Assembly (NCBI GenBank): GCA_902519075.1
Contig: CABYIO010000004.1
Span: 1 to 49,909 of the forward strand
From: an uncultured Bacteroidota bacterium
GTDB taxonomy: Bacteria > Bacteroidota > Bacteroidia > Flavobacteriales > Flavobacteriaceae
Length of the DNA stretch: 49,909 bases
Direction: 5' to 3'
A program made the position numbers and the translations under genes. Below are positions 1-49,909 of this stretch, piece after piece. The first letter of the stretch is position 1, and each line of letters opens with the position of its first letter. A model generated the notes under the pieces. That model had not been told where the DNA came from. It did not search any database and was given only the letters and a program-made list of their open reading frames with translations.

Positions 1-20
1 AAAAGTAGAATAAATAGAAT

Positions 21-941
21 TTAAAGGCTGTGAACTCCTTTTGAATCTAATCCAGTAATATATGAATTGTATTCCACCGAATTTTTAGCATATATTTCAT
101 CATATTTTGATTTCAATTTTATTGCTTCATTATAATTTTTAACAAATGAAAAAACCGAAGGACCAGATCCTGAAATTGAACAACAAATAGCTTTATTAGA
201 TTCCGAAATATTTTTTATTTCCTTAAAAAAAGGCACATGTTCAGTCCTGTAATTTTCAACCAAGTAGTCTTTTAATATCAATCTCATTAAATCAAAATCC
301 CCCGTATGAAGTGAATGAATAAATCCTCCTATTGATGCTAATTGCTCTGATGCAATTTTTAAGTCAACTGTTTTTGGTAAAACATCTCTTGAATCTGATG
401 TTTTAATTTCTAATAGAGGGTGGTGAATAATAGCATATAAATTTTTAGGAACTGGAAGCTCAATTACATTGTAATTTTCACGATTGTTCACAAGTATTAA
501 ACCCCCGTATAATGAAGAAGCAACATTATCAGCAGGGGCAGTTTTACTTGAAACAAACTCCCCTTGCATAGCAAATTTTAAAAGCTCTTGTTTTTTCAAT
601 GGACTTCCTAATAATTCGTTTATTCCGTAAACAGCTCCAACAGCAGATGCAGCACTACTACCAATACCGCTTCCAGGCTTTATATTTTTATTTATTTCAA
701 TATCAAAACCACTGTTAATATTTAAAAAATCTAACATAGACTGAGCTGCAACTGAAGCTGTATTCATTTCATTGGATAATGGAACTTCATAACCATTTAC
801 TTTTATAATATTTACCTTATTTGAATTTGATTCACTAATAAATAATTCATCTCCAAAACCATCAATAGAAAATCCCAAAACATCAAAACCGCAACAGACG
901 TTTGAGACACTGGCAGGAGAAAAAACTTTAATTGAATTCAT
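21..941 (-). CDS. thrB: Homoserine kinase
   Basis: GHMP-family kinase of 306 residues that phosphorylates homoserine in cytoplasmic threonine synthesis. The N-terminus (MNSIKVFSPASVSNVCCGFD) and the glycine/serine-rich ATP loop PGSGIGSSAASAVG near residue 90 are typical of ThrB, as is the late glycine-rich motif SISGSGPSVFSF. The length fits the family. It starts with ATG and is divergent from the secreted-protein gene on the other side. Its stop lies 20 bases from the window edge, so a downstream partner (thrC would be the usual one) would be outside the window. No threonine or isoleucine leader peptide was seen in the 90 bases upstream. Confidence 0.93.
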   Translation of the reverse strand: MNSIKVFSPASVSNVCCGFDVLGFSIDGFGDELFISESNSNKVNIIKVNGYEVPLSNEMNTASVAAQSMLDFLNINSGFDIEINKNIKPGSGIGSSAASAVGAVYGINELLGSPLKKQELLKFAMQGEFVSSKTAPADNVASSLYGGLILVNNRENYNVIELPVPKNLYAIIHHPLLEIKTSDSRDVLPKTVDLKIASEQLASIGGFIHSLHTGDFDLMRLILKDYLVENYRTEHVPFFKEIKNISESNKAICCSISGSGPSVFSFVKNYNEAIKLKSKYDEIYAKNSVEYNSYITGLDSKGVHSL

Positions 942-999
942 TACGAAAATCTTATGATAAATTTAACTTAAATAATTTTCAATGGTATATGCAAATATC

Positions 1000-1007
1000 T
1001 AAGTTTG
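1000..1007 (+). promoter_or_regulatory. Putative -7 promoter box TAAGTTTG
   Basis: The sequence matches the Bacteroidota -7 consensus TAnnTTTG and lies 23 bases before the ATG at 1031. No clear TTG element sits 17-23 bases upstream, so support is partial. If real, transcription starts after the more upstream in-frame ATG at 932, which supports the start at 1031. Confidence 0.4.
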
Positions 1008-1030
1008 ATATCATATTAAAAAAAATAAAA

Positions 1031-1804
1031 ATGAAAAAACTAAACTATCTATTACTAACCACACTTTTATTATTCTTTTCATTTTCAATAAATGCGCAAA
1101 CTGTTGATGAAATTATTGAAAATTACATTGAAAATACTGGAGGTGCTGATAACTGGGCTAAAGTAAAGTCAGTAAAGATGAATATAACTGTTAATCAAAT
1201 GGGTATGGAAATCCCAATTGAACAATACCTTTCATCTGAAAGAACATATTCCAAAATATCTATTCAGGGACAGGAAATTAAACAAGGAGTGTTTGACGGA
1301 GAAACTTTGTGGTCAACAAATTTCATGTCAATGAAAGCAGAAAAAAGTGACCAAGAAGACGTTCAAATTGTCAAAAATGAACTTGCTGAGTTTCCGGATC
1401 CTTTTTTAAATTATAAAGAAAATGGATTTACTGCTGAATTAATGGGTACTGAAGCTGTTGATGGATCTGACACTTTTAAAGTTAAACTAACTAAAAAGCC
1501 TATGGTAGTTGATGGAGAGGAAGTTCCAAACGTTTCAATATATTATTTCGATACTGAAAATTTTGTTCCAATAATGATGCATGAAGAAGTTATGAGTGGT
1601 CCTGGAAAAGGAATGATAATGGAAGCTAAAATGAGTGACTACCAGGAAGTTGAAGGATTATACATGCCTTTTTCATTGTCACAAGGGGTGAAAGATCAGC
1701 CCGGCCAACCATTGACTATAACTTCAATAGAATTAAATGTCAAAGCTGATGACAGTGAATTTAAATTTCCCGAAACAGAAACAGAATTACAAGAAAACAA
1801 TTAA
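1031..1804 (+). CDS. Secreted LolA-like outer-membrane lipoprotein-sorting family protein
   Basis: A 257-residue exported protein. The start at 1031 is chosen because it gives a clean signal peptide (MKKLNYLLLTTLLLFFSFS, cleavage after INA-Q). The in-frame ATG at 932 would add 33 residues in front of it and overlap thrB. The mature part has the LolA/LolB-like pattern of a short helical start (VDEIIENYIENTGGADNWAKVKSVKMN) followed by beta strands with the phrase FDGETLWSTN. Such proteins are expected to bind lipid or lipoprotein in the periplasm. It ends 10 bases before the next secreted-protein gene, so the two probably share a transcript. The exact ligand is unknown. Confidence 0.7.
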   Translation: MKKLNYLLLTTLLLFFSFSINAQTVDEIIENYIENTGGADNWAKVKSVKMNITVNQMGMEIPIEQYLSSERTYSKISIQGQEIKQGVFDGETLWSTNFMSMKAEKSDQEDVQIVKNELAEFPDPFLNYKENGFTAELMGTEAVDGSDTFKVKLTKKPMVVDGEEVPNVSIYYFDTENFVPIMMHEEVMSGPGKGMIMEAKMSDYQEVEGLYMPFSLSQGVKDQPGQPLTITSIELNVKADDSEFKFPETETELQENN

Positions 1805-1814
1805 ATCTTAAACA

Positions 1815-4800
1815 ATGCTTAATAAATTAACTACTTGGCTTAGTGGTATGGCGCTACTATGTATATCATTGAGTCTGTTTTCACAGGAAAAAAAAGAAAT
1901 AAAACTTGAAAATTATTTTGGAGATTTAAGTGCAAGACAAATTGGTCCTGCTGTTATGAGTGGTAGGATTAGTGACATGGAAAATCATCCAACTAATCCC
2001 ATGATTATATATGCTGGTTCTGCGGGAGGTGGTGTTTGGAAATCAAATGATGCAGGAACAACTTTTTATCCAATTTTTGATGATCATGCACAATCAATTG
2101 GAGCTGTTGAGCTAGATCCAAATGATCCTGACAATACAATTTATGTTGGTACTGGAGAACCATGGCCAAGAAATAGTGTATCGATTGGGGATGGTTTGTA
2201 CAAATCAAATGATGGAGGAAATAATTGGAAAAAAATCGGACTTGAAAATTCTGAAAGAATTGCAAATATAATTGTGAACCCGGCAAACTCAAATGAGATA
2301 TATGTTGCTGTTCTTGGTGCACTTTGGTCAGACAGTAATGAAAGAGGGGTTTACAAATCAAATGATGGTGGGGAAACATGGGAGAATATTCTATTTCTAA
2401 ATAATTCTACTGGTTGTGCTGATCTAGCTATGGATCCATCTAATCCAAAAATTTTATATGCGTCAATGTGGGAGTTTAGAAGAACAGCATGGTCATTTAA
2501 TTCGGGTGGAGATAATAGTGCTTTGTACAAATCAACTGATGGAGGTGAAAACTGGAGTAAAATTCATAATGGATTTCCTAAAGGAAAGCTCGGTAGATTA
2601 GCTATTGGGGTTGCAAAGTCTAACCCAAATATATTATACACCGTTATTGAATCGGAAAAAAATGAAGATAAAGGACTGTATAAAAGTACTGATGGTGGCG
2701 AAAATTGGGAGCAAAAGAATAATGATTTTGGAATAACCGTAAGGCCATTTTACTTTTCACGTATCGTAGTAGACCCTAAAGACGAAGATATTGTTGTAAA
2801 AGCTGGATTATATGGATCAATTTCTAAGGATGGAGGAGAGACATTTGAAGATTTAGGAAATATGCACGCTGATATACATGATATGGTATTTGACATTAAT
2901 AATTCTGATATAATGTATGTTGGAACAGATGGAGGAGTATATAGATCTTGGAATAAAGGAGTTACAATGGAAATTGTAGAAAACCTACCTCTCTCCCAAT
3001 TTTATCATATCAGTGTTGACAATGAAGAGCCTTATAATATTTATGGGGGACTTCAAGATAATGGTTCTTGGTACGGACCATCATTTGCAGCAGGTGGTAT
3101 TTCTGCTAAACACTGGAATGCAGTTGGTCAAGGTGATGGATTTAGGGTATTAAGACATCCCAGCAAAAATATTATATACTCTGAAATGCAGGGTGCTGAA
3201 AATGTATGGAGATATGACGTGGATAATAATTTGGTAAAAACAATTCAGCCTCTTCCAGTTGATGGATATAAAGAATATAGATTTAATTGGAATACTCCAA
3301 TTGAAATAAGTAAAAATAATTCAGACCGACTATATATTGGCAGTCAATATGTTCACAGATCAAACGATACTGGAAATACTTGGGAAATTATTTCTCCTGA
3401 CCTAACTACTAATGATCCAACAAAACAGAATCAAGAAGATTCTGGAGGTTTATCTATGGATAATTCAGGTGCTGAAAATCATACAACAATTTTTACTATT
3501 ACAGAGTCACCGGTTAACGAAAATATAATTTGGGCTGGAACAGATGATGGAAACATCCAAGTAACAAAAAGTGGGGGGAAAAGTTGGAAAAATGTAATAG
3601 GAAATGTTTCTGGTGTACCTAAAAATACATGGGTTTATCACATCGAAGCAAGTGTACATGACGAGAATACAGCATATGCTGTATTTGATGGGCATACATC
3701 AGGAGACATGAAAGCTTATGCTTACAAAACAAAGGATTTAGGAAAAACTTGGACTAATATTATTCCTAATGATGATGTTATAGGTTTTACTAGAAATATT
3801 CAAGAAGATTATAAAAATCCAAATCTTCTGTTTTTGGGAACTGAGCTTGGATTGTATATTACAATTAACGGTGGGGATAGTTGGTCAAAATTTACAAAAA
3901 ATGTCCCTCCTGTTGCTATACACTACATTGAGCTACAGAGTCAAACTAATGATTTGGTTATGGGTACACATGGTCGTGGTGTGATTATAATTGATGATAT
4001 TTCTCCGCTAAGGGAAATTAATGAAGAGAATCTTTCAAATAAATTATATTTTTTCGAAAGAGATCAATTTGAAATTCAAGAATTTGGTGGTTTTTCAGAT
4101 AGCTTTGGTAGAGAAACTCAGTTTTTTGGAGCAAACCCATCATTAAGTTGTGAAATTCAATATTTACTTCCTAAAAGGCATACATTTGGAAAAATGAGTA
4201 TGGAGATTCAAGATATGGATGGAAATAAAATTACAACCCTAAATCCAGGTAAATCCAAAGGTATTAATACTGTTAAGTGGAGCTATAACATGAGAACTCC
4301 AAAAATTGCAAAAGCAAAAACCTTAAGTTTTGGAGGATTTACATCACCTACTGTTCCTGCTGGTGATTATAAAGTGGTTGTCAAGAAAGGTAGAGATACA
4401 TTTGAAAAAAAAATTAATGTATGCTATAAAAATAATGCTGGGCTTAGTGATGATGACAGAAAATTTCAGTATGAAACAGTTATTAAATTATTTAATATGA
4501 CTGAAGAACTTGCTTACATGGTTTACGTTATAGATGAGCTAATTTCAAATGAAAATACAGATGATCCGATTAAATCAAAGCTAAATGAGTTAAAAAAGTC
4601 GTTAGTTATCACAACTGGTGATAATTATGTAGGCGCTGCGAAAAAACAATTAAGGGAAAAAATGGCAGATCTTTATTCAAAAGTTGCATCAAGCTATGAT
4701 AAACCTTCAGCTAATGAGCTAGATAATTTAGCACTTATTGAAGAAGGAATGAAATCGGCAAATAAAAGATATTCAAAAATCATTAAAAAGATTAATCCTG

Positions 4801-4844
4801 AATTAATGCCCGATAAAACCTTTGATAATTTTATAAATGAATAA
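1815..4844 (+). CDS. Secreted sortilin/VPS10-like BNR-repeat protein
   Basis: A large exported protein of 1009 residues with an N-terminal signal peptide ending near residue 23 (SLSLFSQ). Most of it is a beta-propeller with repeated Asp-box (BNR) motifs such as YKSNDGGNNW, YKSNDGGETW, YKSTDGGENW (twice) and TKSGGKSW. The order of motifs matches the VPS10/sortilin-like proteins called 'glycosyl hydrolase' in many Bacteroidota genomes. A C-terminal beta domain (about 760-870) and a helical tail follow. No catalytic residues of a sialidase are evident, so an enzymatic role is not supported. I see no obvious type IX sorting signal at the C-terminus (it ends in a charged helix), so a periplasmic or surface location is open. 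Confidence 0.8.
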   Translation: MLNKLTTWLSGMALLCISLSLFSQEKKEIKLENYFGDLSARQIGPAVMSGRISDMENHPTNPMIIYAGSAGGGVWKSNDAGTTFYPIFDDHAQSIGAVELDPNDPDNTIYVGTGEPWPRNSVSIGDGLYKSNDGGNNWKKIGLENSERIANIIVNPANSNEIYVAVLGALWSDSNERGVYKSNDGGETWENILFLNNSTGCADLAMDPSNPKILYASMWEFRRTAWSFNSGGDNSALYKSTDGGENWSKIHNGFPKGKLGRLAIGVAKSNPNILYTVIESEKNEDKGLYKSTDGGENWEQKNNDFGITVRPFYFSRIVVDPKDEDIVVKAGLYGSISKDGGETFEDLGNMHADIHDMVFDINNSDIMYVGTDGGVYRSWNKGVTMEIVENLPLSQFYHISVDNEEPYNIYGGLQDNGSWYGPSFAAGGISAKHWNAVGQGDGFRVLRHPSKNIIYSEMQGAENVWRYDVDNNLVKTIQPLPVDGYKEYRFNWNTPIEISKNNSDRLYIGSQYVHRSNDTGNTWEIISPDLTTNDPTKQNQEDSGGLSMDNSGAENHTTIFTITESPVNENIIWAGTDDGNIQVTKSGGKSWKNVIGNVSGVPKNTWVYHIEASVHDENTAYAVFDGHTSGDMKAYAYKTKDLGKTWTNIIPNDDVIGFTRNIQEDYKNPNLLFLGTELGLYITINGGDSWSKFTKNVPPVAIHYIELQSQTNDLVMGTHGRGVIIIDDISPLREINEENLSNKLYFFERDQFEIQEFGGFSDSFGRETQFFGANPSLSCEIQYLLPKRHTFGKMSMEIQDMDGNKITTLNPGKSKGINTVKWSYNMRTPKIAKAKTLSFGGFTSPTVPAGDYKVVVKKGRDTFEKKINVCYKNNAGLSDDDRKFQYETVIKLFNMTEELAYMVYVIDELISNENTDDPIKSKLNELKKSLVITTGDNYVGAAKKQLREKMADLYSKVASSYDKPSANELDNLALIEEGMKSANKRYSKIIKKINPELMPDKTFDNFINE

Positions 4845-4851
4845 TTAAATT

Positions 4852-4885
4852 AAAAAAGACCTGATTAAATCAGGTCTTTTTTTTA
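4852..4885 (+). terminator. Rho-independent terminator after the BNR-repeat gene
   Basis: A GACCTGA / TCAGGTC stem with a 5-base loop, flanked by six A on the left and eight T on the right. It starts about 8 bases after the stop codon and can work in either direction, but the only gene ending here is on the plus strand. Confidence 0.85.
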
Positions 4886-4945
4886 TTAGAATCTTTTGTC
4901 TTCGATTGAAAATATGTTTATTAATTTTAAAGAATATCAATAATC

Positions 4946-6160
4946 GTGAGAGAATTAAAACTTTTAATATTATATGTTTTTATGATTCAATCGTGTTCAT
5001 TTACAATAGATGAACCCAAACTTGGAGAATATAGAGCTGAGATAAAAACTAAAGACGGTTCGATACTGCCGTTTAAATTTGTGTTACTTAATGAATCTGA
5101 TAAATTAATAATGAAAGTTGAAAATGATAAAGAAATCCTTATTTATGATGATATAGTACATGTACAAGATTCTATAAAAATTTTAATGCCACCATATGAT
5201 GCTGTGATAATTGTTAAGTCGAAGGGAGAAACATTAAAAGGCAGGTATCTAAAAGAAGAATCTGGAAAAGAAGCTTCATTTCATGCGATAATTAATGATG
5301 AACCAAAATTTATTTCAGACAAAGAAGCTAATTTCTCTTTTGATGGAAAATATAAAACAGTATTCAGACCAGAAAATCCATATCCTGGACTAGGTCTATT
5401 CACTCAGAAAGACAATAATATTTCTGGAACATTTAGAAAAAATACAGGTGATACCAGATATCTTTCAGGTATTACTTTTGGTGATTCAATCCTGCTTTCA
5501 ACTTTTGATGGAGCTCATCCATATCTAATTAAAGCTGTGAAAAAAGGAGACACTATTTTTGGAAATTTATATTATTACAGCGATTCAATAACTGAGTTTT
5601 GGATGATTGAAGATGATGATTATGAACTAGCTAATTCAAAAATTCTGACAAAACTTAAAGACGGATTTCAATCAATCAATTTTAATTTTAAAAACATAAA
5701 TGGAAAGTTCATAAGCTTAAATGACGAGCAGTTTAAAAACAAAGTGGTAGTTGTTCAAATATTAGGAACTTGGTGTCCAAACTGCTTAGATGAAACTCAA
5801 TTTTTCCTTTCTTATTTAGATAAAAATCCTAACCAGGATTTAGCTTTTGTTGGATTAAGTGTTGAGGCCGCTAAAACTGAAGAAAGAGCTATGAAAAGAA
5901 TCAGTAAAATGATTGATAAGTTTGATATACCTTATCCAATTTTATTAGCTCAATACGGAAGTACAGATAAAGAAAAATTTCTAGAAAAAATTACTATGTT
6001 GGAAAATATCATTTCATATCCAACCACTATAATAATTGATAAAACTGGAAAAGTTAATAGCATTCATACAGGATTTAATGGACCTGCAACAGGACAGGCA
6101 TTTATAGATTATAAGAATGAATTTGAATCCGAGATTAAAGGACTTTTAGAGCTTCAATAA
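4946..6160 (+). CDS. TlpA-like thioredoxin-domain lipoprotein
   Basis: A 404-residue lipoprotein with GTG start. The short N-terminal hydrophobic segment ends in the lipobox MIQSC with Cys17 as the lipid-modified residue. A starting ATG further in (4982) would remove the signal, so GTG is preferred. Residues 25-230 resemble the DUF4369-type beta domain found before thioredoxin domains in Bacteroidota. Residues 245-400 are a TlpA/AhpC-type thioredoxin fold with the redox motif WCPNC (Cys277 and Cys280) and the cis-proline region SYPTT. It probably reduces disulfides of envelope proteins. It stands alone between two terminators. Confidence 0.82.
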   Translation: MRELKLLILYVFMIQSCSFTIDEPKLGEYRAEIKTKDGSILPFKFVLLNESDKLIMKVENDKEILIYDDIVHVQDSIKILMPPYDAVIIVKSKGETLKGRYLKEESGKEASFHAIINDEPKFISDKEANFSFDGKYKTVFRPENPYPGLGLFTQKDNNISGTFRKNTGDTRYLSGITFGDSILLSTFDGAHPYLIKAVKKGDTIFGNLYYYSDSITEFWMIEDDDYELANSKILTKLKDGFQSINFNFKNINGKFISLNDEQFKNKVVVVQILGTWCPNCLDETQFFLSYLDKNPNQDLAFVGLSVEAAKTEERAMKRISKMIDKFDIPYPILLAQYGSTDKEKFLEKITMLENIISYPTTIIIDKTGKVNSIHTGFNGPATGQAFIDYKNEFESEIKGLLELQ

Positions 6161-6164
6161 AAAT

Positions 6165-6194
6165 AAAAAAAGGCCCTATAACTAAGGACCTTTT
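6165..6194 (-). terminator. Terminator of the initiator tRNA transcript
   Basis: On the minus strand AAAAGGTCC pairs with GGGCCTTTT through nine base pairs, including one U-G wobble, followed by a T run. In plus-strand RNA that wobble becomes a C-A mismatch, so the hairpin is stronger for the tRNA than for the TlpA-like gene that ends 4 bases away. Confidence 0.7.
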
Positions 6195-6198
6195 ATAG

Positions 6199-6271
<73 letters not shown>

Positions 6272-6281
6272 ATGTGGTCTA

Positions 6282-6311
6282 CAAATATACGATGGTTTTT
6301 AGTATTGGCAA
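6282..6311 (-). promoter_or_regulatory. Promoter of the initiator tRNA
   Basis: On the minus strand TTG (6309-6311), a 19-base spacer and TATATTTG (6282-6289) match the Bacteroidota consensus TTG-N17-23-TAnnTTTG. The -7 box ends 10 bases before the mature tRNA 5' end, a fitting distance for a short 5' leader. Confidence 0.75.
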
Positions 6312-6335
6312 GAATAAAAACTAAATTATGATAAT

Positions 6336-6371
6336 AAAAAAAGCGATTTACTGAAGTAAATCGCTTTTTTT
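6336..6371 (-). terminator. Terminator after gldN
   Basis: A nine-base-pair stem GCGATTTAC/GTAAATCGC with loop TGAA, flanked by seven A and seven T. It lies 19 bases past the gldN stop and closes the gldKLMN transcript. The symmetric A/T runs would let it act in both directions. Confidence 0.88.
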
Positions 6372-6389
6372 AGGTTAGTAGTATATTAA

Positions 6390-7916
6390 CTACCAACTCC
6401 ACATATCATGTTCAAAATTTCTTATTTTCTCTTTTATTCTTTCAGATTCTAACAACCTCATAAAAGAATTATTTTTTATATAATTGTCAATCTTTCTGTT
6501 TTCATAAACATTTTCCTCCTTATAAATTACCGAACCAAATCTTCTTGAGTTTATAATATCATCAAAAGAAACGTACTTTGAAGTATTTCTGTTATTAAAT
6601 GCTTGGCCCTTCTTTAAAATTTCTCTTGCATGTGGATAATATACCCAGAAAATGGGTCTTAACTTACTAATAGCTGGAGCTGCAGTATCAGTTTGTGGTT
6701 CTGTATCGGGGGATGGGTTATCAAAAGCTGCTACATCAGATTCTGAAGGAAACTCATTTGGATTTAGAGGATCTGTAAAAAACTTATTTATCTCATCTCC
6801 GTCATTAAAACTGTCTCCATCTGAATCAGCTACTTGAGGGTCTGTTTCAAAACTATCAATTTCATCTTGATCACCAATTCCATCACCATCTGAATCTGGT
6901 CCATTTACTGGTGGTGGTTCATAAGTGTTATCAAAGGGATCACCTAGAAAGTCATCATCATCATTTTTTTGGAGGGGTTTTGTAACAGGGGCTAAACCTA
7001 TAGGCCTGTAAATTAATTCAGAGTATTTCTTATCAAAATACCATATTCCTTTTATTAACCACTGTTTTAAATCTTCAAGCTCTAAATTTTTATAATAAAA
7101 ATCGTCATTTTCTTCAAAGAAAAGTTCTGAAATCATCTCTTCCAATGCAGCATTATATTCAACAACCTCCTCCGGAGATAATAAATCTGCTATACCATCT
7201 GGCTGCATAAATCTTACTGCCCCATCTGGACTTGTAAATCCGAGGAATTGTTCGTAACTAAAATCCCTGCTAGATAAAAGCTTGTAAGATGCATAATCTT
7301 TAATTTCGTACGGAAACATTTTTACAAATGTTGAGTCAGCATCGAGTACTTGCTTTTGTTCAGCTGAAATTTCTTCTTCATAAGGATTAAACCCATATTT
7401 CTCTACTTGAGAAGTTATTTGTTCTTCAAGCTCATAAACAACATCTTCCAATCTTTGGTCTCCTTTCTCGGTATTAATTTTAATCTGAAAAATATTTTCA
7501 ATATCCTCATTAGGAACTTTCTCTAAAAATTCACCTTCATCAAAACCAGGATCATAAACAGGAATATTAAATTTTTCAATTTCCTGTCTTAACCACCAAA
7601 GCATGGGCCTGCGTTCTTTTCCAACAACGTTTGTGTCTATAGGGTAAAGTAAAGGATAGTTTACCCTCTGATCTAAATCAATGATCTCCCAAACAGTTGT
7701 TGACCATAAAATATCTTTATCATTAACATAACCATATTCAAGCGGATCGTCTTTGTCTTCTTGAATTTGTGAAGCAGATCTTACACCAATATCATTAGGG
7801 TTTTGTGCATTTAGTATATTACTAACTCCCTTCTTATAGTTAGAATTATTCTGGGAATAAATATTTATTCCTAACAAAAGAAAGATGTAAAAAAATATTT
7901 TATTAAAAACTTTCAT
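6390..7916 (-). CDS. gldN: GldN (PorN-like) type IX secretion/gliding protein with an inserted acidic calcium-repeat region
   Basis: A 508-residue exported protein (signal peptide ending near IYS-Q at 20-22) that, in the family, forms the periplasmic ring of the type IX secretion system with the GldK lipoprotein. The N-terminal half (DILWSTTVWEIIDLDQRVNYPL and RPMLWWLRQ) and the C-terminal tail (IFWVYYPHAREIL, RFGSVIYKEENVY, RIKEKIRNFEHDMW) are clearly GldN. The family is usually a little over 300 residues. The extra length comes partly from residues 315-415, an acidic, proline-rich stretch with two thrombospondin type 3-like repeats. It is last in the gldKLMN operon, 12 bases after gldM. Confidence 0.9.
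   Translation of the reverse strand: MKVFNKIFFYIFLLLGINIYSQNNSNYKKGVSNILNAQNPNDIGVRSASQIQEDKDDPLEYGYVNDKDILWSTTVWEIIDLDQRVNYPLLYPIDTNVVGKERRPMLWWLRQEIEKFNIPVYDPGFDEGEFLEKVPNEDIENIFQIKINTEKGDQRLEDVVYELEEQITSQVEKYGFNPYEEEISAEQKQVLDADSTFVKMFPYEIKDYASYKLLSSRDFSYEQFLGFTSPDGAVRFMQPDGIADLLSPEEVVEYNAALEEMISELFFEENDDFYYKNLELEDLKQWLIKGIWYFDKKYSELIYRPIGLAPVTKPLQKNDDDDFLGDPFDNTYEPPPVNGPDSDGDGIGDQDEIDSFETDPQVADSDGDSFNDGDEINKFFTDPLNPNEFPSESDVAAFDNPSPDTEPQTDTAAPAISKLRPIFWVYYPHAREILKKGQAFNNRNTSKYVSFDDIINSRRFGSVIYKEENVYENRKIDNYIKNNSFMRLLESERIKEKIRNFEHDMWSW
6747..6896 (-). repeat. Two tandem thrombospondin type 3-like repeats inside gldN
   Basis: Residues 341-390 of GldN hold two copies of about 23 residues. 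Both begin with a DSDGD calcium-loop motif (DSDGDGIGDQDEIDSF; DSDGDSFNDGDEINKF), continue to a T-D-P step, and are flanked by acidic and proline-rich linkers. This module is common in secreted Bacteroidota proteins but not a known standard part of GldN. Confidence 0.85.
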
Positions 7917-7928
7917 TGTTTATAGAGT

Positions 7929-9671
7929 TTATCTCACTGTTAGAACAAGGTCATTTTGAGGGTTCAAAAATCTTGTACCATTATCAATTTTAGCACTATT
8001 TAGCTTAATATCATAAACAGTAACTGTTTCACCTCTTCTTGCTCTTAAAATTTGTTGTTTTATCCTGTCATTAAAAGAACCACCAGTATTTCTAACCACA
8101 CCAAGATTTCTTAGACCTACTCTGACTTTGAATTCAGCAACATTTAATTTAAGTCCGTTATCAAGTCTCTCATTGTTAAAAGAACCTGTCAACCTTCCAG
8201 ATGCAATTTGCTGAGCAGAAAGTCTGCTACTATTTCCTGAGAATATGGCCAATGGCTTAGGAAGTCTAACAACATCAAAAACAACATCTGGAGATACTAT
8301 ACCAGAAAGTTTGTCTTTTATCTTAATACTAACTTTTCCATTCTTTCCTTTTTCTCCAACCATAATATATTCACCTGTATTCTTTCCTTTTCTAATAGAA
8401 GGTGGTGATAAAATTTCAATATTTTCATTTGAAACTCCAGGCATACTTATACTCAAAGTGTTTTCTATACTTTCATAGACAATATTCATGTCTTTATTTG
8501 ATACGATAGCTAATGGTGGATTTACAAAATATTCGTGATCAATCGGAATTTCTTTACTTACATCTTCACCATTTTCAGTTCTAATAAATACAATTTTACC
8601 GGTTAATTTCTTTGCTCCTGCAGTACCAACGTTTAACTTAAGTTTTTCGAGTACAACTTCACCATTTTCCATAACATCGGAAGCTTTATACTCTTTCATT
8701 GGTCCATTTCCATTTTTAATCATTACTGTAGAAGCTACAAATGTTTCATCATACTTTCCTAATGCAATACTACCTTCAAGCTTAGAGTTTTCATAAAAAA
8801 CATTTACGTTTAATGGAATAGCTCTTAATGCAGTTAAATTTTCCCCTAGAATAACTTCGTTAATTGATGAAATCATAGTCTGAATTACATTTTCTATATC
8901 TTCTTCCATTAAGGTCAACTTAGTAATCGATGCAATTTCAGGAAAACCTTCGAAGTTAAAATGAAGCCAGCTTTTGATTTTATCTTCTGCTTTTCCAACT
9001 TTAACAACATCTGTGTTAAAACTCTGCTCAATTATCCTTATCAATCCTGATTTCGAATCATTCCATATTTTATTTTTAGTAGTGTCACTAGAGATATCAG
9101 ATTTGGTAATTTCTTCAATTGCTGTATCTCTAAAATTGTTTACAAGCCTAACAAATTCCTGACCAGCTGCTGTGTAACCAGTATTATCCTCATCTAAATA
9201 ATCCCCAGTAAAAAGCATTTCGTCATATGAAGCTGAATTATCCATTACTTCATAGTCTCCAACCATTTCAGGAACTGACCCATCAATTGTTCTTCCAAAA
9301 GTGTTGTCCTTTTCTAAAATTGGTCTTTTAAAACTTTGGAATGTAACATCATTAACATCATAGGGGATAATAAGTTCATTATCATTTCTATTTATAAATT
9401 CAGTTAATTCATTAGCAGCTTCAGAAATCTTACTAATTGGTTGGTAAGCGATGTACCATTGTAGAGAGTCATTTTTGGCGCTGTTTTTTATAACCTGAAT
9501 TGCAGCTTTATTACTTTCTTTAAGTGATTTTGTAGACTTCACTACTTCTCTGTCAATTTCACCAAAGGTCATCAATACCTCCTTTGACATATTCAAAGCT
9601 AGCATCGCGATGAAAACAAGATACATCAGATTAATCATCTTCTGTCTTGCGTTTTCTTTTCCTCCTGCCAT
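7929..9671 (-). CDS. gldM: GldM (PorM-like) type IX secretion motor protein
   Basis: A 580-residue inner-membrane protein with the highly conserved start MAGGKENARQKMINLMYLVF and one transmembrane helix at about residues 13-34. The rest is periplasmic: a helical part, then beta domains including the phrases ALGKYDETFVASTVMIKNGNG and GSFNNERLDNGLKLNV. In the family a GldM dimer sits with GldL in the proton-driven motor and spans the periplasm to reach GldK/GldN. It is somewhat longer than the common size of about 515 residues. It lies 58 bases after gldL and 12 bases before gldN. Confidence 0.95.
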   Translation of the reverse strand: MAGGKENARQKMINLMYLVFIAMLALNMSKEVLMTFGEIDREVVKSTKSLKESNKAAIQVIKNSAKNDSLQWYIAYQPISKISEAANELTEFINRNDNELIIPYDVNDVTFQSFKRPILEKDNTFGRTIDGSVPEMVGDYEVMDNSASYDEMLFTGDYLDEDNTGYTAAGQEFVRLVNNFRDTAIEEITKSDISSDTTKNKIWNDSKSGLIRIIEQSFNTDVVKVGKAEDKIKSWLHFNFEGFPEIASITKLTLMEEDIENVIQTMISSINEVILGENLTALRAIPLNVNVFYENSKLEGSIALGKYDETFVASTVMIKNGNGPMKEYKASDVMENGEVVLEKLKLNVGTAGAKKLTGKIVFIRTENGEDVSKEIPIDHEYFVNPPLAIVSNKDMNIVYESIENTLSISMPGVSNENIEILSPPSIRKGKNTGEYIMVGEKGKNGKVSIKIKDKLSGIVSPDVVFDVVRLPKPLAIFSGNSSRLSAQQIASGRLTGSFNNERLDNGLKLNVAEFKVRVGLRNLGVVRNTGGSFNDRIKQQILRARRGETVTVYDIKLNSAKIDNGTRFLNPQNDLVLTVR

Positions 9672-9729
9672 AATTTTGTTTTTAAGTGTTAATTATTGTC
9701 TAATTCAAAAATTGAATTGTTCAATAAAA

Positions 9730-10263
9730 TTATTTTTTATTCATAGCATTAAGAACCCCTCCATATACGTTGTTTAGAGATTCTAAATTTTTAGCCAGAC
9801 TTTCCATTTGAGCTGTTAGCTTATTTGCATTATCAGCAAACTCTTTATTGATTTTAGCTAATTCACCAGCATTGTTAGCACCAGCTTTTGCAGAAGCTTC
9901 AAAGTCTTTGATACTTTGGGTTAAACCATTAACAACACTCTGATCTAATTGAGCTTTTTTAATCATATCATCAATTTTTTCACTCATAAGAGCTTTAGGA
10001 CTCTTTTTATCAGAAGATGATGAACCAGCTTTTCCTCCAGCTAACTCAGGATAAACTTCTTCCCAAGCATAATCTTCAGCCGGTGGATCAAACGCTGAAA
10101 GTGCAAAAATAACTGCTTCAGTTACAAGTCCAATTGTTAGCATTAAGTTACCTGTTAAGAATCCAGCTGAAAAGTGAGTAATTTTCATTAACGCACCTAT
10201 AATCACTACCGCTGCACCCATTCCGTAGGCAAAGTTCATTTGTGTTTTATTAAGTAATCTCAT
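9730..10263 (-). CDS. gldL: GldL (PorL-like) type IX secretion motor protein
   Basis: A 177-residue inner-membrane protein with two transmembrane helices (about 10-31 and 37-60; MNFAYGMGAAVVIIGALMKI and LMLTIGLVTEAVIFALSAF). A short conserved motif DPPAEDYAWEEVYPEL and a cytoplasmic helical tail follow. The conserved glutamate in the second helix (LVTEAVIF) is the kind of residue used for proton passage in this motor. The tail is shorter than in many relatives of about 215 residues. It lies between gldK and gldM and forms the motor with GldM. Confidence 0.95.
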   Translation of the reverse strand: MRLLNKTQMNFAYGMGAAVVIIGALMKITHFSAGFLTGNLMLTIGLVTEAVIFALSAFDPPAEDYAWEEVYPELAGGKAGSSSSDKKSPKALMSEKIDDMIKKAQLDQSVVNGLTQSIKDFEASAKAGANNAGELAKINKEFADNANKLTAQMESLAKNLESLNNVYGGVLNAMNKK

Positions 10264-10294
10264 TTTTATAAATTTTAATTATTTGTTTTTTTTA

Positions 10295-11935
10295 TTATTT
10301 GATAGAACTTCTTCTATTATTTTGTTTTCTAATTGACGCATTAGTCATTGCATTCGCAGTCATATCTGCACCAAGATAATCATGTACTGTTCTAAATCCT
10401 ATATAACTTCTTGCTTGATCAGAATTTTCATAATCTCTAGAACTTACTTGAAGGAAATATTTAACATCTTTCCATGATCCCCCTCTAACTACCTTTAATT
10501 CGTTTTCTTCATCATTAACATTTGGATTAATGGTAGAAGAGAATTCATAAGCTTCAGGTTCATAGGATGAATCAATCCATTCTGAAACATTTCCAGCCAT
10601 ATTAAATAGATTATATCCATTGGGGTCATATGCGTTAGCTTCAACAGTGTAAAGTGCTTGATCAACAGAATAATCACCTCTCATAGGTTTAAAATTAGCC
10701 ATAAAACAACCTCTGTCGTTTTTGGTATATGGTCCACCCCAAGGATACATAGCGCCTTGTAAACCTCCTCTAGCTGCGAATTCCCACTCAGCTTCTGTTG
10801 GGAGTCTAAATTCAGGTACTAAACTCTTTTTCTTCTTTGTTTTTTGATAATTATTTTTAGTCTTTGTTCTCCATTCACAAAAAGCCTTCGCCTGATGCCA
10901 TGTTACACCAACAACTGGGTAATCATTATATGCATCATGCCAAAAGTAATCATTATGCATAGGCTCATTATAAGAATAGTTAAAGTCTCTAATCCAAACT
11001 GTTGTATCAGGATAAATAGGAATTGGAACTTCTTTGATGTAATTTTCTCTTCTTGTAATTGGATATTCAGAGTGAATGAATTCGTCATCAATGATAACCT
11101 CTGTTCCTTCGTCAGTGAAACCACCAGTTGGGGTTAGGTCTAATATTTTAAATTTCAACATTGAACCAGGTTCAGTTAAATCAATAATACCCGGTAACAA
11201 ATTACCATTTTCATCATAAAAACTTTCGATAGCAAGCCTTTTATGTTCATCCATCCTAGCTAGATATCCGTTAGGTCCGGACAAATTGGTGTATTTATTT
11301 TCATAATTAAATTTGTCTACTTTCCATGAGAATATCATGTCATTAAAAATTTGATCCTCATCAAATAAAAATCTTCTTACAACCTCAGCATATTCACTAT
11401 CTTCATTGAAGAAAATTGAATCTCTGGAGTAAGACGACTTAACATTTCCGTAAGTTGGACCAAAGAAATCTAAATCAACATCCCAGTCTATATCAGTTTT
11501 GCCATCCCATTCAGAATCTTCATCAGATTCTTTACTGGCTTTTTCGGATTTATATAAATATTTAAAATATTCGCTTTCAGGTCCTATATCATCTCTATCT
11601 CTAAACTGTTCAGCTAATTCTGTTCTAATAACGGAATCTCTTACCCATCTAACAAATTGTCTATATTCAGCATTAGTTATTTCAGTTTCATCCATGTAAA
11701 ATGATCGGACAGTAACAGTTTTGGTTGGAGCATCTTGAATGGATGGCATATCATCATCTGACTTACCCATAATAAAGGAACCACCTGGAACAAGTACCAT
11801 CCCAAATGGTTTTTCAGCAAAATATTTATTTCCTTTTACTCCTACGAGTTCACCTTTGGATTTTTTTAGATTACCATTTGAACCACAACTAAAAGCAATT
11901 AATGCTATAATAAAAAGGTTTAAAATTTTTCTCAT
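10295..11935 (-). CDS. gldK: GldK (PorK-like) type IX secretion lipoprotein
   Basis: A 546-residue outer-membrane lipoprotein with lipobox IAFSC (Cys17). It has the formylglycine-generating-enzyme-like sulfatase-modifying fold: PFGMVLVPGGSFIMGKS at 43-59, ETEITNAEYRQFVRWVRDS, YPVVGVTWHQAKAFCEWRT, LPTEAEWEFAARGG and NMAGNVSEWIDSSYEPEAYE. The middle part (about 110-330) is acidic and extends the protein beyond the usual size of about 460 residues. In the family GldK forms the outer-membrane-associated ring with GldN and the fold is structural, not enzymatic. It is first in gldKLMN and is preceded by a hairpin with a T run. Confidence 0.94.
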   Translation of the reverse strand: MRKILNLFIIALIAFSCGSNGNLKKSKGELVGVKGNKYFAEKPFGMVLVPGGSFIMGKSDDDMPSIQDAPTKTVTVRSFYMDETEITNAEYRQFVRWVRDSVIRTELAEQFRDRDDIGPESEYFKYLYKSEKASKESDEDSEWDGKTDIDWDVDLDFFGPTYGNVKSSYSRDSIFFNEDSEYAEVVRRFLFDEDQIFNDMIFSWKVDKFNYENKYTNLSGPNGYLARMDEHKRLAIESFYDENGNLLPGIIDLTEPGSMLKFKILDLTPTGGFTDEGTEVIIDDEFIHSEYPITRRENYIKEVPIPIYPDTTVWIRDFNYSYNEPMHNDYFWHDAYNDYPVVGVTWHQAKAFCEWRTKTKNNYQKTKKKKSLVPEFRLPTEAEWEFAARGGLQGAMYPWGGPYTKNDRGCFMANFKPMRGDYSVDQALYTVEANAYDPNGYNLFNMAGNVSEWIDSSYEPEAYEFSSTINPNVNDEENELKVVRGGSWKDVKYFLQVSSRDYENSDQARSYIGFRTVHDYLGADMTANAMTNASIRKQNNRRSSIK

Positions 11936-11955
11936 TTTTGTCCGTCTACTTTTTT

Positions 11956-11980
11956 AAAAAAAAGTGGGGTAAACTTACCC
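11956..11980 (-). terminator. Hairpin plus T run between the arginase-like gene and gldK
   Basis: On the minus strand GGGTAA-GT-TTACCC is followed by CAC and eight T. It could end the topA/arginase-like transcript. Only about 20 bases remain between the T run and the gldK start, so a gldK promoter probably lies upstream of the hairpin. In that case the hairpin would lie in the gldK 5' leader. Confidence 0.55.
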
Positions 11981-12036
11981 ATATAAATTCAAATAAACAA
12001 ATTATAGTATTGTCTAAATTTTAATATTTAGTAAAA

Positions 12037-13224
12037 CTATAAAATATTTTTCTTAATTGCTTTGAACCACCTATCAGGAATTTTACCCTTTTTAGCTGTT
12101 TCATAATCTTCTATCGTACAGGGTAATAACGTTGTTTGTTTAAGTTTAGTATTTGAACCCTCACCAAAAATTTCAATCCACCATCTTGATGTAATTTTAT
12201 TCTTGTAGAAAATTAACTCATATTCATCGACAATAACAGTGAATTTATTGTATTCATCTTCATTATTAAAATCTGCGTCCATTATTCTACAATTAACACC
12301 CTCGATAAAATACCAGATTATTTGAGAAATAAGCATTTCTGTAACCTCATCTTCATTAGAAGATTTATATTCAAAAATACCAAATGAACTTACCTTGTTA
12401 CTAATCCCCGCATATCTGCTAATCGCACAAATCTCTTTTCCGTCAAATCCATTGGGGGAAAACTTTTGTCTTGAACTTAATTCAGACGCTCTAACAGATT
12501 TCATGTCAATACTGACAATATCTGCATCTCTCATCACTGGCTCAACCAATCTAATTTTTGAGCAAACCTCACCAAGACGGTATGCTTCAAAATAAAGATT
12601 GTCCATTAAATCGATTTCTTCTTGAGAATTGTGGTAGGTTTGATATCCAATATTTGAATAATTGAATAAATTATGTGGTTCCTCCAATATAATTTTACCT
12701 AAATAACTTAGATTATTTATTGGCTTAGATGAATCACCCAAATCAAAATTGGAATCTACATTAACTATATTAACAGTGTTTTGAATAGAATCATATGATC
12801 TGTAGACAGAGTACAATAAGTCTTGACTACCACCGATTAAAATTGGAATTATATCTTTTTTGAATAGTATTGTTAATAATGATATTAATCTACCGTATGT
12901 CTCCTCAGAACTATTACCTAAAATTAAATTTCCTAAATCCGATATTCCTGATGACCAATTTCCTGGGTACAGATTATAAAAAGATTTTCTTATTTCATTT
13001 AAATTAAGCTCATCACCAAGATAATCCACAGAATTTCTTTCCTCAGGAATTCCTAATAATGCAATCTTTACTGAATCTAAATCTGGAATACCATTTTCTG
13101 TAGTGTGAATTCTAATTCTATTGCCCAAAATTAGGGAGGACATTAATTCATTGTGTACTATCAAGTGGTCGTCTACAGGCTTTAATAAATCGTCAAAGGG
13201 GGATGTCAAGTAATCTGAACCCAT
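12037..13224 (-). CDS. Arginase/formimidoylglutamase-fold protein with a degenerate metal site
   Basis: A 395-residue protein with the ureohydrolase fold in outline. The region IPILIGGSQDLLYSV (127-140) matches the first arginase signature, NVDSNFDLG (155-163) the second and SIDMKSVRASE (238-248) the third. Three of the six usual manganese ligands are replaced: the signature histidine is Gln134, the second-motif histidine is Asn159 and the last aspartate is Lys242. Asp157, Asp161 and Asp240 remain. Classical arginase or formimidoylglutamase activity is therefore unlikely. It follows topA by 3 bases and lies just before gldK. A role tied to type IX secretion is a guess from position only. Confidence 0.75.
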   Translation of the reverse strand: MGSDYLTSPFDDLLKPVDDHLIVHNELMSSLILGNRIRIHTTENGIPDLDSVKIALLGIPEERNSVDYLGDELNLNEIRKSFYNLYPGNWSSGISDLGNLILGNSSEETYGRLISLLTILFKKDIIPILIGGSQDLLYSVYRSYDSIQNTVNIVNVDSNFDLGDSSKPINNLSYLGKIILEEPHNLFNYSNIGYQTYHNSQEEIDLMDNLYFEAYRLGEVCSKIRLVEPVMRDADIVSIDMKSVRASELSSRQKFSPNGFDGKEICAISRYAGISNKVSSFGIFEYKSSNEDEVTEMLISQIIWYFIEGVNCRIMDADFNNEDEYNKFTVIVDEYELIFYKNKITSRWWIEIFGEGSNTKLKQTTLLPCTIEDYETAKKGKIPDRWFKAIKKNIL

Positions 13225-13227
13225 TTT

Positions 13228-15693
13228 TTATTTTTTAGATTTATTCGAAGAGTTTGCCTTGTATATTTCTTTTGCCTGATCTAGGCTCATTGATTGTACA
13301 TCAAGATTTTTATCTAGAAGTATTTTCTTTTTTGATTTAATCAGATAAAACTTACCCCATCTTCCCTTTTCTATCTTGATTCCTTCTTTCTCCCAATTAT
13401 GTACAACTTTTTCAATTTCTTTTTGTTTTTTATCCTCTATAAGCTCCTCTATTTCATCAATAGTTAGATTATCCCAATCGTATTTTTTATTTACATTAAT
13501 GAACATATTATTCCACTTGATATAAGGTCCAAACCTTCCCTTTCCTTTTTGAACATCTTTTCCTTCATAAACATGTATTGGGGCATCAGCCTTGATTTTA
13601 TCCTCAATTAATGAAATTGCATCTTCTAGGGTTATGGAAGTTGGAGATTTCCCCGCTGGAATAGAAATAAATTTTTTGCCAAATTTCACATATGGTCCGT
13701 ATCTTCCGTTGTTAGCAACCAAATCTTCACCTTGAAATTCACCAAGACTTCTTGGTAATTCAAAAAGTGATAATGCCTCATCTAATGTGACCGATTCAAT
13801 CTGAAGATCTTGTGGCAAACTTGCAAACTTAGGTTTTTCATCATCATCAACAGTTCCAATTTGAACCATAGGGCCAAACTTTCCAAGTCTTACACTAATT
13901 TCTTTATTGTTTTCAGGATGAGTTCCTAAAACTCTTTTACCACTTTCTCTTGATGCATTCTGTTGAACATCTTCAACAACTGGATGAAAATTTCCATAGA
14001 ATTTTTTCATCATTTCAGTCCAATCTTTTTTACCCTCTGCAATACTATCAAAATCTTGCTCAACCCTTGCGGTAAAATTATAATCCATAATATATTCAAA
14101 ATGGTTGGTAAGAAAATCGGTAACTATCATTCCAATATCAGTGGGAATTAGTTTTCCTTTATCTGAACCAAATTTTTCAATCAAAGCTTCCTCTGAAATA
14201 ACACCATCAATCAAGTTAATTTTTGTGACCGACCTTGACTTTGCTTCAGTTGATCCTTTTTCAACATAACCTCTATTTTGAATTGTTGAGATTGTTGGAG
14301 CATATGTAGATGGTCTTCCAATTCCTAACTCCTCTAACTTCTTAACCAAAGATGCTTCGGAATATCTGTAGGGTGGTCTGCTAAATTTTTGTTGAGCAAA
14401 AATTTTACATAACTCTAAAACCTCATTTTCATTAAATCCAGGTAAAATCCCGTCATTTTCACCATTATCATCATCCTTAGAAACCTGATATAATTTTAGG
14501 TATCCGTCAAACTTTATTACCTCTCCACTTGCAAAAAATATTTCATCACCTTTTGAATTAGAAATTTTAATATTGGTTTTTTCCAATTCAGCTGGTTTCA
14601 TTTGCGAAGCCAATGTTCTATTTAATATTAAACTGTATAATCTTTTTTGATCATAATCTTTAATATTATCTGAAGGCATAGAAAAGTTTGTTGGTCTAAC
14701 TGCTTCATGAGCCTGCTGAGCACTTTTGGATTTTGTATTGTAGTTTTTAGGGTTTGAGTATGATTCACCAAAAGCAGTAATGACCTGTTTTTTTGCCTCA
14801 TCAATAGCTAAACTTGATAAGTTTACACTATCGGTTCTCATGTATGTTATATGTCCTGATTCGTATAATCTTTGGGCTACACTCATTGTCTTAGAAACAG
14901 GAAAAGATAATTTCCTTGAGGCTTCTTGCTGTAAAGTAGAAGTTGTGAAAGGAGCTGGAGCTGATTTTTTTAATGGCTTCTTTACAATTTCAAAGACACT
15001 AAATGTTGCTCCATTTGAATTGTTCAGAAATGCTACAGCATCCCCCTTAGAATTAAATTCGTTTGATAATCTGGCGGTAAACTCTTTTCCCTTGGAATTT
15101 TTGAATATAGCTTCTACTTTGAATGATGAAGTTGAAACGTAGTCCCTAATTTCTCTCTCTTTTTCAACTAGTAATCTCACAGCCACTGACTGAACTCTTC
15201 CGGCAGAAAGACCACCTTTTACTTTTCTCCACAAAACTGGAGATAGTTCATAACCAACGATTCTATCAAGGACTCTCCTTGCTTGTTGAGCATCAACTAA
15301 ATTATAATTAATGGATCTTGGATTGTTAACAGCATTTGTAATTGCTGATTTAGTAATCTCGTTGAAAACAATTCTTTTTGTGTTATCTGCATTCAACTTG
15401 AGTGTTCGAAAAAGATGCCATGCAATAGCTTCACCTTCTCGATCTTCATCACTTGCCAACCATACGGTCTTAGATTTTTTAACCAGGTCCTTTAAATTCT
15501 TAACGACAGTCTTTTTATCGGATGAAACCTCATAATTAGGCTTAAAATCATTTTCAATATCAATCCCTATGTTTTTTGAAGGCAAGTCAGAAATATGACC
15601 AAAACTGGAAGCAACTTTGAATTCATTTCCTAAATATTTCTCAATTGTTTTGGCTTTTGCCGGGGACTCAACTATAACTAAATTGTCTGCCAT
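13228..15693 (-). CDS. topA: DNA topoisomerase I (type IA)
   Basis: An 821-residue enzyme that relaxes negative supercoils. The N-terminal Toprim domain has the start LVIVESPAKAKTIEKYLG and the acidic motif LASDEDREGEAIAWHL (79-94). The catalytic tyrosine is Tyr284 in HITYMRTDSVNLS. The C-terminal 250 residues hold repeated topoisomerase C-terminal motifs (GRYGPYVKFGKKFISIP, GRFGPYIKWNNMFINV, GRWGKFYLIK) without cysteine zinc fingers. The length is usual for Bacteroidota. The gene is divergent from miaB and is followed after 3 bases by the arginase-like gene. Confidence 0.97.
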   Translation of the reverse strand: MADNLVIVESPAKAKTIEKYLGNEFKVASSFGHISDLPSKNIGIDIENDFKPNYEVSSDKKTVVKNLKDLVKKSKTVWLASDEDREGEAIAWHLFRTLKLNADNTKRIVFNEITKSAITNAVNNPRSINYNLVDAQQARRVLDRIVGYELSPVLWRKVKGGLSAGRVQSVAVRLLVEKEREIRDYVSTSSFKVEAIFKNSKGKEFTARLSNEFNSKGDAVAFLNNSNGATFSVFEIVKKPLKKSAPAPFTTSTLQQEASRKLSFPVSKTMSVAQRLYESGHITYMRTDSVNLSSLAIDEAKKQVITAFGESYSNPKNYNTKSKSAQQAHEAVRPTNFSMPSDNIKDYDQKRLYSLILNRTLASQMKPAELEKTNIKISNSKGDEIFFASGEVIKFDGYLKLYQVSKDDDNGENDGILPGFNENEVLELCKIFAQQKFSRPPYRYSEASLVKKLEELGIGRPSTYAPTISTIQNRGYVEKGSTEAKSRSVTKINLIDGVISEEALIEKFGSDKGKLIPTDIGMIVTDFLTNHFEYIMDYNFTARVEQDFDSIAEGKKDWTEMMKKFYGNFHPVVEDVQQNASRESGKRVLGTHPENNKEISVRLGKFGPMVQIGTVDDDEKPKFASLPQDLQIESVTLDEALSLFELPRSLGEFQGEDLVANNGRYGPYVKFGKKFISIPAGKSPTSITLEDAISLIEDKIKADAPIHVYEGKDVQKGKGRFGPYIKWNNMFINVNKKYDWDNLTIDEIEELIEDKKQKEIEKVVHNWEKEGIKIEKGRWGKFYLIKSKKKILLDKNLDVQSMSLDQAKEIYKANSSNKSKK

Positions 15694-15711
15694 TTTTGAT
15701 TTTTAAGTGTA

Positions 15712-15719
15712 CAAATGTA
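15712..15719 (-). promoter_or_regulatory. Putative -7 box of topA (TACATTTG)
   Basis: A full match to TAnnTTTG on the minus strand, 18 bases before the topA ATG. A TTTG lies 26 bases further upstream, which is longer than the usual spacing, so only the -7 part is well supported. Confidence 0.45.
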
Positions 15720-15807
15720 GATTTTTTTTTAATAACTATATATTTCAAATATCAAGCCAATAAAAAAAAGTCAAAATTAATAACATGACAAATTGTCGTA
15801 TTTTATA

Positions 15808-15815
15808 TATATTTG
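15808..15815 (+). promoter_or_regulatory. Putative -7 box of miaB (TATATTTG)
   Basis: A full match to TAnnTTTG, 23 bases before the miaB ATG. No TTG lies at the expected distance upstream. Confidence 0.5.
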
Positions 15816-15838
15816 CATGACGCAATAATAAATGAGCA

Positions 15839-17290
15839 ATGAGCGAAAAAAATCCGTATAAATATAACGGTGACACTCTGATTTTAGAAAATATAACTGA
15901 TAATAATACAAATAAGTCAGTTTATATCGAAAGTTATGGGTGTGCGATGAATTTTAGTGATAGTGAGATTGTTGCATCCATACTTTCAAAAAACGGATAT
16001 AAGACATCTGATGACATGTACAATGCTGATTTGATATTGGTTAACACATGTTCAATAAGAGAAAAGGCTGAATTAACTGTTCGAAAAAGATTAGAGAAAT
16101 TCAATAAGGTAAGGAAAACTAATGCTAATGTTAAAGTTGGTGTATTAGGCTGTATGGCTGAAAGATTAAAACATAAGTTTTTAGAGGAAGAAAAGATTGT
16201 AGATATGGTTGTGGGCCCTGATGCATACAAAGACCTTCCAAATTTACTTGAAGAAATAGAAGACGGTAAATCAGCTGTAAATGTAATATTATCAAAAGAT
16301 GAAACTTATGGTGATATAACCCCAACTAGGATCAATTCAAATGGTGTTAATGCGTTTATATCAATTACTAGAGGGTGTGATAATATGTGTACTTTTTGTG
16401 TTGTTCCTTTTACAAGAGGTAGAGAAAGAAGCAGAGATCCACAATCAATTATTAAAGAATTAAACGATTTAAATGAAAAAGGTTTTAAGGAAACTACCCT
16501 TTTAGGACAAAATGTTGATAGTTACCTCTGGTATGGAGGCGGATTAAAAAAAGATTTTTCAAAAGCGAGTGAAATTCAGAAAGCATCATCAATCAACTTT
16601 GCAAAATTATTAGAAATGTGTGCTCTAACTCAGCCTAAAATGCGAATAAGGTTTTCTACATCAAATCCCCAAGATATGTCTATTGACGTAATTAACATTA
16701 TGGCCAAATATGAAAATATTTGTAATTACATTCATTTGCCAGTCCAAAGTGGTAGTGATAGTGTTCTTAAAGCGATGAATAGACAACACACCAGAGAAGA
16801 ATATATAGAGTTGGTAGAAAATATTTTTAAAATCATTCCGGATTGTAGTATAAGTCACGACATGATTTCTGGTTTTCCAGATGAATCTGAAGATGATCAC
16901 AAACACACTCTCTCGCTAATGGAAAAGGTAAAATACTCTTTTGGCTACATGTTTAAATATTCTGAAAGGCCAGGTACACTTGCAGCAAAAAAGCTAGATG
17001 ATAACGTAGATGAAAAAACGAAGAGTAGAAGATTGAGTGAAATAGTTGCATTACAACAAAAACATAGTTTATTCCGAAGCAAAGAATTTATCGGGAAGAC
17101 TGTTGAAGTTTTAATAGAAAAAGAATCAAAAAAATCAAATTCACACTGGGCAGGAAGAAATCAACAAAATACAACTGTTGTTTTTCCAAAAGAGAATTTT
17201 AATGTTGGGGATTTTGTAAATGTAAAAATTAATGATTGCACCAGCGCAACACTAGTAGGTGAGGCCACTGGATTTTCTAAAAATAATTAA
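15839..17290 (+). CDS. miaB: tRNA-2-methylthio-N6-dimethylallyladenosine synthase
   Basis: A 483-residue radical-SAM methylthiotransferase that adds the 2-methylthio group to i6A37 in tRNAs reading UNN codons. The N-terminal UPF0004 domain has its three cluster cysteines (ESYGCAMNFSDSE, VNTCSIREKA, LGCMAERLK). The radical-SAM cluster motif RGCDNMCTFC follows, and a C-terminal TRAM domain (about 415-480, with EVLIEKESKK) ends the protein. It opens a plus-strand run with a sigma-54 activator, lptE and secG; the next gene starts 3 bases after its stop. Confidence 0.97.
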   Translation: MSEKNPYKYNGDTLILENITDNNTNKSVYIESYGCAMNFSDSEIVASILSKNGYKTSDDMYNADLILVNTCSIREKAELTVRKRLEKFNKVRKTNANVKVGVLGCMAERLKHKFLEEEKIVDMVVGPDAYKDLPNLLEEIEDGKSAVNVILSKDETYGDITPTRINSNGVNAFISITRGCDNMCTFCVVPFTRGRERSRDPQSIIKELNDLNEKGFKETTLLGQNVDSYLWYGGGLKKDFSKASEIQKASSINFAKLLEMCALTQPKMRIRFSTSNPQDMSIDVINIMAKYENICNYIHLPVQSGSDSVLKAMNRQHTREEYIELVENIFKIIPDCSISHDMISGFPDESEDDHKHTLSLMEKVKYSFGYMFKYSERPGTLAAKKLDDNVDEKTKSRRLSEIVALQQKHSLFRSKEFIGKTVEVLIEKESKKSNSHWAGRNQQNTTVVFPKENFNVGDFVNVKINDCTSATLVGEATGFSKNN

Positions 17291-17293
17291 GAT

Positions 17294-18541
17294 ATGATTT
17301 CATTACAAGCACTTAAACAAAGATTTGAAATTATCGGCAATAATACAGGTTTAAACAGAGCGTTAGAAAAAGCTATTCAGGTAGCTCCTACTGATATTTC
17401 ACTATTAGTAACAGGTGAAAGTGGTGTTGGAAAAGAAGTTATTCCTAAAATAGCTCATCAACTTTCTCACAGGAAACACTCAAAATTTATTGCTGTTAAT
17501 TGTGGAGCCATTCCTGAAGGCACTATAGACAGTGAATTGTTTGGTCATGAAAAAGGTGCATTTACCGGAGCCACCCAAACACGTGCAGGGTATTTTGAAG
17601 TTGCTGATGGGGGCACAATTTTCCTAGATGAAGTTGGTGAATTGCCTTTAACGACGCAAGTCAGATTATTAAGAGTTTTGGAAAATGGTGAATTTATAAA
17701 AGTAGGGTCTAGTAAAGTTCAAAAAACCAATGTAAGAATTGTTGCAGCCACTAACCTTAACATGCATCAGGCTATCAAAAAAAATAAATTTAGAGAAGAC
17801 CTTTACTACAGATTAAGTACAGTGGAAATAAATTTACCTCCACTAAGAAAAAGACCTGACGACATTCATTTGCTTTTTAGAAAATTTTGTTCAGATTTTG
17901 CTCAAAAATATAGCATGCCTACCATAAAACTAGATGATGAAGCTATTCATGTTTTAACAAATTACGGCTGGGCTGGAAACATTAGACAATTAAAAAATGT
18001 TGCTGAACAACTATCGGTTTTAGAAGAAAACAGATTAATAACTAAAGAAGTTATTAAAGATTACTTGCCAAATACAAGTGAAAATCTGCCTGCAGTAATT
18101 TCTGGAAAATCTGAAAAATCTGAATTTAATAACGAACGTGAGATATTATATAAGGTGCTATTTGATATGAAGGGAGATCTAAATGATCTGAAAAAATTAA
18201 CCCTCGAATTAATGCAAACCTCCAACATCAGTGAATTCAAAAAAAATAATGAGCAATTAATAAACAAAGTTTATCAGAAAGACAATTATTCAAACGATAA
18301 AAATGTTGAGATTTTAGATATTGAAAACAATAAGCTAGATAGAAAAAAACAAAAGATTGAGGATGATTTTGATTATATTCAAGAGGTAAAAGAAATTGAA
18401 TCATTATCAATTCAGGAAAAAGAATTAGAGCTAATAAAAAAATCTTTAGAAAAACATGCAGGAAAAAGAAAATTAGCAGCTAAAGAATTGGGTATTAGTG
18501 AAAGAACTTTATACAGAAAAATTAAACAATTTGATTTATAG
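17294..18541 (+). CDS. Sigma-54-interacting transcriptional activator without receiver domain
   Basis: A 415-residue AAA+ enhancer-binding protein. It has Walker A GESGVGKE (41-48), the sigma-54 contact loop GAFTGA (88-93), Walker B GGTIFLDE (106-113) and the arginine-finger/sensor regions (FREDLYYRLS, GWAGNIRQLKNV). The C-terminus is a Fis-type helix-turn-helix (RKLAAKELGISERTLYRKIK). There is no N-terminal receiver, GAF or PAS domain; the AAA+ core begins almost at residue 15. A lysine/glutamate-rich linker of about 120 residues separates AAA+ from the DNA-binding part. It sits between miaB and lptE with 3-base gaps. Its targets are not visible from the window. Confidence 0.93.
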   Translation: MISLQALKQRFEIIGNNTGLNRALEKAIQVAPTDISLLVTGESGVGKEVIPKIAHQLSHRKHSKFIAVNCGAIPEGTIDSELFGHEKGAFTGATQTRAGYFEVADGGTIFLDEVGELPLTTQVRLLRVLENGEFIKVGSSKVQKTNVRIVAATNLNMHQAIKKNKFREDLYYRLSTVEINLPPLRKRPDDIHLLFRKFCSDFAQKYSMPTIKLDDEAIHVLTNYGWAGNIRQLKNVAEQLSVLEENRLITKEVIKDYLPNTSENLPAVISGKSEKSEFNNEREILYKVLFDMKGDLNDLKKLTLELMQTSNISEFKKNNEQLINKVYQKDNYSNDKNVEILDIENNKLDRKKQKIEDDFDYIQEVKEIESLSIQEKELELIKKSLEKHAGKRKLAAKELGISERTLYRKIKQFDL

Positions 18542-18544
18542 AAA

Positions 18545-19045
18545 ATGAAAGCTTTAAGATTATTTGTAATATTAATTTTAGCATATAGTTGTAGTGTAAA
18601 ATACAGCTTGACAGGTGCTTCGATTTCACCTGAAACTAAAACATTTCAAGTAAATTATTTTCAAAATAATGCTCCGCTAATTGAACCCGGAATCGAAAGA
18701 GACTTTACAAATAAACTCATTGATTTATTAATTAATCAAACAAGTTTAGAATTAGTTAAATCAAACGGAGATTTAACTTATGAAGGTGAGATAGTCGAGT
18801 ACAGAATTTCACCTACAACTGCAACTGCAAATAACACCGCAGCTCAAAACAGATTAACCGTAGGTGTTAATATAAGATTTTACGATAAAAATGATTCAGA
18901 AGCCGATTTTGAAAAAAGATTTTCATTCTATTATGATTACCCTGGAAATATTCAATTAATTGGAGGACAAAGAGATACGGCTTTAGATGAAATTTTTGAG
19001 AGAATTACTCAAGATGTGTTTAACGCATCTCTAGCAAAGTGGTGA
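18545..19045 (+). CDS. lptE: LptE-family lipoprotein (LPS transport)
   Basis: A 166-residue lipoprotein with a short signal and lipobox LAYSC (Cys16). The sequence SVKYSLTGASISPETKTFQVNYFQN and the later GDLTYEGEIVEYRISPTTATANN match the LptE-like proteins of Bacteroidota, which plug the LptD barrel in lipopolysaccharide delivery to the outer membrane. It starts 3 bases after the activator gene and ends 1 base before the next gene, so it is in the same operon. Confidence 0.85.
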   Translation: MKALRLFVILILAYSCSVKYSLTGASISPETKTFQVNYFQNNAPLIEPGIERDFTNKLIDLLINQTSLELVKSNGDLTYEGEIVEYRISPTTATANNTAAQNRLTVGVNIRFYDKNDSEADFEKRFSFYYDYPGNIQLIGGQRDTALDEIFERITQDVFNASLAKW

Positions 19046-19046
19046 T

Positions 19047-19692
19047 ATGAATAAAAAAAACTTTATAAAAATATTACAACAACCTGATAAGCTTACTAAG
19101 AAAGAATTAATTTTTCTAGAGGAAATAAGTCATGAGTTTCCTTATTTTCAGCCTAGCAGGGCAATTTATCTAAAATCTCTAGCTGAAAATGAGGACATTA
19201 AGTTTAAGAAGTATCTCAAATCAACCGCCGCTTATACCAGAGATAGAAAAATTCTTTTTGATTTTATTAAAAATATTCAAAATCAAAATGATAAGGTTTT
19301 TTTTCAATAAAAATGAAATAAGTTCAGCTCTAGTTGAGAATAAAATATCCGATTCAATAGAAGTTTCTGAGCAAAATAGTTTTGTTGACTGGTTAAAGCT
19401 ATCAAACTTAAAACCCATTGACAGGTCTAAAGAAGCCGAAGCTGTTGATAAATTTATTTCAAAAAAGCCTAAAATAAGAATTGAAGCTAATGAAACTCCG
19501 AACGGTGATGATAAAAATGATAATTTAGAAAATCAATCAGGTTTTATGACCGAAACTTTAGCTAAACTATATCTCAATCAAAAAAATTACGAAAAAGCAA
19601 TTCAATCTTACAAAATATTAATTTTGAAATTTCCAGAAAAAAACAGTTACTTTGCAGACCAAATTAAAAAAATTAAAAAGCTAAAAAAATGA
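19047..19692 (+). pseudogene. Frameshifted tetratricopeptide-like gene between lptE and secG
   Basis: Two reading frames make up one gene. The first (from ATG 19047) reads into a run of eight T at 19297-19304 and stops at 19308-19310. Removing one T joins it smoothly to the second frame, which runs to 19692 and gives a protein of about 214 residues. The N-terminal part is helical (FIKILQQPDKLTKKELIFLE). The C-terminal part has a single TPR-like unit (TETLAKLYLNQKNYEKAIQSYKILILKFPE). The second frame has no good start of its own and overlaps the secG start by ATGA. The break may be an assembly error, a real mutation or slippage. The function is unknown. Confidence 0.75.
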
Positions 19693-20021
19693 GTTCATAT
19701 TCAATTTTTCTCATTCTGATCGTTATAGTTGCATTTCTTCTAGTTGTGGTAATTATGGTTCAAAACCCTAAGGGGGGTGGTTTATCCTCATCTTTTGGTG
19801 GTGGTGGCACTCAACAATTAGGTGGTGTTAAACAGACCACAGATTTTTTAGACAAAAGTACTTGGTACTTAGGTGCAACTCTGATTGGGTTAATTTTATT
19901 ATCTAATATTACATTTACTCAGTCTGACTCAATTTCTGAATCAAAAGCCTTAGATACAGAGGAAATTGTAGTTGATCCCCTTCCGATCAATACCTCTGAA
20001 GAAAATACTTCTGAAGATTAA
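19689..20021 (+). CDS. secG: Preprotein translocase subunit SecG
   Basis: A 110-residue membrane protein with two helices (about 5-25 and 58-76) separated by the conserved glycine-rich loop MVQNPKGGGLSSSFGGGG. SecG supports SecYEG-mediated protein export. The acidic C-terminal tail is common in Bacteroidota SecG. The start overlaps the stop of the frameshifted gene by four bases (ATGA), which implies translational coupling. Confidence 0.93.
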   Translation: MSSYSIFLILIVIVAFLLVVVIMVQNPKGGGLSSSFGGGGTQQLGGVKQTTDFLDKSTWYLGATLIGLILLSNITFTQSDSISESKALDTEEIVVDPLPINTSEENTSED

Positions 20022-20047
20022 TTATCAATAATTAATCTTTCATGTAA

Positions 20048-20079
20048 TTTTGTCAGTTTATTTTTGATGGCATGATTTG
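20048..20079 (+). promoter_or_regulatory. Putative groES promoter
   Basis: TTTTG (20048-20052), a 19-base spacer and ATGATTTG (20072-20079) resemble TTTG-N19-TAnnTTTG, with the first two bases of the -7 box inverted. An alternative -7 box TATTTTTG lies at 20059-20066. Transcription from either one would favour the groES start at ATG 20109 over GTG 20079. No CIRCE inverted repeat is present. Confidence 0.35.
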
Positions 20080-20108
20080 TGAAAAAAATTAATCAAATTA
20101 AAGTAGTT

Positions 20109-20384
20109 ATGAAATTAAATATTAAACCACTCGCAGACAGGGTTCTATTAGAGCCTATGGAAGCTGAAACCAAAACAGCATCAGGAATAATAATTCCGGA
20201 CAATGCTAAAGAAAAACCACAAAAGGCTACAGTTGTAGCTGTAGGAAGTGGCACTAAAGATAACCCAATGACAGTTAAAATTGGTGATACAGTACTTTAT
20301 GGAAAATATTCAGGTACTGAATTAAAATTTGAAGGAAAAGACTATTTAATAATGTCAGAAAAAGATATTCTGGCTGTAATATAA
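20109..20384 (+). CDS. groES: Co-chaperonin GroES
   Basis: A 91-residue co-chaperonin that caps the GroEL cavity. The start [20 protein letters not shown] is the family N-terminus. The in-frame GTG at 20079 would add ten non-conserved residues and lies in the likely promoter. The mobile loop ([19 protein letters not shown]) and the end [16 protein letters not shown] are intact. It is followed after 15 bases by groEL. Confidence 0.97.
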
Positions 20385-22034
<1,650 letters not shown>

Positions 22035-22058
22035 ATCTTAAATATTTCTTATTTATTT

Positions 22059-22092
22059 AAAAAGAGTAATAATTGATTTATTACTCTTTTTT
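22059..22092. terminator. Bidirectional terminator between groEL and the metal-binding protein gene
   Basis: A 14-base-pair perfect stem (AAAAAGAGTAATAA/TTATTACTCTTTTT) with a 5-base loop. It has T runs on both strands, and the stop codon of the minus-strand gene (22081-22083) lies inside the stem. Confidence 0.88.
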
Positions 22093-22467
22093 ATTTGAGT
22101 GGTTTATTGGTTCTCTGTCAAGACCGTGGTCTCTTATAACTTGCAAGTCTCGGTACTTACAGCAAGGGTCTAAAAGGCTATAGGCATCATCAGATGCTAT
22201 TTCCTTTTTTGTATCATGACCGATAGATGCAAAAAATTTATGAATCTCATCAACTGAGATATGTTTTTCATTGTAAACTAACTTCAAAGTTCTATTTTCC
22301 AAATTCCAATCCGCTAATTTTATTCCTTTTTTTTCAATTGCTTTTTTTTCAATTCTATTTTCACACATCATACAAACTCCATCAACAATAATCACAGTAG
22401 ATTTAGTCTGAGAAATGCTTTTAACTGAAAACAAAAACAATAATGATAATAGTATATTTAATTTCAC
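22081..22467 (-). CDS. Exported heavy-metal-associated (HMA) domain protein
   Basis: A 128-residue periplasmic protein with GTG start and a signal peptide (MKLNILLSLLFLFSVKSIS). The mature part is a ferredoxin-like HMA fold with the metal motif CMMCENRIE (a C-x-x-C pair) and a C-terminal double cysteine, DPCCKYRD. Such proteins bind copper or a similar soft metal. It lies 11 bases after the TonB-dependent receptor gene on the same strand, which suggests a receptor and metal-binding partner. Metal identity is inferred, not shown. Confidence 0.85.
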   Translation of the reverse strand: MKLNILLSLLFLFSVKSISQTKSTVIIVDGVCMMCENRIEKKAIEKKGIKLADWNLENRTLKLVYNEKHISVDEIHKFFASIGHDTKKEIASDDAYSLLDPCCKYRDLQVIRDHGLDREPINHSNKKE

Positions 22468-22478
22468 AACCTTTTATT

Positions 22479-24749
22479 TTATTTAATATAATATCTTAAA
22501 CCAACATATGTCATTCTACCAAAAATTGGACCATATACATAGGTTGCGTCAAAATAATTTCCAAATGGATCATCTGAGGAAATAATTGCATTTTCCTGTT
22601 TATAATTTGTTAAATTTTCAACACCTAAATATAACTGAAAAGATTCACTAAAAACTCTTGTTATCTGGGTATTAATTAAATTTAATCTCTCAGAAATATT
22701 TGGGAGCCTGTACTGCTGTGGATTATCTTGCGTAGATGGTATTCGTTGTTCCCCAACGTGATTAAATGAAAAATCATATTTCCAACTCCTACCCTTTTCA
22801 TTTTTGGTCCCATTATAGGATAAATTAAAAAACATTCTATCTGATGGGGTTAAAGGATTTTTTAATCTTCCGTGTGAAATATAGTCTGTTTCAGCAACAG
22901 TGTTTTTATAAGCAAATAGCAAATCAACAGAATTTGAAAGAGTGTAAGAAAGTTGAGCTTGAAAACTATTTGAATAACTTTTACCGGTCAAATTATAGAA
23001 ATTAATAAGTGATGGAGTCTCCCAGTCTGCTACTACTTTATTTTGAAAATCAGTTATATAATAGTCTAAAATCAATTGAGATTCTCGATTAAATAATTTA
23101 AAACTATTTATTATTGAGAATCCATAATTCCAAGCCTGGTCAGCTTTCAAAGTCGAAAAATCGGCAGGGGTTGAATTTTCAGTAAAAATAATTTCTCTCG
23201 AGCTGTAAAATAATTTTTGGTTTTCAGAAAAAATATTTGCCATACGTGTTGATTTGCCAAAGGATAGTTTGATAGTAGTCTTTGGTAATGCTCGATATTT
23301 CATGTGAAATCTTGGGGAAATAAAATTTCCAATCTTATTGTGATTGTCAAATCTTAAACCAGCTGACAAATTTATTTTATCTAAATCATCGTAGTTGTAC
23401 TCAAAATACGCTCCAATTGATCTTTCATTTATGGAAATATCAAAATTATTTATGCTAAGATTATTATTGAATATGAATTCATCATATTCATCATATGTTA
23501 GAGAAATACCTGTTTTAATTTTACTTCTTGTATCACCAATAATGGAATTATATACTAGATTTGAGTAAATACTTGTTTGCTTAGTGTCATGGTTTCTATT
23601 TCCGAAAGATGAACCCATATCAATTCCAGTGTATGCAAATTGAAGTCCTAAAGATCTATAAGTAATTAGCGGGTCTACATATCCGAATTTAAAATTTGTC
23701 TTTAGAATTTCTGAATCAGTTTTCCCTCCCCAATAACTTTGATTTTCAGGAAAAATTATCCCATCAATATATTCATTTTGTCCATAAACTCTCTCGTCAA
23801 AAACATAATTGAAATCAAAGAAACCCACCAGACCCTTTTCTAGGTTTGTATATTGAAACCTATTCAGAATATTCAATTGTTTTCCGGTAGGACTATCTCT
23901 AAAACCATCGTTATTATTGTCCGCACTGGTATCTTTTTTATTAGCATGAAAGTACAAACCGTGATCAAATTTATTATTAAGGTCGGACGTGTAGTGAGCA
24001 TTTAATTCTAAACGCTCCATCGCATTAGCAAACAGATTTAAAAAAAACTTATCGTCTGTCAAAGGCTTTCTTAGCTCAGCGTTAATTTGTCCAGAAACAC
24101 TTTCATATCCGTTAACCACGCTGCCTGAACCTTTTGCGACTTGCAAACTTTCGATCCAAGTACCGGGAATATATGTTAGACCGTAGGAATGAAGTGCCCC
24201 TCGAATAGAAGGAATATTTTCAATAGATATTAAAATATTGGGGCTACTAAGACCAAGCATATTTATTTGTTTTCTTCCAGAAATCGCATCAGATAAGTTA
24301 ACATCAATTGAAGGGGTCGTTTCAAAACTTTCAGCGAGGTTACAGCATGCGGCTTTTAATAATTCTTCAGATGAAATATTTATAATATTTGCAGAGCTTA
24401 AAAGGGAAACTGAAGATGATTTTGAATTATATTCTAATGAAACCTCATCCAATTCTGTATCAGATATTAAAAAAATCTTAGGGTTTATTGAGCTAACACT
24501 TAATGTATCATTTTGATAACCCACATAACTAACGATATAGTTTTTTAAATTATCTGGATTAGATAAAATAAAATTTCCCTCCATGTCAGAAGTAGTTCCA
24601 CCTGAATTATCGCTCCAAATAATATTTGCGCCAATAATTGGCACTTCTTTATTATCAATTAACCCTAAAATTTTTCCCTTTATATCCTGAGAAACGGTAG
24701 GGTTGTAAGCAAATAATAAAAAAAATAATACTATTAACCTTTTGCACAT
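22479..24749 (-). CDS. TonB-dependent outer-membrane receptor
   Basis: A 756-residue receptor. The start at 24749 is chosen because it gives a signal peptide (MCKRLIVLFFLLFAYNPTVS); a longer frame upstream would run 56 residues across the promoter and purH. Residues 22-105 form a carboxypeptidase-regulatory-like domain (IKGKILGLIDNKEVPIIGAN, TTSDMEGNFILS). The plug (about 130-245, with LLKAACCNLAESFETTPSID) and the beta-barrel follow, ending in the aromatic strand MTYVGLRYYIK. The paired cysteines in the plug and the adjacent metal-binding protein fit uptake of copper or another metal complex. The true substrate is unknown. Confidence 0.9.
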   Translation of the reverse strand: MCKRLIVLFFLLFAYNPTVSQDIKGKILGLIDNKEVPIIGANIIWSDNSGGTTSDMEGNFILSNPDNLKNYIVSYVGYQNDTLSVSSINPKIFLISDTELDEVSLEYNSKSSSVSLLSSANIINISSEELLKAACCNLAESFETTPSIDVNLSDAISGRKQINMLGLSSPNILISIENIPSIRGALHSYGLTYIPGTWIESLQVAKGSGSVVNGYESVSGQINAELRKPLTDDKFFLNLFANAMERLELNAHYTSDLNNKFDHGLYFHANKKDTSADNNNDGFRDSPTGKQLNILNRFQYTNLEKGLVGFFDFNYVFDERVYGQNEYIDGIIFPENQSYWGGKTDSEILKTNFKFGYVDPLITYRSLGLQFAYTGIDMGSSFGNRNHDTKQTSIYSNLVYNSIIGDTRSKIKTGISLTYDEYDEFIFNNNLSINNFDISINERSIGAYFEYNYDDLDKINLSAGLRFDNHNKIGNFISPRFHMKYRALPKTTIKLSFGKSTRMANIFSENQKLFYSSREIIFTENSTPADFSTLKADQAWNYGFSIINSFKLFNRESQLILDYYITDFQNKVVADWETPSLINFYNLTGKSYSNSFQAQLSYTLSNSVDLLFAYKNTVAETDYISHGRLKNPLTPSDRMFFNLSYNGTKNEKGRSWKYDFSFNHVGEQRIPSTQDNPQQYRLPNISERLNLINTQITRVFSESFQLYLGVENLTNYKQENAIISSDDPFGNYFDATYVYGPIFGRMTYVGLRYYIK

Positions 24750-24776
24750 ATTGTTAACAAAATTGGATTCTTTACA

Positions 24777-24784
24777 CAAAAATA
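24777..24784 (-). promoter_or_regulatory. Putative -7 box of the TonB receptor gene (TATTTTTG)
   Basis: It matches TAnnTTTG on the minus strand, 27 bases before the receptor ATG. A TTG lies 16 bases further upstream (24801-24803), slightly short of the usual spacing. The 73-base gap is shared with purH on the other strand. Confidence 0.45.
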
Positions 24785-24822
24785 AAGATAAATCAATTAT
24801 CAATTTAATTATTTTTGAGATT

Positions 24823-26319
24823 GTGAACAATAAAGAAATTAAATCTGCTCTAATATCTGTTTTTTCAAAAGATGGACTTAGGCCAATCGTTGAAGAATTA
24901 GTTAAAAATGAAGTCAAGTTATATTCGACTGGAGGAACTTATAAATTTATATCCGATCTTGGACACGATGTCACAGAAGTTGAAAATATCACCGACTACC
25001 CATCTATTTTTGGAGGAAGAGTAAAGACCTTACACCCTAAAATATTCGGTGGAATCCTTTACCGAAGAAATAATGAAAATGATGTTAACGAAAAAGACAA
25101 ATATAAAATCCCAAATATTGATTTAGTAATTGTCGATTTATATCCTTTTGAAGAAACGGTTAAAAACGGGGGCAATGAGTCAGAAATAATAGAAAAAATT
25201 GATATTGGAGGTATTGCTTTAATTAGAGCTGCAGCTAAAAATTTTAACGATGTTGTTTGCATTTCATCTGTAAAAGATTATACGACATTTTTAAATATGT
25301 ATATTAAAAATCAAGGTGTTCTCAATTTAGATGAAAGAAAACAATTTGCTAGAAAATCTTTTCAAAATTCATCAAGCTATGATAAGGCAATATTCAATTA
25401 TTTTGATGCGTCTGAAAGCCTTAGTTTAAGATACGGGGAAAACCCCCATCAGGATGGAGTATTTTCTGGAAAAATAAATGAAATTTTTACAAAACTTCAT
25501 GGTAAAGATCTTAGCTATAATAATTTATTGGATATTGATGCTGCTATGGATCTGATGTCTGATTTTAAAGATGATAAACCTACTTTTGCAATTTTAAAAC
25601 ACAATAATGCCTGCGGAATTGCCATAAGAAATAATGTTAAGGAAGCATATGAAAGTGCATTATTGGCTGACCCGGTTTCTGCATTTGGAGGTATTTTAAT
25701 TTCGAATTCCAAAATTAATTCTGAGACAGCAGAATCTATTAATTCTTTATTTTGTGAAGTTGTTATATCTCCTGATTTTGATATTCAAGCATTAGAAATA
25801 TTAAAAGGAAAAAAAAATAGGATCATTTTAAAGCTGAATTCCTACCCTTTAAAAAATAAACTTATAAGATCTTGTTTAAATGGAACTTTGATTCAAACTA
25901 ATGATAATATTACAGATAGTAAAGAAATATTAACTTACCCAACTAACATTAAACCTGACGAGGATCAAATCGAAGATTTATTATTTGCTTCCAAAATTTC
26001 TAAAAATACTAAATCAAATACAATTGTATTGGTTAAAAACAAACAACTTATAGCTTCAGGAACTGGTCAAACTAGCAGGGTTGATGCTCTAAATCAAGCT
26101 ATTGAAAAAGCCAAAAAGTTTGGATTTGATTTAAATGGTGCATGTATGGCTAGCGATGCATTTTTTCCTTTTCCTGATTGTGTTGAAATAGCTCATAAAA
26201 AAGGTATAAATTCTATCATTCAACCAGGTGGGTCAATTAAGGATAATTTGAGTATTGAATATTGTGATAATAATAATATAGCAATGGTCTTTACAGGTGT
26301 AAGACATTTTAAACATTGA
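24823..26319 (+). CDS. purH: Bifunctional AICAR transformylase/IMP cyclohydrolase
   Basis: A 498-residue enzyme for the last two steps of IMP synthesis. The GTG at 24823 is chosen because the family N-terminus begins there (NNKEIKSALISVFSKDGL); the longer frame upstream overlaps the divergent receptor gene. The cyclohydrolase part has the phrases STGGTYKFISDLG and GGRVKTLHPKIFGGILYRR. The transformylase part has LRYGENPHQDG, LKHNNACGIA, DPVSAFGGI and FFPFPDCVEIAHKKG. Both active regions appear intact. It precedes mreB by 81 bases. Confidence 0.96.
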   Translation: MNNKEIKSALISVFSKDGLRPIVEELVKNEVKLYSTGGTYKFISDLGHDVTEVENITDYPSIFGGRVKTLHPKIFGGILYRRNNENDVNEKDKYKIPNIDLVIVDLYPFEETVKNGGNESEIIEKIDIGGIALIRAAAKNFNDVVCISSVKDYTTFLNMYIKNQGVLNLDERKQFARKSFQNSSSYDKAIFNYFDASESLSLRYGENPHQDGVFSGKINEIFTKLHGKDLSYNNLLDIDAAMDLMSDFKDDKPTFAILKHNNACGIAIRNNVKEAYESALLADPVSAFGGILISNSKINSETAESINSLFCEVVISPDFDIQALEILKGKKNRIILKLNSYPLKNKLIRSCLNGTLIQTNDNITDSKEILTYPTNIKPDEDQIEDLLFASKISKNTKSNTIVLVKNKQLIASGTGQTSRVDALNQAIEKAKKFGFDLNGACMASDAFFPFPDCVEIAHKKGINSIIQPGGSIKDNLSIEYCDNNNIAMVFTGVRHFKH

Positions 26320-26400
26320 TATTGATTTATTGTTTTTTTATTCATAGATTTACATTGCAGGCCTTAGTATTACTAACTTTATTTTTTTTCTTTTAACCCT

Positions 26401-27429
26401 ATGGGATTTTTTGATTTTTTAACTGAGGAAATTGCAATTGATTTAGGAACTGCTAACACTCTAATAATACACAATGATAAAGTTGTAGTTGATAGTCCAT
26501 CAATTGTTGCAAAAGACAGAATTTCTGGTAAAATTATCGCTGTAGGAAATGAAGCAAATTTAATGCAGGGAAAAACTCATGAAAACATCAAAACTATCAG
26601 ACCGCTAAAAGACGGTGTAATCGCTGATTTTGATGCGTCTGAACAAATGATAAATCTATTTATTAAAAGTATTCCTACTCTCAAAAATAAAATCTTTTCA
26701 CCCTCTTTGATCATGGTGATTTGTATTCCTTCAGGTATTACCGAAGTTGAAATGAGGGCTGTAAAAGAATCCGCAGAAAGAGTTAATGGTAAGGAGGTCT
26801 ATTTAATTCATGAACCAATGGCAGCTGCTATTGGGATTGGAGTAGATATAATGCAACCTAAGGGAAATATGATTATTGATATTGGTGGAGGTACTACTGA
26901 AATAGCTGTTATTGCTCTTGGGGGAATCGTTTGTGATCAATCATTAAAAGTTGCTGGTGATGTATTTACCAATGACATTATATATTATATGAGAACTCAA
27001 CACAACCTTTATGTTGGTGATAGAACCGCAGAAAAAATTAAAATTCAAATAGGTGCTGCCACTGAGGATTTAGATGATCCCCCAGATGAAATGAGTGTTC
27101 AGGGTCGTGATTTATTAACAGGAAAACCAAAACAAATTGAAATCTCATATAGGGAAATAGTTAAAGCACTTGAAAAATCAATTCTTAGGGTTGAAGACTC
27201 TGTTATGGAGACTTTATCAAAAACACCTCCTGAGCTGGCTGCTGATATTTACAATACTGGAATGTACTTAGCTGGAGGAGGGTCAATGCTTAGAGGGTTA
27301 GATAAAAGACTTTCAAAAAAAACAGATTTACCAGTTTATATTGCTGAAGACCCACTAAGGGCTGTTGTTAGAGGGACTGGTATTGTACTTAAAAATATAC
27401 CGAAATATAAAAGTGTTCTTATAAAATAG
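26401..27429 (+). CDS. mreB: Rod-shape-determining protein MreB
   Basis: A 342-residue actin-like protein that organises lateral wall synthesis. The N-terminal amphipathic segment MGFFDFLTEE is followed by the phosphate-1 loop IAIDLGTANTLI. Later come IDIGGGTTEIAVIALGG (phosphate 2) and YLAGGGSMLRGLDKRL (adenosine region). It heads a complete shape cluster with mreC, mreD, mrdA and rodA. A weak promoter-like pair (TTG at 26355-26357, TAACTTTA at 26374-26381) lies upstream. Confidence 0.98.
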   Translation: MGFFDFLTEEIAIDLGTANTLIIHNDKVVVDSPSIVAKDRISGKIIAVGNEANLMQGKTHENIKTIRPLKDGVIADFDASEQMINLFIKSIPTLKNKIFSPSLIMVICIPSGITEVEMRAVKESAERVNGKEVYLIHEPMAAAIGIGVDIMQPKGNMIIDIGGGTTEIAVIALGGIVCDQSLKVAGDVFTNDIIYYMRTQHNLYVGDRTAEKIKIQIGAATEDLDDPPDEMSVQGRDLLTGKPKQIEISYREIVKALEKSILRVEDSVMETLSKTPPELAADIYNTGMYLAGGGSMLRGLDKRLSKKTDLPVYIAEDPLRAVVRGTGIVLKNIPKYKSVLIK

Positions 27430-27439
27430 TTAGAAGGGT

Positions 27440-28240
27440 ATGCAACGAATTATTTATTTCTTAATTAGAAATAAGGATTTTATTTTATTTCTTTCGTTGT
27501 TTACTATTTCACTTTCAATTAATATTAACTACAACGAGTATAATAAAAGTAAGTTTTTAAACTCTAGTAATTCTTTGTTTTCATCTCTTTATGATACCAA
27601 ATTGACAATTTCAAAATATTTTAATTTAGAATATCAAAATCAATTACTTGCTGAAGAAAACAAAAATTTGAGATTTCTGATTTATAATTACAAAAATGAA
27701 CAAATAGAAGAATCTGATTTAGACAAAATAAATTTCAATGTAACTTCAGCATCGGTCATTAAAAATAGTTATTCATACTCAAATAACTTTATAACAATCA
27801 ATGTTGGAGAAAAAGACAGTATTGAGATTGATAACGGAGTAATTTCGTCTCTTGGGGTTGTTGGAATTATTGATAAAATATCCCCTAACTATTCAAGGTT
27901 TATTTCAATTTTAAATACTAATTTTTTACTTAATGCAAAATTTAAAAAATCCAATTATTTTGGTGTCCTTTCATGGAATGGAATAAACATTAATAAGGTT
28001 CAATTAAAAGATGTTCCAAAACAAGCAAATGTATCAATCGGGGACACTATTGTAACTGGGGGTAATTCATTAATTTTCCCAAAAGGAATTTTAATCGGAT
28101 ACGTAGATTCATTTAAATTAGATAACTCAGAAAATTATCTTGAATTAGAGATTAATTTGGCAACTGATATGACTAACATTGAAAACCTTTATATATTAAA
28201 GAATAACAACATCAAAGAAATAAATTCATTAGATGAATAA
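27440..28240 (+). CDS. mreC: Rod-shape-determining protein MreC
   Basis: A 266-residue inner-membrane protein with one N-terminal helix (about 9-27), a coiled-coil segment (about 60-85) and two periplasmic beta domains typical of MreC (ITINVGEKDSIEIDNGVISS, GVVGIIDKISPNYSRF, GDTIVTGGNSLIFPKGILIG). It links MreB filaments to periplasmic wall enzymes. A purine-rich AGAAGG lies just before the ATG. The 3' end overlaps mreD by 8 bases. Confidence 0.93.
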   Translation: MQRIIYFLIRNKDFILFLSLFTISLSININYNEYNKSKFLNSSNSLFSSLYDTKLTISKYFNLEYQNQLLAEENKNLRFLIYNYKNEQIEESDLDKINFNVTSASVIKNSYSYSNNFITINVGEKDSIEIDNGVISSLGVVGIIDKISPNYSRFISILNTNFLLNAKFKKSNYFGVLSWNGININKVQLKDVPKQANVSIGDTIVTGGNSLIFPKGILIGYVDSFKLDNSENYLELEINLATDMTNIENLYILKNNNIKEINSLDE

Positions 28241-28736
28241 AATAGTTTCTAATATAATTTTAGCGCTAATTTTAATCCTATCACAAGGTTTATTTTTTAA
28301 TAATATTAATTTCTTAGGGTCAATTAACCCTTTTATATATGTATATTTCATTGCATATTTCCCTTTAAAAAATAACAGAACATTCTTTATTTTTTGTGCA
28401 TTTATTTTTGGACTTATAATTGATATTTTTTCTGACACACATGCTATTCATGCAGCTGCCACATTAACAATTGCATTTCTCAGACCTTATTTTTTGAAGT
28501 TATATTTTGGTATGGCTTACGAGCATCAAGTTGTTAAATTTAATTCGATTGAGTTAAGGCAAAATTTATTTTATCTTATCTCAATTATTTTAATTCATCA
28601 TTTGATTTTATTTGGTATGGAAATATTTGATATTTCTAAAATATCATTAGTAATAAAAAACTCTTTTAATACAGCAATATTTACACTTATTGCTATTTAT
28701 ATTCTTTTTGAACTAATAATTAAAAGTGCTAAATGA
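28233..28736 (+). CDS. mreD: Rod-shape-determining protein MreD
   Basis: A 167-residue, strongly hydrophobic membrane protein with about five helices. The motif FGLIIDIFSDTHAIHAAATL around residue 60 is the typical MreD signature (G-x-x-x-D with a following loop). It overlaps mreC by 8 bases and mrdA by 4 bases, which points to translational coupling in the shape cluster. Confidence 0.9.
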   Translation: MNKIVSNIILALILILSQGLFFNNINFLGSINPFIYVYFIAYFPLKNNRTFFIFCAFIFGLIIDIFSDTHAIHAAATLTIAFLRPYFLKLYFGMAYEHQVVKFNSIELRQNLFYLISIILIHHLILFGMEIFDISKISLVIKNSFNTAIFTLIAIYILFELIIKSAK

Positions 28737-30598
28737 GAAAGATTCTTTTATTTATTATTGTTATTACTACATCTATAGTCTTCACCATGAGACTTTTTTA
28801 TCTTCAGGTTTATGCTTCAGAGCCATACTCTATATATGAAGATAATGCTATTAGAAAAGTTTTTACATATCCAAAAAGGGGCTACATCTACGATAGAAAT
28901 AATAATTTGCTTGTTTCAAATCAACCATCTTATGACGTTATGATTATTCCCGGCCTAGTCAAAGAACTTGACACATTAGAATTTTGTGATTTACTAAAAA
29001 TTTCAAAAACATATTTTGACAATAAAATTGAAAGAACTTCACGATATTCAAGAAGAATACCTTCTGTTTTTCTAGCTCACCTTTCAAAAGAAGATTATGG
29101 TTTTCTTGCTGAAAAAATCAGAAAATTTAACGGATTTTATATTCAGAAAAGAAATTTACGTCAATACAATACAAAAATAGGTGCTAATGTATTGGGCTAT
29201 GTAGCCGAGGTAAATCGATCTAATTTGGAAAAAGATAATTACTATTCTCAAGGGGATATAATAGGTAAACAAGGAGTAGAATTATCATATGAAAAATATT
29301 TAAGAGGTGAGAAAGGAATAAAATTTATACAAAAGGATAGGTTTAATAGAGATATTGGCAGCTACAATGATGGATTAAATGATAAAAATTCAATAGCTGG
29401 AAATGATCTAATTATCACAATTGATTCCGAACTTCAAGAATATGGTGAGCTATTAATGTTAAATAAAAAAGGGGCAATAGTCGCTATAGAACCAAGTAGC
29501 GGCGAATTATTATCATTAGTTTCTGCCCCATCTTATAACCCTAATTTACTTGTAGGGAGGGAAAGATCCAAGAACTATTTTAAACTATATAAAGACATTA
29601 TTTATAAGCCACTTATAGACAAGAGTCTTTTGTCTACATTTCCCGCTGGATCTCCTTTCAAAGTAATTGTAGGTTTGATCGCTTTACAAGAAAATGTGAT
29701 CAATGATAAAAATACAATTTTCTGTGGTGGGGAATATATTTATGGTAGAAATAAGAAATCTATGAAATGTCATTGTGGTGGCGGCTATCGAAATATATAT
29801 AATGCTATTTCCGAGTCATGTAATTCATATTTCGCCGATGCTTATAGAAAAACTATAAGTATAAATAATAATATTTCGGAAAATTTTGATATGTGGAGTG
29901 AAGGAGTAAAAAGCTTTGGGTTAGGCAATTATCTTAATAACGATCTTCCTATTGGAAAAAAAGGTATGATTCCAAATTCTGAATTTTATGATAGATGGTA
30001 TCCTGATTTTAGATGGGGCCCAACAACAAATCTTTCAAATTCTATAGGTCAAGGAGAAATACTTGTAACTCCAATTCAACTAGCAAATATGATTGCAACA
30101 GTTGCAAATAAAGGCTTTTATTATACACCTCATATAATTAAACAGATTCAAGGTGACTCGATACCATTGAGGTTTAGACAGAAAAATATAATCGAAATTG
30201 AAAAAAAATATTTTGATATTATTGAAGTGGGGCTCTCAAAAGTTTATATAAGTGGTACAGGTAAACTTTTAAATATTCCAGGTATTGAAATATGCGGAAA
30301 ATCAGGAACCGCTGAAAATTTTACAAAAATAAATGGCAAAAAAACTCAACTAACAGATCATTCTATTTTTGTAGCATACGCTCCAAAAAATGACCCACAA
30401 ATTGCGATTGCTGTTTTAGTGGAGAATGGATACTATGGATCAACATGGGCTGGGCGTATTTCTAGCCTTATGATTGAAAAATATTTAAAGGGTACTATTA
30501 GTAACAAAGGAATTGAAAAACTTGTTATTAATAAAAGCTTGGATGAAGAATATAAAAAACCATTCTCTGATAAACCCTTTAAAATTAACAAGCTGTGA
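28733..30598 (+). CDS. mrdA: Penicillin-binding protein 2 (elongation transpeptidase)
   Basis: A 621-residue class B penicillin-binding protein that crosslinks peptidoglycan during elongation. It has one N-terminal membrane helix (about 3-23), a dimerisation/pedestal region (YPKRGYIYDRNNNLLVSN) and a transpeptidase domain with the three active-site motifs: Ser307-P-F-Lys310, Ser362-C-Asn364 and Lys523-S-G-T. The usual PGSTFK around the serine is AGSPFK here, still an S-x-x-K. It overlaps mreD and rodA by four bases each. Confidence 0.96.
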   Translation: MRKILLFIIVITTSIVFTMRLFYLQVYASEPYSIYEDNAIRKVFTYPKRGYIYDRNNNLLVSNQPSYDVMIIPGLVKELDTLEFCDLLKISKTYFDNKIERTSRYSRRIPSVFLAHLSKEDYGFLAEKIRKFNGFYIQKRNLRQYNTKIGANVLGYVAEVNRSNLEKDNYYSQGDIIGKQGVELSYEKYLRGEKGIKFIQKDRFNRDIGSYNDGLNDKNSIAGNDLIITIDSELQEYGELLMLNKKGAIVAIEPSSGELLSLVSAPSYNPNLLVGRERSKNYFKLYKDIIYKPLIDKSLLSTFPAGSPFKVIVGLIALQENVINDKNTIFCGGEYIYGRNKKSMKCHCGGGYRNIYNAISESCNSYFADAYRKTISINNNISENFDMWSEGVKSFGLGNYLNNDLPIGKKGMIPNSEFYDRWYPDFRWGPTTNLSNSIGQGEILVTPIQLANMIATVANKGFYYTPHIIKQIQGDSIPLRFRQKNIIEIEKKYFDIIEVGLSKVYISGTGKLLNIPGIEICGKSGTAENFTKINGKKTQLTDHSIFVAYAPKNDPQIAIAVLVENGYYGSTWAGRISSLMIEKYLKGTISNKGIEKLVINKSLDEEYKKPFSDKPFKINKL

Positions 30599-31875
30599 TT
30601 AGTCAAAGAAAAAATATACTTAGGCTTGATTGGGTAATAATTCTAGTCTACTTTTTATTATTGGGTTTTGGAATTGGGAATATTTTATCGTCAAGTATTT
30701 CGGGAGAGGAAATAAATATTTTTGATTTTTCAACTCTTTATGGTAAGCAATTTTTTTATGCTCTAATTTCTCTTTTTTTTGGATTTATTGCAATATCAAT
30801 TGAAGTAAAATTTTACGAAAGATTTTCCAGTATTTTTTATATTTTATCAATTGTTATTTTGGTTTGTCTATTCTTTTTTGGCAAAAGAGTAAATGGTGCA
30901 CTTTCATGGTTTTCATTAGCAGGTTTTAATCTACAGCCTAGTGAATTTGTTAAGATTACTGTTGCTTTAGCAGTTTCAAAATATATAAGTGACTTTCAAA
31001 CTGATTTAAAAAATACAATTGACCAGCTTAAGTTATTTATAATTATTTTAATTCCCATAGTTATAATAATTTTTCAGAATGATACAGGTAGTTCAATTGT
31101 CTTCTTATCGTTATTTTTTGTTTTATATCGAGAAGGAATATCTCAAAATTATGTAAAATCTATTTTCAGCATTATAGTATTATCAATACTATCCTTAAAA
31201 GTTTCAGCACCTGTCACAGCTATTCTAGCAACTTTATTAATTATTTTTTACTACTCATTCAAAAAAAAAGTCAGAAATAAAATTATTAAAATAATTTCGA
31301 TATCATCATTATCTATCATAACATGCTTTGGTACAATATTCTCTTATGAAAATATTCTAAAAAACCATCAAAAAAATTATATAAAAGTGTGGCTTAATTT
31401 AGAGAAGGACCCAGAAAAAATTAAGCAAATGGAAAGAACAATTTTATATAATTTAAATGAATCGAAAAAAGCTATTAGCTCAGGGGGGGTGACTGGAAAA
31501 GGTTATTTAAAAGGAACCCGAACAATGGGTAATTTTGTGCCAGCTCAACATAGTGATTATATTTTTAGTACAGTCGGAGAAGAATGGGGTTTTTTAGGTA
31601 GTGTATTTATAATTCTTTTGTACACAATTTTAATTACCCGAATAATTTATTTATCAGAAAATCAAAAAAATAAATTTAGTAGAGTATATGGATATTGTAC
31701 TGCATCAATATTGTTTATTCATTTTTTAATAAATATTGGAATGGTTCTAGGACTTACACCTACAATTGGAATTCCACTTCCTTTTTTAAGTTATGGTGGT
31801 TCTAGTCTGATAGCATTTACACTATTATTATCAATCTTTTTAAGACTAGACGGAAATAAAAAAAATGAGTGGTAA
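30595..31875 (+). CDS. rodA: Peptidoglycan glycosyltransferase RodA
   Basis: A 426-residue SEDS-family polymerase with about ten membrane helices. Conserved phrases include FGKRVNGALSWFSLAGFNLQPSEFVKI, PAQHSDYIFSTVGEEWGFLG and GIPLPFLSYGGSSLIAF. The start is GTG at 30595, overlapping the mrdA stop (GTGA). It forms the elongation synthase with PBP2. It ends 3 bases from the convergent gldC stop with no visible terminator between them. Confidence 0.96.
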   Translation: MISQRKNILRLDWVIILVYFLLLGFGIGNILSSSISGEEINIFDFSTLYGKQFFYALISLFFGFIAISIEVKFYERFSSIFYILSIVILVCLFFFGKRVNGALSWFSLAGFNLQPSEFVKITVALAVSKYISDFQTDLKNTIDQLKLFIIILIPIVIIIFQNDTGSSIVFLSLFFVLYREGISQNYVKSIFSIIVLSILSLKVSAPVTAILATLLIIFYYSFKKKVRNKIIKIISISSLSIITCFGTIFSYENILKNHQKNYIKVWLNLEKDPEKIKQMERTILYNLNESKKAISSGGVTGKGYLKGTRTMGNFVPAQHSDYIFSTVGEEWGFLGSVFIILLYTILITRIIYLSENQKNKFSRVYGYCTASILFIHFLINIGMVLGLTPTIGIPLPFLSYGGSSLIAFTLLLSIFLRLDGNKKNEW

Positions 31876-31878
31876 AAA

Positions 31879-32211
31879 CTATTGTTTTAATTCTAATTTT
31901 TCTGCAAAATAATCACAAAAATCTAACATAGTTTGTGACATTTTTTCATCTTGTGTAGCTCTTTTATATGTGGCGGACATACTTGTCAGTATCTGATAAA
32001 AAAATATTTTCATTTCATCTAATGGCATGTCTTTAGTCCAAAGATCAATTCTTAAACTTTCTTTTTTAGATGAATCCCAAACAGAAAGAAATGTAGCTTT
32101 AGTTTCACTGTTTTCTATTCCAGCATCAGTAGCAGACCAAAATATTTTTTTGGGTATTTTATTATTGTCTAATTCTACTGTAATTTCAATTTTAGATTTT
32201 TTGTTTTTCAT
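31879..32211 (-). CDS. gldC: Gliding motility protein GldC
   Basis: A 110-residue cytoplasmic protein without signal peptide. The sequence (IEITVELDNNKIPKKIFWSA, ETKATFLSVWDSSKKESLRIDLWTKDMPLDEMK, FFYQILTSMSATYKRATQDEKM) matches the GldC family. In related bacteria GldC aids gliding but its mechanism is not known. It is translationally coupled to gldB (ATGA overlap), the standard pairing in Flavobacteriia. Confidence 0.92.
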   Translation of the reverse strand: MKNKKSKIEITVELDNNKIPKKIFWSATDAGIENSETKATFLSVWDSSKKESLRIDLWTKDMPLDEMKIFFYQILTSMSATYKRATQDEKMSQTMLDFCDYFAEKLELKQ

Positions 32212-33170
32212 TTTTTTTGAGGCTTATATTTTGAATTATTATAAATATCTATTGGATTAATCGTTAGCATTTTATGTAATGATGTATCATTGTTTTTCAT
32301 GTAAGACTTAACTATTTGCCAACCTATATATTTACCAATCATTTCTGAAGATTCATTATCTATTTCTAAGTAAAATCTAGAAAATGGAGAATCATTAATA
32401 AATCGACTCTCTAAATTATTGTCAGGATCAAATAAAATATTATTTTCAATGAAATAGGTCCAAACAAAAAATTCATTTTCTTTTGCCCATTTCATTTTTG
32501 CCTTTGAGTAACCAATTTTATGTCTATCATCAATGTCTAGGCTGAAATCTTTATAATATAAAACCTTTCCATGATAAACAATTTTATCCAGAAATGTATA
32601 AAATTCAATTCTTGGTATAATACTAAAAGCAAATTTTTCTGAAACATCAGAAAATATATTCGGAATTGTAAAATCTTCTTTTATATAGTCCGGAATTCCA
32701 TCATAAAATCTGTGATTAGGGCCTAAATAATTATCTAAACCAATTAACAATAGAGAATCCGCAAGTATGACTTTATTTCTGTAGTCAATATCTGTATTAA
32801 CAGTGATAACCTTTGGCATTGTAAATTTATTATCAAGTTCTTTATGTTTTTTAAAAAATTTGAAAAGACCTCTTTCAAGAAAAATTACTGATTCGAATTC
32901 CATAAGGATTTCGTTAAAAATTTCAAGCTGAATAGGATCTTGAAGTCTATTAAGCCAAACTGAATCTGGATATGAATCTGGGAAAAAGAAGGGGTACTTA
33001 TTTTTAATTTGTGTTAAATCACTTGGGCTTGAATTATAAAATAATTTTTCAAATCTCTCTACTTCTATATTGTTATCTTTTGAACTAACTTTTTTATCAC
33101 AAGATATGCAGACGAAAAAAAATAAAATCATTAATATTTTTTTTGTGTGCTTTGGCAAAGAAATTGACAT
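32208..33170 (-). CDS. gldB: Gliding motility lipoprotein GldB
   Basis: A 320-residue lipoprotein with lipobox VCISC (Cys24) after the signal MSISLPKHTKKILMILFFF. The phrases VERFEKLFYNSSPSDLTQIKNKYPFFFP, GLDNYLGPNHRFYDGIPDYI and MIGKYIGWQIVKSYMKNN are characteristic of GldB. GldB is needed for gliding in Flavobacterium and is thought to act in the envelope. It is the first gene of gldBC and is divergent from nadE, with a compact shared promoter region. Confidence 0.93.
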   Translation of the reverse strand: MSISLPKHTKKILMILFFFVCISCDKKVSSKDNNIEVERFEKLFYNSSPSDLTQIKNKYPFFFPDSYPDSVWLNRLQDPIQLEIFNEILMEFESVIFLERGLFKFFKKHKELDNKFTMPKVITVNTDIDYRNKVILADSLLLIGLDNYLGPNHRFYDGIPDYIKEDFTIPNIFSDVSEKFAFSIIPRIEFYTFLDKIVYHGKVLYYKDFSLDIDDRHKIGYSKAKMKWAKENEFFVWTYFIENNILFDPDNNLESRFINDSPFSRFYLEIDNESSEMIGKYIGWQIVKSYMKNNDTSLHKMLTINPIDIYNNSKYKPQKK

Positions 33171-33182
33171 AAGTTTGTTTTA

Positions 33183-33212
33183 TTTGTGTAATACAAATAT
33201 AATATACTTTCG
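33183..33212 (+). promoter_or_regulatory. Putative nadE promoter
   Basis: TTTG (33183-33186), an 18-base spacer and TACTTTCG (33205-33212), one base off TAnnTTTG, lie upstream of the ATG at 33228. The region overlaps the gldB promoter elements on the other strand. Confidence 0.4.
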
Positions 33213-33228
33213 AGCTAATTTTATCAAA
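33194..33228 (-). promoter_or_regulatory. Putative gldB promoter
   Basis: On the minus strand TATATTTG (33194-33201) fully matches the -7 consensus. A TTTG at 33225-33228 lies 23 bases upstream, the upper limit of the usual spacing. The likely transcription start is about 15-20 bases before the gldB ATG. Confidence 0.55.
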
Positions 33229-34013
33229 TGAAAATATCTGAGACCATCAAATTCATAGTAGATTGGATAAAAGATTATAAACAAACCAATAATATTAGTG
33301 GTTTAGTTGTTGGAGTTTCTGGTGGTATTGACTCAGCATTAACCTCTACTTTATGTGGTCTATCAGGTATAAAAACATTGTGTCTTAATATGCCAATCAA
33401 ACAAAAAGAAGATCAATATCTACGTGCTGAAAGACATATTGAATGGTTAAAGAAAAAATTTGATAATGTAGAATCTATCGATATTGATTTAACTAATGTT
33501 TTTAATCAATTTAAGTTGTCAGTTGAAAACAACTCATCAAGCAACAAACTAGCATTAGCAAACACAAGATCAAGAATAAGAATGATGACTTTATATTATT
33601 ATGCAGCAATTAATAATTCGATAGTTGTAGGAACGGGAAATAAGGTGGAAGATTTTGGAGTTGGATTTTACACAAAGTATGGTGATGGTGGGGTTGATAT
33701 TAGCCCAATTGCTGATTTAATGAAAAGCGAAGTGTTTAAAATTTCAAAAGCTCTAGAAATAAATAACGAGATTTTAGAAGCTAAACCAACTGATGGATTA
33801 TGGGATGACGACAGATCTGATGAAGATCAAATAGGTGCATCTTATAATGATCTAGAAAAGGTAATGAATAGCTTAGAAAAAGGTACAAACCCAAAAGAAT
33901 TTAATAGTGAAATGAAAGAAAAATACACTATTTACAAGAAACATCACCTGGCAAATAAACATAAAATGATTAGTATCCCCGTTTGCAAAATTCCAAATGA
34001 GCTAAAATCATAA
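33228..34013 (+). CDS. nadE: Ammonia-dependent NAD+ synthase
   Basis: A 261-residue enzyme that amidates nicotinic acid adenine dinucleotide to NAD+. It has the ATP pyrophosphatase loop VGVSGGIDSALTS near residue 30, and later GTGNKVEDFGVGFYTKYGDGGVDISPIADLMKSEVF and PTDGLWDDDRSDEDQIG, all NadE-specific. There is no glutaminase domain, so ammonia is the direct nitrogen donor. It is divergent from gldB. Its last codon overlaps the convergent dnaG stop codon. Confidence 0.96.
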   Translation: MKISETIKFIVDWIKDYKQTNNISGLVVGVSGGIDSALTSTLCGLSGIKTLCLNMPIKQKEDQYLRAERHIEWLKKKFDNVESIDIDLTNVFNQFKLSVENNSSSNKLALANTRSRIRMMTLYYYAAINNSIVVGTGNKVEDFGVGFYTKYGDGGVDISPIADLMKSEVFKISKALEINNEILEAKPTDGLWDDDRSDEDQIGASYNDLEKVMNSLEKGTNPKEFNSEMKEKYTIYKKHHLANKHKMISIPVCKIPNELKS

Positions 34014-35957
34014 TACTCTATTTAACTTATCTGATAATAATTTCTTGAGTTTTGAATAATTTACCACTTCCTCAAGGTTGCCATTATTAATTTGTTCAGT
34101 ATTAGCTTGCTCTTTAAACCCATCTACTTTTTTATCAATTAAATAGCATCTAAAATTCAAAATTGTTTCAACAGTTAGTTGTGCAATGGAATCTTTTTTA
34201 GATTTTGGATATATATTATTTTTTTCCCAATCATGTAAGTAGTATTTTTCATTGTCCATAACTAAATTAGCAACTACTTGCTGCTGCTTTTCACTAAGTT
34301 CGTTTATAAATTTATCAACATTAATTTCCTTATTTTCATTAAATGACTCAATTATTTGATAATAAATATTTTTAAAATCTTCGTTTGAAAACTCCATTTC
34401 ATCAGTATGTAAATCCATATATATTTTTTCAAATACCTTAACAGATCTGTTTTTTGTTTTGATATCCGTGTCACCATCACTGTTTTCTGAAAAAACCTCT
34501 TCTTTATAATCTATTGAATCGTTGCCGTATAATATTAATATTTCAATTATTTTTCTCTCCAGCTCATACAGCTCATCAACCTGATTTTTATCTTTATCGG
34601 TTTTTATGATACTTATTGGTTCATATTCCTTTCTTGGGATTTTTTTTAAATTATTAAAATCTTTTTTTACGATTTGAGCAAGAGTACTGTATAAAACCTG
34701 CTCACTTATATCCATTATAGAAGAACATTCCTTAATATATAATTCACGTTTAATTTGATCTGAGATTTTGGAAATACTTTCAACCATGTCACGAATTACA
34801 CCAGCTTTTTTTACAGGGTCATTTTGAGTGTCAGACAATAATAAAGATGCTTTATATACTATAAAATCTTTAGAATTTTCAACTAAATATGATTCAACTT
34901 CTTTTAAACTTCTGTCTGAAACAAATGAATCTGGATCATCATTTTCAGGAAGGTTACAAATCTTTACATTCATCCCCTGCCCTAAAATCAGATCTATTCC
35001 TCTCAAAGCAGCTCGTGATCCAGCAGCGTCACCATCAAATACGACTGTGATATTTTTTGTTAATCTATTAATTAGTCTAATTTGATTTTCGGTAAGAGCA
35101 GTGCCAGAAGAAGCAACTACATTTGAAATTCCACATTGATGCATTTTAATAACATCAGTATATCCTTCAACTAAAAAGCAATTATCATTTTTAACAATAG
35201 ATTGTTTACTTTCAAAGATTCCATATAAAACTTTACTCTTCTGATAAATTAAACTTTCAGGAGAATTTATATATTTTGCAAGATTATTTGAGGAGCCCAA
35301 AATTCGACCTCCAAAACCTAAAATTCGACCAGACATACTTTTAATTGGAAATATAACTCTACCCCTAAACCTGTCGATATTTTCAGAGTCTTTAACAATT
35401 GTTAATCCTGTTTTTTCTAAAAAATTTAATTTGTAACCTGCATCTACAGCAGCTTTAGAAAAATCATCTTTAATTTTTACAGAATAACCCATTTCAAATT
35501 TTTCAATTATATTCTTTTTAAACTTTCTTTCATTTAAATAGCTTAATGCAATTGTTTTACCTTCTTCTTCAAAAAGATTCTTTTTAAAATAATTTTTTGC
35601 AAAATCAGAAACTAGAAATAAACTTTCCTTTTCATTATCTTCAGAAATTTGCTGAGGCGTTCTTTCAGTTTCCTCAACTTCGATATTATATTTATTAGCG
35701 ATATATTTTATGGCCTCTGGATAGGTGTATTGTTCATGCTCCATTAAAAAAGTTATAACTGTACCACCTTTTCCACTTGAAAAGTCTTTCCAAATTTGTT
35801 TAGCAGGTGAAACCATAAAACTTGGGGTTCTTTCTTCTGTAAAAGGACTTAAACCTTTATAATTTGAACCTGATTTTTTAAGTTGAACAAAATCTCCAAT
35901 TATCTCCTCTACTCTAGCGGTTTCAAAAACTTTTTCTATGGTTCTTTTAGATATCAA
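34008..35957 (-). CDS. dnaG: DNA primase DnaG with a substituted zinc-ribbon
   Basis: A 649-residue primase that makes RNA primers at the replication fork. The start is TTG at 35957; the family N-terminus (MISKRTIEKVFETARVEEIIGDFVQLKKSGSNY) begins there and no ATG precedes it in frame. The N-terminal CHC2-type fold keeps its spacing, but all four zinc ligands are replaced: Ser37, Thr40, Asp58, Ser61. The Toprim core is intact (LVEGYTDVI, VVFDGDAAGSRAALRG). The C-terminal third is the variable helicase-interaction region. It follows rlmN by 69 bases. Confidence 0.95.
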   Translation of the reverse strand: MISKRTIEKVFETARVEEIIGDFVQLKKSGSNYKGLSPFTEERTPSFMVSPAKQIWKDFSSGKGGTVITFLMEHEQYTYPEAIKYIANKYNIEVEETERTPQQISEDNEKESLFLVSDFAKNYFKKNLFEEEGKTIALSYLNERKFKKNIIEKFEMGYSVKIKDDFSKAAVDAGYKLNFLEKTGLTIVKDSENIDRFRGRVIFPIKSMSGRILGFGGRILGSSNNLAKYINSPESLIYQKSKVLYGIFESKQSIVKNDNCFLVEGYTDVIKMHQCGISNVVASSGTALTENQIRLINRLTKNITVVFDGDAAGSRAALRGIDLILGQGMNVKICNLPENDDPDSFVSDRSLKEVESYLVENSKDFIVYKASLLLSDTQNDPVKKAGVIRDMVESISKISDQIKRELYIKECSSIMDISEQVLYSTLAQIVKKDFNNLKKIPRKEYEPISIIKTDKDKNQVDELYELERKIIEILILYGNDSIDYKEEVFSENSDGDTDIKTKNRSVKVFEKIYMDLHTDEMEFSNEDFKNIYYQIIESFNENKEINVDKFINELSEKQQQVVANLVMDNEKYYLHDWEKNNIYPKSKKDSIAQLTVETILNFRCYLIDKKVDGFKEQANTEQINNGNLEEVVNYSKLKKLLSDKLNRVL

Positions 35958-36026
35958 AATAAAATTTATTTGGACTAAACAATTTAAGGAATTATTCTTT
36001 ATTTATTGTAAATAAAATAATTGGTT

Positions 36027-37064
36027 TTATGACTTATTTGCAAGTTGACCACATGCAGCATCAATATCCTCACCCCTCGATTTTCTTATGGTGGCTTTGA
36101 TCTTATGTGATTCAAGAGTTTTAATGTATTTATTCAAGACATGTGCTGGTGCTTGAACAAAATTTGGGTCATCAATATTATTATATTGAATTAAATTAAC
36201 CTTGCTTGGGGTTTTTTTACAAAATTCTACAAGTGCTGAAATATCAGCATCAGTATCATTAATCCCCTTCCAGATGACATATTCATATGTGATTATTTTT
36301 TTTGTCTTCTTATACCAATAACTTAGAGACTCCTCTAGTTCTTGGAGATTCATTTTATCATTAAAGGGCATTATTGAAGTTCTTTTTTCATTTATCGCTG
36401 AATGAAGAGAAACTGCGAGTTTAAACTTAACTCCTTCATCAGCTATTTTTTTTATCATTTTTGGAACACCTGATGTTGAAACAACAATTCTTTTTTGAGA
36501 CATTCCTAATCCAGACTTCGAGGTTATTTTTTCAATTGATTTTAAAACATTATTGTAGTTCATTAATGGCTCACCCATTCCCATAAAAACAATATTTGTT
36601 AATGGCCTGCTAAAATACTCTTCACTCTGTTTACAGATTAAAACAACTTGATCATATATTTCATCGGGATTTAAATTTCTCATTCTCTTAAGTTTTGCTG
36701 TTGCACAAAACTTACAGTTAAGGCTACAACCAACCTGAGATGAAACACATGCAGTGATCCTATCTTTGGTTGGGATTAAAACGCACTCAACTATGTAGCC
36801 ATCATAAAGTTCAATAGCATTCTTTATAGTACCATCAGAGCTTTTTTGCATACGATGAACTTTTATATAGTTGATTACAAAATTTTCCTTAAGGAATTTA
36901 ATAAGATTCACTGGAATATTAGACATTTCATCAAAACCATGAACTGATTTATTCCAAATCCAGTGTAAAATTTGTTTTGCTCTAAATGGTTTAAAGGAGT
37001 TTGATATTAAAATTTCTTTTAACTGATCCTCGTTACATGATCTTATATCCTTTTTGGAAGACAA
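36027..37064 (-). CDS. rlmN: Dual-specificity 23S rRNA A2503/tRNA A37 C2-methyltransferase
   Basis: A 345-residue radical-SAM enzyme that forms 2-methyladenosine in 23S rRNA and some tRNAs. The cluster motif is VGCSLNCKFCATAK (C-x3-C-x2-C). Other family phrases are FMGMGEPLMNYNNV, VVSTSGVPKMIKKIADEG and the C-terminal GEDIDAACGQLANK, whose cysteine is the methyl carrier. The start is TTG at 37064; no in-frame ATG precedes it. It follows queA after 5 bases. Confidence 0.96.
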   Translation of the reverse strand: MSSKKDIRSCNEDQLKEILISNSFKPFRAKQILHWIWNKSVHGFDEMSNIPVNLIKFLKENFVINYIKVHRMQKSSDGTIKNAIELYDGYIVECVLIPTKDRITACVSSQVGCSLNCKFCATAKLKRMRNLNPDEIYDQVVLICKQSEEYFSRPLTNIVFMGMGEPLMNYNNVLKSIEKITSKSGLGMSQKRIVVSTSGVPKMIKKIADEGVKFKLAVSLHSAINEKRTSIMPFNDKMNLQELEESLSYWYKKTKKIITYEYVIWKGINDTDADISALVEFCKKTPSKVNLIQYNNIDDPNFVQAPAHVLNKYIKTLESHKIKATIRKSRGEDIDAACGQLANKS

Positions 37065-37069
37065 AATAT

Positions 37070-38125
37070 TTATATAATTAGCATTGAATCCCCGTAACTA
37101 AAGAAATTGTATTTTTCCTTAATGGCTTCTTCATATGCTTTCTTTATAAAATCATTACCCATAAAAGCCGAAGCCATCATTAATAGTGTAGATTTTGGCA
37201 TGTGAAAATTAGTTATCATACAATTTGCGATTGTGAATTCATAAGGTGGAAAAATAAACTTATTTGTCCAACCGTCATACTCGTTTAGTGTTCCCATCGA
37301 TGACACTGAACTTTCAATTGCTCTCATTACAGTTGTTCCAACAGCGCATATTCTTCTCTTATTTACTAGGCCTTGATTTATCAAATTTGCAGATTCCTTT
37401 TCGATGATAACTCTTTCACTATCCATCTTATGTTTTGATAAATCTTCTACTTCGACTGGGTAAAATGAGCCTAAACCAACATGCAAGGTAATCTCCGGAA
37501 ATTTTATTCCTTTAATTTCCAATCTTTTAATCAAATGCTTTGAAAAGTGTAATCCGGCAGTAGGTGCAGCTACCGCTCCTTCATTTTTAGCATAAATCGT
37601 CTGATATCTTTCTTTGTCTTCTGGCTCAACTTCTCTATTTATGTATTTTGGTAATGGTGTTTCTCCTAAATCAATTAATAGTTTTCTAAAATCTTCATAA
37701 CCAACATCACATAAAAATCGTAGTGTTCTTCCTCTTGATGTAGTATTATCAATAACTTCAGCGACAAGATTATTATCACTTCCAAAATAAAGTTTATTTC
37801 CTATTCTAATTTTCCTTGCAGGATCTACCAAAACATCCCATAATCTTTGTTCAGCGTTTAATTCACGTAACAAAAAAACCTCAATTCTAGCGCCAGTCTT
37901 TTCTTTATTTCCATATAAACGAGCTGGAAAAACTTTTGTGTTATTAAGAACAATGACATCATTTTCATCAAAGTACTCGATCATGTCCTTAAATTGCCTG
38001 TGCTTGATCGAATAGTCTTTCCTGTCTATAACCATTAATCTGGCTTCATCTCGATTTTTATTTGGATATTCAGCTACTAATTCCTTTGGTAACTCATAAT
38101 TAAAATCCGAAAGTTTCTTTCTCAT
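37070..38125 (-). CDS. queA: S-adenosylmethionine:tRNA ribosyltransferase-isomerase
   Basis: A 351-residue enzyme in queuosine synthesis that transfers the ribosyl part of SAM to 7-aminomethyl-deazaguanine in tRNA. The ATG at 38125 ([21 protein letters not shown]) is chosen because an upstream in-frame ATG at 38149 lies inside the -7 promoter box. Family phrases are [39 protein letters not shown] and [20 protein letters not shown]. It is cotranscribed with rlmN, another RNA-modification gene. Confidence 0.97.
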
Positions 38126-38146
38126 ATTGAAGTATTTTAGAAGTTG

Positions 38147-38178
38147 CAAATATACAATCTTGAAATAGGGGATGTCAA
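38147..38178 (-). promoter_or_regulatory. Promoter of queA-rlmN
   Basis: On the minus strand TTG (38176-38178), a 21-base spacer and TATATTTG (38147-38154) give a full match to the Bacteroidota consensus. It separates queA from the upstream aroA-containing run. Confidence 0.7.
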
Positions 38179-38192
38179 GTAATTGAGGATAT

Positions 38193-39422
38193 TTATTGAA
38201 ATATAATTCCTATTTCTTCTAAATCTAACCAGAAAGAATTATATGATTTAGTCACTACTGAAGGATTGCAAATTATTATATTAGTTTTTATTGCTAAACA
38301 AGCAAAAGACATAGCCATTCTGTGATCATCATAAGTCTCAATCATAACATTAGGCTTTAAAGAATTTTTATTAGCAGCAAAGGAAATTGAATCATCATTA
38401 ATTGTTACTTTCAAATCAAATTTACTTAGTTCATTTCTCAAAGCTATAAGTCGATCAGTCTCCTTTATCTTTAATGTATGAAGGCCTGTTAAATGGCAAG
38501 AGTAACCAAGTCCCAAACATGTGACAGAAATTGTTTGAGCTAAATCAGGATTTGAAGTCAAATCATATGAAAATGCATCAATATTAGATTTGACTTTTTC
38601 TAGCTTTATTTTTTCTCCAATATAAATCGTTTTCACCCCAAATACTTTATAAATGTCTGCAATTTTTGAGTCCCCCTGCAAGCTTGAGATATTGAATTTG
38701 GACAATGTCAGATTATATCCGATTTCAGCCATAGCTACAATTGAATAAAAATATGATGCGGAAGACCAATCTGATTCAATTGAAAATTTAATCGGATTAA
38801 TATTTTCAAGTTCAAATACTTTAAAATAATTTTTTTTTGAAATAATTTTTACGCCAATTTTGTTTAATAAACTAACTGTCATATCAATATAAGGTGTAGA
38901 GGTTTCTCTACCTACAAGCTCTATTTCTAAGCCACCTTTTATCTTTGGAGCTATTAATAATAAAGATGATATGTATTGACTACTTTTAGAAGTGTCAATT
39001 TGTAATTTATTTCTTGTAAATTTTGATGGCTTAATTAAAAGCGGCGGATAACCTTCTTTATCTATATAATCAATTGAGGCACCTATTTGTCTAAGAGAAT
39101 CAACTAATATTTCAATTGGACGATTATGCATCCTTTTTGACCCTGTTAATTTAATATCCACTTGGGATATTAAACATAAGTATGACGTTAAAAATCTCAT
39201 GGCAGTTCCTGCATGACCTACATTAATAACCTTAGATTTTGTATTAATTGCATTAAGCAAATAATTTGTATCATCTGAATTTGAGATGTTTTCTAAATAA
39301 ATATTTTCAAATAATGAACTTAAAATAATTAACCTATTTGATTCACTTTTTGAACCTGGTAAAATTATATTTGCATGCCTAAGCTCAGCTTTATTTAAAT
39401 ATAATTTAGTCAAGCTTTTCAT
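38193..39422 (-). CDS. aroA: 3-phosphoshikimate 1-carboxyvinyltransferase (EPSP synthase)
   Basis: A 409-residue enzyme of the shikimate pathway that joins PEP to shikimate 3-phosphate. It has [20 protein letters not shown] at the N-terminus, [16 protein letters not shown] near residue 70, [18 protein letters not shown] and [15 protein letters not shown] near the end, covering both substrate-binding halves. The start overlaps the mazG-like gene by 17 bases. It is the last gene of the long run that begins with the pheA leader, so its supply of chorismate precursors may be co-regulated with pheA and tyrA. Confidence 0.96.
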
Positions 39423-39732
39423 TTGAATGGTGTCTTTCGTGGTCTCTATTCGCCTTCATATCTAACCTTTCATCAAAAGCAGTTTGAAGATCTACTCCTG
39501 TTTGATTTGCAAGACATAGTAAAACAAATAAAACATCTGAAAGTTCTCCAGCTAAATCAATCTCTTTGTCAGTTTCTTTAAAACTCTGTTCACCATATTT
39601 TCGAGAAATAATTCTAGCAACCTCTCCCACTTCCTCAGTTAGCTGTGCCATATTTGTTAATTCATTAAAATATCTTACACCATGATTTTTTATCCAATTG
39701 TCAACTTTAATCTGTAAGTTTTTTATTTCCAT
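39406..39732 (-). CDS. MazG-like nucleotide pyrophosphohydrolase
   Basis: A 108-residue all-helical protein. The metal-binding signature is split as in the family: QLTEEVGEVARIISRKYGE and DLAGELSDVLFVLLCLANQTG, with the E-E-x-x-E and E-x-x-D metal residues. Such enzymes hydrolyse NTPs, often damaged ones, to NMPs. The ATG at 39732 gives the usual family N-terminus; a GTG at 39756 in frame is possible but would overlap the protease gene. The exact substrate is unknown. Confidence 0.85.
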   Translation of the reverse strand: MEIKNLQIKVDNWIKNHGVRYFNELTNMAQLTEEVGEVARIISRKYGEQSFKETDKEIDLAGELSDVLFVLLCLANQTGVDLQTAFDERLDMKANRDHERHHSNEKLD

Positions 39733-39748
39733 ATTTCTGTTTTTAATT

Positions 39749-42217
39749 TTAAACACCCTTCAGCGTTTCGTCAATCATTGAGATACAATAATTAAGGTGG
39801 CTTTTAGTAGACTTATCTGAATATTTCTTAATTGCTTTTTTTAAATCTTTTTTCAGTTCAATTAAAGAACCCATTGAAATTGATCTAATATCTGAAACAT
39901 CAACTTTAACACTGGTTATATAATCTTCCCAGCCCGGTCTTGAAGGTTGATCATTTTTCATAATAAATGCCAGTCGAGTAATATAGCTTCTCTGTAAATT
40001 TCTTCTATATATATCAATATTTTTACCTTTGCTTAACTCTGACCAGATTCCATCTTTTAAATCATCCATCATTTCGCCAATTGAATACGCGCTGAATCCA
40101 TTAAGAGCTTCGTTTTCAATCATTCTTGCCATTCTCCCAAAATCAAGTATCCTATTTAAATAAGCTGATTGTAATGATCTAATCCTTTCTGTAGTTCCTG
40201 CATATTCGATTTTATTAAGAATTTCTTTATTAATCATCCAATAGGGAGTTTCAAATAAATTTTGATTCAAAAAAATCAAACATGACTTTTGGTGTCTTTT
40301 ATTCACATGCGTATATACCGCTCCATCTTGATCAGAGGTTTTATAATACTGATATACACCTCCAATGTTGGTTGTTACATGTCCCATGTATCTTCGGAAT
40401 TGATTTAAAACCTGCGAATACATGTATTCTAACTCGTCATAATTCTCACCATCTTTGGTTGTCCATTCAATCAGGCTTGGAATAATTCTCTTAAGATTCT
40501 TTATTCCATATTTACTTGCTTTAATTGCATTATCACCTAAATCTTCAGTTTGGGAACTTGGATCTATACCACCGCTTGGCCCAAATCTGTACATTAAATC
40601 ATCCTCCTTTTCAATAATCCATTTTTTTAAAATATCTTTTTCTTCTTCTTCTGTAACATCAAGAATAGGTTTATACCCCCACATAACTGAAAATTTATCA
40701 TAAATACCAACATTTGGTGAATCCCAGTGAGATGGCATTAAAACTACTCCTTTATCTTCTGGCTGAGCAACATAATTAAATCGTGCATAATCCATAACGG
40801 AAGGTGCAGTTCCGTATTTTTTTGTGAAAGTTGCTGACCTAAGTGAATCAACAGGAAAAGCACTACTACTACCCATATTATGGGGAAGACCAATTGTATG
40901 TCCTACCTCATGTGCAGAAACAAATCGAATCAATTCACCCATCAATTCGTCTTTAAACTCAGTACTTCTTGCATCTGGATCTACAGCAGATGTCTGAATA
41001 AAATACCAGTTTCTAAGTAATTTCATTACGTTATGATACCAATTAATATCTGATTCTATTATTTCTCCTGATCTTGGATCACTAACATGAGGTCCATTCG
41101 CATTTAAAGTTGGTGAAGCTAAATATCTTACAACAGAATATCTAATATCTTCTGGACTCCAATCCGGGTCTTCATCCTTGGATGGAGGGTCTTTCGCTAT
41201 AATTGCATTTTTAAAACCAGCAGCTTCAAAAGCAGCTTGCCAATCTTCAATTCCCTGTTTTAAATATTTTCTCCACTTTTTTGGGGTTGCTCTGTCAACA
41301 TAATATACTATAGGTTTTTTTGGTTCAACCAATTCTCCCTTCTTATATTTTTCAATATCTTCATCTTTTATTTCCAATCTCCATCTGTCTAAATATCTAA
41401 CAGTCTCCGTTTCCTGATTATCAATTCCATAATCAGTTTGACTGGTTGTAAACCATCCAACTCTTTCATCATAATACCTCCTTTTCATTGGCTCTTTGGA
41501 TAACAGAATCATTGAATTATTTAAAATCATAGAAATCTGACCATTTTTGGCTTCAGAAGATTTATATGTTTTAATATGCTTTGCCTCAATATTCATAGGA
41601 AAACTTCTTATGGATTCAATAAATGAAAGTTTTGAATCTAACCCTGTAATTTTATTTCTCTTTCTGCTAAACTGTGGATATCCAAAAGATTTGATATCGT
41701 TTTTATATAAACTAGTAACATCTATGACTACTGAATTTTTATCGCTATTAGTAACCTCTATTTTAAAGCTTGCAATGATTGGTTCAAAATTGGCGTTTGA
41801 AACTGCTTCCTTTATTGGAAGTGAATCAGATGCATAATTTGAGTATGAAATTTCCTTTAATAAAATATTATTATTAAATCTTTGCCAGCTTAAAACCTGT
41901 TCACTCATTTTGTGACGATTAATCGGAATTTCTTTCGAAAGATTAACAATTCTGGTTACCATAAGCATATCTCTTCCTAAAAGACTATCATTTATTTCAT
42001 AATAATATTTATCTTCAACCTTATGAACATCAAATAAACCGTTGTCAGTTACAGCTTTTTCATTTATGATGTCTGAATAAACTTTTTCTTTTTTCTCCTT
42101 CTTATCTGGATTATCATCTTTGGAATTTTTTTCATCATTTTGTGAAAATGTCAAGAGACTCAACAAAAAAATGGAAATAAAAAAAGTGATTTTTTTGGTT
42201 TTTGTATAGGTTTTCAT
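39749..42217 (-). CDS. Exported zinc-dependent metalloprotease (DUF5117/DUF5118 type)
   Basis: An 822-residue exported protein with a signal peptide (KKITFFISIFLLSLLTFSQ). The zinc site is H436-E-V-G-H440-T-I-G-L-P-H446 with a later conserved MDYARFNYVAQPED, typical of metzincin-like proteases in this family. The N-terminal part (about 45-300) matches the DUF5118/DUF5117 beta-rich region (GLFDVHKVEDKYYYEINDSLLGRDMLMVTRI). No clear type IX C-terminal signal is seen. It is embedded between dtd and the mazG-like gene with 6- and 16-base gaps. The substrate is unknown. Confidence 0.88.
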   Translation of the reverse strand: MKTYTKTKKITFFISIFLLSLLTFSQNDEKNSKDDNPDKKEKKEKVYSDIINEKAVTDNGLFDVHKVEDKYYYEINDSLLGRDMLMVTRIVNLSKEIPINRHKMSEQVLSWQRFNNNILLKEISYSNYASDSLPIKEAVSNANFEPIIASFKIEVTNSDKNSVVIDVTSLYKNDIKSFGYPQFSRKRNKITGLDSKLSFIESIRSFPMNIEAKHIKTYKSSEAKNGQISMILNNSMILLSKEPMKRRYYDERVGWFTTSQTDYGIDNQETETVRYLDRWRLEIKDEDIEKYKKGELVEPKKPIVYYVDRATPKKWRKYLKQGIEDWQAAFEAAGFKNAIIAKDPPSKDEDPDWSPEDIRYSVVRYLASPTLNANGPHVSDPRSGEIIESDINWYHNVMKLLRNWYFIQTSAVDPDARSTEFKDELMGELIRFVSAHEVGHTIGLPHNMGSSSAFPVDSLRSATFTKKYGTAPSVMDYARFNYVAQPEDKGVVLMPSHWDSPNVGIYDKFSVMWGYKPILDVTEEEEKDILKKWIIEKEDDLMYRFGPSGGIDPSSQTEDLGDNAIKASKYGIKNLKRIIPSLIEWTTKDGENYDELEYMYSQVLNQFRRYMGHVTTNIGGVYQYYKTSDQDGAVYTHVNKRHQKSCLIFLNQNLFETPYWMINKEILNKIEYAGTTERIRSLQSAYLNRILDFGRMARMIENEALNGFSAYSIGEMMDDLKDGIWSELSKGKNIDIYRRNLQRSYITRLAFIMKNDQPSRPGWEDYITSVKVDVSDIRSISMGSLIELKKDLKKAIKKYSDKSTKSHLNYCISMIDETLKGV

Positions 42218-42223
42218 AAGTAT

Positions 42224-42664
42224 TTAGTTTTCTAAGATTATTGTTACAGGGCCATCGTTTATCAAATTAATTTTCATGTCAGCACCAAATTTTCCTGTTT
42301 GAATTTTTGTTTTAATATATGTTTGTAATTCTTTTATAAAACTATTATAAATTTTAATAGCATTTTCTGGTTTTGCAGCTTTAATAAAGCTTGGACGATT
42401 TCCTTTTTTTGTGTCTGCATATAAAGTAAATTGACTAACCAATAAAATTTCTCCATTTATATCATTTATATTTTTATTCATCTTTCCAAATTCGTCATTG
42501 AAAATTCTAAGTTTTGAAACTTTACTTGCGGTTTTATTCAAAAAACATTCATTATCATCTTCAGAAAGCCCAATGAATATTACCATTCCGTATCCAATTG
42601 AAGAATATGTTTTTTTATCAATTGTTAAATTTGATTGTATTACCCTCTGAATAACTAATTTCAA
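42224..42664 (-). CDS. dtd: D-aminoacyl-tRNA deacylase
   Basis: A 146-residue enzyme that removes D-amino acids (and glycine from tRNA-Ala) from mischarged tRNAs. The family motifs LLVSQFTLYAD and LINDGPVTIILEN at the active-site interface are present, and the length is typical. The start is TTG at 42664 (MKLVIQRVIQSNLTID). It lies 1 base after the rsgA stop and 6 bases before the protease gene. Confidence 0.96.
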   Translation of the reverse strand: MKLVIQRVIQSNLTIDKKTYSSIGYGMVIFIGLSEDDNECFLNKTASKVSKLRIFNDEFGKMNKNINDINGEILLVSQFTLYADTKKGNRPSFIKAAKPENAIKIYNSFIKELQTYIKTKIQTGKFGADMKINLINDGPVTIILEN

Positions 42665-42665
42665 T

Positions 42666-43595
42666 TTATCTGTGTTTTAAATTATCATCATTTATTATAT
42701 GAATATAACTATCATACCTAGATTTAGAAATTTCTCCAGAAGCAACTTTCTCCTTAACATAGCATTTAGGTTCATTTAAATGTATGCAATTATTAAACTT
42801 ACATTTTGACTTAACCTTTAAAAATTCTGGAAAAAAATTACTAATCTCATCTCTATTGTAATTAACTAATCCAAATCCTTTTATACCTGGTGTGTCAATG
42901 AGTTTAATATTATTATCTAAGTAATGAAGTTCTGCATATGTAGTCGTGTGTTTTCCTTGAAAATGTTGATCAGAAATATTACCAACTTTTAAATTTAATG
43001 TTGCATCAATTGAATTTATCAAAGAAGTTTTACCTACACCTGAATGTCCTCCCAACATTATGGTTTTATTTGAAATTTTCTTCTCCAATTCCTTAATCCC
43101 TTTACCCAAGTTTGCAGATGTTTTTATTGTTTCATAACCAATACCATCATAAATATTTATCAAGGAATTTAATAAAACTTTGTCTTTTTCATTATATAAA
43201 TCACACTTATTAAAGACCAGCAGAGTTTTGATTGAATAAGCTTCAGCGCTTACTAAAAATCTATCAATAAAACTAGTTGTTGTAATTGGGTTTCTTAAAG
43301 TTATAACTAGTAAAAGAAGGTCAATATTTGAAGCTAGAATATGAGTTTGCTTTGATAGATTAACGGACTTTCTTAAAATATAGTTTCTTCTTTCATATAT
43401 TTTTTTAATAATCCCAACTTCTTGCTGATCGTGGTCTTCAACATCAAATTCAACAAAATCTCCAACTACTACTGGGTTAGTACTATTTATATTTTCTAGT
43501 CTAAGTTTACCTTTTATCCTACAATCAAACGTATCACCGCTTTCAGACTTAACCGAGTACCAAGATCCTGTTGATTTGTATACTAATCCTTTCAA
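42666..43595 (-). CDS. rsgA: Ribosome small-subunit GTPase RsgA
   Basis: A 309-residue circularly permuted GTPase that checks 30S subunit maturation. An N-terminal OB domain (to about 75) precedes the G motifs in permuted order: VFNKCDLY (G4), GGHSGVGKTSLINSI (G1), FQGKHTTTYAELH (G2) and LIDTPGIKGFG (G3). The C-terminal zinc knuckle is C-x4-C-x-H-x5-C (CKFNNCIHLNEPKC). The start is TTG at 43595. It lies in the run between the aromatic pathway genes and dtd. Confidence 0.96.
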   Translation of the reverse strand: MKGLVYKSTGSWYSVKSESGDTFDCRIKGKLRLENINSTNPVVVGDFVEFDVEDHDQQEVGIIKKIYERRNYILRKSVNLSKQTHILASNIDLLLLVITLRNPITTTSFIDRFLVSAEAYSIKTLLVFNKCDLYNEKDKVLLNSLINIYDGIGYETIKTSANLGKGIKELEKKISNKTIMLGGHSGVGKTSLINSIDATLNLKVGNISDQHFQGKHTTTYAELHYLDNNIKLIDTPGIKGFGLVNYNRDEISNFFPEFLKVKSKCKFNNCIHLNEPKCYVKEKVASGEISKSRYDSYIHIINDDNLKHR

Positions 43596-43601
43596 ATATG
43601 T

Positions 43602-44684
43602 TTAATTTTTTAATATTTTTTCTTGGTGATTTATTGATTCTTGATGAATTGCCTTGAAAACTTTTAAAATAAATTCTTCACTTAAGTTTTTTTCATCTCC
43701 CTCTAGAATCATTTTTCCTAAAATTTCGTTCCATCTTTTAGACTGTAGAACAGCAACATTATTTTTTTTCTTCAAAAGACCAATTTTTTCTGAAACCTTC
43801 ATTCTGTTTCCTAAGATATTGATTAATTGATTGTCATGAACATTAATTTGAGCTCTTAAATTATCTAAATTATCTAAATATACTTCATCATTATTTGTAA
43901 TCCTTCTTACTGTTAAGTTCTTCGTTAAATCTTTTAAATTTTGAGGTGTGATTTGTTGTTTTGAATCACTCCAAGCATTATCAGGATCATTGTGTGATTC
44001 AATCATAAGGCCATCATAATTTAAGTCTAATGCAGTTTGACATAAATCAAAAATTAAATCTCTTCTACCAGCTATATGTGAGGGATCAAGAATAAGTGGT
44101 AAATCAGGAAGTTTTCTTTGAAGATCAATAGCAATTTGCCATTCTGGATTATTTCTATATTTTGTTTTTTCATATGTTGAAAATCCTCTGTGTATAGCCC
44201 CAATATTTTTAATATTTGAAGAATAAAATCTTTCAATTGCACCCATCCATAAAGATAAGTCTGGATTAACTGGGTTTTTAATTAATACAATTTTTTTAGT
44301 CCCGCGAAGAGCTTCAGCGATTTCTTGAACAATAAATGGACTAACTGTAGTTCTGGCGCCAATCCACAGAATATCAATTTCATTTTTAAGTGCTAGATCA
44401 ACATGGTTTGCATTTGCAACCTCAGTGGTGGTTAATATTCCTGTTTCTTCTTTTACTTTTTTCATCCATTGTAGAGCCAAAGACCCAACACCTTCAAAAT
44501 TTCCAGGCCTGGTTCTAGGTTTCCATATTCCAGCTCTGAATACGGTTGTATCAGAATCTTTAAGTTGACGAGCAATATCCAAAACTTGATTTTCAGTTTC
44601 TGCACTACATGGGCCAGCAATAAAAAGTGGATGAGGAAGATTCATGTCATCTAACCATTTTCTCAAATTTTTATTATTCTTCAT
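43602..44684 (-). CDS. Bifunctional DAHP synthase/chorismate mutase
   Basis: A 360-residue fusion. Residues 1-255 form a KDPG-aldolase-like (AroF I-beta) DAHP synthase: PLFIAGPCSAETENQV, FRAGIWKPRTRPGNFEG, GAIHRGFSTYEKTKYRNNP and LILDPSHIAGRRDLI. Residues about 265-360 are an all-helical type II chorismate mutase (LDNLRAQINVHDNQLINILGNRMKVSEKIGLLKKKNN). It joins the first step of the shikimate pathway to the branch to prephenate. It sits directly after tyrA in the pheA-led run. The fusion is common in Bacteroidota. Confidence 0.95.
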   Translation of the reverse strand: MKNNKNLRKWLDDMNLPHPLFIAGPCSAETENQVLDIARQLKDSDTTVFRAGIWKPRTRPGNFEGVGSLALQWMKKVKEETGILTTTEVANANHVDLALKNEIDILWIGARTTVSPFIVQEIAEALRGTKKIVLIKNPVNPDLSLWMGAIERFYSSNIKNIGAIHRGFSTYEKTKYRNNPEWQIAIDLQRKLPDLPLILDPSHIAGRRDLIFDLCQTALDLNYDGLMIESHNDPDNAWSDSKQQITPQNLKDLTKNLTVRRITNNDEVYLDNLDNLRAQINVHDNQLINILGNRMKVSEKIGLLKKKNNVAVLQSKRWNEILGKMILEGDEKNLSEEFILKVFKAIHQESINHQEKILKN

Positions 44685-44685
44685 T

Positions 44686-45540
44686 TTAATTTATTCCTTT
44701 TAATATTGTTTTTATATAATTAGTTGATTTTAATTGCAATTCAATCTCATTAAATCTATCGTCTTTAATCAGGTTATTCACTTGAATTAAATTATCGATA
44801 TAATCATTTAATGATTTAATAATATTTTCTTTATTATCCTCAAATATATCAGTCCACATTTCTGGAGAACTTTTTGCCAGTCTAACTGTTGATTCAAATC
44901 CACTACCTGCCATATCAAAAATATTTTTTTCATTCTTTTCTTTATCCATAACGGTTTTTCCTAGCATGAAGGAACTCAAATGTGACAAATGTGAAACATA
45001 TGCAATATGTTTATCATGAGAATCAGGATTCATATAACTAATCTTCATTTTCATTAAATTAAATATCTTCAATGCAATTTCTAACTTGGATTTATTTGTT
45101 CTATGTTTATCACAGATAATTATATTTTTATTGGTGAATAAGCCTTTGTGTGCTGCTGTTGGTCCTGAAAACTCAGTTCCAGCGATCGGGTGGGTAGCTA
45201 AGAAGTTTTCACGATTTGGATGATCTTTAATTGCACTACAAATACTATTTTTTGTAGAACCAAAATCAATAACTAAGGTATTTTTATTGACCTTGTCCAA
45301 AATATTTGGAAGTAAATTAATTATGGATTTAACCGGGACTGAAACAAGAATAATGTCTGCTTCAGATATTTCTGAAATACTAGACTTTTTATCAATGACA
45401 CCTAATTTATAAGCTTTATTTAAGTTGTTTTCTGACTTATCTATTCCAATGATTTTTGTTTTTGGAAATAATTTTCGCATTTCGATTGCAAAACTACCGC
45501 CAATAAGCCCAATACCAATTATATAAATTTTCATTTTCAT
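44686..45540 (-). CDS. tyrA: Prephenate dehydrogenase
   Basis: A 284-residue NAD(P)-dependent enzyme that makes 4-hydroxyphenylpyruvate, the tyrosine precursor. It has an N-terminal Rossmann fold with IGIGLIGGSFAIEMRK, the catalytic-region phrase FLATHPIAGTEFSGPTAA and a helical C-terminal dimer domain (AYVSHLSHLSSFMLGKTV, FDMAGSGFESTVRLAKSSPEMWTDI). There is no fused chorismate mutase or ACT domain. The start overlaps the aminotransferase stop (ATGA), and the next gene begins 1 base after its stop. Confidence 0.95.
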   Translation of the reverse strand: MKMKIYIIGIGLIGGSFAIEMRKLFPKTKIIGIDKSENNLNKAYKLGVIDKKSSISEISEADIILVSVPVKSIINLLPNILDKVNKNTLVIDFGSTKNSICSAIKDHPNRENFLATHPIAGTEFSGPTAAHKGLFTNKNIIICDKHRTNKSKLEIALKIFNLMKMKISYMNPDSHDKHIAYVSHLSHLSSFMLGKTVMDKEKNEKNIFDMAGSGFESTVRLAKSSPEMWTDIFEDNKENIIKSLNDYIDNLIQVNNLIKDDRFNEIELQLKSTNYIKTILKGIN

Positions 45541-46679
45541 ATTCTTTCAATCGCCTTTTTAATATTAACTTCTGAATTACAAAGAGAAAATCTTACATAG
45601 CCCTCACCATTTGAACCAAATATAGAACCTGGAGCAATAAATATCCCTTTTTCATAAAGAAGATCATCAATATATTCTTTTGAATTTTTTATTGAATTAA
45701 TTTTAGCCCAAACAAACATTCCAGATGATTTTTTTGAATATCTACAATTTAATTTATCAGCCAATTTCCATACTAAATTTCTTCTCTTTGAATACTCATC
45801 ATTTAAATTTAAAAACCAATCTTTTGATTGACTTAAGGCTGATATTGCACCCATTTGTAAGGGATAGAACATCCCGGAATCTATATTACTTTTAACTTTT
45901 AAAATATTTGAAATAAAATCAGATTTTCCTACTGCAAAACCTAAACGCCACCCTGCCATGTTAAAACTTTTACTTAATGAATTCAATTCAATACAAACAT
46001 CTTTTGCCCCTTCTACATTCATAATAGAAAGAGGTCTATCACTCAAAATAAAGCTGTAAGGATTGTCATTGACAATTAAAATATTATTGTCTATCGAAAA
46101 ATTGACCAATTCTGAAAAATGTGAAATTGAAGCTCTTGCTCCAGTTGGCATATGAGGATAATTCACCCACATTATTTTAACATTAGATAAATCAAGATTA
46201 TTCAATTGCTTAAAATCAGGCAACCAGTTATTTTTTTCTTTTAAATCATAATATATTATTTCATTGCCAATCAATTTTGTTATTGAAGAATAAGTAGGAT
46301 AACCAGGATTTGGTATTAATACCTTATCATTTTCTGATAAGAATGACATTGAAATGTGAAAAATACCTTCTTTGCTGCCAATCAACGGTAAGATTTCGGA
46401 TTCAAAATCTAAATCGCAATTGTAATGAAGTTTATAAAACTTTGATATTTGCTTTCTATAAGCACTTATTCCTGTGTAACTTTGATATTTATGAGCTCCC
46501 CTTTTGTCTAATGACTCTTTTAATTTTTCAAGAGCCATGTTGGGGGGTGATAAATCAGGACTTCCAATTCCAAGATTTATAATATCTTTTCCAGAATCAA
46601 CTAAAGATTTTACCTCTCTGAGTTTTGAGGAAAAATAGTATTCACTTATGGAATTAAGTCTTTGTGAAAATTTAATCAT
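45537..46679 (-). CDS. PLP-dependent aminotransferase, probably aromatic
   Basis: A 380-residue fold-type I aminotransferase. The start at ATG 46679 (MIKFSQRLNSISEYYFSSKL) fits the family; an in-frame ATG at 46700 is possible. It has INLGIGSPDLSPPNMALE, the cofactor-region NPGYPTYSSITKLIG and the PLP lysine in NSLSKSFNMAGWRLGFAVGK. The end GSNGEGYVRFSLCNSEVNIKKAIERI is typical. Its place between pheA and tyrA suggests it turns phenylpyruvate and hydroxyphenylpyruvate into Phe and Tyr. The substrate is inferred from position. Confidence 0.9.
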   Translation of the reverse strand: MIKFSQRLNSISEYYFSSKLREVKSLVDSGKDIINLGIGSPDLSPPNMALEKLKESLDKRGAHKYQSYTGISAYRKQISKFYKLHYNCDLDFESEILPLIGSKEGIFHISMSFLSENDKVLIPNPGYPTYSSITKLIGNEIIYYDLKEKNNWLPDFKQLNNLDLSNVKIMWVNYPHMPTGARASISHFSELVNFSIDNNILIVNDNPYSFILSDRPLSIMNVEGAKDVCIELNSLSKSFNMAGWRLGFAVGKSDFISNILKVKSNIDSGMFYPLQMGAISALSQSKDWFLNLNDEYSKRRNLVWKLADKLNCRYSKKSSGMFVWAKINSIKNSKEYIDDLLYEKGIFIAPGSIFGSNGEGYVRFSLCNSEVNIKKAIERI

Positions 46680-47499
46680 CTTTAGAATTTTTATATTCAC
46701 CTAAAACTTTAAACTCTTTAGCCATAATTTCTACAATTGATTTTGCTTTCAGGTAATGTTCCTTAATATCAAATGTAACATCGACAAAAAAAGAATATCT
46801 CCATGGAGTTTGAATTTTTGGCATGGATTGAATCTTGGTTAAATTTAATTTACAGTCACTTAATACATTTAAAATAGTTGCTAGGCTGCCTCTTTTGTGG
46901 TCCAATTCAAACTTCAAAGATGCTTTATTGATATTTTTATTTTCTGAGGGTCTAATATTTTTAAGTATTACAAATCTTGTTTGATTTTTTTTAATGGTCT
47001 GTATATTTTCTTGAATTATTTCAAGGTCATAAGTTTTACATGCTAATTCGCTAGCAATTGCTCCCAAGCCTTTTACTTTATTATCGGCAATTTTTTTTGC
47101 AATTTGAGCTGTATCTTTTTCCTCCACAAGTGTTATATCAGAATTGTTTTTAAAAAAATCTCTGCATTGAAGAAGAGCCATTGGATGTGACTGAACTTCT
47201 TTGATATCTTTTAAAGATTGCCCCTTTAAAGCCATTAAATTATGTGTTATCTGAAGATAATACTCGCCAACTATATGGATGTCATATTCATCAATCAATG
47301 CGTAGTTTGGTATAATTGAACCAGCGGTAGAATTTTCTATTGCCATTACAGCATAATCAATTTTTCCGTTATTAAGATTATATATCATTTCTTCAAAAGA
47401 AAGGAATTCAGCTAAGTGAATTTCTTTTCCAAAATAGTTGTTTGCAACTATGTGGTGAAATGATCCTTTAATACCCTGTATTCCTATATTTTTTTTCAT
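46672..47499 (-). CDS. pheA: Prephenate dehydratase
   Basis: A 275-residue enzyme that converts prephenate to phenylpyruvate for phenylalanine synthesis. The ATG at 47499 (MKKNIGIQGIKGSFHHIVAN) is chosen; the frame continues upstream to 47529, but that part is the terminator hairpin of the leader. The catalytic domain has AVMAIENSTAGSIIPNY, EVQSHPMALLQC and KKNQTRFVIL. A C-terminal ACT domain (about 193-275, ELDHKRGSLATILNVLSDCKLNLTKIQS) suggests feedback inhibition by phenylalanine. There is no fused chorismate mutase. It heads the aromatic amino acid run and overlaps the aminotransferase by 8 bases. Confidence 0.96.
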   Translation of the reverse strand: MKKNIGIQGIKGSFHHIVANNYFGKEIHLAEFLSFEEMIYNLNNGKIDYAVMAIENSTAGSIIPNYALIDEYDIHIVGEYYLQITHNLMALKGQSLKDIKEVQSHPMALLQCRDFFKNNSDITLVEEKDTAQIAKKIADNKVKGLGAIASELACKTYDLEIIQENIQTIKKNQTRFVILKNIRPSENKNINKASLKFELDHKRGSLATILNVLSDCKLNLTKIQSMPKIQTPWRYSFFVDVTFDIKEHYLKAKSIVEIMAKEFKVLGEYKNSKDD

Positions 47500-47526
47500 A
47501 AAAAAAAAGTCCCGAAACTTCGAGAC
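47500..47526 (-). terminator. Attenuator terminator immediately before pheA
   Basis: On the minus strand GTCTCGA pairs with the facing TCGGGAC (one wobble U-G pair, loop of about four bases at AGTT). Nine T (47500-47508) follow and touch the pheA ATG. It lies about 150 bases past the gapN stop but 0 bases from pheA, which fits an attenuator better than a simple end of gapN. Confidence 0.75.
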
Positions 47527-47611
47527 CATATTTAATTTTATATAATTTAATTACAACAGCCCCTATTCCCCCTCAAAATAAAAGAAATAATAAGTATTAA
47601 GACTGTAGTAA
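47519..47611 (-). promoter_or_regulatory. Phe/Tyr attenuator leader: alternative RNA pairings
   Basis: Two pairings can be seen in the minus-strand RNA. First, UUACUACAG (47603-47611, leader codons 4-7) faces CUGUUGUAA (47551-47559) with one U-U mismatch. Second, UUUGAGG (47571-47577, leader codons 16-18) can pair over seven positions, two of them wobble, with UCUCGAA (47519-47525), the 5' arm of the terminator. The second pairing would prevent terminator formation. A ribosome held at codons 4-6 would leave it free to form; a ribosome finishing the leader would cover it. This logic is inferred, not measured. Confidence 0.5.
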
Positions 47612-47622
47612 AATAAATTCAT
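47563..47622 (-). CDS. Phe/Tyr-rich leader peptide of the pheA operon
   Basis: A 19-residue reading frame, MNLFYYSLNTYYFFYFEGE, with ATG at 47620-47622 and TAG at 47563-47565. Four residues are Phe and five are Tyr (9 of 19), in two clusters (FYY and YYFFYF). It lies between gapN and pheA, ends 37 bases before the terminator hairpin, and precedes genes that make exactly these amino acids. That combination is hard to explain by chance and is the classical sign of ribosome-mediated attenuation. No strong ribosome binding site is visible, which is normal for Bacteroidota. Confidence 0.75.
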   Translation of the reverse strand: MNLFYYSLNTYYFFYFEGE

Positions 47623-47678
47623 ATCAAATAATTTATTGGGTCTAATGTAAATAATATTTATCAAAAAAGAAAATTTGA

Positions 47679-49271
47679 CTAAAGAATATAATCAGTTGAA
47701 ATAAAGTTAGAATTTTTAGAACCTAACAGATCCTTTATTATCACATTATTTTCATCATTATCCTTTGATGCAACAAAAGTTCTTATTGAAAAGGATCGTA
47801 GGGCATCATGAACACTTAATGTACTAAATGCTGAATCTTTTCTTCCAGTAAATGGATATATATCTGGTCCTCTTTGACATGAACTATTTATATTAACTCT
47901 ACAAACTAAATTTACAAGAGTGTCAATAAGCGGACCTAGTTTTTTAGCTTCTTTACCAAAAACACTTACCTGCTGACCATAATTTGATTCAGCCATATCA
48001 TTAAGTGGCTTATCAATATCATTAAAAGATATAACCGGAATTACAGGTCCAAATTGTTCTTCTTTATAGACTTTCATATCTTTTGTGACAGGGTATAATA
48101 TAGCTGGATAAATAAAGTTTTCACAATAAATACCTCCGTTTTCATTTATGATTTCAGCTCCTTTATCTTTTGCGTCTGAGATTAATGAGCGAATATAATC
48201 AGGCTTATTTGGTTCTGGTAAAGGTGTTAACTTTACATTCTCTTCCCATGGATTACCATATTTTAGTTGATCAACAGCAGTAGAGAATTTTTTAAGAAAT
48301 TCGTCTTTAACATCTTCATGAACATATATTATTTTCAAAGCTGTACATCTTTGTCCATTAAATGATAATGCGCCGTTTATACATTCATTAATGACTAAAT
48401 TTAAATCAGCATCAGGTAAGATTATGGCAGGATTTTTGGCTTCTAATCCCAATACCAGTCTTAATCTGTTTTTCTTTGGGTGAGATTCCTGTAAAGCATT
48501 AGCGGATGAACTATGCCCAATTAATGCAAGCACATTAATTTTTCCAGATTCCATTATTGGTGTAGCTAAAACCCTTCCCCTACCAAAAAGGATATTTACC
48601 ACTCCTGGAGGAAAATGTTTTTTAAAAGCTTCCATCAATGGAGAAATTAATAACACACCGTGTTTAGCTGGCTTAAAAATTACTGTATTACCCATAATTA
48701 GAGCTGGGATAAGCAGACAAAAAGTTTCGTTTAGAGGGTAATTATATGGCCCGAGACAAAGAACAACCCCTAGCGGCCCCCTTCGAATGTGTGCATTGAT
48801 GCCGCTGTGTTTTTGAAATTTAGCAGAATCTCTATCAATTTTCTTGTATGCTTCAATTGTATCGTATATATAATCTACAGTCCTATCAAATTCTTTTTGG
48901 GAATCAGTATGGTTTTTTCCGATCTCCCACATTAACAACTTTACAACTATATCTCTTTTCTGCTTCATTTCTTCAACAAAGTTTTCCATAGCTATAATAC
49001 GATCAACAACCTTCATTGTTGGCCATAAACCCTTTCCTTTATCAAATGCACTACAGGCAGAATCTAACGCCATAATAGCTTCATCCTTGCCCAAACTTGG
49101 TATTTCACCAAGTAGAGTAGGCTTATATTCTGCAGTTGATGAGATGGTAGAATAAACAGGTGAAAAATCACCTTCCCATTTAATTAAATTTCCATTAACC
49201 AAATAGTTGCATTGCTTAATTTTTTCTTTAATTTTAAATTGTTCGGGAATTGGGTTAAATATATATTGCAT
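47679..49271 (-). CDS. GapN-type NADP-dependent glyceraldehyde-3-phosphate dehydrogenase (aldehyde dehydrogenase family)
   Basis: A 530-residue aldehyde dehydrogenase. The ATG at 49271 ([18 protein letters not shown]) is preferred over an upstream in-frame start at 49295. It has the cofactor phrase [27 protein letters not shown], the general-base region [17 protein letters not shown] and the catalytic cysteine in [10 protein letters not shown]. The end, [20 protein letters not shown] then [13 protein letters not shown], is typical of non-phosphorylating GapN-like enzymes, which oxidise glyceraldehyde 3-phosphate while making NADPH. It is upstream of the pheA leader with no clear terminator at its own stop, so read-through into the leader is possible. 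Confidence 0.85.
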
Positions 49272-49347
49272 TTCTAAAATTAACTTAATAATCAATTATT
49301 ATTCCAAAACTCACATGTTGAAAAATATTTTAATATATGTTTTTTAA

Positions 49348-49909
49348 ATGAAAAAAAAATTTGACAAAAATTTTAAATTTTTAGAGTCTCAAATTGATGA
49401 TTTAATTTACAACTTTGAAAAAGGTGGTATTTTAATCAAAGATTCCAGAAATAAACTTAAAAAATACAATTGTGGGGATATTAAGATTGTCGTTAAATCA
49501 TTTAAAACACCAAACATCTTTAATAAAATAATATATAAGTTTTTTAGAAAAGGAAAAGCTGAAAGATCATTTGAATATGCTAGAAAATTAATGTTTATGG
49601 GAATAAAAACCCCAAGACCAATTGCATTCTACGAAGAAAAGACATCTCTTTTTTTAAAAAGAAGTTTTTATATTTCTGAATACATTAATTATGATTTTAC
49701 TATTCGTGAAGCAATCAATAATCTTGAGCTAGCGCAAAATAAAAAAATCATCAGAGCATTTACAAAATTTACATTTAAACTACACGAAAATGAAATTAAC
49801 TTTCTTGATCATTCTCCTGGAAATACATTAATAAAATTTGAAGAGGATAAACCTGTGTTTTATTTGGTAGATATAAATAGAATGAAATTTGAAAATATGA
49901 AAATTTCAA
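49348..49909 (+). CDS. Lipopolysaccharide kinase-like protein (Kdo/WaaP family), cut by the window end
   Basis: The first 187 residues of a gene that runs off the window. It starts at ATG 49348 with a lysine-rich N-terminus. The kinase-like pattern is visible: a beta-strand lysine (IKIVVKSFK), AERSFEYARKLMFMGIKTPRPIAFY, the catalytic-loop form NFLDHSPGNTLIKF (with D and N placed as in H-x-D-x4-N loops) and the metal-binding step YLVDINRMKF in place of DFG. This matches the lipopolysaccharide core heptose/Kdo kinase family (InaA-like). It is divergent from gapN. The C-terminal part cannot be judged. Confidence 0.8.
   Translation, partial: MKKKFDKNFKFLESQIDDLIYNFEKGGILIKDSRNKLKKYNCGDIKIVVKSFKTPNIFNKIIYKFFRKGKAERSFEYARKLMFMGIKTPRPIAFYEEKTSLFLKRSFYISEYINYDFTIREAINNLELAQNKKIIRAFTKFTFKLHENEINFLDHSPGNTLIKFEEDKPVFYLVDINRMKFENMKIS

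Follow-up and report, generated by a model that had tools for sequence, protein, structure and literature searches.

A probable leader-peptide attenuator reading Phe and Tyr codons upstream of the pheA operon in Flavobacteriaceae, with counterparts in other Bacteroidia

We analysed a 49,909-nt stretch of DNA (the window) from an uncultured Flavobacteriaceae bacterium and found that the leader in front of pheA is very probably a ribosome-mediated transcription attenuator, in which translation of a short peptide would report on charged tRNA-Phe and tRNA-Tyr and control the pheA–aminotransferase–tyrA–DAHP synthase/chorismate mutase operon. Comparison with relatives established the leader open reading frame (ORF), its codon content, both alternative helices, their co-variation, the spacing between the parts and the operon behind them (Table 1). 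The Pfam and NCBIfam matches of the four downstream genes bore out the earlier assignment to Phe and Tyr synthesis, and the operon includes the first step of the shared pathway. An ATG at 47529, inside the terminator and in frame with pheA, was considered as the pheA start and rejected, as its frame is broken in 6/16 genus sequences. The window's genome also encodes a 585-aa protein (G000:C6:21692-22507) with two matches to Biopterin_H, the aromatic amino acid hydroxylase domain, and many Flavobacteriaceae are alike in this.

Table 1. Coordinates of the pheA leader, its promoter and the operon behind it, in window positions
Feature	Position	Strand	Description
Promoter -7 box, TACATTAG	47642..47649	-	flavobacterial consensus TAnnTTTG
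Leader ORF, MNLFYYSLNTYYFFYFEGE and stop codon	47563..47622	-	19-codon frame, ATG at 47622, stop codon ends at 47563; no indels in 16/16 genus sequences having an aligned frame
Segment 1, TTACTACAG	47603..47611	-	pairs with segment 2 in the minimum-energy fold
Control codons 11-16 (Y Y F F Y F)	47575..47592	-	best-conserved leader codons
Segment 2	47550..47563	-	first seven bases, GGGGCTG (47563-47557), form the antiterminator 5′ strand
Segment 3	47522..47528	-	antiterminator 3′ strand; overlaps the terminator 5′ arm, mutually exclusive
Terminator hairpin	47508..47527	-	stem 47527-47520 / 47515-47508, 8 pairs; loop 47519-47516 (4 bases)
Nine-T tract	47500..47508	-	abuts the pheA start codon; its first T is also the last stem base
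pheA, prephenate dehydratase with ACT domain	46672..47499	-	first structural gene; Pfam PF00800, E=1.1e-56
PLP-dependent aminotransferase, class I/II	45537..46679	-	Pfam PF00155
tyrA, prephenate dehydrogenase	44686..45540	-	Pfam PF02153 and PF20463; NCBIfam NF006307 above cut-off
DAHP synthase fused to chorismate mutase	43602..44684	-	Pfam PF00793 and PF01817

The leader lies on the minus strand, with an aldehyde dehydrogenase gene before it and pheA behind it, and 9 of its 19 residues are Phe or Tyr. Evidence from this single sequence is not decisive: Markov sequences modelled on the gap contained an equally F/Y-rich ORF in 22 of 5000 cases (0.4%), one short ORF elsewhere in the window had a higher F/Y fraction than the leader, and terminator-like sites in the 7.9 kb scanned numbered 2 against 2.2 expected in shuffles. 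It is conservation among relatives that marks the leader and terminator as a real element. The element was retained at 17 further pheA loci of the same genus, and the Phe/Tyr-rich frame of 19 codons singled out in the preliminary description was kept in every genus sequence with an aligned frame. In the genus alignment, codons 2–10 and 17–19 drift and codons 11–16 are the most conserved (F13 and Y15 in 16/16, F14 and Y11 in 15/16), the aromatic run being T-rich with a nearly invariant TTC TTT core. Among 153 distinct leader peptides from relatives, Phe makes up 23% and Tyr 16% of residues, both amino acids occur in 153/153, and Trp is present in 52%. The short ORF therefore carries a cluster of codons for the product of the downstream genes, that is, F/Y, or W or Y at loci where the product differs.

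An intrinsic terminator stands between the leader and the first structural gene in 18/18 genus sequences, all of which preserve the 8-pair stem, and in 101 of 105 non-duplicate Flavobacteriaceae pheA upstream regions, where leader, antiterminator and terminator occur together. The T-run hairpin had been described as ending exactly at the pheA ATG, and it does so, the ATG lying at 47499. The alternative pairing had been placed differently in the preliminary description, between leader codons 16–18 and the 5′ arm of the hairpin. A 7-pair match of this kind is indeed present in the window (47577-47571 / 47519-47525), but it is not conserved: 65% of genus cells pair, two central G-C pairs are found in only 2/18 and 4/18 sequences, and we rejected it as the antiterminator. 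The helix 47563-47557 / 47528-47522 took its place, with 99.2% of genus cells paired versus 26–52% when one strand was slid by one to three columns. Its 5′ strand begins on the final base of the leader stop codon, and its 3′ strand shares the terminator 5′ arm. In the window this antiterminator is weak, 4 of its 7 pairs being G-U, and the hairpin has a predicted energy of -6.6 versus -9.5 kcal/mol for the terminator.

Within the genus the antiterminator helix varies on one side only, so compensatory evidence had to come from the wider family, where compensatory pair types were found throughout. The five-base antiterminator core has 99.4% of family cells paired, versus 36–57% when slid. Core and 5′ arm occur in the combinations GAGAC or GAGGC with GTCTC, GGGAC with GTCCC, and AGGAC or AGGGC with GTCCT, and mispairing combinations are almost absent. 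One 5′-arm position forms T-A in 70 taxa, C-G in 26 and C-A never, and the following position forms C-G in 87 taxa and T-A in 10. Duplexes of the antiterminator strand with its own 5′ arm had a mean energy of -10.3 kcal/mol, versus -8.4 +/- 0.2 kcal/mol for swapped partners. Comparison of pheA upstream regions from relatives, of the kind that had been proposed as a check, recovered the aromatic codons, the T-run hairpin and their spacing as well as co-variation of antiterminator and terminator across the family.

These data bear on the proposal that the hairpin merely terminates the upstream aldehyde dehydrogenase gene, or is a fixed leaky terminator that the leader does not regulate. The aldehyde dehydrogenase gene does share the leader's strand and stops 57 nt short of the leader, and terminator-like sites are no rarer in shuffles, as such a proposal would have it; we nevertheless hold it to be highly improbable, since the terminator co-varies with a leader segment that would otherwise be idle, the same arrangement recurs before pheA, DAHP synthase and phenylalanine hydroxylase genes, and a conserved promoter box separates the leader from the upstream gene. 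The box, TAnnTT[TAC]G no more than 55 nt upstream of the leader start, was found in 96/98 taxa versus 34/231 (15%) control windows, and AAATATTATTTACATTAG around it is nearly invariant in the genus. The main text of the Flavobacterium psychrophilum transcriptome study gives the flavobacterial promoter consensus as TAnnTTTG at positions -12 to -5 (PMC9723704). Placed on this consensus, the box of the window implies a transcription start near 47637 and a 5′ untranslated region of about 15 nt.

Segments 1 and 2 of the leader pair with each other in the minimum-energy fold; the RNA folding suggested in the preliminary description gave a z-score of only -1.6 for the single sequence, which is not informative. 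Over 101 taxa, duplexes of segment 1 with its own segment 2 averaged -11.0 kcal/mol, versus -8.4 +/- 0.2 kcal/mol for swapped partners. For the window the segment 1:2 pairing is predicted, but in roughly half of the family RNA free of ribosomes is expected to fold into the antiterminator, so a protecting 1:2 helix is not uniformly present.

The arrangement suggests how the switch would work. If Phe or Tyr were short, a ribosome would stall with its A site in YYFFYF (codons 11–16), the control codons directly upstream of the antiterminator, and not, as previously proposed, in the FYY cluster of codons 4–6. The stalled ribosome would cover segment 1 and leave the start of segment 2 (47563-47557) free to pair with 47528-47522 once these bases had been made, and the antiterminator so formed would block the terminator and let RNA polymerase continue into pheA. 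If both amino acids were plentiful, the ribosome would reach the stop codon and cover segment 2, the terminator at 47527-47508 would form, and transcription would end in the T-run at the pheA start codon. In RNA whose leader is not translated, the segment 1:2 pairing would also favour termination.

The positions of the control codons fit this scheme, in that a stalled ribosome would free the antiterminator strand and a ribosome at the stop codon would cover it. In nearly all taxa the strand starts no earlier than 24 nt before the ORF end and no later than the final base of the stop codon, and the distance from the aromatic run to the antiterminator is 11–12 nt in 76 of 98 family taxa. A ribosome extends approximately this far past its A site, so a stall in the run would free the strand and any further step would cover it. 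When only the RNA ahead of the ribosome was folded, before the terminator 3′ arm exists, the predicted antiterminator probability averaged 0.95 over the family while the A site lay in the run, and dropped to 0 at the stop codon. For the window it was 0.27 at Y11, 0.54 at Y12, 0.97–0.99 at codons 13–16 and 0 from codon 17; the value of 0 beyond the run is a consequence of the assumed 12-nt footprint, whereas the spacing itself is observed. A thermodynamic simulation in which RNA behind the ribosome was also free to pair past it suppressed antiterminator formation, and this downstream-only folding was used in its place. At equilibrium the terminator was nearly always favoured in the full transcript, so the switch would have to be kinetic, with the choice made during transcription, as is likewise the case for E. 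coli attenuators. From this anatomy we infer ribosome stalling, actual termination or read-through, and the response to Phe and Tyr. Together, the F/Y run, the terminator, the co-varying antiterminator and the footprint-sized spacing strongly support the ribosome-mediated Phe/Tyr attenuation of the pheA operon that had been proposed from the window's DNA.

Typical leaders in the Flavobacteriaceae read MKTTNYTYYNWFYFFFSDKSEILYV or MSKQYFYNGFYFFFFFKRETGLL, each followed by a stop codon. A covariance model built from 39 sequences matched 81/100 family genomes, mostly once and, where the position of pheA was known, nearly always directly before it. Other matches in the window's own genome were weak (E 0.07–0.8), scoring like chance or plain terminators, and weak second matches in two further genomes (G038, G087) were discarded, as they lie behind unrelated genes and have no aromatic leader. 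In one further family case (L257 / L021, in G013) the attenuator sits farther upstream, about 0.6 kb from pheA, and extra DNA lies between the terminator and the gene. Beyond the family, many other families of Bacteroidia show this layout before pheA, with leaders such as MKLFNTYYFGYFYYFSKSRG, MHKQYTYTNFWFFYFYDKSRD and MKQICTFGLFYYFGFYYGDQSGRVCI, each again ending at a stop codon. The antiterminators differ strongly across the class (GAGCGGGA, GCCGGGGC, AACCGGGA, GAGCGGTC), yet each fits its own terminator. At 56 further loci, drawn from many other Bacteroidia families and further Flavobacteriaceae genera, cognate duplexes averaged -11.3 kcal/mol, versus -7.5 +/- 0.33 kcal/mol for swapped ones. 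Among the families examined, no attenuator turned up in one large family (f5) whose pheA is divergent or in the tiny 0.6 Mb genomes of f16, nor, among the examined loci, where pheA sits directly behind another gene; many genomes in the comparison are incomplete. Two genomes outside Bacteroidia also have an F/Y-rich leader and a terminator before pheA (L264, L265), and their PheA proteins are closer to those of Bacteroidia than the PheA proteins of their neighbours are; a transfer of the operon together with its attenuator is possible.

The leader codons were found to change where the pathway differs. Some Flavobacteriaceae genomes gave no pheA match, and almost all of those tested lack tyrA as well. 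Among genomes negative for pheA and tyrA, the leader before DAHP synthase contains Trp codons in 7/8 that have trpA and in 0/6 that do not (Fisher p = 0.005, uncorrected for phylogeny, several of the seven being close relatives and one, G033, appearing separate). Two genomes were left out of this comparison: G089, for a sub-threshold PDH_N match, and G062, whose tyrA was probably missed in a fragmented assembly, as the DNA upstream of its DAHP synthase gene encodes the end of a TyrA-like protein. Six of the seven leaders contain a Trp pair (CNWWLQ, NFWWHH, KAWWHM, LYWWHP, TIWWYI, NTWWSN) and the seventh a single Trp; at these loci (L305, L306, L308, L309, L311 and L317; L304 with one W) a terminator follows the leader and lies directly before the DAHP synthase gene. 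At another locus (L254 / L275, in G042) the leader MKNLNNTYYYYPILTRRIGQ, closed by a stop codon, has YYYY and no Phe, is accompanied by an antiterminator and a terminator, and precedes the gene for a 246-aa phenylalanine hydroxylase, the enzyme that makes Tyr. A genus-mate of the window's genome (L303, in G055) lacks pheA, the aminotransferase gene and tyrA between its aldehyde dehydrogenase and DAHP synthase genes, and its leader (MRLFSYNSQSFYFIS, with stop codon) has decayed, keeping FYF and a weak terminator and having lost the antiterminator.

Leader codons that follow the product of the downstream gene are what attenuation predicts, and would not be expected if the peptide or the RNA had a structural role. 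They also bear on whether the short ORF encodes a working hydrophobic micropeptide, an idea suggested by its conserved frame and length and its aromatic, membrane-like composition. We find this scarcely credible, as conservation is poor outside the aromatic run, F and Y interchange, and the run gives way to WW or YYYY where the following gene has a different product. A further alternative, which we judge unlikely, is that the switch senses only or mainly Phe, the Tyr codons being incidental to a U-rich, unstructured stretch that is wanted upstream of the antiterminator. Phe is the commoner of the two residues in the leaders, and the run is T-rich around its nearly invariant core, which is what such a switch would predict; it would not predict that every distinct peptide contains Tyr, that codon 15 is Tyr in all aligned genus sequences, that the phenylalanine hydroxylase leader dispenses with Phe, or that Trp-only genomes use TGG TGG, which is not U-rich. 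Leu, Ile and Ser codons could equally give a U-rich stretch, yet they are rarer.

Taken as one joint reading, these observations make it likely that the attenuator is ancient in Bacteroidia, that it acts as an OR gate for the charging of Phe and Tyr tRNAs, to which about half of the leaders add Trp, and that codon replacement has re-programmed it as the pathway changed. On the same reading the leaders probably form a re-programming series, with FY where both amino acids are made, WW before DAHP synthase in Trp-only genomes, YYYY before phenylalanine hydroxylase, and decay after loss of the genes. A leader similar to the Tyr-only one may exist in G089 (L276, MKTNRIYTIYMYTFYHRWRAR). Trp codons occur in 0/18 leaders of the window's genus (L013, L043-L059), versus about half of leaders elsewhere, and trpA was not found in two incomplete genomes of this genus; a link of W codons in the leader to Trp synthesis is possible.

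A search of the window against Rfam returned nothing at the gathering threshold except a tRNA, and near the element no credible hit appeared even with E values as high as 5. Judged by its layout, the element would work like a leader attenuator, but it matches no curated Rfam leader family or T-box. Riboswitches and T-boxes, too, are built from alternative structures with the terminator 5′ arm in common, and a translation-independent riboswitch, a T-box or a protein-bound leader might in principle govern the same terminator. To this we assign only a very slight chance: besides the Rfam result, the best-conserved element is a reading frame of aromatic codons with constant spacing to the antiterminator and with codons that vary along with the pathway.

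The regulation of amino-acid synthesis in Bacteroidota has been little studied. On the basis of Rfam models, a 2013 survey put forward the gamma-proteobacteria as the possible origin of amino-acid attenuators (PMC3766115). A class-wide attenuator in Bacteroidia speaks against a single recent gamma-proteobacterial origin, and the ancient OR-gate reading, if true, would argue against that suggestion (PMC3766115). The co-variation across the class indicates that ribosome-mediated attenuation is old and widespread in Bacteroidia too, in hosts that, according to the main text of the F. psychrophilum study, mostly do without Shine-Dalgarno initiation (PMC9723704). The FY, WW, YYYY and decayed leaders offer a natural series for testing which codons set the specificity of an attenuator, and leader codons would let annotators read which amino acids a strain makes.

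Ribosome-mediated attenuation is a textbook mechanism. The E. coli pheL leader has a Phe-rich ORF, a stop codon near the antiterminator 5′ strand and a terminator before pheA; it contains Phe codons and no Tyr codons and controls pheA alone, whereas in the window Phe and Tyr codons are interleaved and a single operon holds pheA, tyrA and DAHP synthase. Sensing of two amino acids by one leader had been called unusual in the preliminary description, but it has precedents in the E. coli thrABC (Thr/Ile) and ilvGMEDA (Leu/Val/Ile) leaders, each of which senses multiple amino acids that are all connected with what its operon makes. These leaders have multivalent reading in common with the window leader but read other amino acids and show no evident sequence relationship to it.

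The uORFC-13-1 motif upstream of aroF consists of an upstream ORF with a U-run coding for at least one Phe, beside an intrinsic terminator (RNA Biol 2021, PMC8632094). It resembles the present element in its upstream ORF, Phe coding, intrinsic terminator and downstream DAHP synthase gene, and differs in being known from 24 unique examples, only before aroF, with no more than a possible run of Phe codons; Bacteroidota are not mentioned in that paper (PMC8632094). The main text of the F. psychrophilum transcriptome study reports strong clues that leader peptides attenuate amino-acid operons, and describes ahead of pheA a structured 5′ element that is conserved in other genera and has no Rfam match (ISME Commun 2021, PMC9723704); the preliminary description had known of no described example from Flavobacteriia. 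That element precedes the same gene in the same family and, like ours, has no Rfam hit; it is very probably the same element. For pheA, the main text names neither a leader peptide nor an antiterminator, and states no amino-acid specificity or distribution (PMC9723704). The pheA element had thus already been noticed in outline, and what is new here is its anatomy, its distribution and the rewriting of its codons.
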